The notes under the pieces are model-generated. The model did not search any database, was not told the DNA's origin, and was given only the letters and a program-made list of their open reading frames with translations. Position numbers and translations under genes: made by a program. Below, piece after piece: positions 1-64,000 of a stretch of DNA of 64,000 nt. The stretch is taken from contig JBCDMB010000010.1 in NCBI GenBank assembly GCA_038744685.1, positions 1 through 64,000 on the forward strand. Reading direction: 5' to 3'. Within the stretch, counting starts at the first letter, position 1, and every line of letters begins with the position of its first letter. The stretch is from Verrucomicrobiota bacterium (lineage in GTDB: Bacteria; Verrucomicrobiota; Verrucomicrobiia; Opitutales; Puniceicoccaceae).

Positions 1-177
1 GCCGCCGGCCCCCTGGCTGCCCCGAACTCTTTCAGTCCGAAGCGACTTTTTCCAGTCCTTCCTCCGACGAATGAAAGATATCCATTCTCGGAAGAACTGT
101 AAAAACTGACTCATGAGGTTTATCCTACAAGTCCGCGGTCCGTAAGCAAAAAGAATATCCTGTTCAGAACACCGATC

Positions 178-1599
178 CTACCCGCGCTTCAGCAACTTCC
201 CGCGGCCCATTCGACCAACGAAAGAACCATCTCTCACGCAGACTCCGCCCCTTACCGTCACGACAGAAGGCCTTCCTTTGATCGGCATACCTTCGAATCC
301 AGAATAGTCCGTGTTCATCGAATGGGTCGCAGCGGAGATTTTACCTTCGTAATTCGGATCGTAGACAACGATATCTGCATCAGATCCGATCTCTAGAGCT
401 CCCTTACGGGGAAAGAGACCGAATTGCTTCGCTGCATTCGTGGAGGCAACCGCAACAAATCGTTGGAGATCAATTCGACCCGAGACAACGCCGTAGGTAT
501 AGAGCAGGTTCACACGGTCTTCGATACTGGGTATCCCATTCGGAATCAGGGTAAAATCCGCGCCCTCACCCCGCAGCTGAAAATCCGCAGTCACGGCCTT
601 CTCCGGATTAGGGTGACCCATATGTTTCTGCGTCTCGAAGTCGAAAGGTGCGTGATCGGTTCCAACGGTATCCACCGTGCCGTCAGCTAACTTATCCCAG
701 AGAAAGTCTTGATGTTCTTTTGCCCGCAAAGGTGGAGACATCACATATTTTGCCCCTTCGAAGTCGGGTAACTCTGCATAGGTTTTGTCCAGGACCAAAT
801 AGGGTATGACCGTCTCTATCCCAGCCTTCACCCCTCGGCCTCTTGCAGCTAGTATCGCCTCAACAGCAGGGATACAAGACGTGTGCACGACGTATACCTC
901 GGCACCAGTCAACTCAGCAAAGGTCATCAGATGGTGGCAGCCCTCTGCCTCCACCGCAATTGGTCGGGACGGTTCGTGCCATTCGGGCCCAGTCTTCCCC
1001 TCGGAGACCAGCTTCTTCTGAGTCTCGGACACTAAGTCTGCGTTCTCGCAGTGAGCCGTAACGACCACCCCCAATTCCTTCGCCAATCGCAACGTGGAAT
1101 AAAGCTCCCAGTCGTCGATCCCAAACGCACCTTTGTAGGCAAGGAAAACCTTAAAAGAGGTAATGCCAAAATCGGATACAATAGTCCGCAATTGGGCCTC
1201 TGCCGTCTCATCGAACCGTGTGACGCCCATATGGAAAGTGTAATCACAGGCAGAAACACCCTCTGCTTTCGAATTCCAAAGATGGAATGCTTCAAGAGGC
1301 TCTTCCAGCCGGGAAGGGCAGCACATCTCAATCAAAGTTGTCGTTCCCCCAATCAAGGCAGCTTTACTGGCGGATTCGTAGTTGTCCTTCGAATACGTTC
1401 CCATGAAGGGGAGGTAGATGTGGACATGGGGATCGATAAAGCCGGGAAAGACATACTTTCCTCTGGCATCAATCACCTCGTCGGCCTCGACTTCCAGATT
1501 CTCACCAATTCTGGTGATCTCTTCTCCTTCGCAAAAGACATCGGAGAGAAATCGTCTTTCTGCGGTTACAACTTCGCCGTTTTTGATGAGTAGGGACAT
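178..1599 (-). CDS. hydA: dihydropyrimidinase (D-hydantoinase family)
   Basis: A 473-residue zinc amidohydrolase that opens the ring of dihydrouracil/dihydrothymine to N-carbamoyl-beta-amino acids, the second step of reductive pyrimidine breakdown. The metal motif PGFIDPHVHI lies near residues 50-60. TSFKVFLAYK near 146-155 carries the lysine that is carboxylated in this family, and GTDHAPF near 315 supplies the late metal ligand. Length is normal for the family. The ATG start at 1599 gives the usual beta-strand opening (MSLLIKNGEVVTA). It is the last gene of the pyrimidine operon, 159 bp after mmsA. Hydantoinase and dihydropyrimidinase cannot be separated by sequence alone, but the neighbours favour dihydropyrimidinase. 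Confidence 0.93.
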   Translation of the reverse strand: MSLLIKNGEVVTAERRFLSDVFCEGEEITRIGENLEVEADEVIDARGKYVFPGFIDPHVHIYLPFMGTYSKDNYESASKAALIGGTTTLIEMCCPSRLEEPLEAFHLWNSKAEGVSACDYTFHMGVTRFDETAEAQLRTIVSDFGITSFKVFLAYKGAFGIDDWELYSTLRLAKELGVVVTAHCENADLVSETQKKLVSEGKTGPEWHEPSRPIAVEAEGCHHLMTFAELTGAEVYVVHTSCIPAVEAILAARGRGVKAGIETVIPYLVLDKTYAELPDFEGAKYVMSPPLRAKEHQDFLWDKLADGTVDTVGTDHAPFDFETQKHMGHPNPEKAVTADFQLRGEGADFTLIPNGIPSIEDRVNLLYTYGVVSGRIDLQRFVAVASTNAAKQFGLFPRKGALEIGSDADIVVYDPNYEGKISAATHSMNTDYSGFEGMPIKGRPSVVTVRGGVCVRDGSFVGRMGRGKLLKRG

Positions 1600-1674
1600 A
1601 ATCTTGTGATAAAGAACTTACTACTTTGTGATCCGTCGCCAAACAAGTTGCATTCAAGTAAACCTTCCCTGGAG

Positions 1675-1694
1675 GGACATTGTCCTCAATGTCC
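1675..1694. repeat. inverted repeat between mmsA and hydA
   Basis: GGACATTG, a 4-base loop, then CAATGTCC: a perfect 8-bp stem in the only sizeable gap (1600-1758) inside the pyrimidine operon. No T-run follows on the minus strand, so it is more likely an mRNA processing or stability hairpin, or a weak attenuator before hydA, than a classical terminator. Confidence 0.35.
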
Positions 1695-1758
1695 GGAGAC
1701 CCTTCCAGTGATATGGATCGGATTCCGCGATGCACACCAACCCGCACGATTCACCCCA

Positions 1759-3264
1759 TCAATCCTTGTGCCAGATATCACCCTCACCAGGGGCAAACCA
1801 ACGCTCCGTGTAAACTTTCGCCCTCGTGAAAAACAGGACTGACTCACGTCCCTGTAAATGGAGATCTCCAAAAAAGGAATAGTCCCATCCGGAAAAAGGA
1901 AAATAGGCCAATGGGGCCGGCACTCCTACATTGATTCCAACCATACCCGCTTTCACCCGGTGCCGAAACTCCCGGGCAGCCCGTCCGCTTTGGGTGTAAA
2001 TACAAGCACCGTTTCCGAAAGCTACTTTCCCAGCCAAATCCAACGCCTCATCCAGATCGCTCATCCGCATCACGTTGAGGACCGGGCCAAACACCTCCTC
2101 CTCAAAAATAGTCATCTTGGTAGTAACCCGGTCAATAACCGAGGCTCCCAGGTAAAAACCGTCTGGATGATCGGCCACAGTAACGTTGCGCCCATCGACG
2201 ATCAGGTCACCCCCTTCGTCAACAGCAGAATCGATCAACGATACAATCCGATCACGGTGACTTGGGGTAATCACTCCTCCTAGTTTGGCAGATGGTGACA
2301 AGTGGGTAGGTCCTACGGGCAAAGCGGCGGCGGAATCGGCCATCGCCGGGATAAAACGATCGGAAGCATCTCCGACGGTAAGTGCCGTGGATCCGGCCAT
2401 GCACCTTTGGCCCGAACACCCAAAGGCCGCGTCAGTCAATCCCTCGACAGCCTTCCCGAGATCAGCGTCAGGCATAACGACCACAAAATTCTTAGCACCA
2501 CCGGCTGCCTGCACCCTTTTGCCGTTTGCTGTCCCGGTCTTGTGAATGTACTCAGCCACCGGCGAGCTGCCGACGAACGAGATCGCCGCCACATCCGGAT
2601 GGGTCAGGAGAGCGTCTACACACTCTTTACCTCCATGAACGACCGAAAAAACTCCGGGTGGAAGACCAGCCTCCTCCAAAAGTTCAATCAGGCGAATCCC
2701 TGTCAATGGAACCTTTTCGCTGGGTTTGAGGATGAAACAATTCCCGCAAGCGAGAGCCATCGGGAACATCCACATGGGAACCAGTGCGGGGAAATTGTAT
2801 GGGCAGATGCCGACGCAAACCCCAACCGGTTGGCGCACCATCGAGCAGTCGATCCCAGATGCAACGTTCTCCAGCACCTCACCTTTCAGCATGTCAGTAA
2901 TCCCGCACGCATATTCTGCCACCTCGATACCCCGGCGCAGATCGCCACGGGCTTCTGTTCGGGTTTTCCCATGTTCCTCGACGATCATATTAACCGACTC
3001 CTCGAAATTCTCTTCGAGGAGTGCACAATAGCGCATCAGAATCCGAACTCGCTGAATCGGTGGCGTCTGCCACCAATTCGTGAAAGCCGCCTTCCCTGCA
3101 GTGGTGGCTGCATCGACGACATCCGCACCACAATGAGGCACCTCGGCGATCACCTCGCCAGTCGAGGGGTTATGAACGGGGCTGGTCTCCTGAGTTTCTG
3201 GAACAGACCAGTGGCCGTTGATCAGGATGGGACAAGGTCTCAGTGACGTTGCTTTGAGCCTCAT
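1759..3264 (-). CDS. mmsA: methylmalonate-semialdehyde / malonate-semialdehyde dehydrogenase (acylating)
   Basis: An aldehyde-dehydrogenase-superfamily enzyme that converts malonate semialdehyde (from beta-alanine) or methylmalonate semialdehyde (from beta-aminoisobutyrate) to acetyl-CoA or propionyl-CoA. The catalytic-Cys stretch FGCSGQRCMAGSTAL, the substrate loop ICPYNFPALVPMWM and the C-terminal PAPLAYFPFSGWDYSFFGDL are all diagnostic of MmsA within the superfamily. I chose the ATG at 3264 over a TTG nine bases upstream because it forms an ATGA overlap with the stop of the HIT gene. Position in the operon makes it the exit step from pyrimidine carbon to central metabolism. Confidence 0.93.
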   Translation of the reverse strand: MRLKATSLRPCPILINGHWSVPETQETSPVHNPSTGEVIAEVPHCGADVVDAATTAGKAAFTNWWQTPPIQRVRILMRYCALLEENFEESVNMIVEEHGKTRTEARGDLRRGIEVAEYACGITDMLKGEVLENVASGIDCSMVRQPVGVCVGICPYNFPALVPMWMFPMALACGNCFILKPSEKVPLTGIRLIELLEEAGLPPGVFSVVHGGKECVDALLTHPDVAAISFVGSSPVAEYIHKTGTANGKRVQAAGGAKNFVVVMPDADLGKAVEGLTDAAFGCSGQRCMAGSTALTVGDASDRFIPAMADSAAALPVGPTHLSPSAKLGGVITPSHRDRIVSLIDSAVDEGGDLIVDGRNVTVADHPDGFYLGASVIDRVTTKMTIFEEEVFGPVLNVMRMSDLDEALDLAGKVAFGNGACIYTQSGRAAREFRHRVKAGMVGINVGVPAPLAYFPFSGWDYSFFGDLHLQGRESVLFFTRAKVYTERWFAPGEGDIWHKD

Positions 3265-3737
3265 ACGCAGCAATTTGTCTGCCCTGACTGTAGGGGGTTG
3301 TGGGCACAGGCTAAAAGTTCTTCCTGAATCGATATCCTAAGGTCCCCGTGCAAACGCTCTGAATAAGGCGGTGCTGTATTCCAATCATAGAAGAATGGCG
3401 GCATCCTTTTTAATTCCTCTGGTTCATCTTCGAATCTAGGGAAAATGTGAGCATGTAGCTCGGGCTCAGCATTTCCAAGGATCTCATAGTTCATTCTTTT
3501 TGCTCCGACTACTTTCTGGATGGCTTCACCCACGATCGTCATCTCTTTCAAGAATTCGATTCTCTTTTCCATCGGCAAATCGTTAACCGTTGGAACCACT
3601 GGGTCTGAGAGAAGCAGGCAGTACCCTCTCAATGGTTGAACGTCTCCTATGACGACCCATCCGGACCTCAGGCGACAGATCACCTTGTCGTTCTTACCCT
3701 CGTTTGCTAAGTCAACTCGTTCCTGGATAAGAGCCAT
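3261..3737 (-). CDS. HIT-superfamily (histidine-triad-like) protein
   Basis: A 158-residue HIT-fold protein. The motif reads ELHAHIFPRF where the family consensus is HxHxHxxPR. The first histidine is therefore glutamate, while the middle (usual nucleophile) and third histidines remain. HIT proteins hydrolyse or transfer nucleotidyl groups. It lies between preA and mmsA and is coupled to mmsA by an ATGA overlap, so it is expressed with pyrimidine catabolism, but no step in the standard pathway needs it. Clearing a nucleotide by-product is only a guess. The C-terminal tail ends in a cysteine pair (TNCCV). Confidence 0.8.
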   Translation of the reverse strand: MALIQERVDLANEGKNDKVICRLRSGWVVIGDVQPLRGYCLLLSDPVVPTVNDLPMEKRIEFLKEMTIVGEAIQKVVGAKRMNYEILGNAEPELHAHIFPRFEDEPEELKRMPPFFYDWNTAPPYSERLHGDLRISIQEELLACAHNPLQSGQTNCCV

Positions 3738-3760
3738 GTCTATTTCTCTTTTTTTGAGAG

Positions 3761-4885
3761 CTAGTTTGTCGCCAGTTCGCTGGACTGCTTCACAAAATCA
3801 TCGCCGTCCCACTCGCCGTCTTTCACCACCATCGATTCTTTGGCCGCTTTTTCGGCAGCTTTACGCTCCGTCTGCATCCGCACCAATTCTGCATGGGTGG
3901 TAAAGTAACCGAGAGCGTGACCCTTGAAGTCATCGAGCGTATCGAAGTTCTTGGTCTCCATGAAGGCCAACAGCTCATCACACATCTTCTGCACGTGCCC
4001 ATAGCCGAACTTCATCACGCCAGTGCACACCTGAACGGTATCGCCACCCATGAGGATGAATTCCGCAGCGTCTTCACCGGTTTCCACTCCACCAAGAGCA
4101 GACAGGGTGCGACCAGGGAACTCCTGTCGAATCAATTGCGCCACTTCCATGACCATCCGCAAAGCAATCGGTTTCACCGCCCGAGAAGAATAACCTCCAG
4201 GCGTTGTATACCCTTCCACGGTGGGCATGGGGCGAAGGGTTTCCAAATCGACTCCCATCACCGAGCGGATGGTGTTGATTGCGCTCACTCCTTCGCATCC
4301 CGCGGCAAGAGCCGCACGTGTTGGATCTTCGATGTGGGTGATGTTCGGGGTCATCTTCGCCCAGACCGGAATTGTGGCGACCTCGTTTACCCATGTGCAG
4401 ACCTCCTCCAAAATCTCCGGGTCCTGACCCATTGCTGCCCCCATCTTCCGCTCCGGTAACCCATGCGGGCAGGAAAAGTTCAACTCAAAGGCGTCCACGC
4501 CTGCATCCTGACAGCGGGTCACGATTTCGCACCAAGCGTCCTTATTGTATTCCTCCATAATGGAAGCGATCAGGACCCCATCGGGATACGCATCTTTGCT
4601 TTCTTTAAACTCATCCAGCCACTTATCGAAGGGTCGGTCGCTGATCAGCTCAATGTTCTCCCAGCCGATGACTTCCTTTCCGTCGCTGGAGTGGAGCTTC
4701 GCGTAGCGGGGTCCTACGTTGACTACCTTAGAGCAATCCAAGCTTACGGTTTTTGCAATTACCGCACCCCAACCTTCTTTGAAAGCGCGCTTGATCACTC
4801 GAACATTCGTGCCGGGAGGGCCAGACCCTATCACGAACGGATTGCTCATTTTCAGCCCATCTACTGTTGTTTCCAGTGTGCTCAT
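3761..4885 (-). CDS. preA: dihydropyrimidine dehydrogenase, PreA-type catalytic subunit
   Basis: A 374-residue FMN-binding TIM-barrel protein related to dihydroorotate dehydrogenase. It reduces uracil/thymine to the 5,6-dihydro form, the first catabolic step. NFSCPHGLPERKMGAAMGQDPE-type sequence near residues 134-155 contains the active-site cysteine and matches the DPD signature. N-terminal NPFVIGSGPPG and the GGVETGEDA phosphate-binding region also fit. Unlike E. coli PreA it has no C-terminal 2x[4Fe-4S] ferredoxin domain, and no preT-like electron-transfer gene occurs in the window, which resembles the short plant PYD1 layout. Its electron partner is therefore unknown. Confidence 0.9.
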   Translation of the reverse strand: MSTLETTVDGLKMSNPFVIGSGPPGTNVRVIKRAFKEGWGAVIAKTVSLDCSKVVNVGPRYAKLHSSDGKEVIGWENIELISDRPFDKWLDEFKESKDAYPDGVLIASIMEEYNKDAWCEIVTRCQDAGVDAFELNFSCPHGLPERKMGAAMGQDPEILEEVCTWVNEVATIPVWAKMTPNITHIEDPTRAALAAGCEGVSAINTIRSVMGVDLETLRPMPTVEGYTTPGGYSSRAVKPIALRMVMEVAQLIRQEFPGRTLSALGGVETGEDAAEFILMGGDTVQVCTGVMKFGYGHVQKMCDELLAFMETKNFDTLDDFKGHALGYFTTHAELVRMQTERKAAEKAAKESMVVKDGEWDGDDFVKQSSELATN

Positions 4886-4900
4886 TTCTTATCTTTCGTT

Positions 4901-6232
4901 TCAGATTTTTTGTAGTGTTTCATCTAATACGTCCGCAGCAAAATCAGCATCTTCCACCGTAAGACACATGGGTGGTTTGATTCGCAGAACGTTTCCAAAA
5001 AGTCCCCCTTTGCCTAGCAGGAGCCCCACATCTTTACAGCGATTCCACGCAGCCACACAGGCTTCTGTCGCTGGTTCTTTCGTCTTTCGGTCGGCTACCA
5101 ATTCAATTCCGAGCATGAGTCCTCGGCCTCGCACTTCTCCGATGATGGAGTGCTTCTCTTTCAATTCGGTCAAGCGGTCCATGAAGTGTCCTCCAACAAC
5201 TAAACTGTTTTCCTGCAAACCATCTTCGTCGATTGCCTCGAGAACGGCCCGACCGATACGGGAGATAAACGGGTTTCCCCCAAAGGTGTTGAAATGAATG
5301 TGGGTCGTCAGGGACTTGGCAATCTCCGGTGTGGTCACCACTGCAGCCAGCGGAAACCCGTTTCCAATACCCTTGGCCATAACCACTATGTCTGGCTGAA
5401 CCCCCTGCTCCTCAAAGCCCCAATAGTAAGATCCCGTTCGCCCAAATCCAGCCTGGACTTCATCCGAAATACAAACCCCTCCGTGAGCGCGGACGATTTC
5501 ATAGGTCTTCCGAAGGTAGCCGTCGGGAAATACGACCGCCCCGCCGACTCCCTGAATGGATTCAGCTATGTACCCGGCAACTCTTCCCGGAGTCGAGAAC
5601 TCAATTAGCTCCTTCACATCGTTGGCGTAATCTGTCGCCTGATCATTATGACCGGCAAAGGGCCCTCGATAAGGGTCCGGATTTAGGGCGTGGTGGATAC
5701 CAAATCCTTGCGGTGTATTGAACTTCCAGGTTCCATGAGCGGTAAGCCCCATCGTAGAATGAGAGCCTCCGTGATAGCAGTTCCTCAAGGCAATAAGGTC
5801 GTAGTTACCCGTGTGTAGTCGCGCCATCAGCAAAGCAAGGTCGTTGGCCTCCGAACCTGAGTTCACAAAATAACAAACGGAGAGGTCGCCTGGCAGTTTA
5901 TCCGCCAAGGCTTTTCCATAAAGCGCCACTTCGGGATGAAGGTAAATGGTTGTGCTATGGACGAGCGTGTCCATCTGCTCCTGCGCTGCCGCGTTAATCT
6001 TTGGGTGGGAATGGCCACAGCTTACGGTGACGATACCACCAAAAGCATCGAGGTATCGCTTTCCTTTTTCGTCGTAGAGATATTGCATCTTCCCCTCGAC
6101 CAGCATGACCGGCTTTTCATAGTAGGTAACCAGTGCCGGAGTCAGGTGTGCCTGACGTAGATGCATGACCTCGTCGTAACCCGGCCCTTCGTAGGGCTTG
6201 GGCACATGGTCAAAAGGAGGAAGCGAAATCAT
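4901..6232 (-). CDS. class III aminotransferase (beta-alanine/beta-aminoisobutyrate transaminase, AGXT2-like)
   Basis: A 443-residue PLP enzyme of the ornithine/4-aminobutyrate aminotransferase family. The cofactor lysine is K287 in [13 protein letters not shown]. The PLP-ring aspartate is D257 in [14 protein letters not shown], and NSGSEAND near 124-131 binds phosphate. Overall it looks like alanine-glyoxylate aminotransferase 2 ([25 protein letters not shown]). Its place between beta-ureidopropionase and preA suggests it deaminates beta-alanine and beta-aminoisobutyrate to the semialdehydes used by MmsA. The amino acceptor (pyruvate, 2-oxoglutarate or glyoxylate) cannot be read from sequence. 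Confidence 0.88.
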
Positions 6233-6248
6233 TGCAGCTAGTTATCGA

Positions 6249-7118
6249 TCACGGTTGAACCAATGATCCGTAAGACTCCGGCCGACGATCTCTGAAAAAC
6301 TGCCAGGTATCCCGCACTTCCCGAATCTCCGAAAGGTCGAGGTCCGCGACGATCAACTCATCCTGATCGCGGGATCCTTCTGCGATCAGCTGTCCGCGTG
6401 GGTTGCAGAAATAGGATTGCCCGTAGAATTCTCCAATTCCCCATGGTGCTTCGGTTCCGACCCGGTTAATTGCACCTAGAAAGTATCCGTTGGCTACACA
6501 GTGCGCGGGTTGCTCCAGTTTCCAGAGGTATTCACTCAACCCTGCAACTGTTGCGGAAGGGTTGAAGACAATCTCGGCGCCATTGAGTGCCAGAGCGCGC
6601 GCCCCTTCCGGGAAGTGCCGGTCATAGCAGATATAAACACCGATCGTTCCGACAGCGGTCTGAAACACCGGGTAGCCCAAATTGCCAGGTCGGAAATAGA
6701 ACTTCTCCCAGAAACCCGGGTGGCAATGCGGAATATGGTTTTTCCGATACTTGCCTAGATAAGTGCCATCGGCATCGATCACTGACGCGGTGTTGTAGTA
6801 GATGCCCTCCACATCAACCTCATAAATTGGGACGATCAGCACCATGTTGTGCTTCGCGGCCAGTTCACACATCAATTGTGTCGTCGGTCCATCCGGAATC
6901 TTCTCGGTAATGTCATACCAACGAATTTCCTGCTCAGCACAGAAGTACGGGCCATAAAACAATTCCTGTAGACAGAGCACCTGGACACCTTTCGCTGCCG
7001 CCTCGGCAATCTTCGTGACGTGCTTTTCGACCATCGCGCTGCGAATGATTGATGGATCCTCTTCTCCCGAGTGGGTCGAAGAAGCCTGAATGAGACCTGC
7101 TTTTACAATTTCAGCCAT
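6249..7118 (-). CDS. beta-ureidopropionase (N-carbamoyl-beta-alanine amidohydrolase), nitrilase family
   Basis: A 289-residue carbon-nitrogen hydrolase that releases CO2 and ammonia from N-carbamoyl-beta-alanine, the third step. The Glu-Lys-Cys triad is visible: E52 in CLQELFYGPYF, K126 in KYRKNHIP and C164 in VYICYDRHFPEG. NHIPHCHPGFWEKFYFRPGN is typical of the beta-ureidopropionase/N-carbamoylputrescine amidase branch. The alternative, N-carbamoylputrescine amidase, is made unlikely by the operon. It lies 16 bp upstream of the aminotransferase and 2 bp after the permease. Confidence 0.9.
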   Translation of the reverse strand: MAEIVKAGLIQASSTHSGEEDPSIIRSAMVEKHVTKIAEAAAKGVQVLCLQELFYGPYFCAEQEIRWYDITEKIPDGPTTQLMCELAAKHNMVLIVPIYEVDVEGIYYNTASVIDADGTYLGKYRKNHIPHCHPGFWEKFYFRPGNLGYPVFQTAVGTIGVYICYDRHFPEGARALALNGAEIVFNPSATVAGLSEYLWKLEQPAHCVANGYFLGAINRVGTEAPWGIGEFYGQSYFCNPRGQLIAEGSRDQDELIVADLDLSEIREVRDTWQFFRDRRPESYGSLVQP

Positions 7119-7120
7119 AA

Positions 7121-8527
7121 TTAAGAATCGCTAGAGGGTTTCGTTTGAGATAAGAATGATTCAATTCCCCGTTCGGCATCGGTGCCGGGAATCGTGTTGT
7201 CGAGGATTAGCGCAAGAAAGGCACCGACCGCCATTCCGGAGCTACCGATCGTAATGATGATTCCTGCAAACCACTGTAGTGATTCGGGAAACAATCCCAA
7301 AATCGCCTCTCCATGAGCGCCAACATACTCCGGTAACGATAATCCGGAAAACAACGCAAAACCAATGATAAAAAGGTTTCGAGAAGAGTTCAGGTCAACA
7401 AACTGCAGATTCGATAAACCGACTCCCGTGACCATTGCAAACATTACGCAATACATACCTCCGACCACCGGGCTAGGTATCGATACGAACAGTGCTCCGA
7501 ACTTTCCAAAGACCGCAAAACCCAACATTAAAAACCCCGCGGCCTGAATCACCCGGCGGCTCCCTACGCGGGTCAATCCGATCGCTCCGATGTTCTCCGA
7601 ATACGAAGTGGTTCCGTTCCCCGTTCCGAAAATACCAGCGAGCAAGCACCCCAACCCTTCAAACCCAATTCCACGGTTTATGGTTTTGGCGTTTGGAGTG
7701 GGTGCTTCGGACATCCGCGCGGCTGCAAAATAGTCCCCTGTCGATTCAATCATGCTGGCGATGTAGCCGGACAACATGCCAACGATTGCCGCCACGCCAA
7801 AAATAGGCATCCCCCATTGAAAAGGACTAGGCACTTGAACCCAAGGAGCTTCCTTTACCGCTTCGAAACTAACGTAAGCCGGATGGCCTAGTTCAAAGAT
7901 CCCAGCGACACTGAGTATTGTTGCCACGAGCCAGGCACTGACCAAACCCAACAAAATCGGGAAGAGATTCAAAAGCGGGTGAGCTTTTCTAAAATATTGG
8001 CTGAACAGGATCAAAAGAAGAATCGTCAGTCCACCAATCCCCCAATACTCACCCGCTACGGGTGCCCCGAATTTGAACAGTGCCAATCCGATCAAGGCAA
8101 TTGTCGGAGCAATCGTGACTGGCGTAATAAATTTAAGAATACGTCCCATCAATCCGCCGAAACCCACCAGCATTTCAAAAAAGGCCCCTGCGATAACGGC
8201 TCCCTGAACGTGCTGCATCCGCACTTCGAAACCCGCATCGGCCAAAGACGCCATCCCGCAGATCGCAATGGCTGGACCGAGAAAAGAAAAGGTTCCCCCC
8301 TGGACGATGGGTAAACGCGAGCCAAATGTGGTCTGCAACAACGTGGAAATTCCACTGACCAGAAACATCGTGCTGATCAACAAAGCCAACTCCGCATTCG
8401 AAGCTCTCAAGTGGGACTGGAGCAACAACGGGATCGCAACCGTTGAACCAAACATGGTCAAATACTGCTGGAAACCCAGCACGATTGAGGTCGGCCAAGG
8501 CGGCTTATCTTCGATAGTGTAGAGCAT
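7121..8527 (-). CDS. NCS2-family uracil/xanthine permease
   Basis: A nucleobase:cation symporter-2 with about 12-14 membrane segments. Family marks include GFQQYLTMFGSTVAIPLLL near the N-terminus and the GLGCLLAGIFGTGNGTTSYSENIG region with the conserved NxGxxxxT-like stretch (substrate half-helix). Operon position suggests uracil or thymine import. Start choice is uncertain. The family usually opens with a segment like MLYTIEDKPPWP (ATG at 8527). In-frame ATG at 8566 and GTG at 8644 would add 13 or 39 residues, and only the GTG has a weak AGGA upstream. It is the first gene of the operon. Confidence 0.88.
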   Translation of the reverse strand: MLYTIEDKPPWPTSIVLGFQQYLTMFGSTVAIPLLLQSHLRASNAELALLISTMFLVSGISTLLQTTFGSRLPIVQGGTFSFLGPAIAICGMASLADAGFEVRMQHVQGAVIAGAFFEMLVGFGGLMGRILKFITPVTIAPTIALIGLALFKFGAPVAGEYWGIGGLTILLLILFSQYFRKAHPLLNLFPILLGLVSAWLVATILSVAGIFELGHPAYVSFEAVKEAPWVQVPSPFQWGMPIFGVAAIVGMLSGYIASMIESTGDYFAAARMSEAPTPNAKTINRGIGFEGLGCLLAGIFGTGNGTTSYSENIGAIGLTRVGSRRVIQAAGFLMLGFAVFGKFGALFVSIPSPVVGGMYCVMFAMVTGVGLSNLQFVDLNSSRNLFIIGFALFSGLSLPEYVGAHGEAILGLFPESLQWFAGIIITIGSSGMAVGAFLALILDNTIPGTDAERGIESFLSQTKPSSDS

Positions 8528-8761
8528 TGAGAAGGGCTGGCTGAGCAATTCTGGGACCAATATCATTTCGCTTCGAAATGGTCTCGCGGTAGAAATCGGG
8601 CTTGCTCTCCAGCCGGGACGATTTGATGGTGTATTTTTGATCACTATTTATTGCATCCTGGATTCGATGAGTAAACCTACTGAATTCCTTTGGAAAAAAG
8701 TTCCGTTCACCGACGTCCTGAACTACCGACTAGCCGATGCTGCCTCTCGAGCCGACAAACA

Positions 8762-9286
8762 ATGAATGCCAGAAGTAAGAGCACCGAGAAACTGCCTATC
8801 CACACGATACGTGGACAAGCGGTCGTTCTGGACAGCAGCCTGGCGAAACTGTATGGAGCCACTACTGGGAACTTCAATAAGGCGGTAGGTCGAAACCTAG
8901 CTCGCTTCCCCGAAGAGTTTTCCTTTGTTCTGTCCGATCAAGAATTCGAGGATTTGATATTCCAAATTGGAAGATCAAAGGGACGCGGGGGAAGACGAAA
9001 GCCCCCACGTGTCTTCACTGAACACGGTGCCTTGATGGCCTCTACGATTCTAAATTCGGAGAAGGCGGTTTCAATGAGCGTTTATGTGATTCGTGCCTTC
9101 GTCGAAATGCGGGAGCAGCTCATGACCAACGCGAAAATCCTCAAAAGGCTCGCCGAAATCGATAAAACTCTCATGGAGCACGACCAAACGCTCTGGGATA
9201 TCTACCAAAAACTCCTACCGCTCCTTCAGCCAGGTGAGGAAAGCCAAAAACGCCCACTGGGCTTCCACGCCGATACCGACTCATGA
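8762..9286 (+). CDS. ORF6N-domain protein (phage-type DNA-binding family)
   Basis: A 174-residue protein with an N-terminal ORF6N domain: IRGQAVVLDSSLAKLYGATTGNFNKAVGRNLARFPEEF-like sequence spans about residues 14-50, followed by FTEHGALMASTILNS. A coiled-coil-like tail (REQLMTNAKILKRLAEIDKTL) ends the protein. ORF6N domains occur in phage antirepressor/Bro-like proteins and in many stand-alone bacterial genes of unknown role. I chose the ATG at 8762 because the domain starts there; a longer reading from 8690 adds unrelated sequence. It is divergent from the pyrimidine operon and adjoins a dead toxin-antitoxin module, which suggests a mobile or accessory origin. Confidence 0.8.
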   Translation: MNARSKSTEKLPIHTIRGQAVVLDSSLAKLYGATTGNFNKAVGRNLARFPEEFSFVLSDQEFEDLIFQIGRSKGRGGRRKPPRVFTEHGALMASTILNSEKAVSMSVYVIRAFVEMREQLMTNAKILKRLAEIDKTLMEHDQTLWDIYQKLLPLLQPGEESQKRPLGFHADTDS

Positions 9287-9344
9287 CGAGTCATCCCCGC
9301 TCTCGTAGGCATGCCCCGCCTATACACCGGTTCATCGCTCCCAT

Positions 9345-9577
9345 ATCTGTGGTAATTGCTTAGAAGATTGATCACTAATTAAAAGCTGGCACCAGACCGT
9401 AGCTGCACTCTTGCAGAAATTATCAATGAGGCCGTGTGAGTCAGTCTGGCGGCGCAAGCGAAAAATAGGGCGCAATCCAGTCCAATTCGTCCACTCAGGA
9501 CTTTCCGCAGATCCGGTATGTGTTCGGGCGTCGACCTCAACCATTCGGCGTCACTACTGGAATCGATGAAAGAGTGA
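9345..9577 (+). pseudogene. vapB antitoxin remnant
   Basis: No open frame remains, but three fragments line up with a VapB antitoxin. EDxSLIKSWHQT (frame of 9363, with TGA at 9369) resembles the N-terminal helix. TLAEIINEAV (9407-9436), in a second frame, ends at TGA 9437. The same frame then reads SPIRPLRTFRRSGMCSGVDL and HSASLLESMKE to a TGA at 9575-9577, matching the family tail G-VDLD-SA-LLD-M. So at least one frameshift and two nonsense codons are present. The last stop overlaps the ATG of the downstream vapC remnant (TGATG), the usual vapBC coupling. Confidence 0.6.
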
Positions 9578-10005
9578 TGTTCCTTCTTGACGTAAATTCA
9601 TTGGTTCATGCTCACCGGGAAGATGCCGATCAACACCTTCCAATCAATGAATAGCTCATGAAGGCACTTGCCAGGGGAAACGATGTCGACGTCAGCGAGC
9701 TAGTGCTTGGTGGGACGCTGCGTATTCTGACTCACCCCAAGGTATTCCAGAATCCAACGCCACTCCCAGAAGCGGTCGACTTCATCGAAGATTTCCGTGC
9801 TCGCCCCACGGTTCACATCCTTTCGCCGGGTGATCCGCACTGGCCAATATTCGTCACACTTTGCCGGAAGTACGAAGCGCTGGGCAATCTAGTGCCTGAT
9901 GCCTATCATGCCGCGCTGGCAATCGAGCATGGCTGCCATTGGGCCTCGCTGGACCGGGGGTTTGCTCGGTATGAGAGCCTCGAATGGGTTCACCCACTGG
10001 ATTAG
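9577..10005 (+). pseudogene. vapC PIN-domain toxin, inactivated by one in-frame stop
   Basis: Translation from ATG 9577 gives MFLLDVNSLVHAHREDADQH and stops at TAG 9652-9654. The same frame continues as LMKALARGNDVDVSELVLGG and onward through LRILTHPKVF, NLVPDAYHAALAIEHGCHW and SLDRGFARYESLEWVHPLD to 10005. Together these form a complete PIN toxin of the VapC 'FLLDVN...LRIVTHP' type with all four acidic positions kept. Relatives commonly have tryptophan at the stop position, so a single TGG-to-TAG change is the simplest explanation. The downstream half (9658-10005) is open and could be miscalled as a gene. Confidence 0.75.
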
Positions 10006-10045
10006 CGAGAACAGTAGGAAGGAAGAAACGACTTTCTTCGGTCCT

Positions 10046-10426
10046 TTACGCTTTGGGGGAGACTTTCGGGAGGGTCAGGTAGCGGAGGAATACCCTCAGC
10101 GTGCCTAGAAACATTGCTGTGAGGAGAAAGGCGACGAACTTTTTGGATTCGTCCCCTCCCAGGTAAGCCTGCCAGGAAACCCATGAGCGCCATGTCGAGG
10201 CGGCAAGGACAATGATCAGGGTTACGCCCGCGCCGATCCTTGCCACTCGGAACTTTCTTTTCCAGAGCCAGGACCAGAATATGTGGATGCCTCCGAAGAA
10301 GCCCCCAGTAGCAAGTGCGGTCTGTGCTTTCGTTGGATTATTCAGGTAGCCAGCAACCCCAATCGCCACCAAGAAGATCCCGTAGCACAAGAGAGTGAAG
10401 GAAAAGCTCCGAACCTTGCGGGGCAT
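10046..10426 (-). CDS. small four-helix membrane protein, possibly TMEM14-like
   Basis: About 126 residues with four hydrophobic segments (near residues 8-27, 34-50, 62-80 and 98-115) and basic termini. The GGFFGGIHIFWSW stretch recalls small TMEM14-type proteins, but I do not firmly recognise a family. It follows sufT in the same direction and may be the last gene of the SUF transcript. I chose the ATG at 10426; a TTG at 10447 would add seven residues. Function unknown. Confidence 0.6.
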   Translation of the reverse strand: MPRKVRSFSFTLLCYGIFLVAIGVAGYLNNPTKAQTALATGGFFGGIHIFWSWLWKRKFRVARIGAGVTLIIVLAASTWRSWVSWQAYLGGDESKKFVAFLLTAMFLGTLRVFLRYLTLPKVSPKA

Positions 10427-10437
10427 ATTGTCGAAGT

Positions 10438-10459
10438 CAGATTTCAAATTTGAGATCTG
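10438..10459. repeat. 22-bp near-perfect palindrome after sufT
   Basis: The half-sites CAGATTTCAAA and TTTGAGATCTG are inverted copies with one mismatch in 11. The palindrome lies between the sufT stop and the ATG of the small membrane protein. It could be an operator, an mRNA-end structure or a dispersed repeat unit. Confidence 0.4.
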
Positions 10460-10464
10460 AAATT

Positions 10465-11016
10465 CTAAATCAGGCCCAGCTCCATCTTGCCAGTCTCGGA
10501 GATCATGTCCTGATTCCAGGGCGGATCCCAGACGATATCCACTTGCGCTTCTTCAACTCCCGGCACCTGAACCACTTTGTTGCGGGCGTCCTCGGCAATT
10601 GAAGGACCCATTCCGCAGCCCGGAGCGGTCAAAGTCATCGCTACGTTTACTTTGTAACCCCCGTCATCGCGCTCGAGGCTTTCCATGCTGTAAACCAACC
10701 CTAGGTCTACAATATTCACTGGTATTTCCGGATCGAATACCTTTTTAAGCTGTGACCAGATCGCCTCCTCATCCGGTGGACCTTCGCCGGATGCCTCAGA
10801 AGAACCAAAGTCGGTGACTTCAGGCTCTTCTCCGAGTGCGTCGGCGTCTTCACCGCCAATTCGGAACATCCCGTTTTCAGTCATGATTGTATAATTACCC
10901 CCCAAGCGATGGGTGATTGTTACACGGGATCCTTCCGGCAGCTCCATCGATTCGCCATGGGGAATCAACGTCGCTTTGACGTCACGGGAAAGGATACGGT
11001 CAGTCTCCTCGATCAT
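10465..11016 (-). CDS. sufT: SufT, Fe-S cluster assembly/maturation factor (DUF59/MIP18 domain)
   Basis: About 183 residues. The C-terminal DUF59 domain ([24 protein letters not shown]) has the conserved DPEIP and a following [20 protein letters not shown] segment with the functional cysteine. The N-terminal part ([20 protein letters not shown]) is the extension that defines bacterial SufT. SufT helps mature Fe-S proteins, mainly the [4Fe-4S] class. The ATG at 11016 has GAGG about nine bases upstream and lies 13 bp after the sufD stop; a TTG at 11043 would overlap sufD. Confidence 0.9.
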
Positions 11017-11029
11017 TGCAGGAATCCCT

Positions 11030-12433
11030 CTACGCCGAAGCAACCGCCTGGAGTTGCTTCTTTGCGAATTTCTCCCGGATCAGCTCCCTCAAATTCTCTT
11101 CCATTTCGGCGCTTTCAAACTGTTCAATGACCTCTTCAAAAAACCCGAAAACCATAAGCTGCTGCGCTATGGTCTTGGGAATCCCGCGCTGGAGAAAATA
11201 AAACAGCTCTTCGCGATCCAGCTGTCCCGTAGTTGCACCGTGACTACACTTCACATCATTCGCCTCGATTTCCAATCCCGGAAGCGAATTCGCTTGAGCC
11301 GTCTCGTTCAGTAAGAGGTTTCGGTTGGTTTGGTAGGCGTCTGTCTGCTGCGCGTCTTTTGCTACCTTGATCAAACCTGAAAAGATGGTCCGGCTGTGAT
11401 CCATCAACGCGTTCTTGTAGAGGAGGTCCGAAACAGCGTTTGGCGCGTTGTGGATCTGCAGGGTTCGTTGGTCGAACTCCTGATCGTTCTCTGCAATCGT
11501 AAGTGAGTAGAGCTTCACGTCTGCCCCGGACCCGTTGATGCGCACCTCGTTTTCGAAGCGGGATCGCCGGCCTCCGAGATTCAGATTGATCCCACGAACC
11601 GAGGTATCTCGATCCACGTTGTTGGTATCCAACTGAAAAGCGACTGACTTCTCGTTGTAGTTCTGAACCGTTTTGCGGAAGATCCGTGCACCCGATTCTG
11701 CAAACACATTCCCTACCGAGCAGCCAAATCCCTCACGGTCATCGAACAAAGACTGATGAACGTCGACGACCGAGAACCTGCTGTTTTCTCCACCGATGAC
11801 GAGGATGTGGGGGAAAGTCGCAGTTCCGGGTGCCGACTGCCAGTGGTCGACTACAAATGGCTTTTCAATCTCAACATTCTTGGGAACATAAAGGAAGTAC
11901 CCTGTCTCCGAGTAAGCGTTGTGAAGCGCGTGAAATTTTTCGGATCCTAGATCTGTCGACTCTTGGAAAAGGTATTGCTCTACGAGGTCGCGGTGTTTCT
12001 CGAAAGCTTCCTCAAGAGGGAGGAAAATCACCCCTCGGCTCAGGGTCTCCTCGTCCAAATTGTCGCGATGTACCAAGAAATTATCCACAAAAATGAATCT
12101 TCCCGAAAGAGCACCAACGACATTCGAGCGCTTGACTGCCTCAGCAACCACCTCCTCAGAAGGTTTCTCCGCCAGCTGGTAAGAAGAAAGCTCGAAATCG
12201 ATCCGTTTGGAAAAACGCCAATGCTCGTCCCGACTCTTCGGCATCGGAAGATCCTGAAACTTTCTCCAAAACTCGATTTTCCAATCCTTCCACACCGTAG
12301 GCAGAGTTGAGGCGGAAAGATGCCGTTCGAAGGAGGCCTGATCATCAAGGCCGGTCGCGTCCATTGCTAGGTCTGAGACTGCAGTTGTCATCGTGTTGGT
12401 TTGAACTGTTTCCATGGTATTCCCTGTGCTCAT
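11030..12433 (-). CDS. sufD: SufD, Fe-S scaffold complex subunit
   Basis: A 467-residue beta-helix protein of the SufBCD complex. The C-terminal family motif is clear: [20 protein letters not shown] followed by [11 protein letters not shown], including the conserved Cys-His pair. The N-terminal 110 residues are variable helical sequence, as in other SufD proteins. It forms a heterocomplex with SufB and the ATPase SufC in the cytoplasm. The ATG overlaps the sufB stop as ATGA, so translation is coupled. No sufS/sufE/sufU desulfurase gene is present in the window. Confidence 0.95.
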
Positions 12434-13836
12434 CCTACCGAACCCTCCATTTCCATATCGATTAACCGTTTCAATTCGACGCTGTACTCCATCGGGAATT
12501 GGCGCACGAGATCGTTCACAAATCCGTTTACCGCAAGGCTCATAGCCTCCCCTTCTGACAACCCTCGCTGCATCATGTAAAAGATCTGCTCTGCGCTCAC
12601 CTTGGAAACACTTGCCTCATGCTGCACAGAGTTCCCTTCGCCTTGAACATTGATCGCCGGATAGGTGTCGGTCCGGCTGTTCGTGTTGATCAACAACGCA
12701 TCGCATTCGGTGTTGTTCTTGCAGCCCTTGAGGTGCTCCGGCATCTGCACAAGCCCTCGGTAGGTCGCCCTACCCTCTCCCACAGATATGCTCTTGGAGA
12801 TGATGTTGCTGCTGGTTTCATCCGCTTGGTGAACCATTTTCGCTCCAGTGTCCTGATGCTGGCCATCATTAGCCAATGCGATGGAAATGACTTCACCACG
12901 GGCTTTTCTGCCCTTCAGGACTACGCCGGGATATTTCATGGTCAGCCGCGAGCCGATGTTACAATCGATCCACTTGACTTCGGCTCCCTCTTCAGCCCAT
13001 GCCCGCTTTGTGACCAGGTTGAAGACATTGTTGGACCAGTTCTGAACCGTAATGTATTGGATCTTCGCACCTTTGAGTGCAACAAGCTCAACCACCGCGC
13101 TATGGAGAGTGCTCGTCTCGAACTTAGGTGCAGTGCAGCCCTCCATGTAAGTTACCTCTGCGCCTTCGTCGGCGATGATCAGCGTCCGTTCGAACTGTCC
13201 GAAACTTTCGGCGTTGATCCGAAAATAAGCCTGAAGGGGCTGCTCTAGTTTCACGCCGGGAGGGACGTAAATAAAACTACCTCCGCTGAAGACGGCACTG
13301 TTCAGCGCCGCAAATTTGTTGTCGTTAGTCGGGATGACCTTTCCAAAAAACTTCCTGAAAATCTCCGGATGCTTGTCGAGTCCTTCTGACGACCCTACAA
13401 AGATCACCCCTTCTTTCTCCAAGGAATCCTGCATACGGGAGTAGGCTGCCTCGCTGTCGAATTGGGCCTCTACACCCGCGAGGAACTTTCGCTCTTGTTC
13501 TGGAATCCCGAGGCGCTCAAACGTCTCTTTCACCTCATCGGGGACTTCTTCCCAAGACCGACTGGGAACCTGACCCTGGGAAAGATAGTAACGGATGTTC
13601 TCGAAAACGATGTTTTCCAGGTCTTTAGTCGCCCAGTGGGTCGGCATCGGGAGACGGTTGAAAACCTTTAGGGCTTTCTTTCGGAACTCATTGATCCAGG
13701 CCTCCTCGCCTTTCGCCTCGGAGATGTAGTCGATCGTCTCCTCGGAAAGCCCCGTCCCCGCGTCGTATTCATACTCGACGTCGTAGCGGAAGTTCCCCTT
13801 CTCGCGATCTATATCGATTGCTTCGGTTTCGTTCAT
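12430..13836 (-). CDS. sufB: SufB, Fe-S scaffold subunit
   Basis: A SufB protein of about 468 residues (from the ATG at 13836), the scaffold on which Fe-S clusters are built. Hallmarks include [60 protein letters not shown] and the C-terminal [40 protein letters not shown]. An in-frame TTG at 13896 would add 20 residues and overlap sufC, so I prefer the ATG, which opens [16 protein letters not shown]. It lies 49 bp downstream of sufC and overlaps sufD by 4 bp. Confidence 0.96.
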
Positions 13837-13885
13837 GGCTGCTTTTTTCCCATTCGGTTCCAGATTTTGTCTCGTTCGGCTGAGC

Positions 13886-14644
13886 TCAGCCAGCAACCGC
13901 CAGCTCTTCCCGAACCCATTCGTATCCCTTGTTCTCGAGCTCGACGGCTAGATCCTTATCGCCGGTTCGGACGATTTTTCCTCCATACATGACATGCACC
14001 TTGTCCGGCACTATGTAGTCGAGTAGTCGCTGGTAGTGGGTGATTACCAAGATACCTCGATCCGGCCCTCGCATCAAATTCACTCCGTTCGAGACAACTT
14101 TAAGGGCATCGATGTCCAATCCACTATCGGTTTCGTCCATCACACAGTAAGAGGGCTCCAGCATGGACATTTGGAGGATTTCACATCGTTTCTTTTCCCC
14201 ACCCGAGAACCCCTCATTGACCGAGCGAGATGAGAACTTCCGATCAATCTCCAAGAGATCCATTTTCTCGTAGAGCTTCTTGTAGTAGGCAGGAGCGTCG
14301 AATTTATCTTCGTCGTCCTGCCGGGCCTGCAATGCTGCCCGGATGAAGTTTGCAATGGACACACCGGGGATCTCCAGTGGGTATTGGAACGCTAGAAAAA
14401 GTCCCGCTCTCGCAATCTCGTCAATTTCTTCGCCGAGGATTTCTTCGCCGTCCATCAAGACGGAGCCACTCTCCACCTCGTAGTCCTCATGGCCGGCGAG
14501 AACCTTTGCCAAGGTACTCTTTCCCGTCCCGTTAGGACCCATTAAAGCATGCACTTCCCCCTTGGGCACGGTAAGAGAGAAATCCCGGAGGATTGATTGG
14601 TCCGCAATCCCGGCGTTTAGGTTTTTAATTTCAAGTTGGCTCAT
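13886..14644 (-). CDS. sufC: SufC, ATPase of the SUF Fe-S assembly complex
   Basis: A 252-residue ABC-type ATPase. Walker A is GPNGTGKST, the signature is FSGGEKKR and the Walker B region ([15 protein letters not shown]) has the SufC-specific form. It powers conformational change of SufBD during cluster assembly. The open frame extends 39 codons upstream into the regulator gene, but the family begins with [13 protein letters not shown] at ATG 14644. It lies 7 bp after the fur-like gene. Confidence 0.96.
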
Positions 14645-14651
14645 GGTTATT

Positions 14652-15119
14652 CTACTTGGAAACAGGTGTGTGTGGAGAAAGTTGGTTATCTTCCGCTGAG
14701 GTCCCGGCGACACTGATCTCAACATGCTCGGCACGGAGGCCATCCGGGAGTTCTTTTTCAATCAAGCCGCGGATTTTATCGGAGAGAACGACATCAAAGA
14801 TGTTCCCCGTCCGGCGGCAGAGGAAGTGCGCAAAGTGCCGGCTGCCTTCATTCAGGGGGCAATACCGGGAAGACTGCCTCTGGAAATTGAGCTGGCGGAC
14901 AAGACCTGCTGCCACAAAGGACTCAAGGCAGTTGTAGACAGTCGCTAGAGAGACCCCTGCCATTTTTTTCTTCGCTCTCTCATGGACCAGCTCCGCGGTC
15001 GGGTGGTCCGTCTCCTCGTCAATTACCTCGTAAACGACTTTCCGCTGCCGAGTAGGACGCAGTCCCGCGTCAGCGAGGAGCTGACCGATCGATATTGTCT
15101 CTGAGTTGGAAGTTGACAT
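14652..15119 (-). CDS. Fur-family transcriptional regulator of the SUF operon
   Basis: About 155 residues. A winged-helix domain ([56 protein letters not shown]) is followed by a dimerisation part with [17 protein letters not shown]. In Fur/PerR/Zur the last stretch normally holds a structural CxxC; here it is C101-x-x-T104, and no second CxxC follows, so the usual structural zinc site seems lost. Histidines of the sensory region (H95, H98) remain. As first gene of the operon it probably autoregulates and controls sufCBDT in response to iron or Fe-S status (inference). ATG 15119 chosen; the TTG/upstream extension lacks family similarity. Confidence 0.85.
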
Positions 15120-15173
15120 TGGTTGTGTGAAACGTGACCGAACTGGAGTCGGCATTTTCAAAATCGCAACTAC

Positions 15174-15202
15174 AATAGACTTATTTTTATTATTATTCTA
15201 AA
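15174..15202 (-). promoter_or_regulatory. candidate operator/promoter of the SUF operon
   Basis: A very AT-rich run in the 120-bp divergent gap between the fur-like gene and the LMW phosphatase. Read in the SUF direction it begins TTTAGAATAATAATAA and ends TAAGTCTATT; its outer bases TAGA...TCTA are inverted. This recalls Fur/PerR boxes (TTAGAAT-type half site) but is not a full consensus. It also supplies -10-like sequence. Confidence 0.35.
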
Positions 15203-15239
15203 AACTTCGTGGTTTTCTCCAGTTTTTACCCACCTTTCG

Positions 15240-15683
15240 ATGCCTGCTGTCCTCTTTATTTGCACTGCCAACTACTACCGCTCGCGATTCGCTGAATCCG
15301 TCTTCAACCATTTGGCTAACCGTAAAGGCCTCGATTGGAGGGCTTTTTCGAGGGGAATTATTCCAGAAGAAGCACCGGAGGGCCTATCTCCCCATGCCGC
15401 GAATGGTCTGAAAATTGTCAAGGTAGACCCTGAATTCATCTCAAAGACAAAGACCCCCCTTAGCGAAAGCGACTTCACGGCGGCAGATCGCATCATCGCA
15501 CTGAAGAAAGACGAGCATGAACCCATGCTCACCGAGCGGTTCGCCGATTTTGTCAATCGAGTCGAGTTTTGGGATGTCAGCGACATTCCGCTGGTCTCCC
15601 CTCCGCAAGCCATGTTGCAGATCAAGGAGGGCGTGGAAAAGCTTATCGAGGAGCTTGAGGCACAGTCAAAACAGACGGAATGA
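15240..15683 (+). CDS. low-molecular-weight phosphotyrosine-phosphatase-like protein
   Basis: A 147-residue member of the LMW-PTP/arsenate-reductase superfamily. The P-loop CTANYYRS matches C(x)5RS directly after the first beta-strand (VLFI). FWDVSDIP near residue 115 holds the acidic residue expected as general acid, and NRVEFW precedes it. Substrate (protein phosphotyrosine, arsenate or another phosphoester) cannot be decided. It overlaps the NUDIX gene by ATGA, so the two are translationally coupled. Confidence 0.82.
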   Translation: MPAVLFICTANYYRSRFAESVFNHLANRKGLDWRAFSRGIIPEEAPEGLSPHAANGLKIVKVDPEFISKTKTPLSESDFTAADRIIALKKDEHEPMLTERFADFVNRVEFWDVSDIPLVSPPQAMLQIKEGVEKLIEELEAQSKQTE

Positions 15684-16141
15684 AGTGGATTCGCCATGCC
15701 TGCCGGGCGGTTATCATCCGAAACCACCGGTTGCTAGCGATTAAAATGTGTGATCGCAGCGGCATATTTTACGTCCTACCCGGAGGAGGTCAGATCCACG
15801 GAGAAACGATGCGGGAAGGTCTCGTTAGGGAGTGCCGAGAGGAAATCAACCTCGATGTTCGCGTGGGCAGACTGCTGTACGTCCGCGAGTATATTGGTAG
15901 AAACCACAACTTCTCGAAATTCCACCGCGACTTCCATCAAGTGGAAACCGTGTTTTCCTGTTCCATTCCCGAGGACGCTGAGCCTTCTCCCGGCACCGAA
16001 ACGGATCGCAAACAGATCGGCATAGAATGGCTGGACCTCAAGACCCTCACCTCGGTCAGATTCCTTCCCACAGATGCCGTTTCAGTGATCCAGAAAGAAC
16101 TGGAACTAGAAAACGATCTCTATCTCGGGGATATCAATTGA
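15680..16141 (+). CDS. NUDIX hydrolase
   Basis: A 153-residue NUDIX protein. The box runs from GGGQIHGETMREGLVRECRE into EINLDV, satisfying Gx5Ex7REUxEExGU apart from N replacing the last glycine. It hydrolyses nucleoside-diphosphate-linked substrates, with specificity unknown. The LYVREYIGRNHNFSKFHRDFHQVETVFSC segment is typical of the ADP-ribose/nucleotide-sugar-like groups, but that is weak evidence. Coupled to the upstream phosphatase gene. Confidence 0.88.
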   Translation: MKWIRHACRAVIIRNHRLLAIKMCDRSGIFYVLPGGGQIHGETMREGLVRECREEINLDVRVGRLLYVREYIGRNHNFSKFHRDFHQVETVFSCSIPEDAEPSPGTETDRKQIGIEWLDLKTLTSVRFLPTDAVSVIQKELELENDLYLGDIN

Positions 16142-16249
16142 ATTTCTGCTTTTCCGGCAGGGATTCACTCGAAATTCAAGGTCGCGGCGACATCCCTGCG
16201 GGAGAGGTGGAAACTCGGCGCCGTGAGACAGTGATCGAGAGGAGTCTCC

Positions 16250-16852
16250 CTACCAAACCAAGAATCCCTGGTATCCTTTTATCGCCCAAACCGAGGCGTT
16301 CGAAACGGCATGAGCGACGAAGCATGGGAGCAGCGAATGGCTCTTGTTACCAAACGAAAAGCGAACCACATAAAACCATAGACTATTCGCGAAAACGGCG
16401 GCGGTGCTAAAAACGCCTTTTGCCGTCCACTCAATCGAGAGCTTCCCCTCTTCCCAAGTCCACAGGTAAGGGTGGATGACCGCGAAAAGAAATGAAAAGG
16501 TAACAACACTTCCGACCAGCCAAGCTTTTCCCTTTTGGTCGATCACCAAGTAACCCCTGAACACCAACTCTTCAATCACAGCTGCTGCCAAGAGCGGGAC
16601 TATAGCGATTGCCGCCAATTCGGACTGCTCTGCTGTAAGTCCGAGGAGACTCTCGCCCCAAGTCTCGAGAAGCGTGATGACTAACCCTCCAGCACCCGCG
16701 ATCAATACTGTGCGGGTCGGAGCGAGGGTCGCGCCAGGAAACCCGGTCTGGCTTTTTGAACGCACATCCGAAGCCCACAAATACAAGACCACAAGCGCAG
16801 CAGCACCATAAAAAAGACCCATCACCCATCCGCCTGGTTGCAGAAAGTTCAT
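16250..16852 (-). CDS. CPBP-family intramembrane glutamic protease (Abi/CAAX)
   Basis: About 200 residues with six to seven membrane segments. Motif 1 is EELVFRGYL (EExxxR), motif 2 is FAVIHPYLW (FxxxH) and motif 3 is FVAHAVSNASVW (HxxxN-like). Eukaryotic relatives process CAAX proteins; bacterial ones have varied roles such as maturation of secreted peptides or bacteriocin self-immunity. The ATG at 16852 is preferred to a TTG four codons upstream. It is a single gene, converging on the NUDIX gene, with 108 bp between them holding nothing recognised. Confidence 0.88.
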   Translation of the reverse strand: MNFLQPGGWVMGLFYGAAALVVLYLWASDVRSKSQTGFPGATLAPTRTVLIAGAGGLVITLLETWGESLLGLTAEQSELAAIAIVPLLAAAVIEELVFRGYLVIDQKGKAWLVGSVVTFSFLFAVIHPYLWTWEEGKLSIEWTAKGVFSTAAVFANSLWFYVVRFSFGNKSHSLLPCFVAHAVSNASVWAIKGYQGFLVW

Positions 16853-16937
16853 CCTAGCAATCAAGCGAACGCCGGTTGCTATGGGAAGGGAAAAGCACTA
16901 CCACTCATCCGGTCAGCCTCTGGCCGTCTCATCGCCT

Positions 16938-17714
16938 CTACTGGACCAGGCGTTTTCGGATCCGGTGAAACGCGACCGCTCCGAGTACGAGTGTGAACGC
17001 CAAAAGGATGGTGCCATGCCAAAGGTAGGTAACAAAAACTCCATTACCCCAGACCGTCATCTGAATCAGTCGCACTCCATGATAAAACGGTGAAAACTGG
17101 ACCACGTATTCAAGGACGGGAATCCCAGACACCGGGAAGAATATCCCCGAAAGATAAAAGATCGGGGAGATTAGGAAGGAGTATATGGTTTGAAACTGGT
17201 TGATGTTGCGAACGAAAGACGAAGCGATCAATCCGATCCCGCCGCAAGATAAAGAGACCAGTCCGGCAAGAAGCGGGCACCAGACCAAGGCCGCTGGATT
17301 GGGCAGCAATCCAAAAGCCAACAAGACAATGGAAACCCCCAAGGCCATCAGAGCTGCACGAATAAACACCCAAATAAACTCACCGAGGATCACCTCGTTG
17401 ACGCCGATGGGGGTTGTGAGCATGGCCTTGAAAACCGACTCGAATGTCAAGGTGACGTAGAAACCATAGCTACATTCAAAAAATGCGGTGAACAGGGCTA
17501 TCGTTGCGATCATGCCTGGAGCCAAATACCCGGCATAGCTCAATCCATCGATTTCGCCTATGAATGGGGACAACCCAAATCCCAAAGCCAGAAGGATCAG
17601 GGCTGGGTCCGCGATACTAGGAGAAATATTGGCCAAAAAATCCTTGCGGTACACCGTCCAGTTGCGGACTACCACCTGCCATGCCAATCGCAAACTCTCA
17701 GAAACCATTGTCAT
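16938..17714 (-). CDS. ABC-2 type exporter permease, NodJ-like
   Basis: A 258-residue integral membrane protein with six helices. GYLAPGMIATIALFTAFFECSYGFYVTLTFESVFKAMLTTPI and SPIFYLSGIFFPVSGIPVLEYVVQFSPFYHGVRLIQ are typical of the NodJ/DrrB branch. It partners with the ATPase whose gene overlaps its start by 17 bp. Substrate unknown; relatives export lipo-oligosaccharides, polysaccharides or drugs. A second ATG (17708) two codons in is equally possible. Confidence 0.9.
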   Translation of the reverse strand: MTMVSESLRLAWQVVVRNWTVYRKDFLANISPSIADPALILLALGFGLSPFIGEIDGLSYAGYLAPGMIATIALFTAFFECSYGFYVTLTFESVFKAMLTTPIGVNEVILGEFIWVFIRAALMALGVSIVLLAFGLLPNPAALVWCPLLAGLVSLSCGGIGLIASSFVRNINQFQTIYSFLISPIFYLSGIFFPVSGIPVLEYVVQFSPFYHGVRLIQMTVWGNGVFVTYLWHGTILLAFTLVLGAVAFHRIRKRLVQ

Positions 17715-18627
17715 CCTCTTCCAATACTCGACCTGTCAGTTTCAGGTAAACGTCTTCCAGGTTAGTCGGCCGGAGCTGGCGGGCCTCAAGACCCACTTCT
17801 TTCTGCAGTTCAATTAAATCATCGAATCTGGGTGCCCGGACGCAGAACTGTTCGCCCTGAGGGTAGATCTCCCAGTCCGCATTTGCAAAACGGCGCAGGG
17901 TGGCCTCGCCCTCTCCCGGAAAAATACCCACGTATCCGGGTGTTTCCCGATCAATCAGTTCTCTCGGTTTTCCGTTGGCTACGAAACGCCCGTTGTTCAT
18001 GACCACAATGCGGTCGCAGAGTGCTTCTGCTTCGTGCATGTAATGAGTAGTTACCAGGACTGTCCTACCTTCTTTTCGCAGGTCCGCGACCGTATCCCAA
18101 AGCAAATGACGGACAGAGGGATCGAGACCTGTCGTTGGCTCGTCGAGGATTAGTAGTTCCGGGTTAGACAGTAGGGCACGAACGAAAGTGAGCCGTCGCT
18201 TCATTCCACCCGAGAGGGTCCGAATTTCCGCATTCCGTTTCTTGTCCAAGGCCATGTAGCCCAGTAATTCCTCGATCCTCTTCGTCGAGTTCGCTCTCCC
18301 CAAGCCCTCAAACCTCGCGTAGAGCTGCATGTTCTCCACTACCGTAAGCCCCTCGTCGAGAGCGTTTTCCTGAGGAACAACCCCTATTCTCCGTTTGATT
18401 GCACGATCATCTGAGGCGGGATCGAGTCCAAAAACCAAGAGCTCGCCGGACGTCCGTCTCACCACTCCATAAAGGCACCCGATAAAGGTAGACTTTCCCG
18501 CTCCGTTCGGACCCAACAAACCAACGCAATCTCCCCGACCAACCTCCAGCTCGAAGCCTTCCAGTGCTGTAAATGAGCCAAATTTCTTGGTCACATTTTT
18601 AGCTCGTATGACCGTATCCGATAACAT
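17698..18627 (-). CDS. ABC exporter ATP-binding protein, NodI-like
   Basis: A 309-residue ATPase. Walker A GPNGAGKST, Q-loop VVPQENALDEGLTV, signature LSGGMKRRL, Walker B LLILDEPTTGLDP and the H-loop TTHYMHEAEAL are intact. The NodI-type layout, the 'RRLTFVRALLSNPELLILDEPTTGLDP' spacing and the C-terminal extra domain support pairing with the NodJ-like permease in an exporter. The shared, overlapping transcript makes this a two-gene transporter. Confidence 0.92.
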   Translation of the reverse strand: MLSDTVIRAKNVTKKFGSFTALEGFELEVGRGDCVGLLGPNGAGKSTFIGCLYGVVRRTSGELLVFGLDPASDDRAIKRRIGVVPQENALDEGLTVVENMQLYARFEGLGRANSTKRIEELLGYMALDKKRNAEIRTLSGGMKRRLTFVRALLSNPELLILDEPTTGLDPSVRHLLWDTVADLRKEGRTVLVTTHYMHEAEALCDRIVVMNNGRFVANGKPRELIDRETPGYVGIFPGEGEATLRRFANADWEIYPQGEQFCVRAPRFDDLIELQKEVGLEARQLRPTNLEDVYLKLTGRVLEEDDNGF

Positions 18628-18655
18628 CCGCCGAAGAGCCCGTTACTCGTATCTT

Positions 18656-19726
18656 TTAAAGTGGAATCGGTTGAGTGTAGCAGTGAATGCCACCTCCAGC
18701 TTGAGCGAGACCGACTGCTTTCAAGGGAACAACCTCGAAAAACTGTCTGACGATTTCGAGTGCGGTTTCTTCCTCTTCTGATTCTCCCGAAACCGGAACG
18801 TAAGCGATCGAACCTCCGCTACCAATGTAGAAATTCATCGTCACAACGTTACCCGCCAGTGGTACCTCAACCACCTCCAAACTGTGGGCCAAAAGTGTTT
18901 TCTTGGCGTCCTGGCAAATCTGGTAATTTACATCCGACCTATCGTCAGTTGTGTGGAGTAAAACAGTGTCTTCCGAAACAAACTTCAGCAACCCGTCCAC
19001 GTGCCCATCAGTAATAGGGTCAGGCATTAAGCCACTTTCGATCCAAATGATTTCTTCGAGGCTCAGCATCTCTTTCAGCTCATTTTCCACATCCTCCTTA
19101 GACCAATTCGTTCGGTTTGGATTGAGAACGCTGGATTCGGTCACAATACCGATACCTCCAGCCATCTCGATGGATCCTCCTTCCAACACGAGATCCGAAT
19201 GAAAGATCGGCCACCCCATTTCCCTAGAAATTTTATCTCTGGAATGAACGTCTGCTCTCCACCCCGGGTATTTTCTGCCCCAGCCGTTGAACCGAAACCC
19301 TGCCGAAGCTAGCTCGCCCCCAGGACCTTTTAGAACCATCGGAGCGGTGTCTCTCGCCCAATCGATTGAAAATGGACCCACTCGGATGGTGAGATTAGGA
19401 GTTTCTCCAATGAATCTCCGACACTCTTCTTCATCTGAGGAATAACAAAATACAGTCACCGGCTCATTTTCCGCAATCGCCCTTGCTATTGCTGCGAATT
19501 CCTCCCGTAGGCCGGTTGCATCTCTTCCGTATTGGTGCTTTTGCGGGAAGATCATCATGGTTCCCTGCCTCTCCTCCCATTCATCGGGAAACGTAAACCC
19601 AAGGGATTTCGGTGAATCCGGCTCCGCACCCCTAACCACGATGCCCACTGAAACCACAAAAGTTAGGATCCATCCAATAGAGAATCGTTGGAATAAATCT
19701 CTATGGCTCGCGATTCTCAATATCAT
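18656..19726 (-). CDS. secreted agmatine deiminase / peptidyl-arginine-deiminase-family protein
   Basis: A 356-residue guanidino-group-modifying enzyme with a likely N-terminal signal or anchor (hydrophobic residues 18-33). Catalytic landmarks are present: DWARDTAPM (Asp), ITDGHVDGLLKF (His/Asp), and the C-terminal nucleophile in GGGIHCYTQPIPL. These are the agmatine deiminase/PPAD hallmarks. The signal sequence is unusual for agmatine deiminase, which is normally cytosolic, so an extracytoplasmic arginine or agmatine deiminase is more likely. Its ATG overlaps the stop of the upstream exported-protein gene. Confidence 0.85.
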   Translation of the reverse strand: MILRIASHRDLFQRFSIGWILTFVVSVGIVVRGAEPDSPKSLGFTFPDEWEERQGTMMIFPQKHQYGRDATGLREEFAAIARAIAENEPVTVFCYSSDEEECRRFIGETPNLTIRVGPFSIDWARDTAPMVLKGPGGELASAGFRFNGWGRKYPGWRADVHSRDKISREMGWPIFHSDLVLEGGSIEMAGGIGIVTESSVLNPNRTNWSKEDVENELKEMLSLEEIIWIESGLMPDPITDGHVDGLLKFVSEDTVLLHTTDDRSDVNYQICQDAKKTLLAHSLEVVEVPLAGNVVTMNFYIGSGGSIAYVPVSGESEEEETALEIVRQFFEVVPLKAVGLAQAGGGIHCYTQPIPL

Positions 19727-20211
19727 ATCGCCTCTTCATCAGGAGCACCATCCCCTCCGAAAGTGAGGATGCCACTGCTGTACTCTGAACCAAAACTGAT
19801 CCGTAAGCTGTAAACTTGATAGACTGCGGATAGGACATCATCCGAATCCAATGAACGCAGCGGATGAATGTAGGCTGCGTACAAGACACCTCCACTCACT
19901 GCATACCGCGCATCCAGCGCACTGTGAAAGTTAGACTCCATCATCTTATCTTTCTCATTTTCAGTTACTTCTGTATATCGCGTGATCGGGGATATGATTC
20001 TCATGCGATTGTGTGGTTCGTCATAAATGCACACCAACTGCAGGTTACGAAACTCGAACTCGATCCAATTTTTACCGACGACAACCTCATCTCCCGCCAG
20101 TTCGCGAATAAGATCCTCGAGACGCTCGCCCGTCATAGAATCGACGTCGCTGAAAAGGTTTGTGGTAAACCCAAATAAGAGGGTTAGAAATGCTAGTGTC
20201 TTTTCTTTCAT
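19723..20211 (-). CDS. exported protein of unknown function
   Basis: A 162-residue protein with a signal peptide (MKEKTLAFLTLLFGFTTNLFS) and an acidic alpha/beta domain. The WIEFEFRNLQLVCIYDEPHNRMRIISPI followed by DARYAVSGGVLYAAYIHPL pattern faintly recalls the YbjN/type III chaperone-like fold, but I cannot assign it. ATG 20211 has AAGGAG at good spacing (unlike the 17-codon upstream extension). It is coupled to the deiminase gene by ATGA and probably works with it in the periplasm. Confidence 0.65.
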   Translation of the reverse strand: MKEKTLAFLTLLFGFTTNLFSDVDSMTGERLEDLIRELAGDEVVVGKNWIEFEFRNLQLVCIYDEPHNRMRIISPITRYTEVTENEKDKMMESNFHSALDARYAVSGGVLYAAYIHPLRSLDSDDVLSAVYQVYSLRISFGSEYSSGILTFGGDGAPDEEAI

Positions 20212-20374
20212 TAGAAATAACTCCTTTCCCAAAAGCCTGTTGAAACCGTGTTTTGCCCGCAAGACTCAAGAAACACCACCTACCCTATGCTTCTACACGG
20301 TCCGGCACTAAGCATTGAAACTCAACGGTTTCGGTTTGCCAGAACGAACGATCCTGCCATTCTCAGAATTTCCT

Positions 20375-20725
20375 ATGTTCCAAGTCAACTTCAGCGAACA
20401 AAGCATTCGTCAGCTCGACGGGTTGGATAAATTCGTTCAGATGGGCTTGGTTGAGCAAATTAGCTCCCTCACCGCCGAAAATCTTAAAGAGCTAAACGAG
20501 TCCCTCGGGAAATTCCATCGGAACGGAAAGACTCTTTACCGACTTCGTGCGGGCGAGTACCGACTCTATTTTGAGAGGCATGAAGGTACTCTCTTTTGCC
20601 ACTACGTCCTCCATAAAAATACCCTGACTGATTTCATCTATCGGTTTAAGCTTCCCATTTCGGAAGAGCAGATGCTCGAGCAGCATGATTCCTTCTGGAA
20701 ATACTTGGAGACCCTCAAGAAATGA
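20375..20725 (+). CDS. RelE/ParE-fold-like protein (orphan toxin-like)
   Basis: A 116-residue protein. KFHRNGKTLYRLRAGEYRLYFERHEGTLFCHYVLHKNTLTDFIYRFKLP has the beta-sheet and basic pattern (LYRLRAGEYRLYF) of RelE/ParE toxins. No antitoxin gene lies on either side, and the C-terminus continues with an extra acidic helix (EEQMLEQHDSFWKYLETLKK). The ATG at 20375 is used because the domain opens MFQVNFSEQSIRQLDGL. It lies directly upstream of the DnaA-box region and dnaN. It may be a domesticated RelE-like protein rather than a toxin. Confidence 0.6.
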   Translation: MFQVNFSEQSIRQLDGLDKFVQMGLVEQISSLTAENLKELNESLGKFHRNGKTLYRLRAGEYRLYFERHEGTLFCHYVLHKNTLTDFIYRFKLPISEEQMLEQHDSFWKYLETLKK

Positions 20726-20880
20726 CGAAGCCCTGTGTGAACAACACTGTGGAGATCCGGTTGAAGTGGCCGTTGGTGCTCTGTAATAAGTCGACTTGTT
20801 CAGATTTTTCCCATCCCATTCAGGCGTGGCGTAACAGAATTGTTGCGAAATAGAAGGTGTTTAGAGCATTGGCATGCAGC

Positions 20881-20960
20881 GATTTGTGTTTTTATCCACA
20901 GTATCCACAGACCATAATAAGAATAATACTGTACTCTTTATTTTCCTCCTATTCTTCATC
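20881..20960. other. oriC: candidate replication origin: two DnaA boxes plus AT-rich stretch upstream of dnaN
   Basis: A perfect DnaA box TTATCCACA (20892-20900) is followed at once by GTATCCACA (20901-20909, one mismatch), then an AT-rich run from 20911 to about 20945. A weaker inverted copy, TGTGGAGAT, lies near 20749. The 270-bp gap (20726-20995) has no gene. Gene orientation changes from mostly minus to mostly plus across this point. dnaA itself is not in the window, so a DnaA-regulated dnaN promoter is the alternative. Confidence 0.5.
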
Positions 20961-20995
20961 TAAACTAGGTAGAACGGCACTTCTCTCACTTCATT

Positions 20996-22126
20996 ATGAA
21001 ATTCAAAGTTAATCGTGACCATTTCAGCAATGGGCTCAATCAGGTCCTCAATGTCGTGAGTGCTCGGCCCACTATGCCGATTCTACGCAACGTTCTGGTA
21101 GAAGCGTCCGATGGGATGGTCACCTTCAAAACCACTAATCTAGATCTGGCTATTCGATGCTCGATAAAGGCGGAGATTGAGGAAGAGGGAGGTATGACTT
21201 TGCCGGTTAGGAAACTGTCCTCCATTTTTCGGGAGCTTCCCAACCTCGAGGTTTTTGTCGAAACGGATTCTAAGCCATCGGCGAGGATCAAGAGTGGAGG
21301 GTCCAGCTACCAAATTCTCGGGATTGCTGCAGACGAGTTTCCACCCCTGCCGACTTTCAACGACCAACACGAATTTCAGCTACCGCAGGATGAGGTCCTC
21401 TCTATGCTGAGGAGCGTATCCTACGCGCAATCTTCCGATGAGACCCGTTACATCTTGAATGGAGTCTTTTTCAATTTTGCCGGAGACAAACTAACGATGG
21501 TAGCAACGGACGGCAGGCGGCTGGCGATGGTTGGATTCGATGTTCCTGTCGACGATGGTAAGGCAGGGCATTTGATTCTTCCTGCCAAGACTGTTGCCGA
21601 GCTGGAACGGCTGCTTGGCCAGGGCGAGTCGGTCAAAATTACTTTTAACGACCGTCAAGTGGCCTTTGAAGTGGAGCTGAACGAGAGCTCGAAGGAAAGC
21701 GGCTTAGTTGAGAGTCTCTATCTGGTTTCAAAAACCGTGGAAGGTCGTTACCCGGACTATCAGCAGGTGATACCGAAGGAGACCGAGCACCGAGTGCGGA
21801 TTGAGCGTGAATTGATGCAGGAATGTGTTCATCGAGCCGCGCTTGTGATCAGCGAAAAGAGTAACTCCGTGAAACTGAAGATATCCGAAAATCTTTTGGA
21901 GATTAGCGGTCGGAGCGCTGAGTATGGAGAGTCTCATGAGTCAATGGCTATCAAGTATGAAGGGCCAGAGGTTCAAATCGCTTTCAATCCACAGTTTCTC
22001 CTCGATCCATTGAAAGCAGTGGATCAGGACGAAGTGTATCTAGAGTTTAAAGACGAGCTAAGCCCAGGTGTATTTAAAACACTGGAGAACTTCCTTTGTG
22101 TGGTAATGCCGTTACGGCTGAATTGA
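20996..22126 (+). CDS. dnaN: DNA polymerase III beta subunit (sliding clamp)
   Basis: A 376-residue clamp. [37 protein letters not shown] opens the protein as in other DnaN sequences; [27 protein letters not shown] marks domain 2 and the C-terminus VVMPLRLN holds the conserved M-P-(M/L)-R-(L) clamp end. It forms a homodimeric ring tethering the polymerase to DNA. It follows the DnaA boxes and is followed by a short hairpin (CCAACC-loop-GGTTGG at 22145-22160) before the next gene. Confidence 0.97.
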
Positions 22127-22177
22127 GGAAAATGCCGTTTCAGACCAACCATAGGGTTGGATTAAAACCGGAGAGTT

Positions 22178-23077
22178 ATGACTGATTCGGTGGTAGGCAT
22201 TTTGGTCGTTGGCTTGGCAGGCCTTCTACTCGCTGTAACGTTAAGAGTCCGCCAGATCCCAACATTTTCCCTGGTCCTCCTGTCAAGGTGGTTACGCTGG
22301 ATTCTTTTTGGATTCGGAATGGCCTATCTTGCAAGGCTCTGGTTTGAATCGGACCGGCCCTACTGGGCTTTGGCACCCTCGTTTCTTCTACTGTGGATCC
22401 TTATTGAGAGCGTCTACACTTGGTTGGTCGTAAGAGCTTTGAGTTTGAGCAATATCCCGGTTTATCCTTCCTATCGTTCCACTGACCGGGAAGTGACCTG
22501 GCCCGTAGCGCGGGATTACCTTCGTATCAAGGATGAGATTCACTCTTTGGGTTTCGAGGTGCGGAGTAGTTTATCAGCTGATTTGAGCGGAGAGATTGAA
22601 ATGGGTTCTATTCTCTACCTAAACAAAGACGGAAATATTCGGCTCCAAGTGATATTTGCGCCAAGGGCGACGGGTCGCCCGGCCGTCTTTTGCGTTTATT
22701 CAAGTTATTCTGTGAACAATCGTTGGGTCACGGACAATGCCTGGCTTCCTCACGGCGGAGTGTTTCCTGAGGAATGGAACGTGTTACGGAAACCTTTTAA
22801 TGGAAGTCCGAAGGCCCTTCTTGGTATACACCGAAAGGAGCTGGAGCAGGCAAAAGAAGATCTCGGGAAGTTTGTCGAAGACCCCGAAGAGTTGATAGAC
22901 CAGTTGAACGAAGAGCAAGGTGTCCTTGACCGTGAGAGCACGGAAAAGGGAATCCTCTTCCCTCGAGGAATGAGACCGGAGCTGGGTAAACTCACCGGAG
23001 ACGGTCGTTATCGAGTTTGGAAGCAGATACTGCTGCTCAACTACCTCGGCCGAGTGGGTAAAGAAGCAGCGAAGTGA
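22178..23077 (+). CDS. membrane protein of unknown function
   Basis: A 299-residue protein with three hydrophobic segments in the first 90 residues (about 4-22, 35-55 and 63-85) and a soluble C-terminal part of about 210 residues that contains EVRSSLSADLSGEIEMGSILYLNKDGNIRLQVIF. No known family is recognised. ATG 22178 is preceded by GGAG. The stop overlaps the GTG of hisC (GTGA), so it is co-translated with histidine biosynthesis and placed in the dnaN-hisC transcript. Confidence 0.7.
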   Translation: MTDSVVGILVVGLAGLLLAVTLRVRQIPTFSLVLLSRWLRWILFGFGMAYLARLWFESDRPYWALAPSFLLLWILIESVYTWLVVRALSLSNIPVYPSYRSTDREVTWPVARDYLRIKDEIHSLGFEVRSSLSADLSGEIEMGSILYLNKDGNIRLQVIFAPRATGRPAVFCVYSSYSVNNRWVTDNAWLPHGGVFPEEWNVLRKPFNGSPKALLGIHRKELEQAKEDLGKFVEDPEELIDQLNEEQGVLDRESTEKGILFPRGMRPELGKLTGDGRYRVWKQILLLNYLGRVGKEAAK

Positions 23078-24174
23078 ACGAAGACGATTTACTTCACCCT
23101 TCTATTGCTGCATGCCCCATCTATGAGCCGGGTCTACCGATTGAAGAGGTCGTGCTCAGGAAGGGTCTGGATCCTTCGAAGATCGTCAAATTGGCATCGA
23201 ATGAGAATCCGCTGGGTCCATCGCCCCTAGCCATTGAACGACTGAAAGGTTCTTTGAGAGGGTTGCACCTATACCCGGACGGAGGTGCCTTTTCGCTGAG
23301 AGAAAAACTGGCAGAGAAATTCAATCTCGACCCCAACCAAATCCTGGCGGGAAATGGTTCGAATGAGATTCTGGAAATGATCGCTACTGCGTATCTTCAA
23401 CCAGGTGAGAATGCTGTCATGGGGCAATACGGTTTTGTCGTCTATCGATTGGCAACTTTGCACGCAAAGGCAGAAGCCCGGGCCGTTCAGATGCCGAACC
23501 TCGTTCATGATCTCGACCGATTCGCTAATAATATCGATGAACGCACGAAGGTAGTATTCCTCGCCAATCCAAATAACCCGACAGGCGATTTGGTTCCGAG
23601 GAGGCAAGTCATGGATTTTGTCGAAGGACTACCCGAGCACGTTCTCTTTTGCTATGACGAGGCCTACGTGGAATATCTTGAGGATCCGGTCGACTTTCGT
23701 CCTTTGATTCGGGAAGGCCGACGAATCATCTGCGTCAGAACTTTTTCCAAAATTCATGGCCTTGCAGGGCTTCGGATTGGTTTTGCCTATTCGACGCCTT
23801 CAATCGTTGCGAGCCTTCAGCGGGTTAGGCAACCGTTCAATGTGGGAAGCGGTGCACAGCAGGCGGCAATTGGTGCTTTGGACGATTACGAACACCAGAG
23901 CAGGACGCGTCAGTTAAATCTGGAAAGTTTGGATTATTTTGAAGGGAAAATGCGAGAGATAGGGTGCACCTTCAGACGAAGTGATGCGAATTTCGTCTTG
24001 GTGAAGGTGGACTCTGCCCGAGAGTGTTTTGAAGACTTTCTTGATGAAGGCGTGATCGTTCGTCCTCTGGATGGCTACGGATTGGGAGACTACATCAGAG
24101 TATCGACAGGCACGATGATGGAGAATAGGAGATTCCTCGAAGTGCTAACCTCTTGGGTGAGGAATCAACGATGA
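23074..24174 (+). CDS. hisC: histidinol-phosphate aminotransferase
   Basis: A 366-residue fold-type I PLP enzyme that makes L-histidinol phosphate. Landmarks are KLASNENPLGPSP, FLANPNNPTG, CYDEAYVEY and the Schiff-base lysine K226 in RTFSKIHGLAGLRIGFAY. Length and motifs match HisC; a broader aromatic/histidinol aminotransferase activity is possible. GTG start at 23074 overlaps the preceding stop; its own stop overlaps the next ATG (ATGA). Other his genes are not in the window. Confidence 0.93.
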   Translation: MNEDDLLHPSIAACPIYEPGLPIEEVVLRKGLDPSKIVKLASNENPLGPSPLAIERLKGSLRGLHLYPDGGAFSLREKLAEKFNLDPNQILAGNGSNEILEMIATAYLQPGENAVMGQYGFVVYRLATLHAKAEARAVQMPNLVHDLDRFANNIDERTKVVFLANPNNPTGDLVPRRQVMDFVEGLPEHVLFCYDEAYVEYLEDPVDFRPLIREGRRIICVRTFSKIHGLAGLRIGFAYSTPSIVASLQRVRQPFNVGSGAQQAAIGALDDYEHQSRTRQLNLESLDYFEGKMREIGCTFRRSDANFVLVKVDSARECFEDFLDEGVIVRPLDGYGLGDYIRVSTGTMMENRRFLEVLTSWVRNQR

Positions 24175-25472
24175 CGCTTAGCCTCTCTATGCTCGTGCCG
24201 ATTCTCTTGGTGTACGCGTTGCTAGTGGCTGTGGAATTTTCACTGGTAAGAATCCGTTATTCTCACATCACCCCTGAGACTTACGACCGTATCACGCGGC
24301 CTCGATTAATTGGCGCGCTCGTTAAAGAACCGGACAGAACAGCGCGAGGTTTGAGGTTTGGAAGGGTCCTGCTGATTTTGTTTTGGAGCGGTTCTTTCTT
24401 CACAGCATCTAAACCAATCTGGCTCTCTCTCTATGGGTCGCTCGGCGTGTTTTTGGGCGGGTTCATCTACCTTTGCTGGTGTTTCCTGGCAGGTGCCGTC
24501 TTTTATGTCCTAGCGGAACTGCTACCCCGAGCCATAGCGATTCGCAGTCCAGAAAAGGTGCTCAGTCGGAGCGGAAGCGTGGTATCCCTTTCGCTTTTGT
24601 TTCTTAGGCCAGTTCTTTGGGTGATTGGAAGGCTGAAAGAAAGAGTCTACGGTCTCCTTCAGCTAAACCTCGACAACGACCTTAATCCTCTCGATATCGA
24701 GGTGCAACTGCGGGCGTTGGGCGAGGATCATGTCGTCCTGTCTCCCTTAGTTCGTAAGATTATCGACAAAGCTATCCAGATGCCGGAGCTTGATGTTTCT
24801 GACGTCCTCCTCCCGCGAAACCAAGTGCACTGGATTGATTTGCACGAGTCCCCCAAAGAGAGTCTAGCTCTAGCGAGGAAAGCAGGACATACCCGATTTC
24901 CGCTGGTAGAGGGAGATCTGGATCATTGCCTCGGGATTATTCACATTAAAGATGTCTTTCGGAGTCCGTTAGCCGATCACGAGATCGATTGGCGAAAGAT
25001 TCGTCGCCCGATCACCACCTTGGGCCTCAAAGACGATCTTCTTGAGGCGCTCCAAAGACTCTTGGGACTTAAAGTCCACATGGCATTGGTTGTGGATGAG
25101 TTTGGTGGGGCAGTTGGAGTCGTTACGCTGGAGAGGATTTTGGAAGAGTTGGTGGGAGAAATTCAGGACGAGTTTGATATGGAGGATGAAGAGATAATTC
25201 ACCTCGGAGTAAACCAGTTTACGGTTGCGGGTCTGACGCCCATTCACGACCTCGAGGAGCGGCTCGATGTCGAGATGGAGAGAGACGACGTTTCGACATT
25301 TTCCGGTTTGATTACTTCTGAATTAGGACGCATCCCGGAAAAGGGGGAAGAAATTCACTACGGCCCGCTGAGTATCCGAATCACAGAGGTCGACGAAAAG
25401 CGGGTGATCTTTACTGAAGTCACCGTTGCTTTACCGACTGACGAAGACGAGCAGAATGAGGGGGGACGTTAA
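24171..25472 (+). CDS. CNNM/CorC-type membrane protein with CBS domains
   Basis: A 433-residue protein. An N-terminal DUF21/CNNM membrane domain (about residues 1-150) precedes a CBS pair (VSDVLLPRNQVHWIDLHES... and ...LEALQRLLGLKVHMALVVDEFGGAVGVVTLERILEELVGEIQDEFD) and a C-terminal CorC/HlyC-associated domain (GLITSELGRIPEKGEEIHYGPLSIRI). Relatives affect Mg/Co efflux and were once called haemolysin-like TlyC/HlyC. ATG 24171 overlaps the hisC stop. It converges with the TPR gene, their stops overlapping by 4 bp. Confidence 0.9.
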   Translation: MTLSLSMLVPILLVYALLVAVEFSLVRIRYSHITPETYDRITRPRLIGALVKEPDRTARGLRFGRVLLILFWSGSFFTASKPIWLSLYGSLGVFLGGFIYLCWCFLAGAVFYVLAELLPRAIAIRSPEKVLSRSGSVVSLSLLFLRPVLWVIGRLKERVYGLLQLNLDNDLNPLDIEVQLRALGEDHVVLSPLVRKIIDKAIQMPELDVSDVLLPRNQVHWIDLHESPKESLALARKAGHTRFPLVEGDLDHCLGIIHIKDVFRSPLADHEIDWRKIRRPITTLGLKDDLLEALQRLLGLKVHMALVVDEFGGAVGVVTLERILEELVGEIQDEFDMEDEEIIHLGVNQFTVAGLTPIHDLEERLDVEMERDDVSTFSGLITSELGRIPEKGEEIHYGPLSIRITEVDEKRVIFTEVTVALPTDEDEQNEGGR

Positions 25473-27124
25473 GACCCGATCGTTGTAGAGGGACTGACGA
25501 TGAGCTCTTCGATCCGAAGCAAGAGGGTTTCCCTGTCGCTAAGAAAGAGATGTCGGTCGCTTCCTAGTTCTTGATAAGCCTCAGTGAGAACCTCCTGATT
25601 GGGAACCCTCATCCTCAACAGATCTCGGAGGTGATCCACAAAGTCGCGACTTTTCCCCATGGTAATGTCATTCAAAACAAGGGTCGCTAAGACTGGCTGA
25701 TCGGCGGGATTTCGCTGGTAGCTCTCGGTGAGGATCTCGTTGGCAATATCTGGAGCACCGAGTTCGTCAAACATCCTCGCGACGGCGATGTGAGTCTGTG
25801 GGCGGATTTGGTCAGATTTTAAGAATTCCCGCACAAAAATCTGTGCGTCAAGAGTTCTCCCCGCTCCGTGTAATGCTAGAGCGCGCAGACCGTCTTCAAG
25901 CGATTGCAAGCGACTGAGCCACTCTGGTTTTTCTTCCCGAAGTTGATCTGAAAACGCAAGTGCGTCGTCATATTCCCCTCCCCTAATCAATGATTCCTGG
26001 AGCAAGAGAGTGAAGGGAGCGATGCCCAGATCGCCTTGGAGGGCAAGGTCGTAGGAAATCCGAGCAATATCCGTGCGGCCGGTTTCGGCGGCGAATTGAG
26101 CGAGAGGGAACGCGCTTTCGTTTGCCGGGAACTCCGCGACGATCTCTTCCACTCGCGGCAGGACCATTCCTTTGCCCTCAGTTGCTTCCAGCGCATATAA
26201 TTGGTCAATCCGCGGGCCTACCTTCTCGGGAAACCGAATGCTCCGAATGGTAGCGTGACGAAGAATGAGGTCCCATTCCTCATCCTCGCGGTAGAATCGC
26301 ATAAGGGCACTGAAAATATCATCTCTATCGGGATTTTGTTGAAGAGCTCGGTGGAGTATCGCGATTGCACGATCTCTAAGACCGCGATTCCATCGTATCT
26401 GCGCAAGAAGGATTTGGCCCTGTGGGCTCTGAATAAGACCAAATTCATCCAAGAGGCGCTCCGCCTCTTGGTAGTTTCCTCGAAAAATATTCGCCTGGAT
26501 AGTCGAGAAAGCGATCAAAGCCGCCTCTTGGCTGTTGGCTGGAAGTTTGGGAAGAAGTTCGGTGGAGAGTTCTTTAATGCGATCATCAAACTGATGGAGA
26601 AGTAAAATGCGGAAAAGTGGTTGCAGATAGGAAGGTTGGAGAAACTCTGGGTTTTCGTCGGCATACTGAAGTCCCGTTTCCAGAATCTCTGCTGCTAGAT
26701 CGGGTCTCTGCAATCCGGATTCAAAGATTTGGGCTAGCACGACTCTTCCTTCAGCATTGGCTTTGGACCTCGCTATACCGATGCGAAGCAAATGAAGAGC
26801 GGATCGGAGATCCTGCGCTTGAACCGCCTCCAACCCCCTTTTGACGTGAAAGTCTCCCATCTCTACGCGGTGGTCGTCCATTCGGAAAGGCAACACCAGC
26901 ATCTTTGGATAGCTGACGGCTTCAAATCCGTGTCGGTGTTTGAAGAAAAGGTAGAGAACCCCTGCACCCGCAAACCAAGCTACAGCCAAAAGCAGAACGA
27001 GTGCTGTCAAGACCCGCGACCAGAGGATCCGCAACTGGACCGGACGATTCGGCTCTCGAGTGAGTTTCCCGAATCCAAAGAGTGCGGGTGCCTCAAAAAT
27101 AGAGTTTTGTTTCGAAGGTGGCAT
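25469..27124 (-). CDS. membrane-anchored TPR-repeat protein
   Basis: A 551-residue protein with one hydrophobic anchor near residues 33-55 and then about 480 residues of helical tetratricopeptide-like repeats (for example GDFHVKRGLEAVQAQDLRSAL, ILLAQIRWNRGLRDRAIAIL). It probably sits on the periplasmic face as a protein-interaction scaffold. It is divergent from the polysaccharide-export module and shares a 110-bp control region with it, which suggests a role in the same secretion process, but that is inference. Confidence 0.75.
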   Translation of the reverse strand: MPPSKQNSIFEAPALFGFGKLTREPNRPVQLRILWSRVLTALVLLLAVAWFAGAGVLYLFFKHRHGFEAVSYPKMLVLPFRMDDHRVEMGDFHVKRGLEAVQAQDLRSALHLLRIGIARSKANAEGRVVLAQIFESGLQRPDLAAEILETGLQYADENPEFLQPSYLQPLFRILLLHQFDDRIKELSTELLPKLPANSQEAALIAFSTIQANIFRGNYQEAERLLDEFGLIQSPQGQILLAQIRWNRGLRDRAIAILHRALQQNPDRDDIFSALMRFYREDEEWDLILRHATIRSIRFPEKVGPRIDQLYALEATEGKGMVLPRVEEIVAEFPANESAFPLAQFAAETGRTDIARISYDLALQGDLGIAPFTLLLQESLIRGGEYDDALAFSDQLREEKPEWLSRLQSLEDGLRALALHGAGRTLDAQIFVREFLKSDQIRPQTHIAVARMFDELGAPDIANEILTESYQRNPADQPVLATLVLNDITMGKSRDFVDHLRDLLRMRVPNQEVLTEAYQELGSDRHLFLSDRETLLLRIEELIVSPSTTIGS

Positions 27125-27164
27125 AAGCAGAAGGTCGGGTACTTTGAGTCTAAACTAGAATAGA

Positions 27165-27186
27165 TCAAGTCCTAGAAGGGACTTGA
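27165..27186. promoter_or_regulatory. inverted-repeat operator candidate upstream of the export module
   Basis: TCAAGTCC, a 6-base spacer, then GGACTTGA form a perfect 8-bp inverted repeat in the divergent promoter region. A third half-site, TTCAAGTCT, lies at 27211-27219. Regular half-sites of this kind suggest binding of a dimeric regulator controlling the TPR gene and/or the export genes. Confidence 0.45.
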
Positions 27187-27234
27187 CGGAGCTCGTCGAT
27201 GGAATCATCGTTCAAGTCTCTTCCTGCTACTACT

Positions 27235-28359
27235 ATGAAAAATCTATTTCTCTCTGCTGGGCTTTTCTGCGCCCCACTGTCCACAGTTTTCGGATCGCCT
27301 CTTCTTTCGATAGGCGACCACGCGGATCTATTCGCCGAGCTCGACGGATCCGTAGCTTACACGGACAACCTGACTCTCGATGCGAGCAACGAACTCGATG
27401 ATGTCCGGTTCATCGTGCAGCCAGGATTGGCCTTGGAGATTGGAAGGGGTCTGACCAATGTCGATGCGAGCCTGAACGCGATGTATGGCTTCGTGAGGTA
27501 TGCTGATAACAGCGATTTCGATACAGAGCTTTGGAATGTTGTTGGAAACGCAGCATTTCGTGGGCCTCGATACAATCTAGGAGTGAGTGGTGGATACATC
27601 GAGAAGCAGCAGAACGAGAATGACGTTAACGCTGTCCAGACGTTGGTCTTGCAACAGACCGCCTTTGCTAACGGCAACATAAGGTATGAGCTTTCAGAAA
27701 AGTTTGCTCTCGGTGTGGCTGGCCGATTTGACAACATTACCTACGACGGCGGAAACAATCTCGATCGCGATATCTATGCGGTTCCAGTCGATCTGTTCTA
27801 TGAGCTAACTCCGAAGCTGGATGCGTCCGTAGGATTTCGTTACCGTCAAACCGACGTAGAAAGCGGACAGGACTTTGACGATTACTTTTACAACTTGGGG
27901 TTGACTGGAGCGTTGACGGAAAAATTCTCGACAACCGCCAGGATCGGGTATCAAGAACGGGAGTTTGATGGCAGCAACGACAGCGAGGGCACACTAACCC
28001 TGATTTCCAGCTCTGATCTTGATGTTTCTCCTCGAGCTACTGCGCGCCTGGTTCTCAACCGTGATTTTGCGACAAGCGGTGATGGACAATCAGTTGAGCG
28101 AACTAGCGTTCGAGGCACACTTTTCTACCTGATCACACCGAAACTCACTACCGACATCACCGGTTCGTATACAGTGAGTGACTATCAAACTTCTTCCCGA
28201 GAGGACGATACTTATCTCGTGCGTCTTGGTGGTAGCTATCGTTTCAATTCACTGGTTTCGCTAAACGCATTTTACACTTATCGAGACAACGATTCTAATC
28301 TCAACCCAGCGAGCTATACCGAAAACCTGTTCCAAGTAGGGGCAAGCCTCCGGTATTAG
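27235..28359 (+). CDS. outer-membrane beta-barrel protein of a polysaccharide-export module
   Basis: About 374 residues with a signal peptide (MKNLFLSAGLFCAPLSTVFG) and a series of amphipathic beta-strands with aromatic ends, finishing in a strand with terminal aromatic residue (LFQVGASLRY), the usual outer-membrane insertion signal. Repeating patterns such as DLFYELTPKLDASVGFRYRQ fit a large barrel. Similar barrels accompany Wza/Wzc genes in exopolysaccharide clusters. ATG 27235 is preferred over 27199 because the signal peptide starts there. Confidence 0.8.
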   Translation: MKNLFLSAGLFCAPLSTVFGSPLLSIGDHADLFAELDGSVAYTDNLTLDASNELDDVRFIVQPGLALEIGRGLTNVDASLNAMYGFVRYADNSDFDTELWNVVGNAAFRGPRYNLGVSGGYIEKQQNENDVNAVQTLVLQQTAFANGNIRYELSEKFALGVAGRFDNITYDGGNNLDRDIYAVPVDLFYELTPKLDASVGFRYRQTDVESGQDFDDYFYNLGLTGALTEKFSTTARIGYQEREFDGSNDSEGTLTLISSSDLDVSPRATARLVLNRDFATSGDGQSVERTSVRGTLFYLITPKLTTDITGSYTVSDYQTSSREDDTYLVRLGGSYRFNSLVSLNAFYTYRDNDSNLNPASYTENLFQVGASLRY

Positions 28360-28385
28360 AGTCATGGGAGATCTAGACTTGTTTT

Positions 28386-28417
28386 GGTGGTATCGCGCTG
28401 GCATAACCGGCGCCACC
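28386..28417 (+). promoter_or_regulatory. stem-loop directly upstream of the Wza-like start codon
   Basis: GCGCTGG, a CATAA loop and CCGGCGC pair over seven positions (one G-U), extended by GGTG/CACC below a small bulge. The structure ends five bases before ATG 28422 and no free Shine-Dalgarno is seen, so it could control translation of the export genes or separate them from the barrel gene. Confidence 0.4.
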
Positions 28418-28421
28418 CACG

Positions 28422-29081
28422 ATGAAACCGAATAAGAATCTCTTTCTCTTGGCAGGAGCGATCGTTTGCGGAACCGTATACTCGCAAGACGACCCACTTT
28501 CCTCAAGCACAGGAGTCCCAGTCAATCCGCCGTCTTCAGGTGACGTGGCGGTGCGAGGTGGAGTCCCAGTGGCCCCTCCGAACTATAAAATCCAGCCATC
28601 AGATATTCTTTCTATCCAAGTGTTTCAGCAGCAGGATTTGGACAAAGACTCAAGAGTGGAGGCCGATGGAACGATAACTCTCCACCTCATTGGGAGGGTG
28701 AATGTGCAGGGGCTTACAGTCGGCGAGGCCAGAGAAAAAGTGACTGAGCTTTACAACCGCGACTTCCTGGTAAATCCCCAGGTGGATCTGCAGGTGACGC
28801 AGTTCAAGTTGGAGCAGGTCCAGGTTTTGGGGCAAGTTAGAAATCCTGGTGCAATCGGTATTCCCCCCGACGAGGACCTTTCGTTACTACAGGCGGTTTC
28901 GCGTGCTGGAGGTTTCACCCGCTTGGCGAGGAAAGGCTCTGTGCAGATCCGTCGGGAGATTGACGATGAAGAGACTAGAGTCTTTGTGATCAACGCATCA
29001 GACATGATTAGTGATCCTGATTCTGAGGTGTTTATCCTTCGCGACGGAGACATCGTCTTTGTTGAAGAGCGTTTGATTTAG
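28422..29081 (+). CDS. polysaccharide export protein, Wza-like
   Basis: A 219-residue periplasmic/outer-membrane protein. After a signal peptide (MKPNKNLFLLAGAIVCGTVYS) comes a Poly_export domain (YKIQPSDILSIQVFQQQDLDKDSRVEADGTITLHLIGRVNVQGLTVGEAREKVTELY, about residues 54-125) and an SLBB domain (VQVLGQVRNPGAIGIPPDEDLSLLQAVSRAGGFTRLARKG). The signal lacks a canonical lipobox, so it may not be a lipoprotein as E. coli Wza is. It is shorter than Wza and has no C-terminal membrane helix, so the adjacent barrel may supply the outer-membrane part. Confidence 0.92.
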   Translation: MKPNKNLFLLAGAIVCGTVYSQDDPLSSSTGVPVNPPSSGDVAVRGGVPVAPPNYKIQPSDILSIQVFQQQDLDKDSRVEADGTITLHLIGRVNVQGLTVGEAREKVTELYNRDFLVNPQVDLQVTQFKLEQVQVLGQVRNPGAIGIPPDEDLSLLQAVSRAGGFTRLARKGSVQIRREIDDEETRVFVINASDMISDPDSEVFILRDGDIVFVEERLI

Positions 29082-29095
29082 GAAAAATCTCCAAA

Positions 29096-31381
29096 ATGCC
29101 TAAGAACGAAAACAAGGTGCCGTACGGTGAGGGGTACGGAGGATATGGCGATTACGGTTACGAGGTGGGTCAGACCCAGAGGAATCTAGCCGATTACTTG
29201 GTGCTGTTGCGGGAACGGGTTTGGTATATTGTAATCATTTTTTTGGTAATGGTGACCGGTGTCTCCCTATACACCTTTAAGAAAACCAAACTATATACTG
29301 CCGGAACATTAATCGAAATCTACAGAGACGACCCGGGCCCGATGGGGGGAACCTCGGGCGATATTGACCTAAGTCAGATCCGATCTGCAGAGGATCTGAA
29401 CACTGAGATAAATTTTCTAAACAGCGGAAGACTGATTGAAGCAGTCAACAAGAGAATTACGGGTCCTGAACGAGAGGCTTTCATGGCCCCTTATGAGGAC
29501 ACCGTCACATTTTCAGGACCTCTTACGCCTCTCGAAATTCTGGGTAGAAACCGTGATGTAACACCGGCGAGGCTGTCGCTCAATGTGTATCTGTCTTATA
29601 CCCACCCAGACCCAGCAATAGCCGCGGATATCGCCAACATCTTTGCCGAGGAATATGTCGCTTTCAGTCTCAACCGAGGCTTGGAGTTGACGATTCAGGC
29701 GGTTGAAAATTTGAGGAGAGAGGCTGAGGCAAAACAATCTGTCGTTGATGATCTGGAGGCTCAGTTGGCGCAGTACCGCCGGGAAAATGACGCGGTTTCA
29801 ATAGACCGAGGGGAAAATGTAGCGCTGAGAGAACTTGAAATTTTGACAGGTCGCCTAAATACCGCAGAGTCAGCTTACGCGAACGCAAAAATCCAGTGGG
29901 ACTTAGTCCAAGAGTTTGAGGCAGAAGATCGGCCGCTTTGGGAGCTGGACTTCATCTCGGTGATTCCCCTTGTCAATGACCTCCTTTCTCGCCGGGCAAA
30001 CGCGATGATCAATTACTCGACCCTCGGTAAACGGTACCGCGAAAAACACCCTATAATGATTGAGGCAACGGAGAATCTCGCGCAGATTGATATCGAGCTT
30101 GATGCTGCAGTAGATATCTCGAAATCGGGTTTCCGAGCGATTTACGAACAAGCTGAATTGAACTTAGTCTCAGCCCAAGAGGCTCTGGCGAGGAGTGAGG
30201 ATAAAATGCTTCGGTTGGCGGAAGTTCGCACTGGTTATAACTCGATCCTGCGCGAATTTCAGGTTGCTCAGGCAAGTTACCAGCAACTCATTTCACAACT
30301 TCAGACACGGGAAGCAGAAACCAGCTGGAAGACGGCCCAAGCAGAGATTATTGATCGAGCTGCAATCCCTCTTAGACCGAGTTCTCCCAACGTCCTACTC
30401 AATCTTGCTTTGGGAGTCATTGGGGGCCTTGGATTGGGTGTCGGGTTCGCTTTTGTCCTAGCATTGTTAGATAATCGCGTTAAGAGTGCCTACGATGTGG
30501 AGGAGCTTGTGGGGCTTCCGCTATTGGGAATCGTCCCCAAAATTGATCGTCGGCTGTCTTCTCCCGATCGTGCCCGGGCAGTTCTGACCAATCTCGACAG
30601 TAAGGTAACAGAATCTTTCCGGACAATCCACTCTTCGATTTCGCTGAGCGATGAGGGTAAACTTGCCCAAGTGATTGCGGTTACCAGCACTCTTCCGGCG
30701 GAAGGCAAATCGTTTATCGCAACAAATCTCGCACTTACTTTTGCAGGACAGGGACAGAGAACGCTGATTGTTGATTGCGATATGCGCCTTCCCAACGTTG
30801 CGAAATCGTTCGGCCTGAAGCCAAAGACAGGAATGTACGATTTCTTCTTTGGAGAAAAGTCTCTTGACGAAGTGATCATTAGAGAGGTTGCACCAAACTG
30901 CGATATCTTGCCTACAGAGAGGGCTCCCGACAACCCAACGCAGGTCCTGAACAGTGTCGAATTTGAGCAGCTGCTAATCCAGCTGAGACATTCTTATCAC
31001 AAGATTGTCATAGACTCACCTCCCGTTGGAGCTGTGAGTGATACTCTCTGCTTGCTTCCGTTGATTGATGGAGTGGCGTTTGTTCTTAAGTTTAACGATG
31101 TTAAGAAGAAGGCCGCTAAATCTGCGGTTCGGACCCTTAGTGAATCCGAGACACCCGTCTTTGGAGCGGTGATGAATGCGATTAGTGCGAAGATGTCGAA
31201 CTATTACTATTCACACTATTACGATTACAGTTACCACGATTACTATTACACCAAGAATCCAGGAGAACGGCAGTCTCTCAAAGAAAAGAGCGGACCTAAC
31301 TCTCCTACCCCATCAGGCCAAGTTCCTCTCGAAGAAGATGGCACTCAGAGCAAGGTTACCGAGCCTGCAGGCAAGGCCTAG
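29096..31381 (+). CDS. Wzc-like polysaccharide co-polymerase with BY-kinase domain
   Basis: A 761-residue protein. A Wzz chain-length domain begins near residue 25 (ADYLVLLRERVWYIVIIFLVMVTGVSLYTF) with a second membrane helix near residue 445. Between them is a long coiled coil. The kinase domain has Walker A STLPAEGKSFIATNLA, Walker A' LIVDCDMRLPN and Walker B IVIDSPPVGAVSD. The C-terminus has a tyrosine cluster (NYYYSHYYDYSYHDYYY), the autophosphorylated tail of BY-kinases. Unusually, the N-terminus is also Tyr/Gly rich (GEGYGGYGDYGYEVG). It works with the Wza-like protein in polysaccharide export; no glycosyltransferases lie nearby. Confidence 0.93.
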   Translation: MPKNENKVPYGEGYGGYGDYGYEVGQTQRNLADYLVLLRERVWYIVIIFLVMVTGVSLYTFKKTKLYTAGTLIEIYRDDPGPMGGTSGDIDLSQIRSAEDLNTEINFLNSGRLIEAVNKRITGPEREAFMAPYEDTVTFSGPLTPLEILGRNRDVTPARLSLNVYLSYTHPDPAIAADIANIFAEEYVAFSLNRGLELTIQAVENLRREAEAKQSVVDDLEAQLAQYRRENDAVSIDRGENVALRELEILTGRLNTAESAYANAKIQWDLVQEFEAEDRPLWELDFISVIPLVNDLLSRRANAMINYSTLGKRYREKHPIMIEATENLAQIDIELDAAVDISKSGFRAIYEQAELNLVSAQEALARSEDKMLRLAEVRTGYNSILREFQVAQASYQQLISQLQTREAETSWKTAQAEIIDRAAIPLRPSSPNVLLNLALGVIGGLGLGVGFAFVLALLDNRVKSAYDVEELVGLPLLGIVPKIDRRLSSPDRARAVLTNLDSKVTESFRTIHSSISLSDEGKLAQVIAVTSTLPAEGKSFIATNLALTFAGQGQRTLIVDCDMRLPNVAKSFGLKPKTGMYDFFFGEKSLDEVIIREVAPNCDILPTERAPDNPTQVLNSVEFEQLLIQLRHSYHKIVIDSPPVGAVSDTLCLLPLIDGVAFVLKFNDVKKKAAKSAVRTLSESETPVFGAVMNAISAKMSNYYYSHYYDYSYHDYYYTKNPGERQSLKEKSGPNSPTPSGQVPLEEDGTQSKVTEPAGKA

Positions 31382-31402
31382 AATTTATATTTGAGCTTAG
31401 CT

Positions 31403-32005
31403 TTAACGGCGAGGCCTCATTTTTTCTGCAAGGTATATAGCCCGGACACGATCAAAGTCTTCATCCTTGGAACTGGTTTCGAGCAGGTAGTGAAACTCTT
31501 TGGCTGACTGTAGTTCAGTCCTTGCGGTCTCTATCCTTCTTTCAATTTCTTCCGTGGAGTCTGTTCCTCGCGCTTTGAGGCGGGTCCTGAGCTCATCAAG
31601 GCTCGGCGGTTGAATAAAGATAGTCACCACCCGATTGCGGAGCCATTCAACGGACTCCGCTTTTTCGAGAACCTGCCGCATCCCCTGAACGTCGATACTC
31701 AGCAACACGTCTTGAGCATTTTGAAACCGCCGGACCACCTCCGCTTTGGGAGTTCCATAGGCTCGCCCATGGACGAGTGCCCATTCGAGCAACTCATCGT
31801 TCTCGACCTTTTGTTCGAACTGCTCCTGTGAGAAAAAGAAGTAATCTTCACCGTCAAGCTCGCCTGCTCTCATTTCCCGAGTCGTTGCGGTGACGATCCG
31901 TTCGAGCGTGTCAAACTCTGCAAGAAGCCGGTTGCAAAGAGTAGTCTTTCCGCTTCCTGCCGGCCCGGACAGAATGAAAAGAAGGGGAGTCTCGCTGGAT
32001 TCCAT
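31403..32005 (-). CDS. gmk: guanylate kinase
   Basis: A 200-residue GMP kinase. P-loop GPAGSGKTTL near residue 15, the GMP-binding TATTREMRAGELDGEDYFF and the LLSIDVQGMRQV region match the family. It supplies GDP for nucleotide pools. It is in the same direction as the membrane protein, miaB and the SDR-like gene and is probably last in their transcript. It converges on the Wzc-like gene with 21 bp between. Confidence 0.94.
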   Translation of the reverse strand: MESSETPLLFILSGPAGSGKTTLCNRLLAEFDTLERIVTATTREMRAGELDGEDYFFFSQEQFEQKVENDELLEWALVHGRAYGTPKAEVVRRFQNAQDVLLSIDVQGMRQVLEKAESVEWLRNRVVTIFIQPPSLDELRTRLKARGTDSTEEIERRIETARTELQSAKEFHYLLETSSKDEDFDRVRAIYLAEKMRPRR

Positions 32006-32033
32006 GGTTCGCGTTCGCCTCCGATAGAAGGTT

Positions 32034-32576
32034 TTAACCAGTAAAGGTCAGCGCCAGCAAGCAGAGCAAAGCTCCATAGGCAGAGGCCACCAGAGCGACG
32101 ATTCTACGCAACTTCGGTGCTCCATTGATCTTGTCGATCCAGTCTCTTACGCGATAAGGGGCAGCAGCGAGGTAGAGGCAGACAACGACGACAAAGTAGG
32201 CAAATAGAGCTAGGAAAAACTTTGTGTCATACGGCTCAAAATAAGCTGCTGAAAGGAGTTGCCCAGCGAATAGGAGGCCTAAAACGGACAAAGCACGGAT
32301 ACCTAGAAAATCCGGAACGGTAAACCATGCCCCCACCGCCAAAAGTGCGAAAAAGACCATTAATATCTCCTTGTACTTTCCAAAATCTGCCTCACCAAGT
32401 TGGCTGACGTTGACGAGAACAATTGCAGATGCGGCAACGAGAAGAACAAAGGTCGCTGGTTTGGATCGAGGGAACCTTTGTAAAAGATGGCGCATCTTCT
32501 CTGAGTAGGTCCAAAGGTAAATTCCGATGATCAGCAGGATAGCACCTGCAACGACAGAGGCGACTGCAAGACTCAT
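32034..32576 (-). CDS. integral membrane protein of unknown function
   Basis: A 180-residue protein with five or six hydrophobic helices and little polar sequence (for example LAVASVVAGAILLIIGIYLW at the N-terminus). No family recognised. Its ATG overlaps the miaB stop, so it is translated with miaB. Confidence 0.65.
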   Translation of the reverse strand: MSLAVASVVAGAILLIIGIYLWTYSEKMRHLLQRFPRSKPATFVLLVAASAIVLVNVSQLGEADFGKYKEILMVFFALLAVGAWFTVPDFLGIRALSVLGLLFAGQLLSAAYFEPYDTKFFLALFAYFVVVVCLYLAAAPYRVRDWIDKINGAPKLRRIVALVASAYGALLCLLALTFTG

Positions 32577-33961
32577 AGAATGGAAAGTTCTCTTTCTGTT
32601 TCGTTGACACCCGTGAGCACGGGTGCGCCAAACAAGGTACTCACTGTGGCAGATTGGATTTCGACAAATACCAACTCACCCACTTGCCTGGGCTTTCCCG
32701 GGAAGACTACTTTACGGAAACCACGGGTACGTCCGACAAACATCCCCTCCCCTTTCCGGGCGGGTCCCTCTACCAGAATCTCAATTTTTTTGCCGATGAG
32801 AGCTCGATTACGCTCCAGCGAGTGCCTCCCGAGAATTTCGAGAAGCACCTGGTTTCGCCTTTCTTTTTCCTCTTGAGGAACCTGATCTTCCATTTCTGCA
32901 GCAGGAGTTCCAGTCCGAGGGCTGTATTTGAAGATAAACGCCATGTCGAAGCGAAGCTCCTCAAACAATCGTCTGGTTTCTTCAAAGTCTTCTTCGGTTT
33001 CTCCGGGAAACCCTACAATAACATCGGTGGAGAAGTACATTTCGTTTACCGCACCCCGCAGTGCAGCGACGATCCCACGGTACTTCTCTACCGTGTACGG
33101 CCGTTTCATGGCCCTAAGAATGCGATCAGAGCCACTTTGCAAGGGCAGGTGAACATACTCACACAATTTCGGAAGATCGCGATAGGCTTGCACTAAGTCC
33201 TCGCGAAAACCTCTCGGATGCGGCGAGGTAAACCGGATGCGCTCAATTCCCCGAATATCGTTCACTTGCTCCAGCAACTGCACGAACGGAGTCTTGCCAC
33301 CGACTCTGGGAAATTCTCTTTGCCCGTAGCTGGTGACGATTTGGCCGAGAAGGGTAACCTCCTTGGTTCCTGCGGCCGCGAGTTCTTCCACCTCCTGAAT
33401 GATATCATCTATCGGGCGAGCCCGCTCAGAGCCTCTCGTGGTGGGAACAATGCAAAAGCTGCATCTCATGTTGCACCCCTGCATGATGGAGACAAAGGCG
33501 GAAACCTTATCTTTCTCGGAATCATGATGCTTGATCTCATTCTGAGATGCCTTTTCCTCATCCAGATCGATGATTGTAGTAGGCTTCGGGCCCTGTCCCT
33601 CCAGACTCTCAATGAGTCGATCCAGATGATCGGGCACCCGGTGGAACTTTTGCGTTCCCACAACAAGATCCAAATCCGGAAGGCGGTCGAGCAATTCTTT
33701 ACCTCGATTCTGGGCCATACACCCCATAATCCCCAAAAGAAAGTTGGGGTTCTGGCGTTTTCTCCTGCGGAGATATCCCGCCTTTCCAATGGCCTTCTGT
33801 TCCGCCTGATCCCGAACACTGCAGGTGTTTAGTAAAACAGTGTCTGCCTGATTCTCCTCATAGACAATTGAATAGCCTCTCGCACGCAGAAGCGCAGCAA
33901 CAGCTTCAGAGTCACGTTCGTTCATCTGGCAGCCGTAGGTCTTAATATAGACGCGATTCAT
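32573..33961 (-). CDS. miaB: tRNA-2-methylthio-N6-dimethylallyladenosine synthase
   Basis: A 462-residue radical-SAM methylthiotransferase that modifies A37 of tRNAs reading UNN codons. It shows the N-terminal UPF0004 cysteines (TYGCQMNERDSE, NTCSVRDQAEQKAIGK, GIMGCMAQ), the radical-SAM CNMRCSFCIVPTTRG and a C-terminal TRAM domain (KKIEILVEGPARKGEGMFVGRTRGFRKVVF). It needs Fe-S clusters, so it depends on systems such as the SUF operon here. It overlaps the SDR-like gene and the membrane-protein gene by ATGA on both sides. Confidence 0.96.
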   Translation of the reverse strand: MNRVYIKTYGCQMNERDSEAVAALLRARGYSIVYEENQADTVLLNTCSVRDQAEQKAIGKAGYLRRRKRQNPNFLLGIMGCMAQNRGKELLDRLPDLDLVVGTQKFHRVPDHLDRLIESLEGQGPKPTTIIDLDEEKASQNEIKHHDSEKDKVSAFVSIMQGCNMRCSFCIVPTTRGSERARPIDDIIQEVEELAAAGTKEVTLLGQIVTSYGQREFPRVGGKTPFVQLLEQVNDIRGIERIRFTSPHPRGFREDLVQAYRDLPKLCEYVHLPLQSGSDRILRAMKRPYTVEKYRGIVAALRGAVNEMYFSTDVIVGFPGETEEDFEETRRLFEELRFDMAFIFKYSPRTGTPAAEMEDQVPQEEKERRNQVLLEILGRHSLERNRALIGKKIEILVEGPARKGEGMFVGRTRGFRKVVFPGKPRQVGELVFVEIQSATVSTLFGAPVLTGVNETERELSIL

Positions 33962-35130
33962 GAGGGTGGGTCAGATGTTTCTTTGGTATCGGCTTCTGGT
34001 TTTGCAACCTTTCTTGCGCGGGTAGGTTTCTTTCTGGCTACCTTTTTTGTCGTTTGTTTCCGCGTCTTTTTCTTGGCTTTCTGGTCGTCAACGACTGTTG
34101 TCGCTTCGGCTGCTTTCTCTGGTGAGAAGCTATCGCTGGATCTTTCCGTTGGAGTTTTTTCCTCTCCAGGCCTTTCGGCCAGGGTCTCTTTGTTCTTTGT
34201 TCTGGTTCGGGAGGGTCGCCTCCGGCGTTTGGCTTTTTTTGAAGAAGTTTTCTTCTGTGAAATGGACTCTGAATACTCCGCGATCTCTTCTTCTGGGTAG
34301 CGCTCGTCGTTTTCCCCTTCGCCATCCGTTATGTCTTTTACCTCGGCAATTTGCACGTAGTGACGTGGCTTCTCAGTTGGAATCAGAATTAAATCCTTCT
34401 CAGATTCCTCTTCAACGGACAAAACCGTGGTCTGATAGGGGTCGACTCGTGAAATTAGGTTGGGAAGTTTCGTCACCGGACCTACTCCACGTGGGGTAAT
34501 GTCTAGTTCCCGAAGGACGCAGGTTTCTTTTTGGCGGAGAATCGTCTCAAACGCGCCTGATACTGCATCCGCGATTTGATAGGTATCGTCATCTCCTGCA
34601 ACGTCCTCGTCGGGAACAGCGAAAAGGATGCGAGCTGTCCTAAGTCCATGAACTGCGTTCTGTGAGAAGAGATCATCGTAAGCTCTACGCACCAAGTCTT
34701 CGCAGTATCCAGCAGCAACCACGAGATCCTTATTTACAGGTCTCCGGTGGGCCTGAATCAAAAAACCTTTACTTTGAATTAGGGCGGGAAGGCAGATTGA
34801 CGCCGCTAACATAGGTTCGGTGAGGCAGGCACTTATCCGGCGAACCAGTTGCTCTGGCGAGAGTTTCTCCCAACCCGCGACCAGTTCTGCACCACCTAGT
34901 CCAACAAGAAGGTCAATTCTAGTTTCAGTTTTTACGATCTCGTCGAGCGCGTTTTTCAGTTCGGACAGTTTCCCAGGTCCGCACGGATGAGCGATGTAAT
35001 AGCGTTCGTCGTAAGCGGAAGGGTTAGGGTTTTGCCCAAGTGCGTGGATGCGAAAACCCATCTTTAGTAGGGTTCGACAAGCCGCATCGCCGAAGCGACT
35101 GTCGGCACCGGTTACGATTGCGACGTCCAT
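33958..35130 (-). CDS. SDR-like (Rossmann) protein with long lysine/arginine-rich C-terminal tail
   Basis: About 390 residues. Residues 1-210 look like a short-chain dehydrogenase/reductase: N-terminal VAIVTGADSRFG (cofactor motif) and DLLVGLGGAEL. The usual catalytic YxxxK is not intact, the matching area reading AGYCEDLVRRAYDDLF. Residues from about 270 onward are low-complexity, first acidic (DGEGENDERYPEEE), then strongly basic (SSKKAKRRRRPSRTRTKNK, KKKTRKQTTKKVARKKPTRA), like histone-H1-type bacterial tails. I chose the ATG at 35130, where the SDR motif starts; longer readings overlap the divergent HDAC-family gene. Confidence 0.7.
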   Translation of the reverse strand: MDVAIVTGADSRFGDAACRTLLKMGFRIHALGQNPNPSAYDERYYIAHPCGPGKLSELKNALDEIVKTETRIDLLVGLGGAELVAGWEKLSPEQLVRRISACLTEPMLAASICLPALIQSKGFLIQAHRRPVNKDLVVAAGYCEDLVRRAYDDLFSQNAVHGLRTARILFAVPDEDVAGDDDTYQIADAVSGAFETILRQKETCVLRELDITPRGVGPVTKLPNLISRVDPYQTTVLSVEEESEKDLILIPTEKPRHYVQIAEVKDITDGEGENDERYPEEEIAEYSESISQKKTSSKKAKRRRRPSRTRTKNKETLAERPGEEKTPTERSSDSFSPEKAAEATTVVDDQKAKKKTRKQTTKKVARKKPTRARKVAKPEADTKETSDPPS

Positions 35131-35274
35131 TTCGAAAAGGTTGACGATCAAGGTTATGAATGAGGAGGTCAACAGACATATGGAGGGGCGATCCCCGAGA
35201 AAGTGCCGGTTGATCGTGCTGGCCATCTCTGACGAGTTGCGCACGGCGATTCGCTTCTCTATTACAGGAGCTCT

Positions 35275-36174
35275 TTGAAGGTATACTCCCACGAAGGTTA
35301 TTTTTTCCCACTTCCACTGGGCCATCCGTTTCAAATGGAAAAGTTTCCGGAGGGACGGAGACTGGTCGAAAGCGGAGTTCCGCAAGCGGAGGTACTAGAG
35401 GCACGTCCAGCATCTGTAGAGGAGTTGTCGCTTGTGCACTCTAGTGAGTATTTGGCAAAAATCCGGCAGGGGACCTGGACGTCTTCAGAGGCAAAGAAGA
35501 TGGGCTTGCCAGTGGATCCACTTTTGTTTCGGAGATGTGCGCTTGAGGTCGGTGGAACCGTTCTGGCCGGAGAGGCGGCGTTGACGGAAGGACTGTCGGC
35601 GAATTTAGGAGGAGGTACGCATCATGCCGCGCAAAATCGTGCCTCCGGATACTGTATTCTCAATGACGTTGCGGTGGCAATTCGTAGCTTGCGGAAACAG
35701 CGGCCTGATTTGTGGGTCATGGTGATCGATACGGATGCTCATCAGGGAGACGGAACGCACGAGATCTTTTGTGATGATCGTCGCACGTTTACGTACTCGA
35801 TCCACGTGGGACCTAATTTTCCATCCAAAAAGATTTCCGGTGACATGGACGTCGCTGTAGATCGTTGGACAGACGGGCCACGGTACCTGGAGTTGCTAAA
35901 ACCATCGCTTCGCAAGGTGCTCCTTGATTTCGAGCCGGATCTCGTATTCTGGGTAGCAGGAGCCGATATCCACCGCGAGGACCGCTTTGGGCAGATGGGT
36001 CTTTCGGTAACTGAAATTGAAGAGAGAAACCGCTTTGTGCTCGAGCTAGTGCTCGAGTGGAGCATACCGACCGCCATTGTTTACGGTGGAGGTTATAATC
36101 GGGATGTCTCCCTGACCAACCACCTTCACGCCTTGCCGGTTCTCCAGGCGGCGGCGTTGATCGACCGAAAGTAG
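35275..36174 (+). CDS. histone-deacetylase-superfamily (acetoin utilisation/acetylpolyamine amidohydrolase-like) protein
   Basis: A 299-residue zinc deacetylase. Visible landmarks are GGGTHHAAQNRASGYCILND (active-site His pair), VIDTDAHQGDGTHEIF (zinc Asp/His), YSIHVGPNFP, WVAGADIHREDRFG (zinc Asp) and YGGGYNRD (transition-state Tyr). Substrates of bacterial members include acetylated lysines, polyamines and acetyl-CoA-related proteins; this one is unassigned. Translation starts at a TTG (35275) with AGGAG four bases before it. It is divergent from the SDR-like gene with the basic tail. Confidence 0.88.
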   Translation: MKVYSHEGYFFPLPLGHPFQMEKFPEGRRLVESGVPQAEVLEARPASVEELSLVHSSEYLAKIRQGTWTSSEAKKMGLPVDPLLFRRCALEVGGTVLAGEAALTEGLSANLGGGTHHAAQNRASGYCILNDVAVAIRSLRKQRPDLWVMVIDTDAHQGDGTHEIFCDDRRTFTYSIHVGPNFPSKKISGDMDVAVDRWTDGPRYLELLKPSLRKVLLDFEPDLVFWVAGADIHREDRFGQMGLSVTEIEERNRFVLELVLEWSIPTAIVYGGGYNRDVSLTNHLHALPVLQAAALIDRK

Positions 36175-36181
36175 GCTGCAG

Positions 36182-37534
36182 TTAGTTATAGTGCTTTTGT
36201 AGCGTTCGGGGATCTACTCCAAGAATATCGGCTGCTTTTCGCGTAGTGCGATGGACTTCGCGGGCCCGTCTGGCATAGAGCCCAACCCAGTCGGAGAGTG
36301 GGATCTCCGCGCTTTGATAGAGGCGGGTGATCTCAGGTGCTTCTGACGGATCCCCGATTTCATATCGGCCTGTGACCACGATGTTGCGAATTGCCTGCTC
36401 AAGTTCTCGAAAGTTTCCCGGCCATCCATACCCATCGGGAATTTGATCCCGGAGGCTCTCGCTGATCTCTGGGGCTACCGTAGCGGAGGCCGACTCGCCA
36501 AACAGATTCCTGCAGACGAAATAGACAAAGCGCTCCAAATCGTCCGGTTCATCCAAGAGGATTGAGTGAAGCGAGGGGGTCCGCACTTGGTCTCCGCACA
36601 GTCGGTAGAAGAGATCCTCCCGAAAGCGGCCTGCCTTCATTTCGGCTCCCAGATCACGATTGGTTGCTGCGATGACTTTGCCGCCGAAGGACTGGGTGCG
36701 ACTCTCTCCGATTCTCTGAAATTCTCCCGATTGCAGGAGGCGGAGAAGCTTTACCTGGAGGTCCTGCCCGACGTCGCCGATCTCGTCCAAGAATACGCAC
36801 CCGGAGTCTCCAGCGGTCTCGAACAGGCCTTTGCGGTCGGTATGGGCTCCAGTGAAGGAACCGCGCACATGGCCGAATAGTTCGGACTCCAAAATGGTTG
36901 GTGAGAGAGCAGACAGGTTTACGGGATAAAAGGTGGGCTGGGTCTCATTGGAAAAAAGTGCGCTCCCCGAGTCGTAGGACAGAAAGCGGGATTGGCCTAT
37001 CGCTCGAGAGACTAATTCTTTTCCCGAGCCCGAAGGTCCGAGAACGAGGGTAGGAAATCGACCGACAGCTTGAAACATCCACAACTGGAATCGCTTCATG
37101 TCCCGTGTGAAAATAGACTCCCAGATGCGTCCTCGTAGGTCTTGAACTGGTTTCGCGTGACCGGTCACCGAACGTTCGATTTGATTGAATGCCCTCCGCA
37201 GTTGAAAAAAGCAGGCGAAAAGATGGGCAGGTTCGAGCCAAGCCGACTCCTCCGCCGCGGAAATAACCGTTTTTCGAGGAGCGAATTTTTCCGAAAACTT
37301 GCGAAAGACTCTTCGATTGACGGCGGACTGTGTGCCCCCGGCCTCGACGATTTTATCCAGGTCTACAATCGTCTCGTGATAGAGCCGGGATAAACAAGAG
37401 TAGGCGGCGGGCTCCTTGAACCGGGTAGGAAGCGTGTCGGCTGCGATTTGCCGGCCCACCTCTGCTTCAAAAGGATCCAGGACCTCGATAATAGCGGCTA
37501 TCCTTTCCTCCCAAGAGTGAGCACTTCTTTCCAT
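36182..37534 (-). CDS. sigma-54-dependent transcriptional activator (AAA+ bEBP)
   Basis: About 451 residues. An N-terminal ~180-residue helical domain unlike a receiver or PAS domain is followed by the AAA+ domain: Walker A GPSGSGKE, the sigma-54-contact loop GSFTGAHTDRKGLFETA (GAFTGA variant with Ser), Walker B GCVFLDEIGDV and GWPGNFRELEQAIRN. The C-terminus is a short Fis-like helix-turn-helix (TRKAADILGVDPRTLQKHYN). With no phosphoacceptor it probably senses a ligand or partner through its N-terminus. It is divergent from the VIT/vWA gene, its likeliest target. A TTG at 37597 would add 21 residues. Confidence 0.9.
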   Translation of the reverse strand: MERSAHSWEERIAAIIEVLDPFEAEVGRQIAADTLPTRFKEPAAYSCLSRLYHETIVDLDKIVEAGGTQSAVNRRVFRKFSEKFAPRKTVISAAEESAWLEPAHLFACFFQLRRAFNQIERSVTGHAKPVQDLRGRIWESIFTRDMKRFQLWMFQAVGRFPTLVLGPSGSGKELVSRAIGQSRFLSYDSGSALFSNETQPTFYPVNLSALSPTILESELFGHVRGSFTGAHTDRKGLFETAGDSGCVFLDEIGDVGQDLQVKLLRLLQSGEFQRIGESRTQSFGGKVIAATNRDLGAEMKAGRFREDLFYRLCGDQVRTPSLHSILLDEPDDLERFVYFVCRNLFGESASATVAPEISESLRDQIPDGYGWPGNFRELEQAIRNIVVTGRYEIGDPSEAPEITRLYQSAEIPLSDWVGLYARRAREVHRTTRKAADILGVDPRTLQKHYN

Positions 37535-37681
37535 CGTGCCGAGAATCCGGCATTCAGCCGCGGAACGTTCGGGTAGAAACGGATTTGCAAAAACCAAGGT
37601 TTAAAAGCACGGGAGGATAGTAAGAAGTTGGCGAGAATGCATACAAATTCTGTATTTTAGGAATACAAAATTTGCAGTAAA

Positions 37682-37716
37682 AATCCAAATCTTTTGCTAC
37701 TAAAGATTTTTGGATT
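37682..37716. promoter_or_regulatory. inverted repeat in the control region between the sigma-54 activator and the VIT/vWA gene
   Basis: Arms AATCCAAATCTTT (37682-37694) and AAAGATTTTTGGATT (37702-37716) are inverted copies apart from two extra bases, in an AT-rich 257-bp divergent gap. This is suited to be an upstream activator site for the bEBP or another operator. A sequence TGGCATGG followed by GTGTA (37763-37778) partly resembles a -24/-12 promoter but lacks the -12 GC. Confidence 0.45.
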
Positions 37717-37791
37717 CTATATACCGCGCAATATCAGTGTTTAATGAAAACAGAAAGATTTGTGGCATGGACAGTGTAATAGCTGTAGTCC

Positions 37792-39843
37792 ATGAAAAAT
37801 CATTCCAAGTTCATCGCACGGCTTTTTGCCGTTACCACCCTTCTGTTGGGGTCGATTTCCCACGGAGCGGGTATACTAACACCTACGGGCAGTGCGGATC
37901 TGGGAGTTCGCATGCTGGATCATCATGTCGATGTCCGAATCACTGATGGCTTTGCGCAGACCACGATCTTACAGACGTTCTCCAATCCGAACCCTCATGA
38001 CGTTGAAGCACTGTACGCTTTTCCGGTTCCGGAGTCAGCAAGCCTTTCATCCGTCGTAATTCATTCGGGTGAAACGGTGTTAGAGGGAGAGGTGATTCCG
38101 CGGGAGGAAGCTGAGCGAATCTATGGCGAAGAAAAGGCGAAGGGGAACGATGTCGGAATGGCTTCGAAGGAAAGCTACCAACGGTTCGAGTTTCGCGTTT
38201 TTCCCGTTCGACCCAACGTAGAAACGAGGATCGAGGTCATTTACTATCAGCCGCTTTCCCTCGATGCGGGTATGGGGCGCTACCTCTATCCAATTGAGGA
38301 AGGAGGAACGGACGAACAGGCGGAATCGTTTTGGACACGGAACGAAGCCGTAGAGCGATCCTTTTCCGCCAATGTCCGGATCCATTCCGGATATCCACTC
38401 GATGGAGTTCGGGTAAAGGGCTTTCCGGGTGATCCGGTCCAATTGGACGAGAATACCTGGGAGTGGTCATTCTCTGATGCCGGTGGGACCTTGAATCAGG
38501 ATCTGATCGTATACTATCGACTGGCCGATAATCTTCCGGGGCGCGTGGACCTTTTGTCTTACCGTAGTTCGGAAAACGATCCGGGATACTTCATGCTAAC
38601 GCTGACGCCAGGAATCGATTTGGAGCCGATAAAGAATGGAGCCGACTATCTCTTCGTCCTCGACACCTCGGGGAGTATGTCCGGAAAGATTGCAACTTTG
38701 GCTGGAGGAATGGAACGGGCTTTGGGAGAACTTCGTCCCGAGGACCGTGTTTTCGTGGTAACCTTTTCCAATAACGCGACTTCGCTGACGCGGGGGTGGG
38801 TGCCTGCCACGGAGAAAGGCGTCCTTTCTCTGATTGAGAAAGTTCGCAATCTAAACTCATCCGGGGGAACCAATCTCTACGCTGGCCTCAAGGCCGGCCT
38901 CAGGGAGGTCGACGCAGATCGCCCGACCAATCTCATTCTTGTGACGGACGGAGTATCGAATCAGGGAATCCTTTCTCCGGCAAAGTTCCACGAGCTCATG
39001 AAGACGGTCGATCTGCGGTTCTTTGGATTCCTCATGGGGAATAGCGCGAATGCGCCGTTGATGAAGGTTCTTTGCGAAGCATCAGATGGATTCTCGGCTC
39101 AGGTTTCCAATGCGGACGACATTGTCGGGCAAATTCTCCTCGCGAAGGAGAAAGTCGCCTATGAGTCCCTTCTGGACGTGGAAGTGGAGTTCAAAGGCAT
39201 TGGTGCTTCGGAAATCACTGAGGAATTCACCGGACGCGTGTTTCGTGGACAGCAGTTGTCGTTGTTTGGCCGATACGCGAAACCGGGAGAGGCTGAGATT
39301 GAGCTGAAAACCCGACAAACCGGTGGAGAGAAAATCTACTCCACGACGGTATTGTTTCCTGATAAGAAAATCGATTTCCCAGAACTCGAACGCCTGTGGG
39401 TCATGAGCCGGATTGAAGAAGTGGAGCTGCAGCGGGATCTGGGCCGTCTTCCGGGAGAGGAGGCATCGGATGCTATTGAAAACCTAGGCGTGGAATACCA
39501 GTTAGTGACCGACGAGACTTCGATGATCGTTCTTTCTGATGAGGGATTCATCCGTCATGGAATCGAGCGCCGAAATAGGGATAGGTTGGCTCTGGAATCC
39601 GCCGCCCAGACCGCTCGGATACAACCACCTGCATCTGGTTCGAATGCTCCGGTTCGTCCTCAAACCACGAGGGTCGATGAGAAGAAACCGATGTTTAATC
39701 AGTCTGCTCCGCGGATTGGAGGTGGAGGTGCCTTTGGCTGGGAAGCCTTGGTCCTCCTAGGCCTTCTCGTCGGGGCCGGTTGGTCGGGAAGGAAGGCTTT
39801 GGAGGCCAGAAGGCGAAACAGTTGGGACGGGAGAAACAGGTAG
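37792..39843 (+). CDS. secreted VIT + von Willebrand factor A protein with GlyGly-CTERM-like tail
   Basis: A 683-residue protein. A signal peptide (residues 1-25) precedes a VIT domain (about 30-150; LDHHVDVRITDGFAQTTILQTFSNPNPHDVEALYAFPVPESAS) and a vWA domain opening with FVLDTSGSMSG, an intact DxSxS MIDAS metal site (about residue 287). The C-terminus has GGGG (643-646), a hydrophobic helix (GWEALVLLGLLVGAGW) and a basic end (RKALEARRR), the form of a GlyGly-CTERM sorting signal. VIT/vWA proteins are known partners of dedicated sorting enzymes in marine bacteria. A rhombosortase-like gene lies two genes downstream. Confidence 0.85.
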   Translation: MKNHSKFIARLFAVTTLLLGSISHGAGILTPTGSADLGVRMLDHHVDVRITDGFAQTTILQTFSNPNPHDVEALYAFPVPESASLSSVVIHSGETVLEGEVIPREEAERIYGEEKAKGNDVGMASKESYQRFEFRVFPVRPNVETRIEVIYYQPLSLDAGMGRYLYPIEEGGTDEQAESFWTRNEAVERSFSANVRIHSGYPLDGVRVKGFPGDPVQLDENTWEWSFSDAGGTLNQDLIVYYRLADNLPGRVDLLSYRSSENDPGYFMLTLTPGIDLEPIKNGADYLFVLDTSGSMSGKIATLAGGMERALGELRPEDRVFVVTFSNNATSLTRGWVPATEKGVLSLIEKVRNLNSSGGTNLYAGLKAGLREVDADRPTNLILVTDGVSNQGILSPAKFHELMKTVDLRFFGFLMGNSANAPLMKVLCEASDGFSAQVSNADDIVGQILLAKEKVAYESLLDVEVEFKGIGASEITEEFTGRVFRGQQLSLFGRYAKPGEAEIELKTRQTGGEKIYSTTVLFPDKKIDFPELERLWVMSRIEEVELQRDLGRLPGEEASDAIENLGVEYQLVTDETSMIVLSDEGFIRHGIERRNRDRLALESAAQTARIQPPASGSNAPVRPQTTRVDEKKPMFNQSAPRIGGGGAFGWEALVLLGLLVGAGWSGRKALEARRRNSWDGRNR

Positions 39844-39961
39844 AGGAAAATGAGGTAAGGTTTCGCGGGCAAAAGGGGTATTTCCGAATCTCTCCATCTC
39901 CTAAGAATGGCGATAGGGAAACATCGGGAGCCCCGCCCGTGAGACCGCAACAAACGAGAAT

Positions 39962-40336
39962 ATGAACAAGGAAGATTCACGAGGCTTTCATTTATCGAGA
40001 TCTTCGATTCGAGCTTTAGCGCCTCTTCTTTCGTTGTCTTTGTGCGGTTGTGAGACGTCCATGCTGATCTCGGACAGTGACATTACCGGGGCTCAACAAA
40101 CGCATGAGAAGCTGATTGGTCTCCCGATTTCGTTAGCTATTGATACGGTTATGCTCCCACTCTTGTTTGGTGCTTACGTGGAGGTCGCTGGGTCACAATT
40201 GTTCGGAGACACGGATGACACTTGTGAAAGCCGGAATGTGGTGGCGATAGATTCACCGGTTGTAAACAAATCACCGAACCCTCTCGAATCTTCTCTTAAC
40301 GAAGCAGACATTTGGTGGAGAAGAGATGAAAACTAG
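39962..40336 (+). CDS. small YceK-like lipoprotein
   Basis: A 124-residue protein with an N-terminal signal ending in a lipobox-like LSLCGC (Cys near residue 30). The region IGLPISLAIDTVMLPLLFG matches the 'PLSLxxDTxLLP' signature of YceK/YidQ-type lipoproteins. Function of the family is unknown. It lies between the VIT/vWA gene and the rhombosortase-like gene and overlaps the latter by 11 bp, so all three may form one unit. Confidence 0.65.
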   Translation: MNKEDSRGFHLSRSSIRALAPLLSLSLCGCETSMLISDSDITGAQQTHEKLIGLPISLAIDTVMLPLLFGAYVEVAGSQLFGDTDDTCESRNVVAIDSPVVNKSPNPLESSLNEADIWWRRDEN

Positions 40337-40946
40337 GATGATAGATTTAGGAAACGGGTCCCGTTACGGACTTTTTCTCCTCCCAGCAATCCTCCTTGGC
40401 GGGTTCGCGACCCTTTTCCCGGGGTTCGCGTCGATGAACGCTCTCGCGCTGGCCAACGGACATTGGTGGACGCTTTGGACGGGGCACTTTCTCCATTGGA
40501 CTACTGGTCACCTGATCTGGGATTGGAGCCTATTCATGATCTGCCTCATGTTTCTCGCAAAAGGAGGCTGGAGGGTATGGGGCTGGATTGTAGTCGGGTT
40601 GCCGATCCTTGGGATAGGAATTTGGCTGGCTCGTCCCGAGATGTGGGAGTATCGCGGGTTATCGGGGATCGATACCGTCCTCTTTGTGCGGGTTGCAATG
40701 GGGTTCTACGGATATCGCAAATGGCTCCCCCTTAGCGGCCTCGGCCTGAAAATCGCCTACGAGTTTCTGACAGTGCAAACTATCTTCAGCGGTGATTTGG
40801 GAAGAAACAATGTTCCAGTACCGGAAATACATATGATGGGTCTATTTTTTGGACTGATCTGGTGCTGGGCGAGCAACAGGAATCATGTTACTGATCGACA
40901 GCACGAACATCTGATTCCTTCAAAATCTATTCCCGCCGAAGCCTGA
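40326..40946 (+). CDS. rrtA: rhomboid-family intramembrane protease, rhombosortase-like
   Basis: A 206-residue protein with about six membrane helices. Rhomboid landmarks are HFLHWTTGHLIWDWSLF (residues 54-70; the usual Asn is Asp), catalytic serine S113 in YRGLSGIDTVLF and catalytic histidine H169 in VPEIHMMGLFFGLIW. The compact size, the YRGLSG form and the nearby GlyGly-CTERM-type substrate fit the rhombosortase subfamily rather than a general GlpG-like rhomboid. It would cleave the C-terminal helix of the VIT/vWA protein in the inner membrane (inference). Confidence 0.8.
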   Translation: MKTRMIDLGNGSRYGLFLLPAILLGGFATLFPGFASMNALALANGHWWTLWTGHFLHWTTGHLIWDWSLFMICLMFLAKGGWRVWGWIVVGLPILGIGIWLARPEMWEYRGLSGIDTVLFVRVAMGFYGYRKWLPLSGLGLKIAYEFLTVQTIFSGDLGRNNVPVPEIHMMGLFFGLIWCWASNRNHVTDRQHEHLIPSKSIPAEA

Positions 40947-42240
40947 TTTTTGCGAGGATCAACAGAATCACCAGGGTGCTAAGGAACCAAGGAGCAAAGA
41001 ATTCGAGGGCTTCCCCGAAAGCTACATCACTTGATGCTCCTTCGCTCCTGAGTCTTTCAATGAGAAAACCGTAGAGGAGAGACAGACCGCCGTAGCCAAG
41101 ATTCATGGCGAGCCCGCGAAAACTAAGCACTGTGGCCCGATGCCGGGACTCCACTTCCCGGTTTAGGTAGTGGCTAAGGAAAAAGTCAGCGAAGCGCATT
41201 GAGACCATCGTGGTCACTGCAAACAGCAGCCCAACTTGCGGTAGAAGAAACGATAGACCAAAGAGCGACGCCGCCAACCACGCTCCTAGTAGCAGTGTGT
41301 TTGTGAGAACGCTGAAATTTTCGACCATAAACCTCGCCACCCGCGGTAGGAAGAGGCCGAGAAGAGCAACCCCTGCTCCGATAATCCCGTAATAGGCCTC
41401 CGGAATCTGAATCAGGCGGAAGTACTCGCTCACCAGAGTTACGAAGACCCGCGAAACGCTGTCGAAAAAGAGGCCTCCAAAAATGAGAAGGAAAGGAATG
41501 GGTGAGCGAAGAATCCACAGTCCCGTTTGTAGGGTCGTTTTCCACGGAGCCGCTAGCGAGGGGTCATCGTGATCTGTTTGGGTTTTTGGCTCTATCATTC
41601 GGAAGGCGGCCCAAAGCGCTCCGAAAGCGGTGAGAAGATTCAGATAAAGGGGCCAACGGAGTGTGTCGTCCTGTTGCCATTCCCGCGTGAACCCGAACCA
41701 TCCGGCCACTTTGCCAACCAGGTTGGGATCGTAGACCGCGGCGCCGACGATCATGGCGATAAAAAAGCCTACGCTTTGCAGCTTCATCAGTGCCTCGAGG
41801 ACCCTCGGCCATTCCCCTTCCCTACCCCGTTCGGAGAGCGTGTCGTAGGCGAGCGCTTCATCGGCACCACTGGCGGCAGCCTCAGCGGCTCCGGACAAAA
41901 TGCGGTTCACTAGAAAAATCCAAAAGAGCCATGGCGATGCCCCGATCGGAGCTAGGCAGATCAGGATCATTTCGAGGACCATCAGACAGCCTGCGATACG
42001 AACGAGCCGGCGCCTCCCCCAACGGTCTGCCAAAGCCCCCGAGGGAACCTCTGCGATAATAATGGTAGCGGCCCAGGCGGCGTTGAGAATGGCAAACTGT
42101 TCGAGGGTGAGCCCGAAATCCAGAAACAGGATCGTAAAGATGGGATAGTAGAACCGGGCGTTAAAAAGAACCCGGAAGGCAATAAACATCCGCACATTAG
42201 AGAGCCGTAGAATGCTCTCCGAGCTCCTACTTTCAGTCAT
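40927..42240 (-). CDS. MFS transporter
   Basis: A 437-residue major facilitator protein with 12 predicted helices. The loop 2-3 motif ALADRWGRRRLVRI (GxxxDRxGRR) is clear, as is SGAAEAAASGADEALAYDTLSERGR in the helix 4-5 region. Substrate unknown; the layout resembles drug-efflux-type or YfkF-like MFS proteins. Its ATG overlaps the HAD-phosphatase stop (ATGA), and its stop overlaps the rhombosortase-like gene end to end. Confidence 0.88.
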   Translation of the reverse strand: MTESRSSESILRLSNVRMFIAFRVLFNARFYYPIFTILFLDFGLTLEQFAILNAAWAATIIIAEVPSGALADRWGRRRLVRIAGCLMVLEMILICLAPIGASPWLFWIFLVNRILSGAAEAAASGADEALAYDTLSERGREGEWPRVLEALMKLQSVGFFIAMIVGAAVYDPNLVGKVAGWFGFTREWQQDDTLRWPLYLNLLTAFGALWAAFRMIEPKTQTDHDDPSLAAPWKTTLQTGLWILRSPIPFLLIFGGLFFDSVSRVFVTLVSEYFRLIQIPEAYYGIIGAGVALLGLFLPRVARFMVENFSVLTNTLLLGAWLAASLFGLSFLLPQVGLLFAVTTMVSMRFADFFLSHYLNREVESRHRATVLSFRGLAMNLGYGGLSLLYGFLIERLRSEGASSDVAFGEALEFFAPWFLSTLVILLILAKIRLRRE

Positions 42241-42884
42241 GAAAGTAGCCAGGCCTCGAGTTCCTCAAATCCTTCGACGACGGGACACCCTGATTCTCGG
42301 AGGCGCTCAGCAGTGTGATGCCCGTGGGCAACCAGAAGACAGCTCACTCCCATGGCATTGGCGACTTCATGGTCGTGGAGAGTGTCTCCAATCAAAAGAG
42401 CGCGTGTAGGATCGACGCCCGAGGACTCGATCCAAGAGACTCCCCTCTCCTCTTTTCCATGAGCAAAAATGTCTGTCGCCCCTACCAGGTGCTCAAAGCA
42501 GTGTTCCAAACGGTAGACCCGAATAGACTCCTCCAGAGAGGATTGAAGGGCTGCTGAGAGAACGGATTGAGAGACTCCTCGTTCAAAAAGGTGGTTCAAT
42601 AGCTCCTCTGAGCCTTCGTGGAGGGGACACTCGACGGACCTTTCGTTGTATCGGGCGATGAACTGATGAGAAGTTTTTTCGAAGCGCCCCGGCTCGGTAG
42701 GAAAGCCGAGTTCACGATAGAATTGCACGACGGGGAAGTTGAAAGTGGCCCGGTAATGGTCGTCGGTTATGGGCGGGAGTCCGTATTCGGCCATGATTTC
42801 GTTCAAAACGGACACACAGACTCCAGTGTCTGCGAGCAAGGTTCCATTCCAGTCCCAAATGAGGTGGTCCCACTTCTCTACCAT
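42237..42884 (-). CDS. HAD-superfamily phosphatase (phosphoglycolate-phosphatase-like)
   Basis: A 215-residue HAD hydrolase. Motif I is WDWNGTLLAD (DxNGT, a common variant of DxDGT), motif II is SVLSAALQSSLEE and motif III/IV is RALLIGDTLHDHEVANAMGV. It removes phosphate from a small metabolite; similarity to phosphoglycolate phosphatase/HAD-IA proteins is general. Coupled to the MFS gene. Confidence 0.86.
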   Translation of the reverse strand: MVEKWDHLIWDWNGTLLADTGVCVSVLNEIMAEYGLPPITDDHYRATFNFPVVQFYRELGFPTEPGRFEKTSHQFIARYNERSVECPLHEGSEELLNHLFERGVSQSVLSAALQSSLEESIRVYRLEHCFEHLVGATDIFAHGKEERGVSWIESSGVDPTRALLIGDTLHDHEVANAMGVSCLLVAHGHHTAERLRESGCPVVEGFEELEAWLLS

Positions 42885-43031
42885 TCCTTATTGGTTGGAA
42901 CTCTCTTTAGCCGCTGAGTCAAAGCATCGCTGCAGTTGGATATGATCGAAGAGCGTAAAAGTGGTGAACAAAAGAACATATTTCTTGCCTTTTGGGGGAT
43001 GAACGGTCTTTTTGGGCAGAAAGGAAAAGTA

Positions 43032-44114
43032 ATGCCCAAACAACCACCCGCTAAAGAGAGTCAAAAGACAGGAAATCGAGATCTCGATCTCGCGATTTCG
43101 AGCATCAACCGACAGTTCGGCGAGAACTCGCTGATTCGCCTAGGAGAGGCGAAGAATATGAACATCTCGACGATTTCGTCGGGATCAATTGCTCTCGACC
43201 TTGCTTTAGGAGTTGGCGGACTACCGCGGGGCCGTATTTGCGAGGTCTATGGTCCGGAGTCTTCAGGAAAGACCACGCTTTGCCTAAGCTTGATTGCCGA
43301 GGCACAGCGAAATGGGGGTAACGCGGTCTTTATCGATGTAGAACATGCTCTTGACCCTCGATACGCGCGGACGGTCGGAGTAGATTTGGACAAACTAATG
43401 GTCTCACAGCCGGAATCTGGGGAAGACGCGCTCAATATTACCGAAACACTCATTCGCTCTGGTGCGATCGACATCATCGTAATTGATTCGGTGGCTGCCC
43501 TTGTTTCCAAAAACGAGCTGGATGGCCAGATGGGCGATACGACCGTTGGGTTACAAGCTCGCATGATGAGTCAGGCGATGCGGCGGCTTACGGCGGCGAT
43601 CAGCAAGACGAACTGTCTCTGTCTGTTCACAAACCAGATTCGGGAGAAAATCGGAGTCATGTTCGGCAGTCCAGAGACTCAACCCGGTGGTCGCGCTCTT
43701 AAGTTTTTCTCTTCCGTCCGGATGGACATCCGGAGAATTGGGCAAATCAAGGAGCCATCGGGCAAGGTGGTCGGCAACCGGACTCGCGTGAAAGTGGTGA
43801 AAAACAAAGTTGCCGCACCGTTCACGGAATGTGAGTTTGATATCGTCTACAACGAGGGAATTTCGCGCTCCGGCTCACTGATTGATCTGGGCGTCGAGCA
43901 GAAGATTCTCGAGAAAAAGGGTGCCTGGATATCCTACAACGGCGACTTAATTGGTCAGGGGAGAGAAGCCGCGAAAACCTATTTGCGAGAGAATCCAGAG
44001 TTGATGGACGAGCTGACCGCGAAAATTCGGGAAGGAGTCAAGGTTGAGGTGGGTAACGTTCTTGCCGGAGGTGACGACAAGGAACTGAATGGATCAGAAC
44101 CGGAAAAGAAGTAG
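43032..44114 (+). CDS. recA: recombinase A
   Basis: A 360-residue RecA. Walker [11 protein letters not shown], the DNA-binding loops ([42 protein letters not shown]) and the acidic tail are intact. It drives homologous recombination, repair and SOS induction. The ATG at 43032 is preceded by AAGGA and fits the family length; a reading from 42936 adds 32 unrelated residues. No LexA-type box was recognised upstream. It is followed by a 139-bp gap and mnmE. Confidence 0.97.
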
Positions 44115-44253
44115 ATCTTTGGGCAGAGTTAAATTTGGTAAATCATTGATTGACAATAGTTAATAGATGATTTGGCGAACTAAAAAGTCGCCGGAAGAAT
44201 GACGGATTCATTTTTCTCTTCCATGGCTTTCATCGGTGATTAAGTAGATCCCC

Positions 44254-45609
44254 GTGAATGACACTTTTCATGCGCTCGCGACGGTGCCGGGGACTTCAGC
44301 TATTGGGGTCATTCGAGTGACGGGTTCAAAAGTCGTTGAGTTGATCCGGGGTTCTTTGGATGTTGATGTGTCCGAAAAAGCGTTTCGCAAAGCGATTCTG
44401 GGAACCTATCGTGTAATCAGCGGAACACCGGTGGATCAGGTGCTGTGGACTTACTTCCCACCCTACTCTTCTTATACCGGGCGGGATTTGGTCGAGATTT
44501 CCTGCCATGGAAATATGTTCCTCGTGGAACAAATCCTCTGGGATTTGGAGAGGCGGGGTTCGCGCCCAGCGGAACCAGGAGAGTTTACGAAAACGGCATT
44601 TCTTGAGGGCCGGATGGACCTGTCTCAAGCAGAGGCGGTCGCAGATTTGATTGCAGCTCGGAGTGAGGCTGCAGTGCTGGCTGCCCAGAAACAGCTGGCT
44701 GGTGGACTAGGCCATGAGATCGAGTCCTGCGTTTCCAGAATCCTATCGGTTCTCGCCGAGATCGAAGCTTACATTGATTTTCCTGAGGAGGACCTCCCGG
44801 GAGAGACTACCGATGGTCCGCGAAAGGAGCTGGCAGTGCTCATCTCGCGACTTGGGGAAATGATAGCTACCGGACGCCAGCGTGAGCTTCTTCACCGCGG
44901 CATTCGGACAGTTCTTCTCGGGGAGGTGAATGCTGGAAAAAGCAGTTTGCTGAATCGGCTTCTGGGAGAAGAGCGGGCGATAGTAAGCGCTACCCCTGGT
45001 ACAACCCGTGATTTTCTTGAGGACTCCTTTACTCTTGGCCGTTTTTGTATCCAAATTTTTGATACGGCGGGGATTAGGGAATCTGCGGACGAAATCGAAA
45101 GAGAAGGCGTGCGACGGACACAACGTCTTGCGGGAAACGCAGATTTCAATTTGGTGGTGATGGACGGAACGGAGGATTGCCCTACCCTTCCCCCTGAAAT
45201 TCAAGCAGGTTTCACGGAAGAGAACACGCTACTGGTTTTCAACAAGTGTGATTTGCCCGAATTCTCAATGAATCCGAGTTTCTATCCGCAGTTGCGACGA
45301 GTGAGTCTGTCGGCAACTGAAGGAATGGGCGTAAGTGACTTTCTTTCAATTTGGGAATCGATGATTCGTGAGGATATGCTCAAGGGTGCTGAGGATCGTG
45401 TTCTCTACAACCAGCGGCACATAGGATATTTGAAGGAATGTCAGACAGCACTGGAGCGCGCCCGCCTGGCGTTGCAGGAAAAGACTTCTACAGAATATGT
45501 GGCTCCGGAGTTACGGGATGCGTTAGACGCATTGGGGTCGATTGTCGGAACCGTTGACAACGAAGCTATGTTGGATGTTCTCTTCGGAGAATTCTGTATA
45601 GGTAAATGA
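44254..45609 (+). CDS. mnmE: tRNA uridine-5-carboxymethylaminomethyl modification GTPase
   Basis: A 451-residue protein. The N-terminal tetrahydrofolate-binding domain ([36 protein letters not shown]) precedes a G domain with [22 protein letters not shown] and NKCDL, and the conserved C-terminus FGEFCIGK carries the catalytic cysteine. With MnmG it installs the cmnm5 group on wobble U34. GTG start at 44254. Its stop overlaps the mnmG ATG (ATGA), so the partners are coupled. A parS-like sequence lies inside the gene at 44516-44531. Confidence 0.96.
44516..44531. other. parS-like site (one mismatch) within mnmE
   Basis: TGTTCCTCGTGGAACA differs at one central base from the ParB-binding palindrome TGTTCCACGTGGAACA. 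It encodes part of FLVEQ in MnmE. Being 1.8 kb from a perfect copy in mnmG makes it a plausible second, weaker site. Confidence 0.5.
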
Positions 45610-47474
45610 GCGTAGCGTTGCGGTATGGGACTTCGTGTCCCTACGAAGTAATTGTATGCGGAGCCGGCCACGCGGGCTGCGAGGCTGCGCTTGCGGCCGC
45701 AAGGCGCGGAGGAGACACCTTACTTTTGACCGGAAATCTGGATACAGTTGCTCAGATGAGTTGTAATCCAGCAATTGGTGGTCAGGCGAAGGGTCACATG
45801 GTTCGGGAAATCGATGCACTTGGTGGAGAAATGGCTGTGAATGCGGACACCACCGCAATCCAGTTTAAGCTTCTCAATTCATCGAAGGGACCTGCGGTAC
45901 GGGCTCCGCGGGCGCAATGCGATAAGAAGGCTTACCAGTTCAGGATGAAGCAAACCCTGGAGTGGCAGAGTAACTTGACCTGTTTTCAGGCGCTGGTGAC
46001 ATCGCTGATTTTTCGCAGCGGCCGGGTTGTGGGTGTAAGGACGAATCTAGGCGTTGAGTTTTACGGCCAATCAGTGGTCGTCACCACGGGAACGTTTTTG
46101 CGTGGGTTGATGCATATCGGTGAAAATCAAAACAAAGGTGGGCGACTGGGTGATTTCTCCGCAGAAGGATTATCCGGAAGCTTTGCGGAGGCGGGCATCG
46201 AACTGGATCGCTTTAAAACGGGAACTCCACCCAGAATCCTAGGCAACTCCTTGGACTTTTCTCGATTGAAGGAGCAGCCAGGTGATTCTGAACCCACGTT
46301 TTTTGCCTTTTATGATACGCGGTCCGACGCGGATTTGTTCCACGTGGAACAATCGGGCGAAACCCGTGCGGGATGGGTTCCTGGGTCGGAATCTGTTTCC
46401 TGCTGGATGACTGAGACGACCGCTGGGACGGAACAGTTGATCCGAGAGAATCTGCACAGGTCACCACTTTACGGTGGGGAAATTCAAGGCGTGGGCCCAA
46501 GATACTGCCCGAGCATCGAAGATAAAATTGTAAAGTTTGCAGACAAGGAGTCTCACCGGCTTTTTCTTGAACCTGAAGGCCTTCATACGAGCGAGTGGTA
46601 TGTAAACGGTCTCTCGACGAGTTTACCGTTCGACATTCAAGCCGAAATGCTTCGCACAATCCCTGGGATGGAATCCGTTGAGATGTTGCGACCTGCCTAT
46701 GCCGTAGAGTACGATTTTGCTCCACCTACCCAGCTTTACCCGAGTCTCGAATCCAAGAAGGTTGAACGTCTCTTTTTCGCGGGACAAATCAACGGAACCT
46801 CTGGATACGAAGAAGCAGCAGGGCAGGGGTTGATCGCAGGAGTGAACGCGATTGCAAGGGTGAGGGAAGAGGAACCCCTGGTCCTGGACCGCCAGCAGGC
46901 CTACATTGGAGTTCTTATTGATGACCTCGTGACGAAGGGGACCAATGAGCCATACCGTATGTTCACAAGCAGGGCAGAGTTTCGCCTCCTTCTCAACATG
47001 GACTCCGCTGAAATTCGTCTGGTGGATGCTGCAAAGCAGTACGGGTTGGTGCAATCAGACCGGCTTTCTCGCATGGAAGAGAAAAAGAAACGGGTTCTCG
47101 GCAACGTGGAGAGGTTTGAAAACGAGCGGGATGCTTTCGGAACCTGGGGAGATCGAATCCGTCGAGGTGCACAGATGGTAGAGTTTCCAGAGTCTCTCCA
47201 GTGGAGTTCTGCAGAAACCGCGGAATTGGATTATCGCATTCGATACCGGGGTTATCTGGAGCGAGAAGCAAGAGAAGTGGAGAAGTTTAGGAATCTCGAC
47301 TCGATAAAAATTCCAGAAAGTGTTGAATATCAACAAGTAAAAGGACTCAAAAAAGAAAGTGGACAGAAACTTCAAGCCGTCCGTCCAAGGACTCTCGGCC
47401 AAGCCCTTCGAATCAGTGGGGTGAGTCCGGCCGATGTTTCGATTCTACAAGTGTTTCTCAAGCGGAACCCATAG
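45606..47474 (+). CDS. mnmG: tRNA uridine-5-carboxymethylaminomethyl modification FAD enzyme
   Basis: A 622-residue flavoprotein, partner of MnmE. FAD-binding [21 protein letters not shown]-like opening, [23 protein letters not shown], and the C-terminal [19 protein letters not shown] region all match. Length is normal. It forms a heterotetramer with MnmE in the cytoplasm. The gene contains a perfect 18-bp parS-like palindrome. No rsmG or parAB follows, unlike the common gidA-gidB-parAB order. Confidence 0.97.
46335..46352. other. parS: parS centromere-like palindrome within mnmG
   Basis: TTGTTCCACGTGGAACAA is an uninterrupted 18-bp palindrome whose inner 16 bases equal the chromosomal ParB site known from Pseudomonas and many other bacteria (consensus TGTTNCACGTGNAACA). 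It lies in frame and encodes FHVEQ. A perfect palindrome of this exact sequence is very unlikely by chance in 64 kb. Confidence 0.8.
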
Positions 47475-47492
47475 TTTCTGGATTGTGACAAT

Positions 47493-47519
47493 CAAGCAGG
47501 CGTATGCACTTGCTTTTTT
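47493..47519 (+). terminator. possible rho-independent terminator after mnmG
   Basis: AAGCA (47494-47498) pairs with TGCTT (47511-47515), with a possible inner GC/GC pairing, and is followed by a run of T's to 47519. The stem is short, so termination is only plausible. It lies 20 bp after the mnmG stop and before the response-regulator gene. Confidence 0.35.
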
Positions 47520-47558
47520 CTTTGGTCAGAGCTTTCACTGGGGGAGACTTGGGTCCCT

Positions 47559-48275
47559 ATGAGTGTAGAAGTGCCTGCAAAGATTTTGGTGGTCGATGAT
47601 GAAACCGACGCGACCGATTTGCTGTCTTATCAGCTTGAGAGTGCAGGTTTCACCCCGAAAATCACAAACCAGTCGGAAAAGGCCATTTCACTGGCCAGAG
47701 AATTCTGTCCTGACCTCATTCTCCTCGATGTGATGATGCCGGGACTGAGTGGTCTGCAAATTTCTCATGCCCTGAAGGCAGATGAGGCTCTCTCCCGTAT
47801 TCCGGTGATCCTCTTGACTGCGAGGGGTGAACCTGAGGACCGAATCAAGGGTCTTGAAACAGGGGTGGATGACTACTTGGCCAAACCTTTCGACTCTAGA
47901 GAATTGATTCTCCGAATCCGTGCGGTCTTGAAAAGGGCAGGGGAAGCAAAATCTGCCAATTCGAGGGAGGTAAGGCTTGGTAAACTATTGGCAGACAAAG
48001 ATTTAAATCAGGTTGTAGTCGATGGAGAGATCGTGATGTTGACTCTTACGGAGTTTAAGTTGCTACAGCTCTTGATGGAAAACCCACAGGAGGTGTTTTC
48101 CAGAGAAGTTCTTCTCTCGAAGGTGTGGAATTACGAAAGCGACACGGAAACCCGGACGGTTGACACTCATGTCAGGCGTTTACGGGAGAAGCTGGGGGTT
48201 TATGCAGGAATGATCGAGACAGTCCGGGGGATAGGGTATCGAATGGTCGATATCAATCTGTCTGTCGAACAGTAA
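47559..48275 (+). CDS. OmpR/PhoB-family response regulator
   Basis: A 238-residue regulator. The receiver domain has acidic pocket DDE, phospho-acceptor D in PDLILLDVMMPG (about residue 58), T in ILLTARG and K in YLAKPFDSRELILR. A winged-helix domain (LTLTEFKLLQLLMENPQEVFSREVLLSKVWNYESDTETRTVDTHVRRLREKL) follows. Pairing with the downstream PhoR-like kinase suggests phosphate-starvation control, but no pst/phoU genes are nearby, so the signal is not proven. Confidence 0.9.
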   Translation: MSVEVPAKILVVDDETDATDLLSYQLESAGFTPKITNQSEKAISLAREFCPDLILLDVMMPGLSGLQISHALKADEALSRIPVILLTARGEPEDRIKGLETGVDDYLAKPFDSRELILRIRAVLKRAGEAKSANSREVRLGKLLADKDLNQVVVDGEIVMLTLTEFKLLQLLMENPQEVFSREVLLSKVWNYESDTETRTVDTHVRRLREKLGVYAGMIETVRGIGYRMVDINLSVEQ

Positions 48276-48296
48276 TTCCATTCCAGGAGACTCCCA

Positions 48297-49589
48297 TTGT
48301 TAACGACGGTTCTAATCGCTGCGATTGTCCTGCTTGTTTGGTTCTACGAGCGGCGCTGGCGTAGGATTAGGCGCATCATCCGGGAGCTGGGCGATTCTAT
48401 TGATGCGGATCGAGAGCTTCTAATGGACGGAGAAAAAACGCTTTCACGAAAGTCAGGTCTTAGCCAGCTAATGACAACTATCGGGGTAAAGATGGAGGAG
48501 CGAATGCGCCTGCAGGAACAAAGCACGTCCCAGATGGAACAGATCGATACGACTTTCCGCAACATGCGTGAAGGGGCGGTCGTAATTGACGGAGAGAATC
48601 GAATTTTGGTCTCTAACCGGTCGGCGGACCGCCTTTTGAATGAGGGGCTTCCCATGGTAGGTAGAAGGGTCGAACGTTTTGTTCACCACCCCTCATTTCT
48701 TGATCTCGTCAGAGAGGTGGGGGAGGAGAACAAATATGGGTATCGCCAGATTGAAGTCGATCTCATGGGCAGAACGGCATGGCTGGAGATATCGGGAGCC
48801 TCGCTCGACTCTGGAAGTGGAGAAGGTCTAAGCCTTTACTTAATCAATGACATCACCCGACTGAAGAAACTGGAGGCGATCCGCAGGGACTTTGCAGCGA
48901 ATGTTTCTCACGAACTTCGAACACCGATTACGATAATCAAGGGATTTGCGGAAACGTTGTACGAAGATGGAGCTTCGTTAAGCGAAACTCAAAAGACATC
49001 ATTTGTAGAAAAGATTCACCGGAACACCGAACGACTCCACAGGCTGGTCGAAGATCTTTTGAGCCTTTCCCGCCTCGAGTCACGGACCTTGGAGTTGAAT
49101 AAGGAACGGGTCGATTTAGTGTCTGAGGTTCGCACCTTCACGGAAGAGTTCAGAAAGCCGAAGAGTGCCACGGCTGATCTTAAACTAGATTGCCCGTCAG
49201 ACCCGGTTTGGGTCGAACTGGACCGGACCTACCTAAACCGCGTTTTGAGTAATCTTGTGGAAAACGCTTTTAAGCACGGCATTTCGTGTAGCTTCGTGGA
49301 GATTGGTATCGAAGAAGACGTTGATCGAGGAGTAGTTGAAGTGACTGTGACGGATGATGGGGTAGGGGTGCCAGAACGGGCGCGGGATCGAATCTTCCAA
49401 CGCTTCTATCGGTTGGACAAGGGCCGGTCTACTCGAACTGGCGGAACTGGACTTGGGTTGAGCATAGTTCGCCATGCTCTTTTGGCTCATGGTGGTAACG
49501 TGCGGGTAATGCCGGTTCTCCCCCATGGGACGAGGTTTATTTGCGTTTTTCCTAAAACAACCCGGTCTCCGGAGGAAATTGTTGAGTGA
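48297..49589 (+). CDS. PhoR-like sensor histidine kinase
   Basis: A 430-residue kinase with a single N-terminal membrane helix (residues 2-15) and no periplasmic domain. A PAS domain (FRNMREGAVVIDGENRILVSNRSADRLL), then HisKA with phospho-His in FAANVSHELRTPITIIKGF, and HATPase_c with N, G1 and G2 boxes (NLVENAFKH, DDGVGVP, GGTGLGLSIV). Start is a TTG at 48297 preceded by CCAGGAG. Its 3' end overlaps trmB by about 8 bp. It acts on the adjacent response regulator. Confidence 0.9.
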   Translation: MLTTVLIAAIVLLVWFYERRWRRIRRIIRELGDSIDADRELLMDGEKTLSRKSGLSQLMTTIGVKMEERMRLQEQSTSQMEQIDTTFRNMREGAVVIDGENRILVSNRSADRLLNEGLPMVGRRVERFVHHPSFLDLVREVGEENKYGYRQIEVDLMGRTAWLEISGASLDSGSGEGLSLYLINDITRLKKLEAIRRDFAANVSHELRTPITIIKGFAETLYEDGASLSETQKTSFVEKIHRNTERLHRLVEDLLSLSRLESRTLELNKERVDLVSEVRTFTEEFRKPKSATADLKLDCPSDPVWVELDRTYLNRVLSNLVENAFKHGISCSFVEIGIEEDVDRGVVEVTVTDDGVGVPERARDRIFQRFYRLDKGRSTRTGGTGLGLSIVRHALLAHGGNVRVMPVLPHGTRFICVFPKTTRSPEEIVE

Positions 49590-50181
49590 CTCCGGGAGAG
49601 CGCTGGCAGAGGCCAAACGAACGGCAAGGCTGTCAGAATTGAAGTGCACCCTTGAGGGATTTCTTTCGGAGGAAAAGCGGAGGGTGATTTTGGAATTGGG
49701 TTGTGGGCACGGTCATTGGCTTACCTCCCTGGCTGGGCTCCGCCCCAATGAATTGATGGTCGGTGTGGATTTGATCTCGCGTCGCATTCGGCTCGCGAGG
49801 GAAAAGCAGGAAAAGCGTGGTTTGGAAAATGTCCTTTTTCTGAAGGCAGAGGGAACGGAAATATTAGAGGCGTGGCCCAAGCAAAATCCGGTGGCTCAGG
49901 TTTTCCTTCTGCACCCCGATCCTTGGCCAAAGAAGAGGCATGCGAAAAACAGGATGACCGGAGAGAAATTTCTCACCCGGATCGCTCGGGTAATGGGGGA
50001 AGGGGGAGAGATTTATTTTCGAACAGACGATCCCGAATTCTTTTCCTGGAGCAAGGATTCGTTCGCAAACCACCCAGACTGGCGCCTTGTAGATCTACCG
50101 TGGCCTCACGAAGCTGGAAGCTACTTCAAAGACTTGCTGGGAGTCCACGGTGCTCTAACGGCTACGCGGACGATGAGTTAA
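49582..50181 (+). CDS. trmB: tRNA (guanine-N7)-methyltransferase
   Basis: About 199 residues. SAM motif ILELGCGHGHWL, VGVDLISRRIRLAREK, and the TrmB signature FLLHPDPWPKKRHAKNRM with RIARVMGEGGEIYFRTDDPEFF are diagnostic. It methylates G46 of tRNA. The start is uncertain: I use TTG 49582, which has GGAGG six bases before it inside the end of the kinase gene; TTG 49579 or an upstream ATG (49525) are alternatives. The 3' end overlaps the convergent PBP2 gene by 27 bp. Confidence 0.9.
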   Translation: MSDSGRALAEAKRTARLSELKCTLEGFLSEEKRRVILELGCGHGHWLTSLAGLRPNELMVGVDLISRRIRLAREKQEKRGLENVLFLKAEGTEILEAWPKQNPVAQVFLLHPDPWPKKRHAKNRMTGEKFLTRIARVMGEGGEIYFRTDDPEFFSWSKDSFANHPDWRLVDLPWPHEAGSYFKDLLGVHGALTATRTMS

Positions 50182-52134
50182 ATCGACTAGAGTATTTGGA
50201 AGGGAGTTTTTCCACGCGGAGAAAATACCGCGGGCAACAGGTGCGGCGGTAGTTCCACCCTGAAACTGATCTTCCTCGGTGACCCCTTCGATTACAATCG
50301 CGACTGCGATCTGCGGATTCTCGGTCGGAGCAAAACCGATAAACCACGCGAGCGTGAGTGGTTTACCTCCGGGATAGACTTGGGCTGTGCCTGTTTTTCC
50401 GGCAACTGATAGATCGGTGAACTGAGTACGTCTGGCGGTCCCTTGTTCCACCGCCTGCACCATTCCTTGGACAATGGACTCATACTCAAGAGGGGCTATG
50501 GGAAGTGGTTCGAGGTCTTTTTGGGTCGAGTGGTTCGCTTGCAAAAGCGTTGGCTGAAGGCCGGTAGACCCATTTGCCAGACTGGCGGCGACCAAAGCCA
50601 TTTGTAGAGGTGTGACCCGAAGAAAACCTTGTCCGATCGAGATGTTGGCGGTGTCTCCGGGAAACCACGAAGAACCTTGAGTGTCTCTTTTCCACTGTTT
50701 GGTCGGCACGATCATCCGTGAGGTTTCGTGCGGAAGTTCGATGCCGGTTCTTTGTCCCAACCCGAAACGCGTGGCCGTTTCTGAAATCCAATCGATCCCA
50801 GCGCGTAATCCGACCTGATAAAAGAAGACGTTGGAACTTCCCGCAATCGCCCGCGGCAGTGCAATTTCTCCAAAACCGGGCGGAGTGTGTTCCGGAAAAC
50901 TGCGGTTGCCAACCTGGTGTGATGGGCCGCAAAGGATGATTTCGTCAGGTTCCAGAACGCCTCGGTGAAAAGCGGCTACTGCTGTGAGAGGTTTAAAGGT
51001 TGATCCTGGAGGATAGAGACCTTGAATCGCGCGATTCAGCCAGCCTCCGGCGAGGTCGATCTCCCGATAAACCTTCCGGGATATGTAGGGAGTAAGATCA
51101 TTGAGATCGTAGGTTGGACTGCTGGCCATCGCAAGAATCTCGCCGGTTCGGGGATTCAGCGCGACAGCAGCACCCACCTTACCCTCAAGACCACGCTCCG
51201 CCGCCTGTTGAATCGCAACATCGATACTCAGCCTCAGATCCTCTCCCTTTTCCGGTGGATCGATTGAAAGTCTTTCGTACTGGAAACCTTGTGGATCCAC
51301 CCGCCAAATTTCGTTTCCGTTTTTACCATCAAGGAGAGCGTCAAATGACTTTTCTACTCCCGCTTGGCCGACCTTTCCGTAGTGGCTAAAGGTCATTAGT
51401 TTGACACTGTCGCTCAAGTCTTCCTCGGCGAGGCTTTCTTCCTGATTGACGACATAGCCGAGCACGTGAGCCGCTAAGGAACCGAACGGGTAGTAGCGGG
51501 AGCTTTGGGTCCAAACTTGAATCGGCGAGTTGGGTGCCAACTGATCGACAAGCAATGCGTACTCCTCCTCGGATAAATCGGGGAGCAGTTTTAGAGGAAG
51601 CAGGATGCGATTGTTGAAATGGCTCTGCAGCTCTCGGAGAGAAATCTCGTCGGTGCGCCCGAGGATGCGGTTGATTTCATCCAAGTGGCGTTGAACTACG
51701 GCAAGGCGAGCGCCCCAAACTAAATCGTTGTTCGAAATATCCACCTCTTGTCCAGTCTCAGCCTCCTGTCGCCGGACCTCATTGATCTGGGCCAGGTATT
51801 CTTCTCGGAACTCTTGCCGCAGTGCATTGAGGAAGACAGCGGCAGAAAAGCGGGCTCGGTTTCCGACCAACAATTGGCCGTTTCGATCAAGAATACTACC
51901 ACGGGGTCCCGGTAAGAGGATCTGCCGCATGTTTTGCTGCTTTTCGCGTGCAAGATGCTCTTCATTTCTGATCACCTGTTCGATGAAGAGCTGGGCTGCA
52001 AGAAGGCAAAAACCCAAGAAAGTAAGGACGAAGAAGGGAATCATTCGTCGATTCCGCCGGGTTTGAAAATCGAAGAGTTTCGGTTTGCCGGGCGGCGGAA
52101 CGGGCTTCTCAGTTTTTTTCTTAATGGTTCCCAT
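50155..52134 (-). CDS. mrdA: penicillin-binding protein 2 (elongasome transpeptidase)
   Basis: A 659-residue class B PBP. One N-terminal helix (about residues 32-50) follows a cytoplasmic tail. The N-terminal non-penicillin-binding domain contains RGSILDRNGQLLV. Active-site motifs are S378-TFK (PPGSTFKPL), SSN at 433-435 and KTG in VAGKTGTAQVYPG near residue 590. It crosslinks peptidoglycan during rod elongation with RodA and MreBCD. It is downstream of mreD, 2 bp apart, in the order mreB-mreC-mreD-pbp2. rodA is not seen. Confidence 0.95.
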   Translation of the reverse strand: MGTIKKKTEKPVPPPGKPKLFDFQTRRNRRMIPFFVLTFLGFCLLAAQLFIEQVIRNEEHLAREKQQNMRQILLPGPRGSILDRNGQLLVGNRARFSAAVFLNALRQEFREEYLAQINEVRRQEAETGQEVDISNNDLVWGARLAVVQRHLDEINRILGRTDEISLRELQSHFNNRILLPLKLLPDLSEEEYALLVDQLAPNSPIQVWTQSSRYYPFGSLAAHVLGYVVNQEESLAEEDLSDSVKLMTFSHYGKVGQAGVEKSFDALLDGKNGNEIWRVDPQGFQYERLSIDPPEKGEDLRLSIDVAIQQAAERGLEGKVGAAVALNPRTGEILAMASSPTYDLNDLTPYISRKVYREIDLAGGWLNRAIQGLYPPGSTFKPLTAVAAFHRGVLEPDEIILCGPSHQVGNRSFPEHTPPGFGEIALPRAIAGSSNVFFYQVGLRAGIDWISETATRFGLGQRTGIELPHETSRMIVPTKQWKRDTQGSSWFPGDTANISIGQGFLRVTPLQMALVAASLANGSTGLQPTLLQANHSTQKDLEPLPIAPLEYESIVQGMVQAVEQGTARRTQFTDLSVAGKTGTAQVYPGGKPLTLAWFIGFAPTENPQIAVAIVIEGVTEEDQFQGGTTAAPVARGIFSAWKNSLPNTLVDLTHRPRSR

Positions 52135-52136
52135 GG

Positions 52137-52658
52137 TCAGGAGAGCTCTTCGGGTGTCGGTTGAGCGCCTACCAGTGAAACAGAAACTTCCTGGAGATCA
52201 AAGATCCAATAAGCAAGAAGCACGACAACGGCCTCAGAAAGCAGGAGCTCTATCGCGCAACGGGAAGCGTAGGAAAAGAAAGCCGCGCTGGGGAGGAACC
52301 AGACTGAAACAACAAGGAGAAGAATAAAGTTCGTTCCGAGAGAAACCACGGCAAGATGGAAGGTTCGGCGCGACCGGAATCGATTCCGTTGCAGGTAGAG
52401 TCCAGCATAGAGAAATCCAAGGACGAAAAGGTAGAGTCCAAATGGAGCAGGGGTGATGGCATCCCAAAGTGCTCCAGTAAGCAAAACCACCGGAAATCCT
52501 GTGTTCAAAGGCATTCGTAGCGCGGGATAAACTACGAAGATTCCTCCAACCGTGATGTAGAGGGAGTAGGAGGCGATAAACGAGTTCAGCTCAAGAATGA
52601 TGAATAGAACGAGACCGTTTGCCAGAAACGCGACCAGAGCCTGTCGGAACAGCTTCAT
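52137..52658 (-). CDS. mreD: MreD-like rod-shape membrane protein
   Basis: About 173 residues with five or six hydrophobic helices. MreD proteins diverge fast, so the assignment rests on size, topology, the ITPAPFGLYLFVLGFLYAGLYLQRNRF segment and position between mreC and pbp2. The ATG at 52658 is used; a longer frame to 52847 would overlap mreC by 180 bp and adds soluble sequence. Confidence 0.85.
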   Translation of the reverse strand: MKLFRQALVAFLANGLVLFIILELNSFIASYSLYITVGGIFVVYPALRMPLNTGFPVVLLTGALWDAITPAPFGLYLFVLGFLYAGLYLQRNRFRSRRTFHLAVVSLGTNFILLLVVSVWFLPSAAFFSYASRCAIELLLSEAVVVLLAYWIFDLQEVSVSLVGAQPTPEELS

Positions 52659-52671
52659 ACTTCGGTCGCCC

Positions 52672-53541
52672 TCATGGATTCGTGGGTAATTCGTAGGAAA
52701 AAACTTCCTCAGTGGCTTCGCCTGCCGGAAGCAGAACGGATACCTCATGGAGATCCAGAAGGGCTGGTTCCAATTGCACGATCCCCTGCTGAAAAAGACC
52801 CGAACTGTCCGTCTCCATGAAGCGTACTTCGCCAATGTGAAGACCATCGGGAAAGACGCCTCCCAATCGGGACGACACGAGGATTAGAGGGTCTTCCGGA
52901 GATGCAAATAGATCCGAGGGAACGTCCCGGACTGAGCCCTTCGGATTCTGAAGAGAGGGAACAATGGCCCCCTCGTACCGCAACGGGCGGGTGTCACCTG
53001 CAAAATGGGCGGCCATCCGAAACGTTCGGCTACTGATCAGCTCTACGGTTGAAGTATAGGCGTGGACCGATCGCACCCGGCCAACTACACCGCCGGAAAA
53101 AACGACACCAGCGCCCTCGGTAATACCAGCATCACGCCCTTTACGGATGATAATGGTTTGCCACCAGTTGCTAAGGTCACGGCGAACAACCTGTGCGGTC
53201 TCGAGGCGAAAATCGGATGGAGCAGGAATGTCGAGAAGTTGACGAAGCCGTAGATTGTAACTGCGAAGAGACTCATTTTCTCCTGCCTGCACCCGATAAA
53301 GCGCATTGAGGCGAGCCAGCTCCCTCCCGGTTTCGATTAAGTCTCTCTTGGATCGAGTGCGGATCGACCAATAGGCACCGAGGTCTTCCAGGTGAGACGA
53401 AAGAACCGCGGATGGCGCCTGAAACTCGTAGAGAGCATTCTCTCCAAAACGCTTGAGAGTGGGCGGTAAAAGCAGCCAAAGGAGAAATAAAATCCCAAGG
53501 ATAACGAACGGTCTTCCGGCTTGAGAGCGTAAACGGAGCAA
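52672..53541 (-). CDS. mreC: MreC rod-shape-determining protein
   Basis: A 289-residue bitopic protein. An N-terminal helix (FVILGILFLLWLLLPPTL), a coiled coil (TRSKRDLIETGRELARLNALYRVQAGENESLRSYNLRLRQLL) and a beta-domain with VVRRDLSNWWQTIIIRKGRDAGI and GVVGRVRSVHAYTSTVELISS match MreC. It organises PBP2 and the cytoskeleton at the membrane. The start is a TTG at 53541 with GGAG about nine bases upstream. It lies 29 bp after mreB. Confidence 0.92.
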   Translation of the reverse strand: MLRLRSQAGRPFVILGILFLLWLLLPPTLKRFGENALYEFQAPSAVLSSHLEDLGAYWSIRTRSKRDLIETGRELARLNALYRVQAGENESLRSYNLRLRQLLDIPAPSDFRLETAQVVRRDLSNWWQTIIIRKGRDAGITEGAGVVFSGGVVGRVRSVHAYTSTVELISSRTFRMAAHFAGDTRPLRYEGAIVPSLQNPKGSVRDVPSDLFASPEDPLILVSSRLGGVFPDGLHIGEVRFMETDSSGLFQQGIVQLEPALLDLHEVSVLLPAGEATEEVFSYELPTNP

Positions 53542-53570
53542 GGTGACAGTCTCCGGGGCGGCCTGTTGGC

Positions 53571-54593
53571 TCAGTCTTTGCGGTGTATCGCGATTTCCTT
53601 AATGAGCGATTCCAGCTCTTCCAGGACCTTTCCAGTTCCCATCGCCACAGCACTGAGCGGGTCCTCGGCCGCAAAGACGGGAAGCCCGGTTCCGTCGCTA
53701 AGCATCTGGTCGAGGCCACGGATGAGTGCGCCTCCACCCGCAAGGACGAAACCACGATCCACCAAATCCGCAGAGAGTTCAGGGGGGCACCGTTCAAGTG
53801 CGTTCCGGACCAGATCCAGGATAGCGCCGATAGTGTCCGAGAGGGCTTCTCTAATTTCCTGCGAGGAAATGTGGATGGTCTTCGGAAGTCCAGCTACGGA
53901 ATCCCGGCCTTTCACCTCCATCGTTAACTCCTTCTCCAGAGGGAACGCGGAGCCAACTTTGAGTTTAATTTCCTCGGCGGTGCGTTCTCCGATCGTGAGA
54001 TTGTAGGCGCGTTTCATGTAATTGATAATCGCACTGTCAAACTCGTCGCCGCCGACGCGAACACTCTTTGTGTAAACCACTCCCGCCAGAGAAATGAGTG
54101 CTACTTCGGTTGTCCCTCCACCGATGTCGACAATCATGTTCGCGGTAGGTTCTTGGATGGGTAAACCGACTCCAATCGCTGCTGCCATCGGTTCTTCGAT
54201 AAGAATAACATCACGAGCACCGGCATTGATGGCAGACTCTTTCACAGCACGTCGTTCCACTTCGGTAATACCTGATGGAACCGCGACGACCACCCTTGGA
54301 GGAACAAAACGAACGCCTTTCTGCACTTCGCGAATGAAGTGTCGCAGCATGGCTTCGGTGATCTCGAAGTCGGCAATGACCCCATCTTTCATGGGGCGTA
54401 AAGCAGTGATCGTTCCGGGGGTCCGCCCCAACATTCTCTTGGCCTTTTCCCCTACCGCACAGACTTTCCGCGACGCTGAATACACTGCGACTACGGAGGG
54501 TTCCCGAAGAACAATGCCTTTGTCCTTTGCAAAAACCAAACTGTTGGCGGTTCCTAGGTCGATGCCAATGTCGTTGGAGAGAAGTCCAAACAC
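53571..54593 (-). CDS. mreB: MreB actin-like cytoskeletal protein
   Basis: A 340-residue bacterial actin. N-terminal [15 protein letters not shown] (phosphate-1), [18 protein letters not shown]-like phosphate-2 and [14 protein letters not shown] (adenosine) motifs are intact, as are [17 protein letters not shown] and RVGGDEFD. It directs cell-wall elongation. GTG start at 54593 gives the conserved [14 protein letters not shown] opening. First gene of the mreBCD-pbp2 unit and divergent from the PEGA lipoprotein gene. The long plus-strand frame from 54094 is its shadow. Confidence 0.97.
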
Positions 54594-54714
54594 GAGTGAG
54601 AGTGATCGAAAATTGAAAAAGCTGACCGAAAGACCTGGCCGCGGAATGATTAAACTGTGGAAAAGAGCGAAAAATGTTGTCGCTCAACCCTTTGTTTTGA
54701 ATGTTGCTCGTCCC

Positions 54715-55254
54715 ATGTCAATTCGTTTCAAGGTGCGTTTGCCTCTTTATCGGTGGCTCCTACGGGGTGTAGCAGTTTCGTTGGTGGCTGTTTTGCTTGG
54801 TGGTTGCGGCACCGTTTCACGGCAAACAATCGACATCGAGACGGCCCCTGAAGGTGCTTTTGTTTACGTGAACGGGAAGTTCATTGGTAACTCTCCAGTG
54901 GACGTTCGCTTGAATCGGCAGGTGCCGCATCGGGTTGAGCTCCGGAAAGCTGGGTTTGTCACCGAAGAGGTGATGCTTTACCCATCTTTCACCGATGGCG
55001 AGGAGCCAACGGTTGTTTTTGGACCTTTACGCACGGCTGGTTACTACCGGGAGCTGAGCCCAAATCCGGTGTCGACTGAACTCGTTTATCAAGGTCTTGC
55101 GGAACGGGAAGAGACCCTTGGCGAGGGCGAAGCAGCCGCGGTGCTGGAGAGAATTGCAGCGGAGGTGGAGGCTGGAGAGCTCTCTGCGGAGGATGCCGAA
55201 ATAGCGGCACAGCAGGTGATGAATCGATTGCCTACCGCCGATCAGACAGAGTAG
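54715..55254 (+). CDS. PEGA-domain lipoprotein
   Basis: A 179-residue protein with a lipoprotein signal (AVSLVAVLLGGCGTVS; Cys near 35) and a PEGA domain (IETAPEGAFVYVNGKFIGNSPVDVRL, then VELRKAGFVTEEV), a surface or periplasmic binding fold. The rest is acidic and helical (EAAAVLERIAAEVEAGELSAEDAEIAAQQ). The ATG at 54715 is used because the signal peptide starts there. A small hairpin (GAGCGA...TCGCTC) lies at 54665-54685 in the divergent gap with mreB. Confidence 0.8.
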   Translation: MSIRFKVRLPLYRWLLRGVAVSLVAVLLGGCGTVSRQTIDIETAPEGAFVYVNGKFIGNSPVDVRLNRQVPHRVELRKAGFVTEEVMLYPSFTDGEEPTVVFGPLRTAGYYRELSPNPVSTELVYQGLAEREETLGEGEAAAVLERIAAEVEAGELSAEDAEIAAQQVMNRLPTADQTE

Positions 55255-55266
55255 TCAGCGGGTTTT

Positions 55267-55339
55267 AGAGAAGAACCTTCACAGTTCGAAAGACCTGTTG
55301 ATACTGGTCTCTGCTTCTGTGAAGGAGTGCCGCTTCTCT
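55267..55339 (+). other. extended stem-loop after the PEGA gene (terminator or structured RNA)
   Basis: Three nested stems: AGAGAAG/CTTCTCT (outer), CCTTCACAG (55276-55284)/CTGTGAAGG (55317-55325; 9 bp, perfect) and AGACC/GGTCT around a 10-base loop. No T-run follows. Further small hairpins (CTCTTTGGAAAGAG; CACC...GGTG) continue toward rnpB. This may end the PEGA transcript or be an independent structured RNA. Confidence 0.5.
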
Positions 55340-55491
55340 TTGGAAAGAGGTCGAACGACGAATTCGGTATCACCCCTGAAGGTGCGGCGGGTCGGGCTTC
55401 TTGATTGAGGAAAAATTCATTCCTGTTTTGAGGGATCGAAGGAGCTGGAAGGGGTTTGCTATCTGTGCCCGAGTCTCCCATGGTAAGGTTC

Positions 55492-55796
55492 GATCTTTGA
55501 AGCACGGGCATTCGCTTTTCTACTTTGGTGGAGGAGAGGAAAGTCCGGACACCGTAGAGCAGGATTCCCTCTGAAAAGAGGGGCACGGCGTGTAAAGGCG
55601 ACGTGACGGAAAGTGTCGCAGAAAACAAACCGTCCCGCGAATGCGGGATAAGGGTGAAAAGGTGGGGTAAGAGCCCACCGCTCGTCAGGTAACTGGCGAG
55701 GCAGGATAAACCCAATCCGGTGCAAGGCGAATAGAGGATCGGGTGGCTCGCCCTTTGGTCCCGGGTTTAGCTGCATTTCGCTTCGGCGAAAAGATC
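55492..55796 (+). ncRNA. rnpB: RNase P RNA (class A)
   Basis: Conserved regions appear in order. GAGGAAAGTCCGGAC (CR I) lies near 55530. CAGAAAACAAACCG (CR II/III area) follows. GGATAAACCCAATCCGGTG followed by CAAGGCGAATAG (CR IV/V) lies near 55706. GATCTTT at 55492-55498 can pair with AAAGATC at 55790-55796 to form helix P1, giving the ends proposed here. A hairpin AGATCGG...CCGATCT just after may act in 3'-end formation. It is the catalytic RNA that trims pre-tRNA 5' ends, partner of RnpA. Confidence 0.93.
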
Positions 55797-55961
55797 GGTT
55801 TGGGCCGATCTAGATGAATGGATGCCATTCCTTGCCAACGGCGAGGGATACAGAATCCGGCTTACAGTGCTTCAAAGGTCTTTTTGATGGTTTCAGGAAA
55901 CGGTTTATCCCTCGACATCGTTGGCCGAGGAATAAACGCTGTCGGTGAAAGTCCCGGTATC

Positions 55962-56507
55962 ATGCGTTTTTTGGTTCTTAGTTGTAGTCTCAGTGAGAAT
56001 AGCCGTAGTCGCCGGATGGCAGAGGTCGTCCGGAACGATTTAGACGATGCCGGTGAAGAGGTTGACTTCGTTGATTTGCGGCATCACGCGCTTCCCTTTT
56101 GTGATGGTGGGGCAGCTTACGGGGATCCGGCAGTCGCACCAATTGCCGAGCGGGTAAAACGGGCCGACGGTATCATACTCGCCGGACCGATCTATAACTA
56201 CGATTATAACGCCGCAGCAAAAAATGTAGTCGAAATGACGGGTTCGGGGAGTTGGAGCGGAAAAGTAGTAGGGTTTATTGCTGCTGCCGGAGGGCAGGGG
56301 AGTTACTTATCGGTCTTGCCTCTAGCGAACAGTTTGATGGCGGATTTCCGCTGCGTGATCGTCCCCCGATTCGTTTATGCTGATGGAAGCGCCTTTGGAG
56401 ACGACGGCGAGTTGGACAATGAAGAGGTTCGGGAGAGGATCCGTAGTCTAGGAGTCGACCTCGTCGGATTCACACAAGGTCTTGCCGGAGTCCTTGAGAA
56501 CCGTTAG
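55962..56507 (+). CDS. NADPH-dependent FMN reductase family protein
   Basis: A 181-residue flavodoxin-fold protein. FLVLSCSLSENSRSRRMAEVV (FMN phosphate loop), GIILAGPIYNYDYNAAAKNVVEMTG (P-x-Y-N-Y motif) and VVGFIAAAGGQGSYL match the SsuE/ArsH/azoreductase-like family. It reduces FMN or quinones with NAD(P)H; the physiological substrate is unknown. ATG 55962 is preferred to an upstream frame opening that would run into rnpB. Confidence 0.87.
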   Translation: MRFLVLSCSLSENSRSRRMAEVVRNDLDDAGEEVDFVDLRHHALPFCDGGAAYGDPAVAPIAERVKRADGIILAGPIYNYDYNAAAKNVVEMTGSGSWSGKVVGFIAAAGGQGSYLSVLPLANSLMADFRCVIVPRFVYADGSAFGDDGELDNEEVRERIRSLGVDLVGFTQGLAGVLENR

Positions 56508-56702
56508 CTTGTATCCATACAGGGAATAGCCGGGGCCTCTGGGGCCTTGGGCATTCTTCGGAAGATATCGTTAGGCTACTTCGCAACTAGCGAACAGAAG
56601 CTTCGGTGGCAGCGGCACGTCCCTTTTCCAGTCGTTTGAGGAATTCATTTTTCTCTCGAAAGTCATCGCTTGGCCTGAGAATGAACCGCTAGGTTTGCTA
56701 AG

Positions 56703-57383
56703 ATGAACAAACGCGTCGGATCGTTTTACTTCGCGGGATTCTTCTTGTTGGGGGCGGCTGGCTGGGCTTTTTACCCTCTGGGTCTGATCTTTCTTTGGCC
56801 AGCGGTTTCTCTTGGGGTGATCGGATCCGGATATTGGGGGTTAGGAGCCGGTGTCTATGGAAAGCAGGGTGGATCGCACAGTTGGGCCTTTCGGGCTTTT
56901 CATTGCTTTGCGATCCAGGGGCATGAAGTGTCCCGGAGATATTATGCGCGTCAGTGCGACCTCTTGAACGAACTGGCTCCTCGACTTTGGATCGGCCGCC
57001 AGTTGACCTCTCGCGAGACCGAGGGGCTAATCGAAAAAGGAGTCACCGCGATTCTCGATCTAACCGCTGAATTCTCGGAACCGTCTCCTTTGAGAAGATT
57101 GAACTACCTCAACCTTCCGATTCTCGATCTAACCGCACCGAGTGATGAACAGATCGAGAAGGCGATTCGCTTTATTGATGAGGAAAGGTCTAAGGGCATG
57201 GTCTACGTGCATTGTAAAATCGGGTACTCTCGGACTGCGGCGATTGCGGGATGTTATCTCTTGCACAAAGGCCTCGCCAAAGGAGCGGATGAGGCGATGA
57301 ACTTCATGCGGGAAGCGCGCCCTGGGTTGGTCATTAGACCCGAAGCTGAAGCGACCCTTCGACGTTGGAAGGAGGGAACCTAG
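56703..57383 (+). CDS. membrane-anchored dual-specificity phosphatase (YnbD-like C-terminal half)
   Basis: A 226-residue protein. Two hydrophobic segments (about residues 7-25 and 28-50) precede a dual-specificity phosphatase domain with the P-loop H170-CKIGYSR-177 (HCx5R) and a general-acid loop LDLTAPSD. In E. coli YnbD a similar phosphatase is fused to a PAP2 domain; here only the phosphatase half is present. It probably removes phosphate from a lipid head-group intermediate of the operon. A GTG of the sulfotransferase gene starts on its stop codon (TAGTG). Confidence 0.82.
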   Translation: MNKRVGSFYFAGFFLLGAAGWAFYPLGLIFLWPAVSLGVIGSGYWGLGAGVYGKQGGSHSWAFRAFHCFAIQGHEVSRRYYARQCDLLNELAPRLWIGRQLTSRETEGLIEKGVTAILDLTAEFSEPSPLRRLNYLNLPILDLTAPSDEQIEKAIRFIDEERSKGMVYVHCKIGYSRTAAIAGCYLLHKGLAKGADEAMNFMREARPGLVIRPEAEATLRRWKEGT

Positions 57384-58474
57384 TGACAGCTATTGTAACC
57401 CATCCTCTTGTTTCCGGGCGTTTTGGCAATCTGGTTACTTTGGCTCGCCGCTACGGCATCTCACCGCGTCACATTCCTGCTTTTGCGGGGGTGATCTTTT
57501 TGAGTTTACTGCGGCAACCGGGAATTTGGTTCGAAGGAAGGCGATATGAAAAGCGGATCAGTGGGAGCGAGCTGCCGTCCAATCCGGTTTTTGTGATTGG
57601 CCATTGGAGAAGTGGAACCACCCACCTGCAGAATCTCCTCAGTCAGGATCCCCAATTCGAGTCGATGACTATCCGCGAAGCTGCGATGCCTCTTGATTTT
57701 TTGACTCTGGGGAAAGTATTTCGACGACAGATTGAAAAGGCCGTTCCGAAGAAACGATTGATGGATAATGTTGCGATGTCAGCCGATTCGCCTTGGGAGG
57801 AAGAACTGGCTCTGGTCGCTTCCTGTCCTTTTTCCTTTTATCATGTCTCGTTCTTTCCGAACGCGATGGAGCGCATCTTCCAGAACGCGGTTTTTTTCGA
57901 TGGTCGGGACCCCACCTTGATCGAAGCTTGGCGGAGAGAGTATCTCTATTTTCTTCGCAAGGTTTCTCTCGTTCGACCGGGAAAACCGTTCCTCCTGAAA
58001 AATCCCGCTAACACTGCGCGGATTGATTTGTTGCTGGAGATGTTCCCTCGAGCGCGATTCATCCACATCCATCGCAATCCTTACGATGTGTTTCGTTCAA
58101 CGGTCGATCTTTACCTCAAGGCACAAACGGAGTGGGGGTTTCATCCGGTAGATCGAAACCGGATCGTCGAACATGTCTTGGAGAGTTATCCGCTGCTCAT
58201 GACCGCTTACCTCGAGCAGCGTGATTTAGTTCCTAAGGATTGCTTGGTCGAAGTTGCCTTCATGGACCTCGAGGCGAAACCGATGGAAACCCTATCGTCG
58301 ATTTATTCCGATCTGTCTTTGGAGGGTTCTACGAGGGCCACGGATCGCTTTCAGCATTATCTTCGAGAGGTGGGAAACTACCGCAAAAACGATCCCGGTT
58401 TGGCCGAGGAGGAAAAGAGAAGGGTTCGCTCGGAGTGGGAATCCTTTTTCGACGCGTTCGGATATGAGGTGTAG
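57383..58474 (+). CDS. sulfotransferase-family protein
   Basis: About 363 residues. The PAPS 5'-phosphosulfate loop GHWRSGTTHLQNLLSQDP lies near residues 68-85, and the 3'-phosphate region is RARFIHIHRNPYDVFRSTV. KPFLLKNPANTARI and the general layout match sulfotransferase family 3/StaL-like proteins that sulfate small molecules, glycans or lipids. GTG start at 57383, preceded by GGAGG and overlapping the phosphatase stop. In this lipid operon a membrane-lipid or head-group acceptor is likely (inference). Confidence 0.88.
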   Translation: MTAIVTHPLVSGRFGNLVTLARRYGISPRHIPAFAGVIFLSLLRQPGIWFEGRRYEKRISGSELPSNPVFVIGHWRSGTTHLQNLLSQDPQFESMTIREAAMPLDFLTLGKVFRRQIEKAVPKKRLMDNVAMSADSPWEEELALVASCPFSFYHVSFFPNAMERIFQNAVFFDGRDPTLIEAWRREYLYFLRKVSLVRPGKPFLLKNPANTARIDLLLEMFPRARFIHIHRNPYDVFRSTVDLYLKAQTEWGFHPVDRNRIVEHVLESYPLLMTAYLEQRDLVPKDCLVEVAFMDLEAKPMETLSSIYSDLSLEGSTRATDRFQHYLREVGNYRKNDPGLAEEEKRRVRSEWESFFDAFGYEV

Positions 58475-58544
58475 GGCACTTTAGATGGATTTTTCTGTAA
58501 CGGCGGAATCAATCCGGTAGGATGGAGCAAAGCGAAGGGTGAGT

Positions 58545-60311
58545 ATGGAAACGGAAAACTGGACGGTTACGAGTGACGAGTTCGAGAGCTGGGATGGTAC
58601 CCGATTGTTTTTCCGAACGTGGGAGCCGAAGGTGAGATCCGATCGCGCCCTGATCGTTATTCATCGGGGGCACGAACATTCGGGTAGGGTAGAGCGACAG
58701 ATCGAAGATCTTGGACTATCCGATTCTTGGGCCTTTAGCTGGGATGCCCGCGGCCATGGTGAGTCGCCCGGCGAACGTGGAGACGCGGAAAGCTATTACC
58801 ATCTCGTTAAGGATTTAGACTCTTTCGTCCGATTTGTCTCTGGAAACCACGGCATTCCGGTCGAGAACATGGTCATTCTTGCAAATAGCGTGGGGGCGGT
58901 AACGGCGAGTGCTTGGGTGCATGATTACGCCCCCAGAATCCGTGCAATGGTTCTCGCCGCTCCCGCCTTTCGCATTCGGCTTTACGTTCCCTTGGCAATT
59001 CCGTTTCTGCGACTCCTCCTTCGGATCAAACCGCGGGCGAAAATCAGTAGCTATGTGAAGTCGCGGATGCTGACCCACGACCCTGAGCAAGCAGCCCTCT
59101 ATGACAAAGACTCTTTGATTACCCGCGACATCTCGGTGCGAGTTCTCCTTGGGCTCCACGATACGGCCACCCGGATTCTCGCGGACGCGGCTGCAATCGA
59201 AACTCCGACCCTCGTCCTTTCCGCAGGAAGCGACTGGGTGGTGAAGAACGGAGCTCAACAGGCTTTTTTCGAGAAGCTCTCGTCTCCAGTCAAAAAGATG
59301 AAAAGTTATCCGGGCTTTTTTCATGCAATTCTTCACGAGAAGGAACGGCAGTTACCGGTCGATGCCGCCCGCCAGTTCATTCTCGAGGCTTTTCGGTGCC
59401 CTGTCGACCGGAGCAATCTCTCCCGCGGGGATGACTCGGGGTATACGCAGCGCGAATATGACCTTCTTCGGTGTTCGCCGCCGCTTTGGAAGGGTTTGTT
59501 CTTCGGCCTTCAGAGAATGGCTCTCCGCACAGTTGGGCGATTGAGTAGTGGGATCTCCATCGGCTGCGAAACAGGCTTCGATTCCGGAACGTCTTTGGAT
59601 TACGTCTACGAAAACGAACCAAGGGGAAAAACTTTTTTAGGAAAGTGGATCGACCGAGCCTATCTGAATGCGGTGGGCTGGCGCGGAATCCGCGAACGGG
59701 GAGAGAATCTCCAAGCGTGTTTGGCGGAGGAGATCCGTAGCCGGGGCGGAAAAGAGGAGTCCGTGCGTGTTCTCGATGTCGCAACGGGCTGTGGCCGCTA
59801 CGTGCTGGAAGTGATCCGGACGAATCCGGATCTAAGAATTGAGGCCCGCCTCCGGGATAACACACCGCGAAACGTCGAGACGGGAACGAGAAATGCCGCA
59901 ACCATGGGGGTTGAGTCCGTCGAGTTTGTTTTGGGTGACGCCTTCGATAAAGAGTCGCTTTTGGCTGAATCACCCCCTCCAGATATCGTGATCGTCTCTG
60001 GCCTCTACGAACTGTTCCCCGAGAATGCCCAAGTAGTCCAGTCGCTGGAAGGAATTGCCGGAGTGCTTAAGCCAGGCGGGAGCCTAATATATACCAGTCA
60101 GCCCTGGCATCCCCAGATTGAGATGATTGCTCGCACCTGCAACAACCGCGAGGGTGAACCGTGGATCATGCGACGGCGGACCCAGGCCGAGATGGACGAA
60201 TTGGTAGCCAGCGTTGGATTGGCGAAGACGAGAATGCTCCCCGATTTCTATGGTATTTTTTCTGTTTCCGTGGCTCTGAAGCCGGAAGGAAATGGTGGTG
60301 AGGCGGTATGA
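58545..60311 (+). CDS. ynbC: fused alpha/beta-hydrolase / SAM methyltransferase (YnbC-like)
   Basis: About 588 residues. Residues 1-280 are a serine aminopeptidase S33-type hydrolase (IVIHRGHEHSGRVERQIED; nucleophile in ILANSVGAV, His in FFHAILHE). Residues 300-585 are a class I methyltransferase with VRVLDVATGCGRYVLEVI and later PPPDIVIVSGLYELF. The same fusion occurs in E. coli YnbC, whose function is unknown. I use ATG 58545 (AAGG upstream), with GTG 58539 as alternative. Its stop overlaps the acyltransferase ATG (ATGA). Confidence 0.88.
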   Translation: METENWTVTSDEFESWDGTRLFFRTWEPKVRSDRALIVIHRGHEHSGRVERQIEDLGLSDSWAFSWDARGHGESPGERGDAESYYHLVKDLDSFVRFVSGNHGIPVENMVILANSVGAVTASAWVHDYAPRIRAMVLAAPAFRIRLYVPLAIPFLRLLLRIKPRAKISSYVKSRMLTHDPEQAALYDKDSLITRDISVRVLLGLHDTATRILADAAAIETPTLVLSAGSDWVVKNGAQQAFFEKLSSPVKKMKSYPGFFHAILHEKERQLPVDAARQFILEAFRCPVDRSNLSRGDDSGYTQREYDLLRCSPPLWKGLFFGLQRMALRTVGRLSSGISIGCETGFDSGTSLDYVYENEPRGKTFLGKWIDRAYLNAVGWRGIRERGENLQACLAEEIRSRGGKEESVRVLDVATGCGRYVLEVIRTNPDLRIEARLRDNTPRNVETGTRNAATMGVESVEFVLGDAFDKESLLAESPPPDIVIVSGLYELFPENAQVVQSLEGIAGVLKPGGSLIYTSQPWHPQIEMIARTCNNREGEPWIMRRRTQAEMDELVASVGLAKTRMLPDFYGIFSVSVALKPEGNGGEAV

Positions 60312-60970
60312 AACGAAAGATCGTTTCCGCCGTGTTGGTGTTTCTGATTCGGTTGGTTTGCGGTGCTGTAGTGCGAAAATCGCCCCGAATTTTGCCGGAT
60401 GGGCCACTCGTTTTCTTCTCCAACCACACGAGTAACCTCGATTTTCCCGTCATCTGGGCTGGCTTACCGCCGACGGTTCGCAGTCGGGCCCGACCTATCG
60501 CGGCCAGCGATTACTGGGATCGCGGCAGGTTGAGATCGTATCTTGCCCGAAACGTGTTCAAGGCGATTCTAATTGAGCGAAGAGCGGTGACGCGCGACAA
60601 CAATCCCATGGAGGCAATGCAGGCTGCATTGAAAGAAGGTGGATGTTTGATTGTTTTCCCGGAAGGAACGAGAAGTCGCTCTGGGGATCTTGGATCTTTT
60701 AAAGCGGGTATCTCTCACTTGGCACAGCTAGTGCCGAGTGTGCCTTTCGTTCCAGTCTATCTGGAAAACCTTTTCCGCATTTTGCCCAAGGGAGAGCGCT
60801 TTCCCTTGCCCCTTGTGGCGACGCTCGCCTTCGGCGAACCACTTTTCTTCGATGAAGCAGAAACAAAGGAGACATTCCTAACCCGGGCTACGGATGCATT
60901 GATAGAGTTGAGTGACTCTGGATCTCGAGAAGGTTTGCTGGGTCAAGAAGTGGTGAATGAGTCTAACTGA
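60308..60970 (+). CDS. lysophospholipid acyltransferase (PlsC-like)
   Basis: A 220-residue acyltransferase with the HX4D motif H40-TSNL-D45 and the acceptor motif FPEGTRSRSGDLGSFKAG (117-134). It transfers an acyl chain to a glycerolipid or related acceptor at the membrane. Shorter than PlsC of phosphatidic-acid synthesis, and its place in the ynb-like operon suggests it acylates the operon's own lipid. It overlaps both neighbours. Confidence 0.9.
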   Translation: MKRKIVSAVLVFLIRLVCGAVVRKSPRILPDGPLVFFSNHTSNLDFPVIWAGLPPTVRSRARPIAASDYWDRGRLRSYLARNVFKAILIERRAVTRDNNPMEAMQAALKEGGCLIVFPEGTRSRSGDLGSFKAGISHLAQLVPSVPFVPVYLENLFRILPKGERFPLPLVATLAFGEPLFFDEAETKETFLTRATDALIELSDSGSREGLLGQEVVNESN

Positions 60971-61907
60971 CGATCCAGAACTTCTTTTTCTTTTTGGTGG
61001 AGTTTACCTTCTCCTGATCGTTGCCCATTTGGCGGCGTTCTTCTTTAGAAAGCGTTGGTTGAGGGTAGACGAGGGCCGTTTCTACAGGAATCTAATTTCG
61101 CGGATTCAAGCTTGGTGGGGAATCGTCATCGTTATGACCCTGGCCATGCTTTTCGGGAAAATTGCGGCCCTGATCGTTTTTGCCGTCATTTCCTTCCAAG
61201 CGCTCAGGGAGTTCATAACCATAACGCCAACCCGCCCCGGAGACCACCGCGCCCTCTGCTGGTCTTTCTTTTTTATCCTCCCCGCTCAATACGTAGCGAT
61301 TGGTTTGGGTTTGGAGGTCATGGCGGCGATTTTCATTCCGGTTTACGCTTTCATATTCATACCTATTCGAGCCGCTCTCGCAGAAGACACGACGGATTTT
61401 CTCGCCCGCACCGCGAAAGTTCAGTGGGGGCTGATGGTCTACGTATACTTCATCAGTCACGCACCCGCTCTTCTTCTGATCCCGGTCAACGACTACCGCG
61501 GTGAAAACATGAAACTGCTCTTCTTCCTTGTCGTGATTGTGCAGCTCTCGGATGTGTTGCAGTATTGTTGGGGCAAAGCGATTGGGAAGAGGCCAATCTC
61601 TCAGAAATTGAGTCCCAGTAAAACGGCCGAAGGTCTTGTCGGTGGAATTGTTTCGACTGCAGCCATCGGAACCCTTCTCTGGTGGGCGACCCCCTTTTCG
61701 CCATTGGGAGCCTTCGTGTTATCCGTCGTTCTGTGTCTGATGGGATTCTTCGGCGGACTCGTGATGTCGGCTATCAAGAGGGATCGTGGAATCAAGGATT
61801 ATGGCAGTCTACTATCGGGTCACGGAGGCATCATCGACCGGATTGATTCACTCTGTTTTGCCGCTCCTGTTTTCTACCGCATCATCGTCTTCTTTTACGG
61901 ATCTTGA
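60957..61907 (+). CDS. ynbB: phosphatidate cytidylyltransferase-like protein (YnbB-like)
   Basis: A 316-residue membrane protein with about eight helices. The C-terminal signature KRDRGIKDYGSLLSGHGGIIDRIDSL is diagnostic of CDP-diglyceride synthases (S-x(3,4)-KR-x-x-KD-x-G...GGxxDRxD). It makes CDP-diacylglycerol or an analogous CDP-lipid for the phosphatidyltransferase that follows. YnbB is the E. coli homologue of this operon type, separate from housekeeping CdsA. Confidence 0.92.
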   Translation: MSLTDDPELLFLFGGVYLLLIVAHLAAFFFRKRWLRVDEGRFYRNLISRIQAWWGIVIVMTLAMLFGKIAALIVFAVISFQALREFITITPTRPGDHRALCWSFFFILPAQYVAIGLGLEVMAAIFIPVYAFIFIPIRAALAEDTTDFLARTAKVQWGLMVYVYFISHAPALLLIPVNDYRGENMKLLFFLVVIVQLSDVLQYCWGKAIGKRPISQKLSPSKTAEGLVGGIVSTAAIGTLLWWATPFSPLGAFVLSVVLCLMGFFGGLVMSAIKRDRGIKDYGSLLSGHGGIIDRIDSLCFAAPVFYRIIVFFYGS

Positions 61908-61910
61908 GAG

Positions 61911-62510
61911 ATGGTGAGCGTCTATGATCTCAAGACCCGCTTTCAAGCCCTTCTTCGGCCTTTGGTGCTCCGACTCGCGGGTTGGGGAGTGACGCCGAAC
62001 GCCATAACCGTATTGGCCTTGATCCTCTCATTGGCGGTAGGGATTTGGCTCTTCCTCGCGCCGGAATGCCGGATCGTCTATTTCGCTTACCCGGTCTTCT
62101 TGTTCGTCCGGATGGCATTGAATGCAATCGATGGAATGCTTGCCCGGGAGTTTGAGGGCAAAACCCGCTTAGGCGCCTTCCTCAACGAGATAGGCGACAT
62201 ACTCTCGGATGCAGCGCTTTACTTACCTCTGGGTTTTCTTCCGGGAGCGAGCCCCGCCCTAGGATCGGTTTTTGTAGTAATGGCAATTTCTACGGAGTTT
62301 TGCGGTCTGATTCCTCAAACGCAGGGAATGTCCCGGCGTTACGATGGCCCGATGGGGAAAAGTGACCGCGCTTTGGTGGTCGGGGTGTTTTTTTTCGTAG
62401 CCGGGATCTGGCCCGGAGTTCTTCCGGCGGTAAATCCGATCCTCGCCGTTTTGGGACTGCTTTGTGCCGTGACTTGCTTCCGCCGCGTTGAAAAGGCTTT
62501 GCAAGAATGA
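61911..62510 (+). CDS. ynbA: CDP-alcohol phosphatidyltransferase-family protein (YnbA-like)
   Basis: A 199-residue membrane protein with about six helices. The motif D74-G-ML-A-R79-x8-G88-AFL-N92-EIG-D96 follows the family pattern DGx2ARx8Gx3Dx3D, except N92 replaces the third Asp; D100 follows four residues later. It would join a CDP-lipid to an alcohol acceptor. The Asn variant, the cluster position and the LNEIGDILSDAALYLPL stretch fit the YnbA group rather than PgsA or PssA. Last gene of the operon. Confidence 0.88.
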   Translation: MVSVYDLKTRFQALLRPLVLRLAGWGVTPNAITVLALILSLAVGIWLFLAPECRIVYFAYPVFLFVRMALNAIDGMLAREFEGKTRLGAFLNEIGDILSDAALYLPLGFLPGASPALGSVFVVMAISTEFCGLIPQTQGMSRRYDGPMGKSDRALVVGVFFFVAGIWPGVLPAVNPILAVLGLLCAVTCFRRVEKALQE

Positions 62511-62747
62511 CGCGGTCCTTCTTCACAACACTCTCGCAGTATACGAACCTAACGGTTCTTAAAACACCGCCAATGACATTGTAGTAGCTGCGACGCGGTT
62601 CTCAAAAAGGCCTACCGGCCCACAAGGCCATTGCCATACTGCCACGGGAGGCCGCTTTCCCTTAAATCGATCAAAAGCATACTGAGGCTGATCCTAATCG
62701 GGAATTTAATCTTGCACCCGAAGTCAAATGATAAATGATAACGATAT

Positions 62748-62966
62748 ATGAGAACGATTGTCGATTTGCCAGAGGATCAACTCGACGCATTAGCGCATTT
62801 GTGTAAGGAGCAGGGGATTTCACGGGCGGAGGCCATTAGACGGGCGGTTCGCAGTATGCTCGCCGAAGAGGTAGACTCTTCGCGGATCCAAGCTTTTGGT
62901 GCGTGGAAGAGGAAAGAGGATTCCCGTTTGATCGTAGAGAAGATTAGGGAAGAGTGGGATCGGTGA
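62748..62966 (+). CDS. vapB: ribbon-helix-helix antitoxin (VapB/CopG type)
   Basis: A 72-residue protein. The N-terminal ribbon-helix-helix MRTIVDLPEDQLDALAHLCKEQGISRAEAIRRAVRSML is followed by a toxin-neutralising tail (FGAWKRKEDSRLIVEKIREEW). Its stop overlaps the GTG of vapC (GTGA). The upstream TGATAAATGATAACG run is a likely operator for autorepression by the VapBC complex. Confidence 0.88.
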   Translation: MRTIVDLPEDQLDALAHLCKEQGISRAEAIRRAVRSMLAEEVDSSRIQAFGAWKRKEDSRLIVEKIREEWDR

Positions 62967-63331
62967 AGGCGGTAATAGATTCCGATGTTCTTATCGACTA
63001 TCTGCAGGGATTTGGGGAGGCGAAAACAGAGATGGATCGATACGACGAACCGATCTATTCGGTGATCTCTTGGATGGAGGTCATGTGTGGTGCGGGGAGT
63101 GATCGCGAGCGGGCTGCTGCAGAATCGCTGTTTCGTTCGATGAAAAGAGTGGACGTCTCCATGGAGGTCGCCACGGGCGCTGTGAGGGAACGGCGTGCCT
63201 TGCGACTCAAGTTGCCGGATGCGATCATCTTTGCGACTGCTAGCTCGGAAGGTTGTTTTTTGGTGACCCGCAATACGAGAGACTTCGATACAAGCGATCC
63301 TCGGGTGCGAATCCCCTACCGGCTGTCATGA
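62963..63331 (+). CDS. vapC: PIN-domain toxin VapC
   Basis: About 122 residues from GTG 62963. The four acidic PIN residues are seen in AVIDSDVLIDYL, SWMEVMCGA, LKLPDAIIFATA and TRNTRDFD. It is a Mg-dependent ribonuclease that VapB inactivates; VapC toxins often cut tRNA or rRNA. Its stop overlaps the def ATG by ATGA. The frame looks intact, unlike the dead vapC at 9.6-10.0 kb. Confidence 0.88.
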   Translation: MKAVIDSDVLIDYLQGFGEAKTEMDRYDEPIYSVISWMEVMCGAGSDRERAAAESLFRSMKRVDVSMEVATGAVRERRALRLKLPDAIIFATASSEGCFLVTRNTRDFDTSDPRVRIPYRLS

Positions 63332-63906
63332 CATTGCGAGTAACCCAATACGGTGAAGCCGTCCTTCGTGAAAAGGGGGAAGCAATCACGACCTTTGATG
63401 ATTCTCTGGATGCTCTTGCTCAAGAGATGCTGGCAACGATGTATGAGGAGGGGGGGATCGGTTTGGCTGCACAGCAAATTGGTGAGGCGATCCAGCTTTG
63501 CGTTGTCGACCTCGGAGAAGGGGCTCAGAATACCGGCGAAGCTCTGTTGGACGGAAAAGAGGTGCCGCCCCCACTTTTAATGCCGTTGGTTTTGGTGAAC
63601 CCCGAGATTCTGTATCCAGAACCTCTGGAACTCGAAGTAGTGGAGGAGGGTTGCCTGTCATTATATCAGGTAAGGGGAGATGTGCCTCGACCGAGCGAGA
63701 TCGGTGTGACCTATCAGGATCTCGAGGGCGTCCAGCATACGCTGAGCTGCGAAGGTCTTTTCTCCCGCTGCATCCAGCACGAAGTCGATCATTTAAACGG
63801 AATCCTGTTCATCGACCGGATGGAGAAGGCCGATTTTGCCAAGATTCGGGGAAAGGTTAGGCGCTTAAAAAAGAAGGCGGGAAGGCAGCTCAAAGCTTCT
63901 TCATAA
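63328..63906 (+). CDS. def: peptide deformylase
   Basis: A 192-residue metalloprotease that removes the formyl group from new proteins. The three motifs are GIGLAAQQIG, EEGCLSLY and QHEVDHLNG (HExxH metal site). Length is typical. The ATG at 63328 overlaps the vapC stop; a longer frame from 63253 adds PIN-gene shadow. The usual fmt partner is not in the window. Confidence 0.94.
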   Translation: MTLRVTQYGEAVLREKGEAITTFDDSLDALAQEMLATMYEEGGIGLAAQQIGEAIQLCVVDLGEGAQNTGEALLDGKEVPPPLLMPLVLVNPEILYPEPLELEVVEEGCLSLYQVRGDVPRPSEIGVTYQDLEGVQHTLSCEGLFSRCIQHEVDHLNGILFIDRMEKADFAKIRGKVRRLKKKAGRQLKASS

Positions 63907-64000
63907 CGAGCTCTCTGGAGGAAAGGGATACCAGATATCAACGTCTGGCTCCCCGTCTTCATCCATATCGATGTGTCCGGTAAAGATTCCGTCATCAGGG
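63901..64000 (-). CDS. C-terminal end of a gene running off the right edge
   Basis: Minus-strand frame ending at TGA 63901-63903: PDDGIFTGHIDMDEDGEPDV then DIWYPFPPESSL. The acidic, coding-like tail overlaps the def stop by 6 bp in convergent orientation. Family cannot be named from 32 residues. Confidence 0.45.
   Translation of the reverse strand, partial: PDDGIFTGHIDMDEDGEPDVDIWYPFPPESSL

Follow-up and report, generated by a model that had tools for sequence, protein, structure and literature searches.

A VIT/vWA protein and its rhombosortase-type rhomboid in a Puniceicoccaceae bacterium: a probable surface-display cassette with a putative sigma-54 switch

Among the closest described systems is that of rhombosortase (TIGR03902) and GlyGly-CTERM (TIGR03501), which shares with the locus presented here a rhomboid subfamily, a Gly-helix-basic tail and an adjacent single target. 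Dedicated rhombosortase pairs, including one in Opitutus terrae PB90-1, were published by Haft and Varghese in 2011 along with VIT/vWA proteins carrying GlyGly tails (their Figure 3C) (PMC3237569). The pairing idea is therefore already known, and the original prediction erred in calling such loci little described. In Vibrio cholerae, a single enzyme serves six GlyGly-CTERM proteins, the named ones being mostly proteases plus a nuclease, whereas here one adjacent cargo is a VIT/vWA protein. The product of V. cholerae RssP is C-terminally modified and retained at the surface (PMC6219818), while GlpG of the same species cuts in the linker of VesB and the protein is released (PMC13393428). A dedicated sorting enzyme also adjoins VIT/vWA cargo in marine proteobacteria (target TIGR03788, enzyme TIGR03784), although that system combines LPXTG with a cysteine sortase rather than a GGGG tail with a rhomboid. 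Only a few native substrates are so far known for bacterial rhomboids.

We analysed 64,000 nt of a Verrucomicrobiota bacterium (Opitutales; Puniceicoccaceae; GCA_038744685.1, contig JBCDMB010000010.1, positions 1-64,000, forward strand), hereafter the window. Three plus-strand ORFs lie in 37792-40946, with these features:

37792..39843, plus strand: VIT/vWA protein, 683 aa, with signal peptide, intact MIDAS and C-terminal GGGG-helix-basic tail (Pfam, alignment, AlphaFold)
39718..39729, plus strand: GGGG motif at residues 643-646, the region where cleavage is predicted (GGGA conservation)
39730..39840, plus strand: the tail's hydrophobic helix and its basic C-terminal end (sequence; model helix)
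39962..40336, plus strand: small lipoprotein-like ORF, 124 aa, weakly YceK/DUF1375-like (DUF1375 match)
40326..40946, plus strand: rhombosortase-type rhomboid, 206 aa (TIGR03902, GlpG fold, tree)
40662-40664, 40671-40673 and 40830-40832, plus strand: rhomboid residues S113, D116 and H169

The predicted vWA protein and its tail are both present, as an ORF and in sequence. Pfam models VIT (E 1e-25) and VWA_3 (E 2e-15) match, a signal peptide can be read from the sequence, and the MIDAS comprises DTSGS (291-295), T360 and D386, and D291, S293, S295, T360 and D386 do not vary among 19 homologues. Over about 600 columns, the AlphaFold model (pLDDT 80) finds its best PDB match in inter-alpha-inhibitor heavy chain 1. 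The inter-alpha-trypsin inhibitor heavy chain is alike in overall VIT/vWA fold over these roughly 600 residues; unlike the window protein, it is eukaryotic and has no bacterial sorting tail. The window protein may be an ITIH-heavy-chain-like adhesin, with a presumed role in adhesion. TIGR03788 scores 183 bits against it (cut-off 552), and the tail has no LPXTG.

The protein ends in ...SAPRIGGGGAFGWEALVLLGLLVGAGWSGRKALEARRRNSWDGRNR, where GGGG (643-646) leads into a hydrophobic stretch and then a basic cluster; the tail helix spans residues 650-679 in the AlphaFold model. A Gly motif, helix and basic end stand at the extreme C-terminus of the window protein and of all intact homologues, and GGGA (644-647) is invariant in 19/19 aligned vWA homologues. 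The suggested check with the GlyGly-CTERM model came out negative: no NCBIfam model, TIGR03501 (cut-off 15.5 bits) included, matched the window tail even at E 10, and TIGR03501 matched 2/11 close orthologues weakly (best E 0.098). Its two matches elsewhere in the genome are internal rather than C-terminal, and were rejected as GlyGly tails. The resemblance of the window tail to the family tails is beyond chance, because a profile built from 28 of them ranks it first genome-wide (E 1.3e-4). The remaining genome matches to this profile lack the Gly motif; only one GlyGly-type tail was detected in the genome.

The small rhomboid is also as predicted, and the dyad of S113 and H169 is invariant in 56 aligned homologues. 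TIGR03902 is its sole NCBIfam match, in agreement with a rhombosortase-type enzyme; the match is significant (E 6.7e-20), although its 71.6 bits fall below the cut-off of 84. All 56 of the aligned vWA-linked rhomboids match the same model (best E 2.5e-35). The predicted structure (pLDDT 88) has the GlpG fold, and GlpG is the nearest solved relative. The GlpG model TIGR04239 did not match the window rhomboid at E 1, and its residue at S+4 is Thr rather than the aromatic of the GlpG type. In a quick tree, the rhomboid clusters with other vWA-linked rhombosortases, not with GlpG-type proteins, and apart from the two placeable generic rhomboids of its own genome; the vWA label requires 2 changes on this tree, compared with 30.3 in shuffles. 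A tail failing GlyGly-CTERM scoring together with a GlpG-type rhomboid had been named as evidence against the pairing; the tail does fail, and no GlpG grouping is seen.

Virtually all rhombosortases have been reported to carry SGxxH, with His at position +4 from the catalytic Ser (PMC3237569), as does the one canonical comparator we used, a Shewanella rrtA. In contrast, none of 71 vWA-linked enzymes has His at S+4, this position being Ser, Cys, Thr, Met, Val or Leu. The vWA-linked group also has Asp in place of the GlpG oxyanion residue Asn154, Arg at S-3 and Asp at S+3. The vWA-linked rhombosortases are thus a cargo-specific group with altered active-site neighbours, which is new here. A clade found beside GGGGAPSLWF-tailed, metallopeptidase-type cargo has Glu at 142 and, at S+3, Asn or in some cases Asp, and a "YTGGG" clade retains the oxyanion Asn, with Ala, Val or Gly at S+3. 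We tentatively suggest, as a possibility with the odds somewhat against it, that rhombosortases split into cargo-specific clades in which the residues around the active site determine the choice of cargo and perhaps also the chemistry; the VIT/vWA clade would then be a remodelled intramembrane transamidase with its own sigma-54 switch.

We compared 80 homologous vWA loci from about 10 phyla, of which 76 are untruncated. A rhombosortase adjoins the vWA gene in 71/76, and in the remaining 5 the enzyme lies elsewhere in the genome; the 4 truncated loci are contig ends. Two loci from another family (L067 and L068) fell below threshold and are outside this count; in L067, a divergent rhomboid ORF adjoins the vWA gene. 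Among 87 surveyed relatives, all 11 close vWA orthologues adjoin the rhomboid, and both sister species lack vWA orthologue and rhomboid alike. Homologous vWA genes without tail or neighbour would have counted against the pairing, and the homologues keep both. Together with the single tail detected in the genome, as expected for a dedicated single-target pair, these gene arrangements strongly support that the vWA protein and the rhomboid form one.

The intervening gene does not share this conservation. Its YceK-like character is weak, with DUF1375 (E 0.0014; 19.2 bits) just short of the gathering score of 20.3. No gene similar to it was seen in the vWA-rhombosortase gaps of relatives, and other lineages have unrelated small exported proteins there, or nothing. 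We therefore rejected the lipoprotein as a conserved third member of the cassette; of the three genes proposed to co-occur, the vWA gene and rhombosortase are conserved, but the lipoprotein gene is not and, judging from these gap contents, is lineage-specific. The rhomboid start lies inside the lipoprotein-like ORF, and coupling of the two via this 11-base overlap is plausible.

Upstream of the vWA gene lies a putative regulatory region that the original prediction missed, and which is new here: a divergent sigma-54 activator, accompanied by a -24/-12 promoter-like element and a pair of operator-like repeats.

36182..37597, minus strand: AAA+ transcription activator of the sigma-54 type, in divergent orientation to the vWA gene (Pfam Sigma54_activat, E 1e-45)
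37642..37654, no strand: inverted repeat 1, operator-like (TACAAATTCTGTA), with the -24 box 115 bp downstream
37664..37676, no strand: inverted repeat 2, operator-like (TACAAAATTTGCA), with the -24 box 93 bp downstream
37763..37778, plus strand: sigma-54 -24/-12 promoter-like element TGGCATGGACAGTGTA, with a degenerate -12 and lying 13 nt ahead of the start codon

The activator has the GAFTGA-type loop as GSFTGA (read from sequence), as expected of its family, and the genome has an RpoN gene. Of the 69 vWA loci whose upstream DNA is long enough, 40 have a divergent homologue upstream and the other 29 lack one. The activator also occurs in many relatives without a close vWA orthologue, mostly in other gene contexts, and an exclusive link to the cassette was rejected on account of these cassette-free genomes. 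Taken singly, the window's own -24/-12 element is weak or marginal (p 0.045), and the nearest relatives (L103 and L105) have one at the same position. Strong elements precede the vWA gene in 34/44 activator-bearing loci, compared with 1.9% of random windows and 1/44 on the opposite strand. TRCA-N5-TGYA repeats occur in 17/45 activator-bearing loci vs 0.9% of random 300-bp windows, mostly with similar spacings; at least two are present in 6/45 of these loci and in zero random windows. The window's repeats are 22 bp apart, and a pair geometry of 22-23 bp is also found in L103, L105 and L118. No sigma-70-like site was found upstream of the vWA gene on the plus strand. The cassette is probably sigma-54-controlled, with the activator presumably binding the repeats.

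We consider the locus to be a dedicated, probably sigma-54-controlled, surface-display cassette, and put the probability of this whole explanation at about 0.75. The divergent activator would bind both inverted repeats and act together with RpoN to fire the -24/-12 promoter before the VIT/vWA gene. The product of this gene would be exported through Sec and would stay anchored in the inner membrane by the GGGG-helix-basic tail, where the adjacent cargo-specific rhombosortase would cut in or after the Gly motif. The new C-terminus would probably be joined to a lipid amine, in line with what is proposed for RssP and VesB. From there the protein would reach the cell surface, plausibly via a type II-like secretin. 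The proposed cleavage, attachment to lipid and display at the surface all follow the analogy with V. cholerae, where the expected steps are alike: a cut after GlyGly, modification of the new C-terminus and surface retention following type II secretion. Passage across the outer membrane is likewise presumed. The genome does have a GspD-like secretin (E 3.5e-88), yet the match scores under the cut-off, so that a true T2SS is only putative.

Alternatively, the rhombosortase might cut the tail and shed the VIT/vWA protein without lipid attachment. Rhomboids are hydrolases, V. cholerae GlpG releases VesB by cutting in its linker, and the missing S+4 His of the vWA-linked enzymes means that their chemistry may differ from that of known rhombosortases. 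We nevertheless find shedding unlikely, as the characterised RssP yields a modified, surface-retained product, and the pairing of tail and cargo across phyla fits anchoring at least equally well. The silence of the GlyGly-CTERM model could instead mean that the tail is a plain, uncut membrane anchor and that the rhomboid has another substrate. This seems very improbable given the invariant GGGA, the joint presence of tail and rhomboid in nearly all homologous loci and the Haft-type pairs already known.

A GlpG-like housekeeping protease adjacent by chance is a scarcely credible reading of the rhomboid; although GlpG is its nearest solved relative, rhombosortase is its best family model, it adjoins the vWA gene in nearly all untruncated loci, and the tree parts it from the two placeable generic rhomboids of its genome. 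On the regulatory side, the activator may be an unrelated neighbour, with the cassette transcribed from another promoter. Its family is also found in cassette-free genomes, many vWA loci lack it, and the -12 box of the window is imperfect. Against this, strong elements recur on the correct strand in most activator-bearing loci and the repeats recur at set spacing, making an unrelated activator rather improbable.

Relative to the described rhombosortase system, the window thus has a tail unmatched by TIGR03501 and an enzyme under the TIGR03902 cut-off; the vWA-linked enzymes differ around the active site, and the vWA cassette adds a sigma-54 activator and promoter. A pairing type first noted in 2011 now appears as a widespread, testable system, often with its own sigma-54 switch. 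One enzyme with one cargo over about 10 phyla offers a clean test system for the cut site, the attached group and the cargo-choosing residues, and the cassette suggests a regulator via which expression could be studied.

The prediction that this locus swaps a sortase for a rhomboid was overstated; VIT/vWA proteins use several sorting systems, rhombosortase being one. They have repeatedly gained C-terminal sorting enzymes (sortase, exosortase and rhombosortase), twice in this genome. On contig C12, we found a second VIT/vWA protein, with a PEP-CTERM-like tail and an exosortase directly downstream, a pair that is also new here. It is alike in cargo domains, C-terminal sorting tail and downstream sorting enzyme, but uses an exosortase instead of a rhomboid, and the two cargos are about 25% identical.

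The three forward-strand genes of the original prediction were all found where they had been placed:

37792-40946, + strand, cassette of a VIT/vWA gene, a lipoprotein-like ORF and a rhombosortase-type rhomboid gene

The 683-aa VIT/vWA protein has VIT and VWA domains with a complete MIDAS metal site (residues invariant among 19 homologues), and its predicted fold aligns with that of inter-alpha-inhibitor heavy chain 1 across about 600 columns. At its C-terminal end, GGGG is followed by a helix and then by a basic cluster. The 206-aa rhomboid matched the rhombosortase model TIGR03902 (E 6.7e-20), as predicted, but at 71.6 bits it falls below the 84-bit cut-off; it matched no other NCBIfam model, and its structure model is GlpG-like. 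The middle ORF had been called YceK-like; its 124-aa product bears only a weak likeness to YceK. The rhomboid gene starts within this ORF, and the rhomboid gene's 3' end overlaps by 20 bases with a convergent gene (40927-42240) that, judged from its sequence, is membrane-transporter-like (MFS-type). The window also contains a bacterial RNase P class A RNA (55496-55880; 240.7 bits).

The observation is real, and the pairing of the vWA gene with a rhombosortase is strongly supported across genomes. A close vWA orthologue (E below 1e-160) occurs in 11 of 87 related genomes, with the rhomboid adjoining it in all 11; both genes are missing from the other two genomes of the genus. In a phylum survey of 388 genomes, a rhombosortase adjoins the vWA orthologue in most genomes having that orthologue. 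Scanning named genomes yielded 80 more vWA loci, from Verrucomicrobiota, Lentisphaerota, Kiritimatiellota, Planctomycetota, Acidobacteriota, Thermodesulfobacteriota, Myxococcota, Pseudomonadota, Spirochaetota, Elusimicrobiota and a few candidate phyla, although these are taken from record titles, and many of the loci come from metagenome bins that may be mislabelled. A rhombosortase match lies beside the vWA gene in 71 of the 80 (about 2 kb away in one, L154). Of the remaining nine, four end at a contig end, and five come from genomes with a rhombosortase elsewhere.

This kind of system, a rhombosortase with a GlyGly-type target, is already known. Rhombosortase and GlyGly-CTERM were defined in 2011 (Haft and Varghese, PMC3237569); single-target genomes, Opitutus terrae among those listed, usually encode the target beside the enzyme, and VIT/vWA proteins are known with GlyGly, PEP-CTERM or LPXTG tails (PMC3237569). 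In Vibrio cholerae, RssP cleaves VesB, exposing its second Gly, which then bears a glycerophosphoethanolamine-type moiety, and, once secreted by the type II pathway, VesB is retained on the surface (PMC6219818; PMC13393428). Given these earlier studies, it is only partly right to call such a locus little described. In the literature searched (mostly without subscription papers), no paper except PMC3237569 contains both "rhombosortase" and "von Willebrand".

In the 80-locus set, all intact vWA tails combine a Gly-rich motif with a hydrophobic stretch and a basic end, and none is LPXTG or PEP-CTERM. When a 36-position tail model was run against the window's own genome, it recovered the window tail (E 1.3e-4); its other matches all lack the Gly part, and several of these are PEP-CTERM tails. 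The cassette therefore looks like a one-enzyme, one-target pair. In a Pelagicoccus bin (L130:5001-7382), where the rhombosortase is located elsewhere, the vWA ORF continues beyond the GG-helix-basic tail into a small exported protein that is a separate gene in other Opitutales. In seven loci (L033, L034, L035, L036, L111, L147 and L152), the gap between the vWA and rhombosortase genes holds a family of small exported proteins with a conserved RRGYFGINLFNxIPxIDxVHG-like motif, in the position of the window's lipoprotein-like ORF; the two members searched (L033 and L035) had no match in Pfam or NCBIfam.

The rhombosortase hallmark is a His at S+4, four positions past the catalytic Ser, where GlpG has Tyr205 (Haft and Varghese, PMC3237569). 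This His is absent from all 71 vWA-linked rhombosortases, which carry Ser, Cys or Thr, and rarely Met, Val or Leu, at that position. Asp at S+3 and Arg at S-3 each occur in 62 of the 71. Asn154 of GlpG is an oxyanion-hole residue; by profile alignment, the corresponding position is Asp in 64/71. Other Opitutales rhombosortases adjoin other cargos. Those beside GGGGAPSLWF-type tails (at least one such cargo, in L025, has a metallopeptidase-type HExxH region) show Glu at position 142 along with Asn or Asp at S+3. Those beside YTGGG-ending proteins retain the oxyanion Asn, and their S+3 residue is Ala, Val or Gly. In a quick maximum-likelihood tree, with cargo classes assigned by tail reading and one canonical comparator (a Shewanella plasmid gene), the vWA label changes twice, versus 30.3 times in shuffles, and the two other cargo types, together with unassigned ones, form one clade of 31 (support 98). 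The data show that active-site residues correlate with cargo clade, which is less than showing that they determine cargo. As far as the literature searched shows, the cargo-specific enzyme group and its residue pattern are new. Two Opitutales loci (L224 and L208) have two tandem rhombosortase genes of differing residue type beside GGGGAPSxWF-tailed proteins.

The original prediction described the locus without its probable regulator, which lies upstream of the vWA gene:

36182-37597, divergent, sigma-54-type AAA+ activator

An activator homologue is likewise divergent and upstream in 40 of the 69 loci with enough upstream DNA, from several phyla. Of 44 activator-bearing loci, 34 have a strong -24/-12 element in the 250 bp preceding the vWA gene. 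The corresponding figures are 1.9% for random windows drawn from these loci, 1/44 for the opposite strand and 10/32 for loci without the activator. Inverted repeats (TRCA-N5-TGYA) were spotted by aligning six loci and then counted in all, so that the six are not independent but the rest are; 17 of the 45 loci with the activator have them, versus 0.9% of random windows. The window has two, 93 and 115 bp upstream of the -24 box, a geometry repeated in its nearest relatives. Its own -24/-12 element is weak alone (p 0.045), but carries weight because it is conserved at the same place in two other loci (L103 and L105). The genome encodes RpoN, and a search of the + strand upstream of the vWA gene turned up no sigma-70-like site. 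From these sites we infer sigma-54 control of the cassette, which is new as far as the literature searched shows. The activator-cassette link is strong but not exclusive, since members of the activator family are also found where the cassette is absent. At L191:2463-6527, the same type of regulator lies beside other cargo, a Gly-rich-tailed lipoprotein-like protein with a rhombosortase. The window's -24/-12-like element (37763-37778) stops 13 nt short of the vWA start codon, a spacing of 13-15 nt in several relatives. No Shine-Dalgarno is obvious in between, and the transcript is possibly leaderless.

Judging by the sites, the activator and RpoN would turn on the vWA gene, probably along with the downstream genes. 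The VIT/vWA protein would be exported by Sec and, by analogy with V. cholerae, halt in the inner membrane via its tail, where the dedicated rhombosortase would cleave at the Gly motif and probably transfer the C-terminus so formed to a lipid amine. The protein would then reach the surface, as VesB does, perhaps via a type II-like secretin; a GspD-like match scores 296 bits against a cut-off of 351.

The same genome encodes a second VIT/vWA protein (L042), on another contig (C12):

C12:90758-92431, VIT/vWA protein with a PEP-CTERM-like tail

It is about 25% identical to the window's protein, and its tail, at 15.9 bits, falls just below the cut-off of 16. The gene immediately downstream encodes an exosortase closest to XrtQ. 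With both pairs in one genome, two unrelated sorting enzymes therefore appear to serve VIT/vWA proteins in the same cell. This speaks against a sortase having simply been swapped out at the window's locus. The sister-species genomes G001 and G002 have the exosortase version alone, without the rhombosortase pair.
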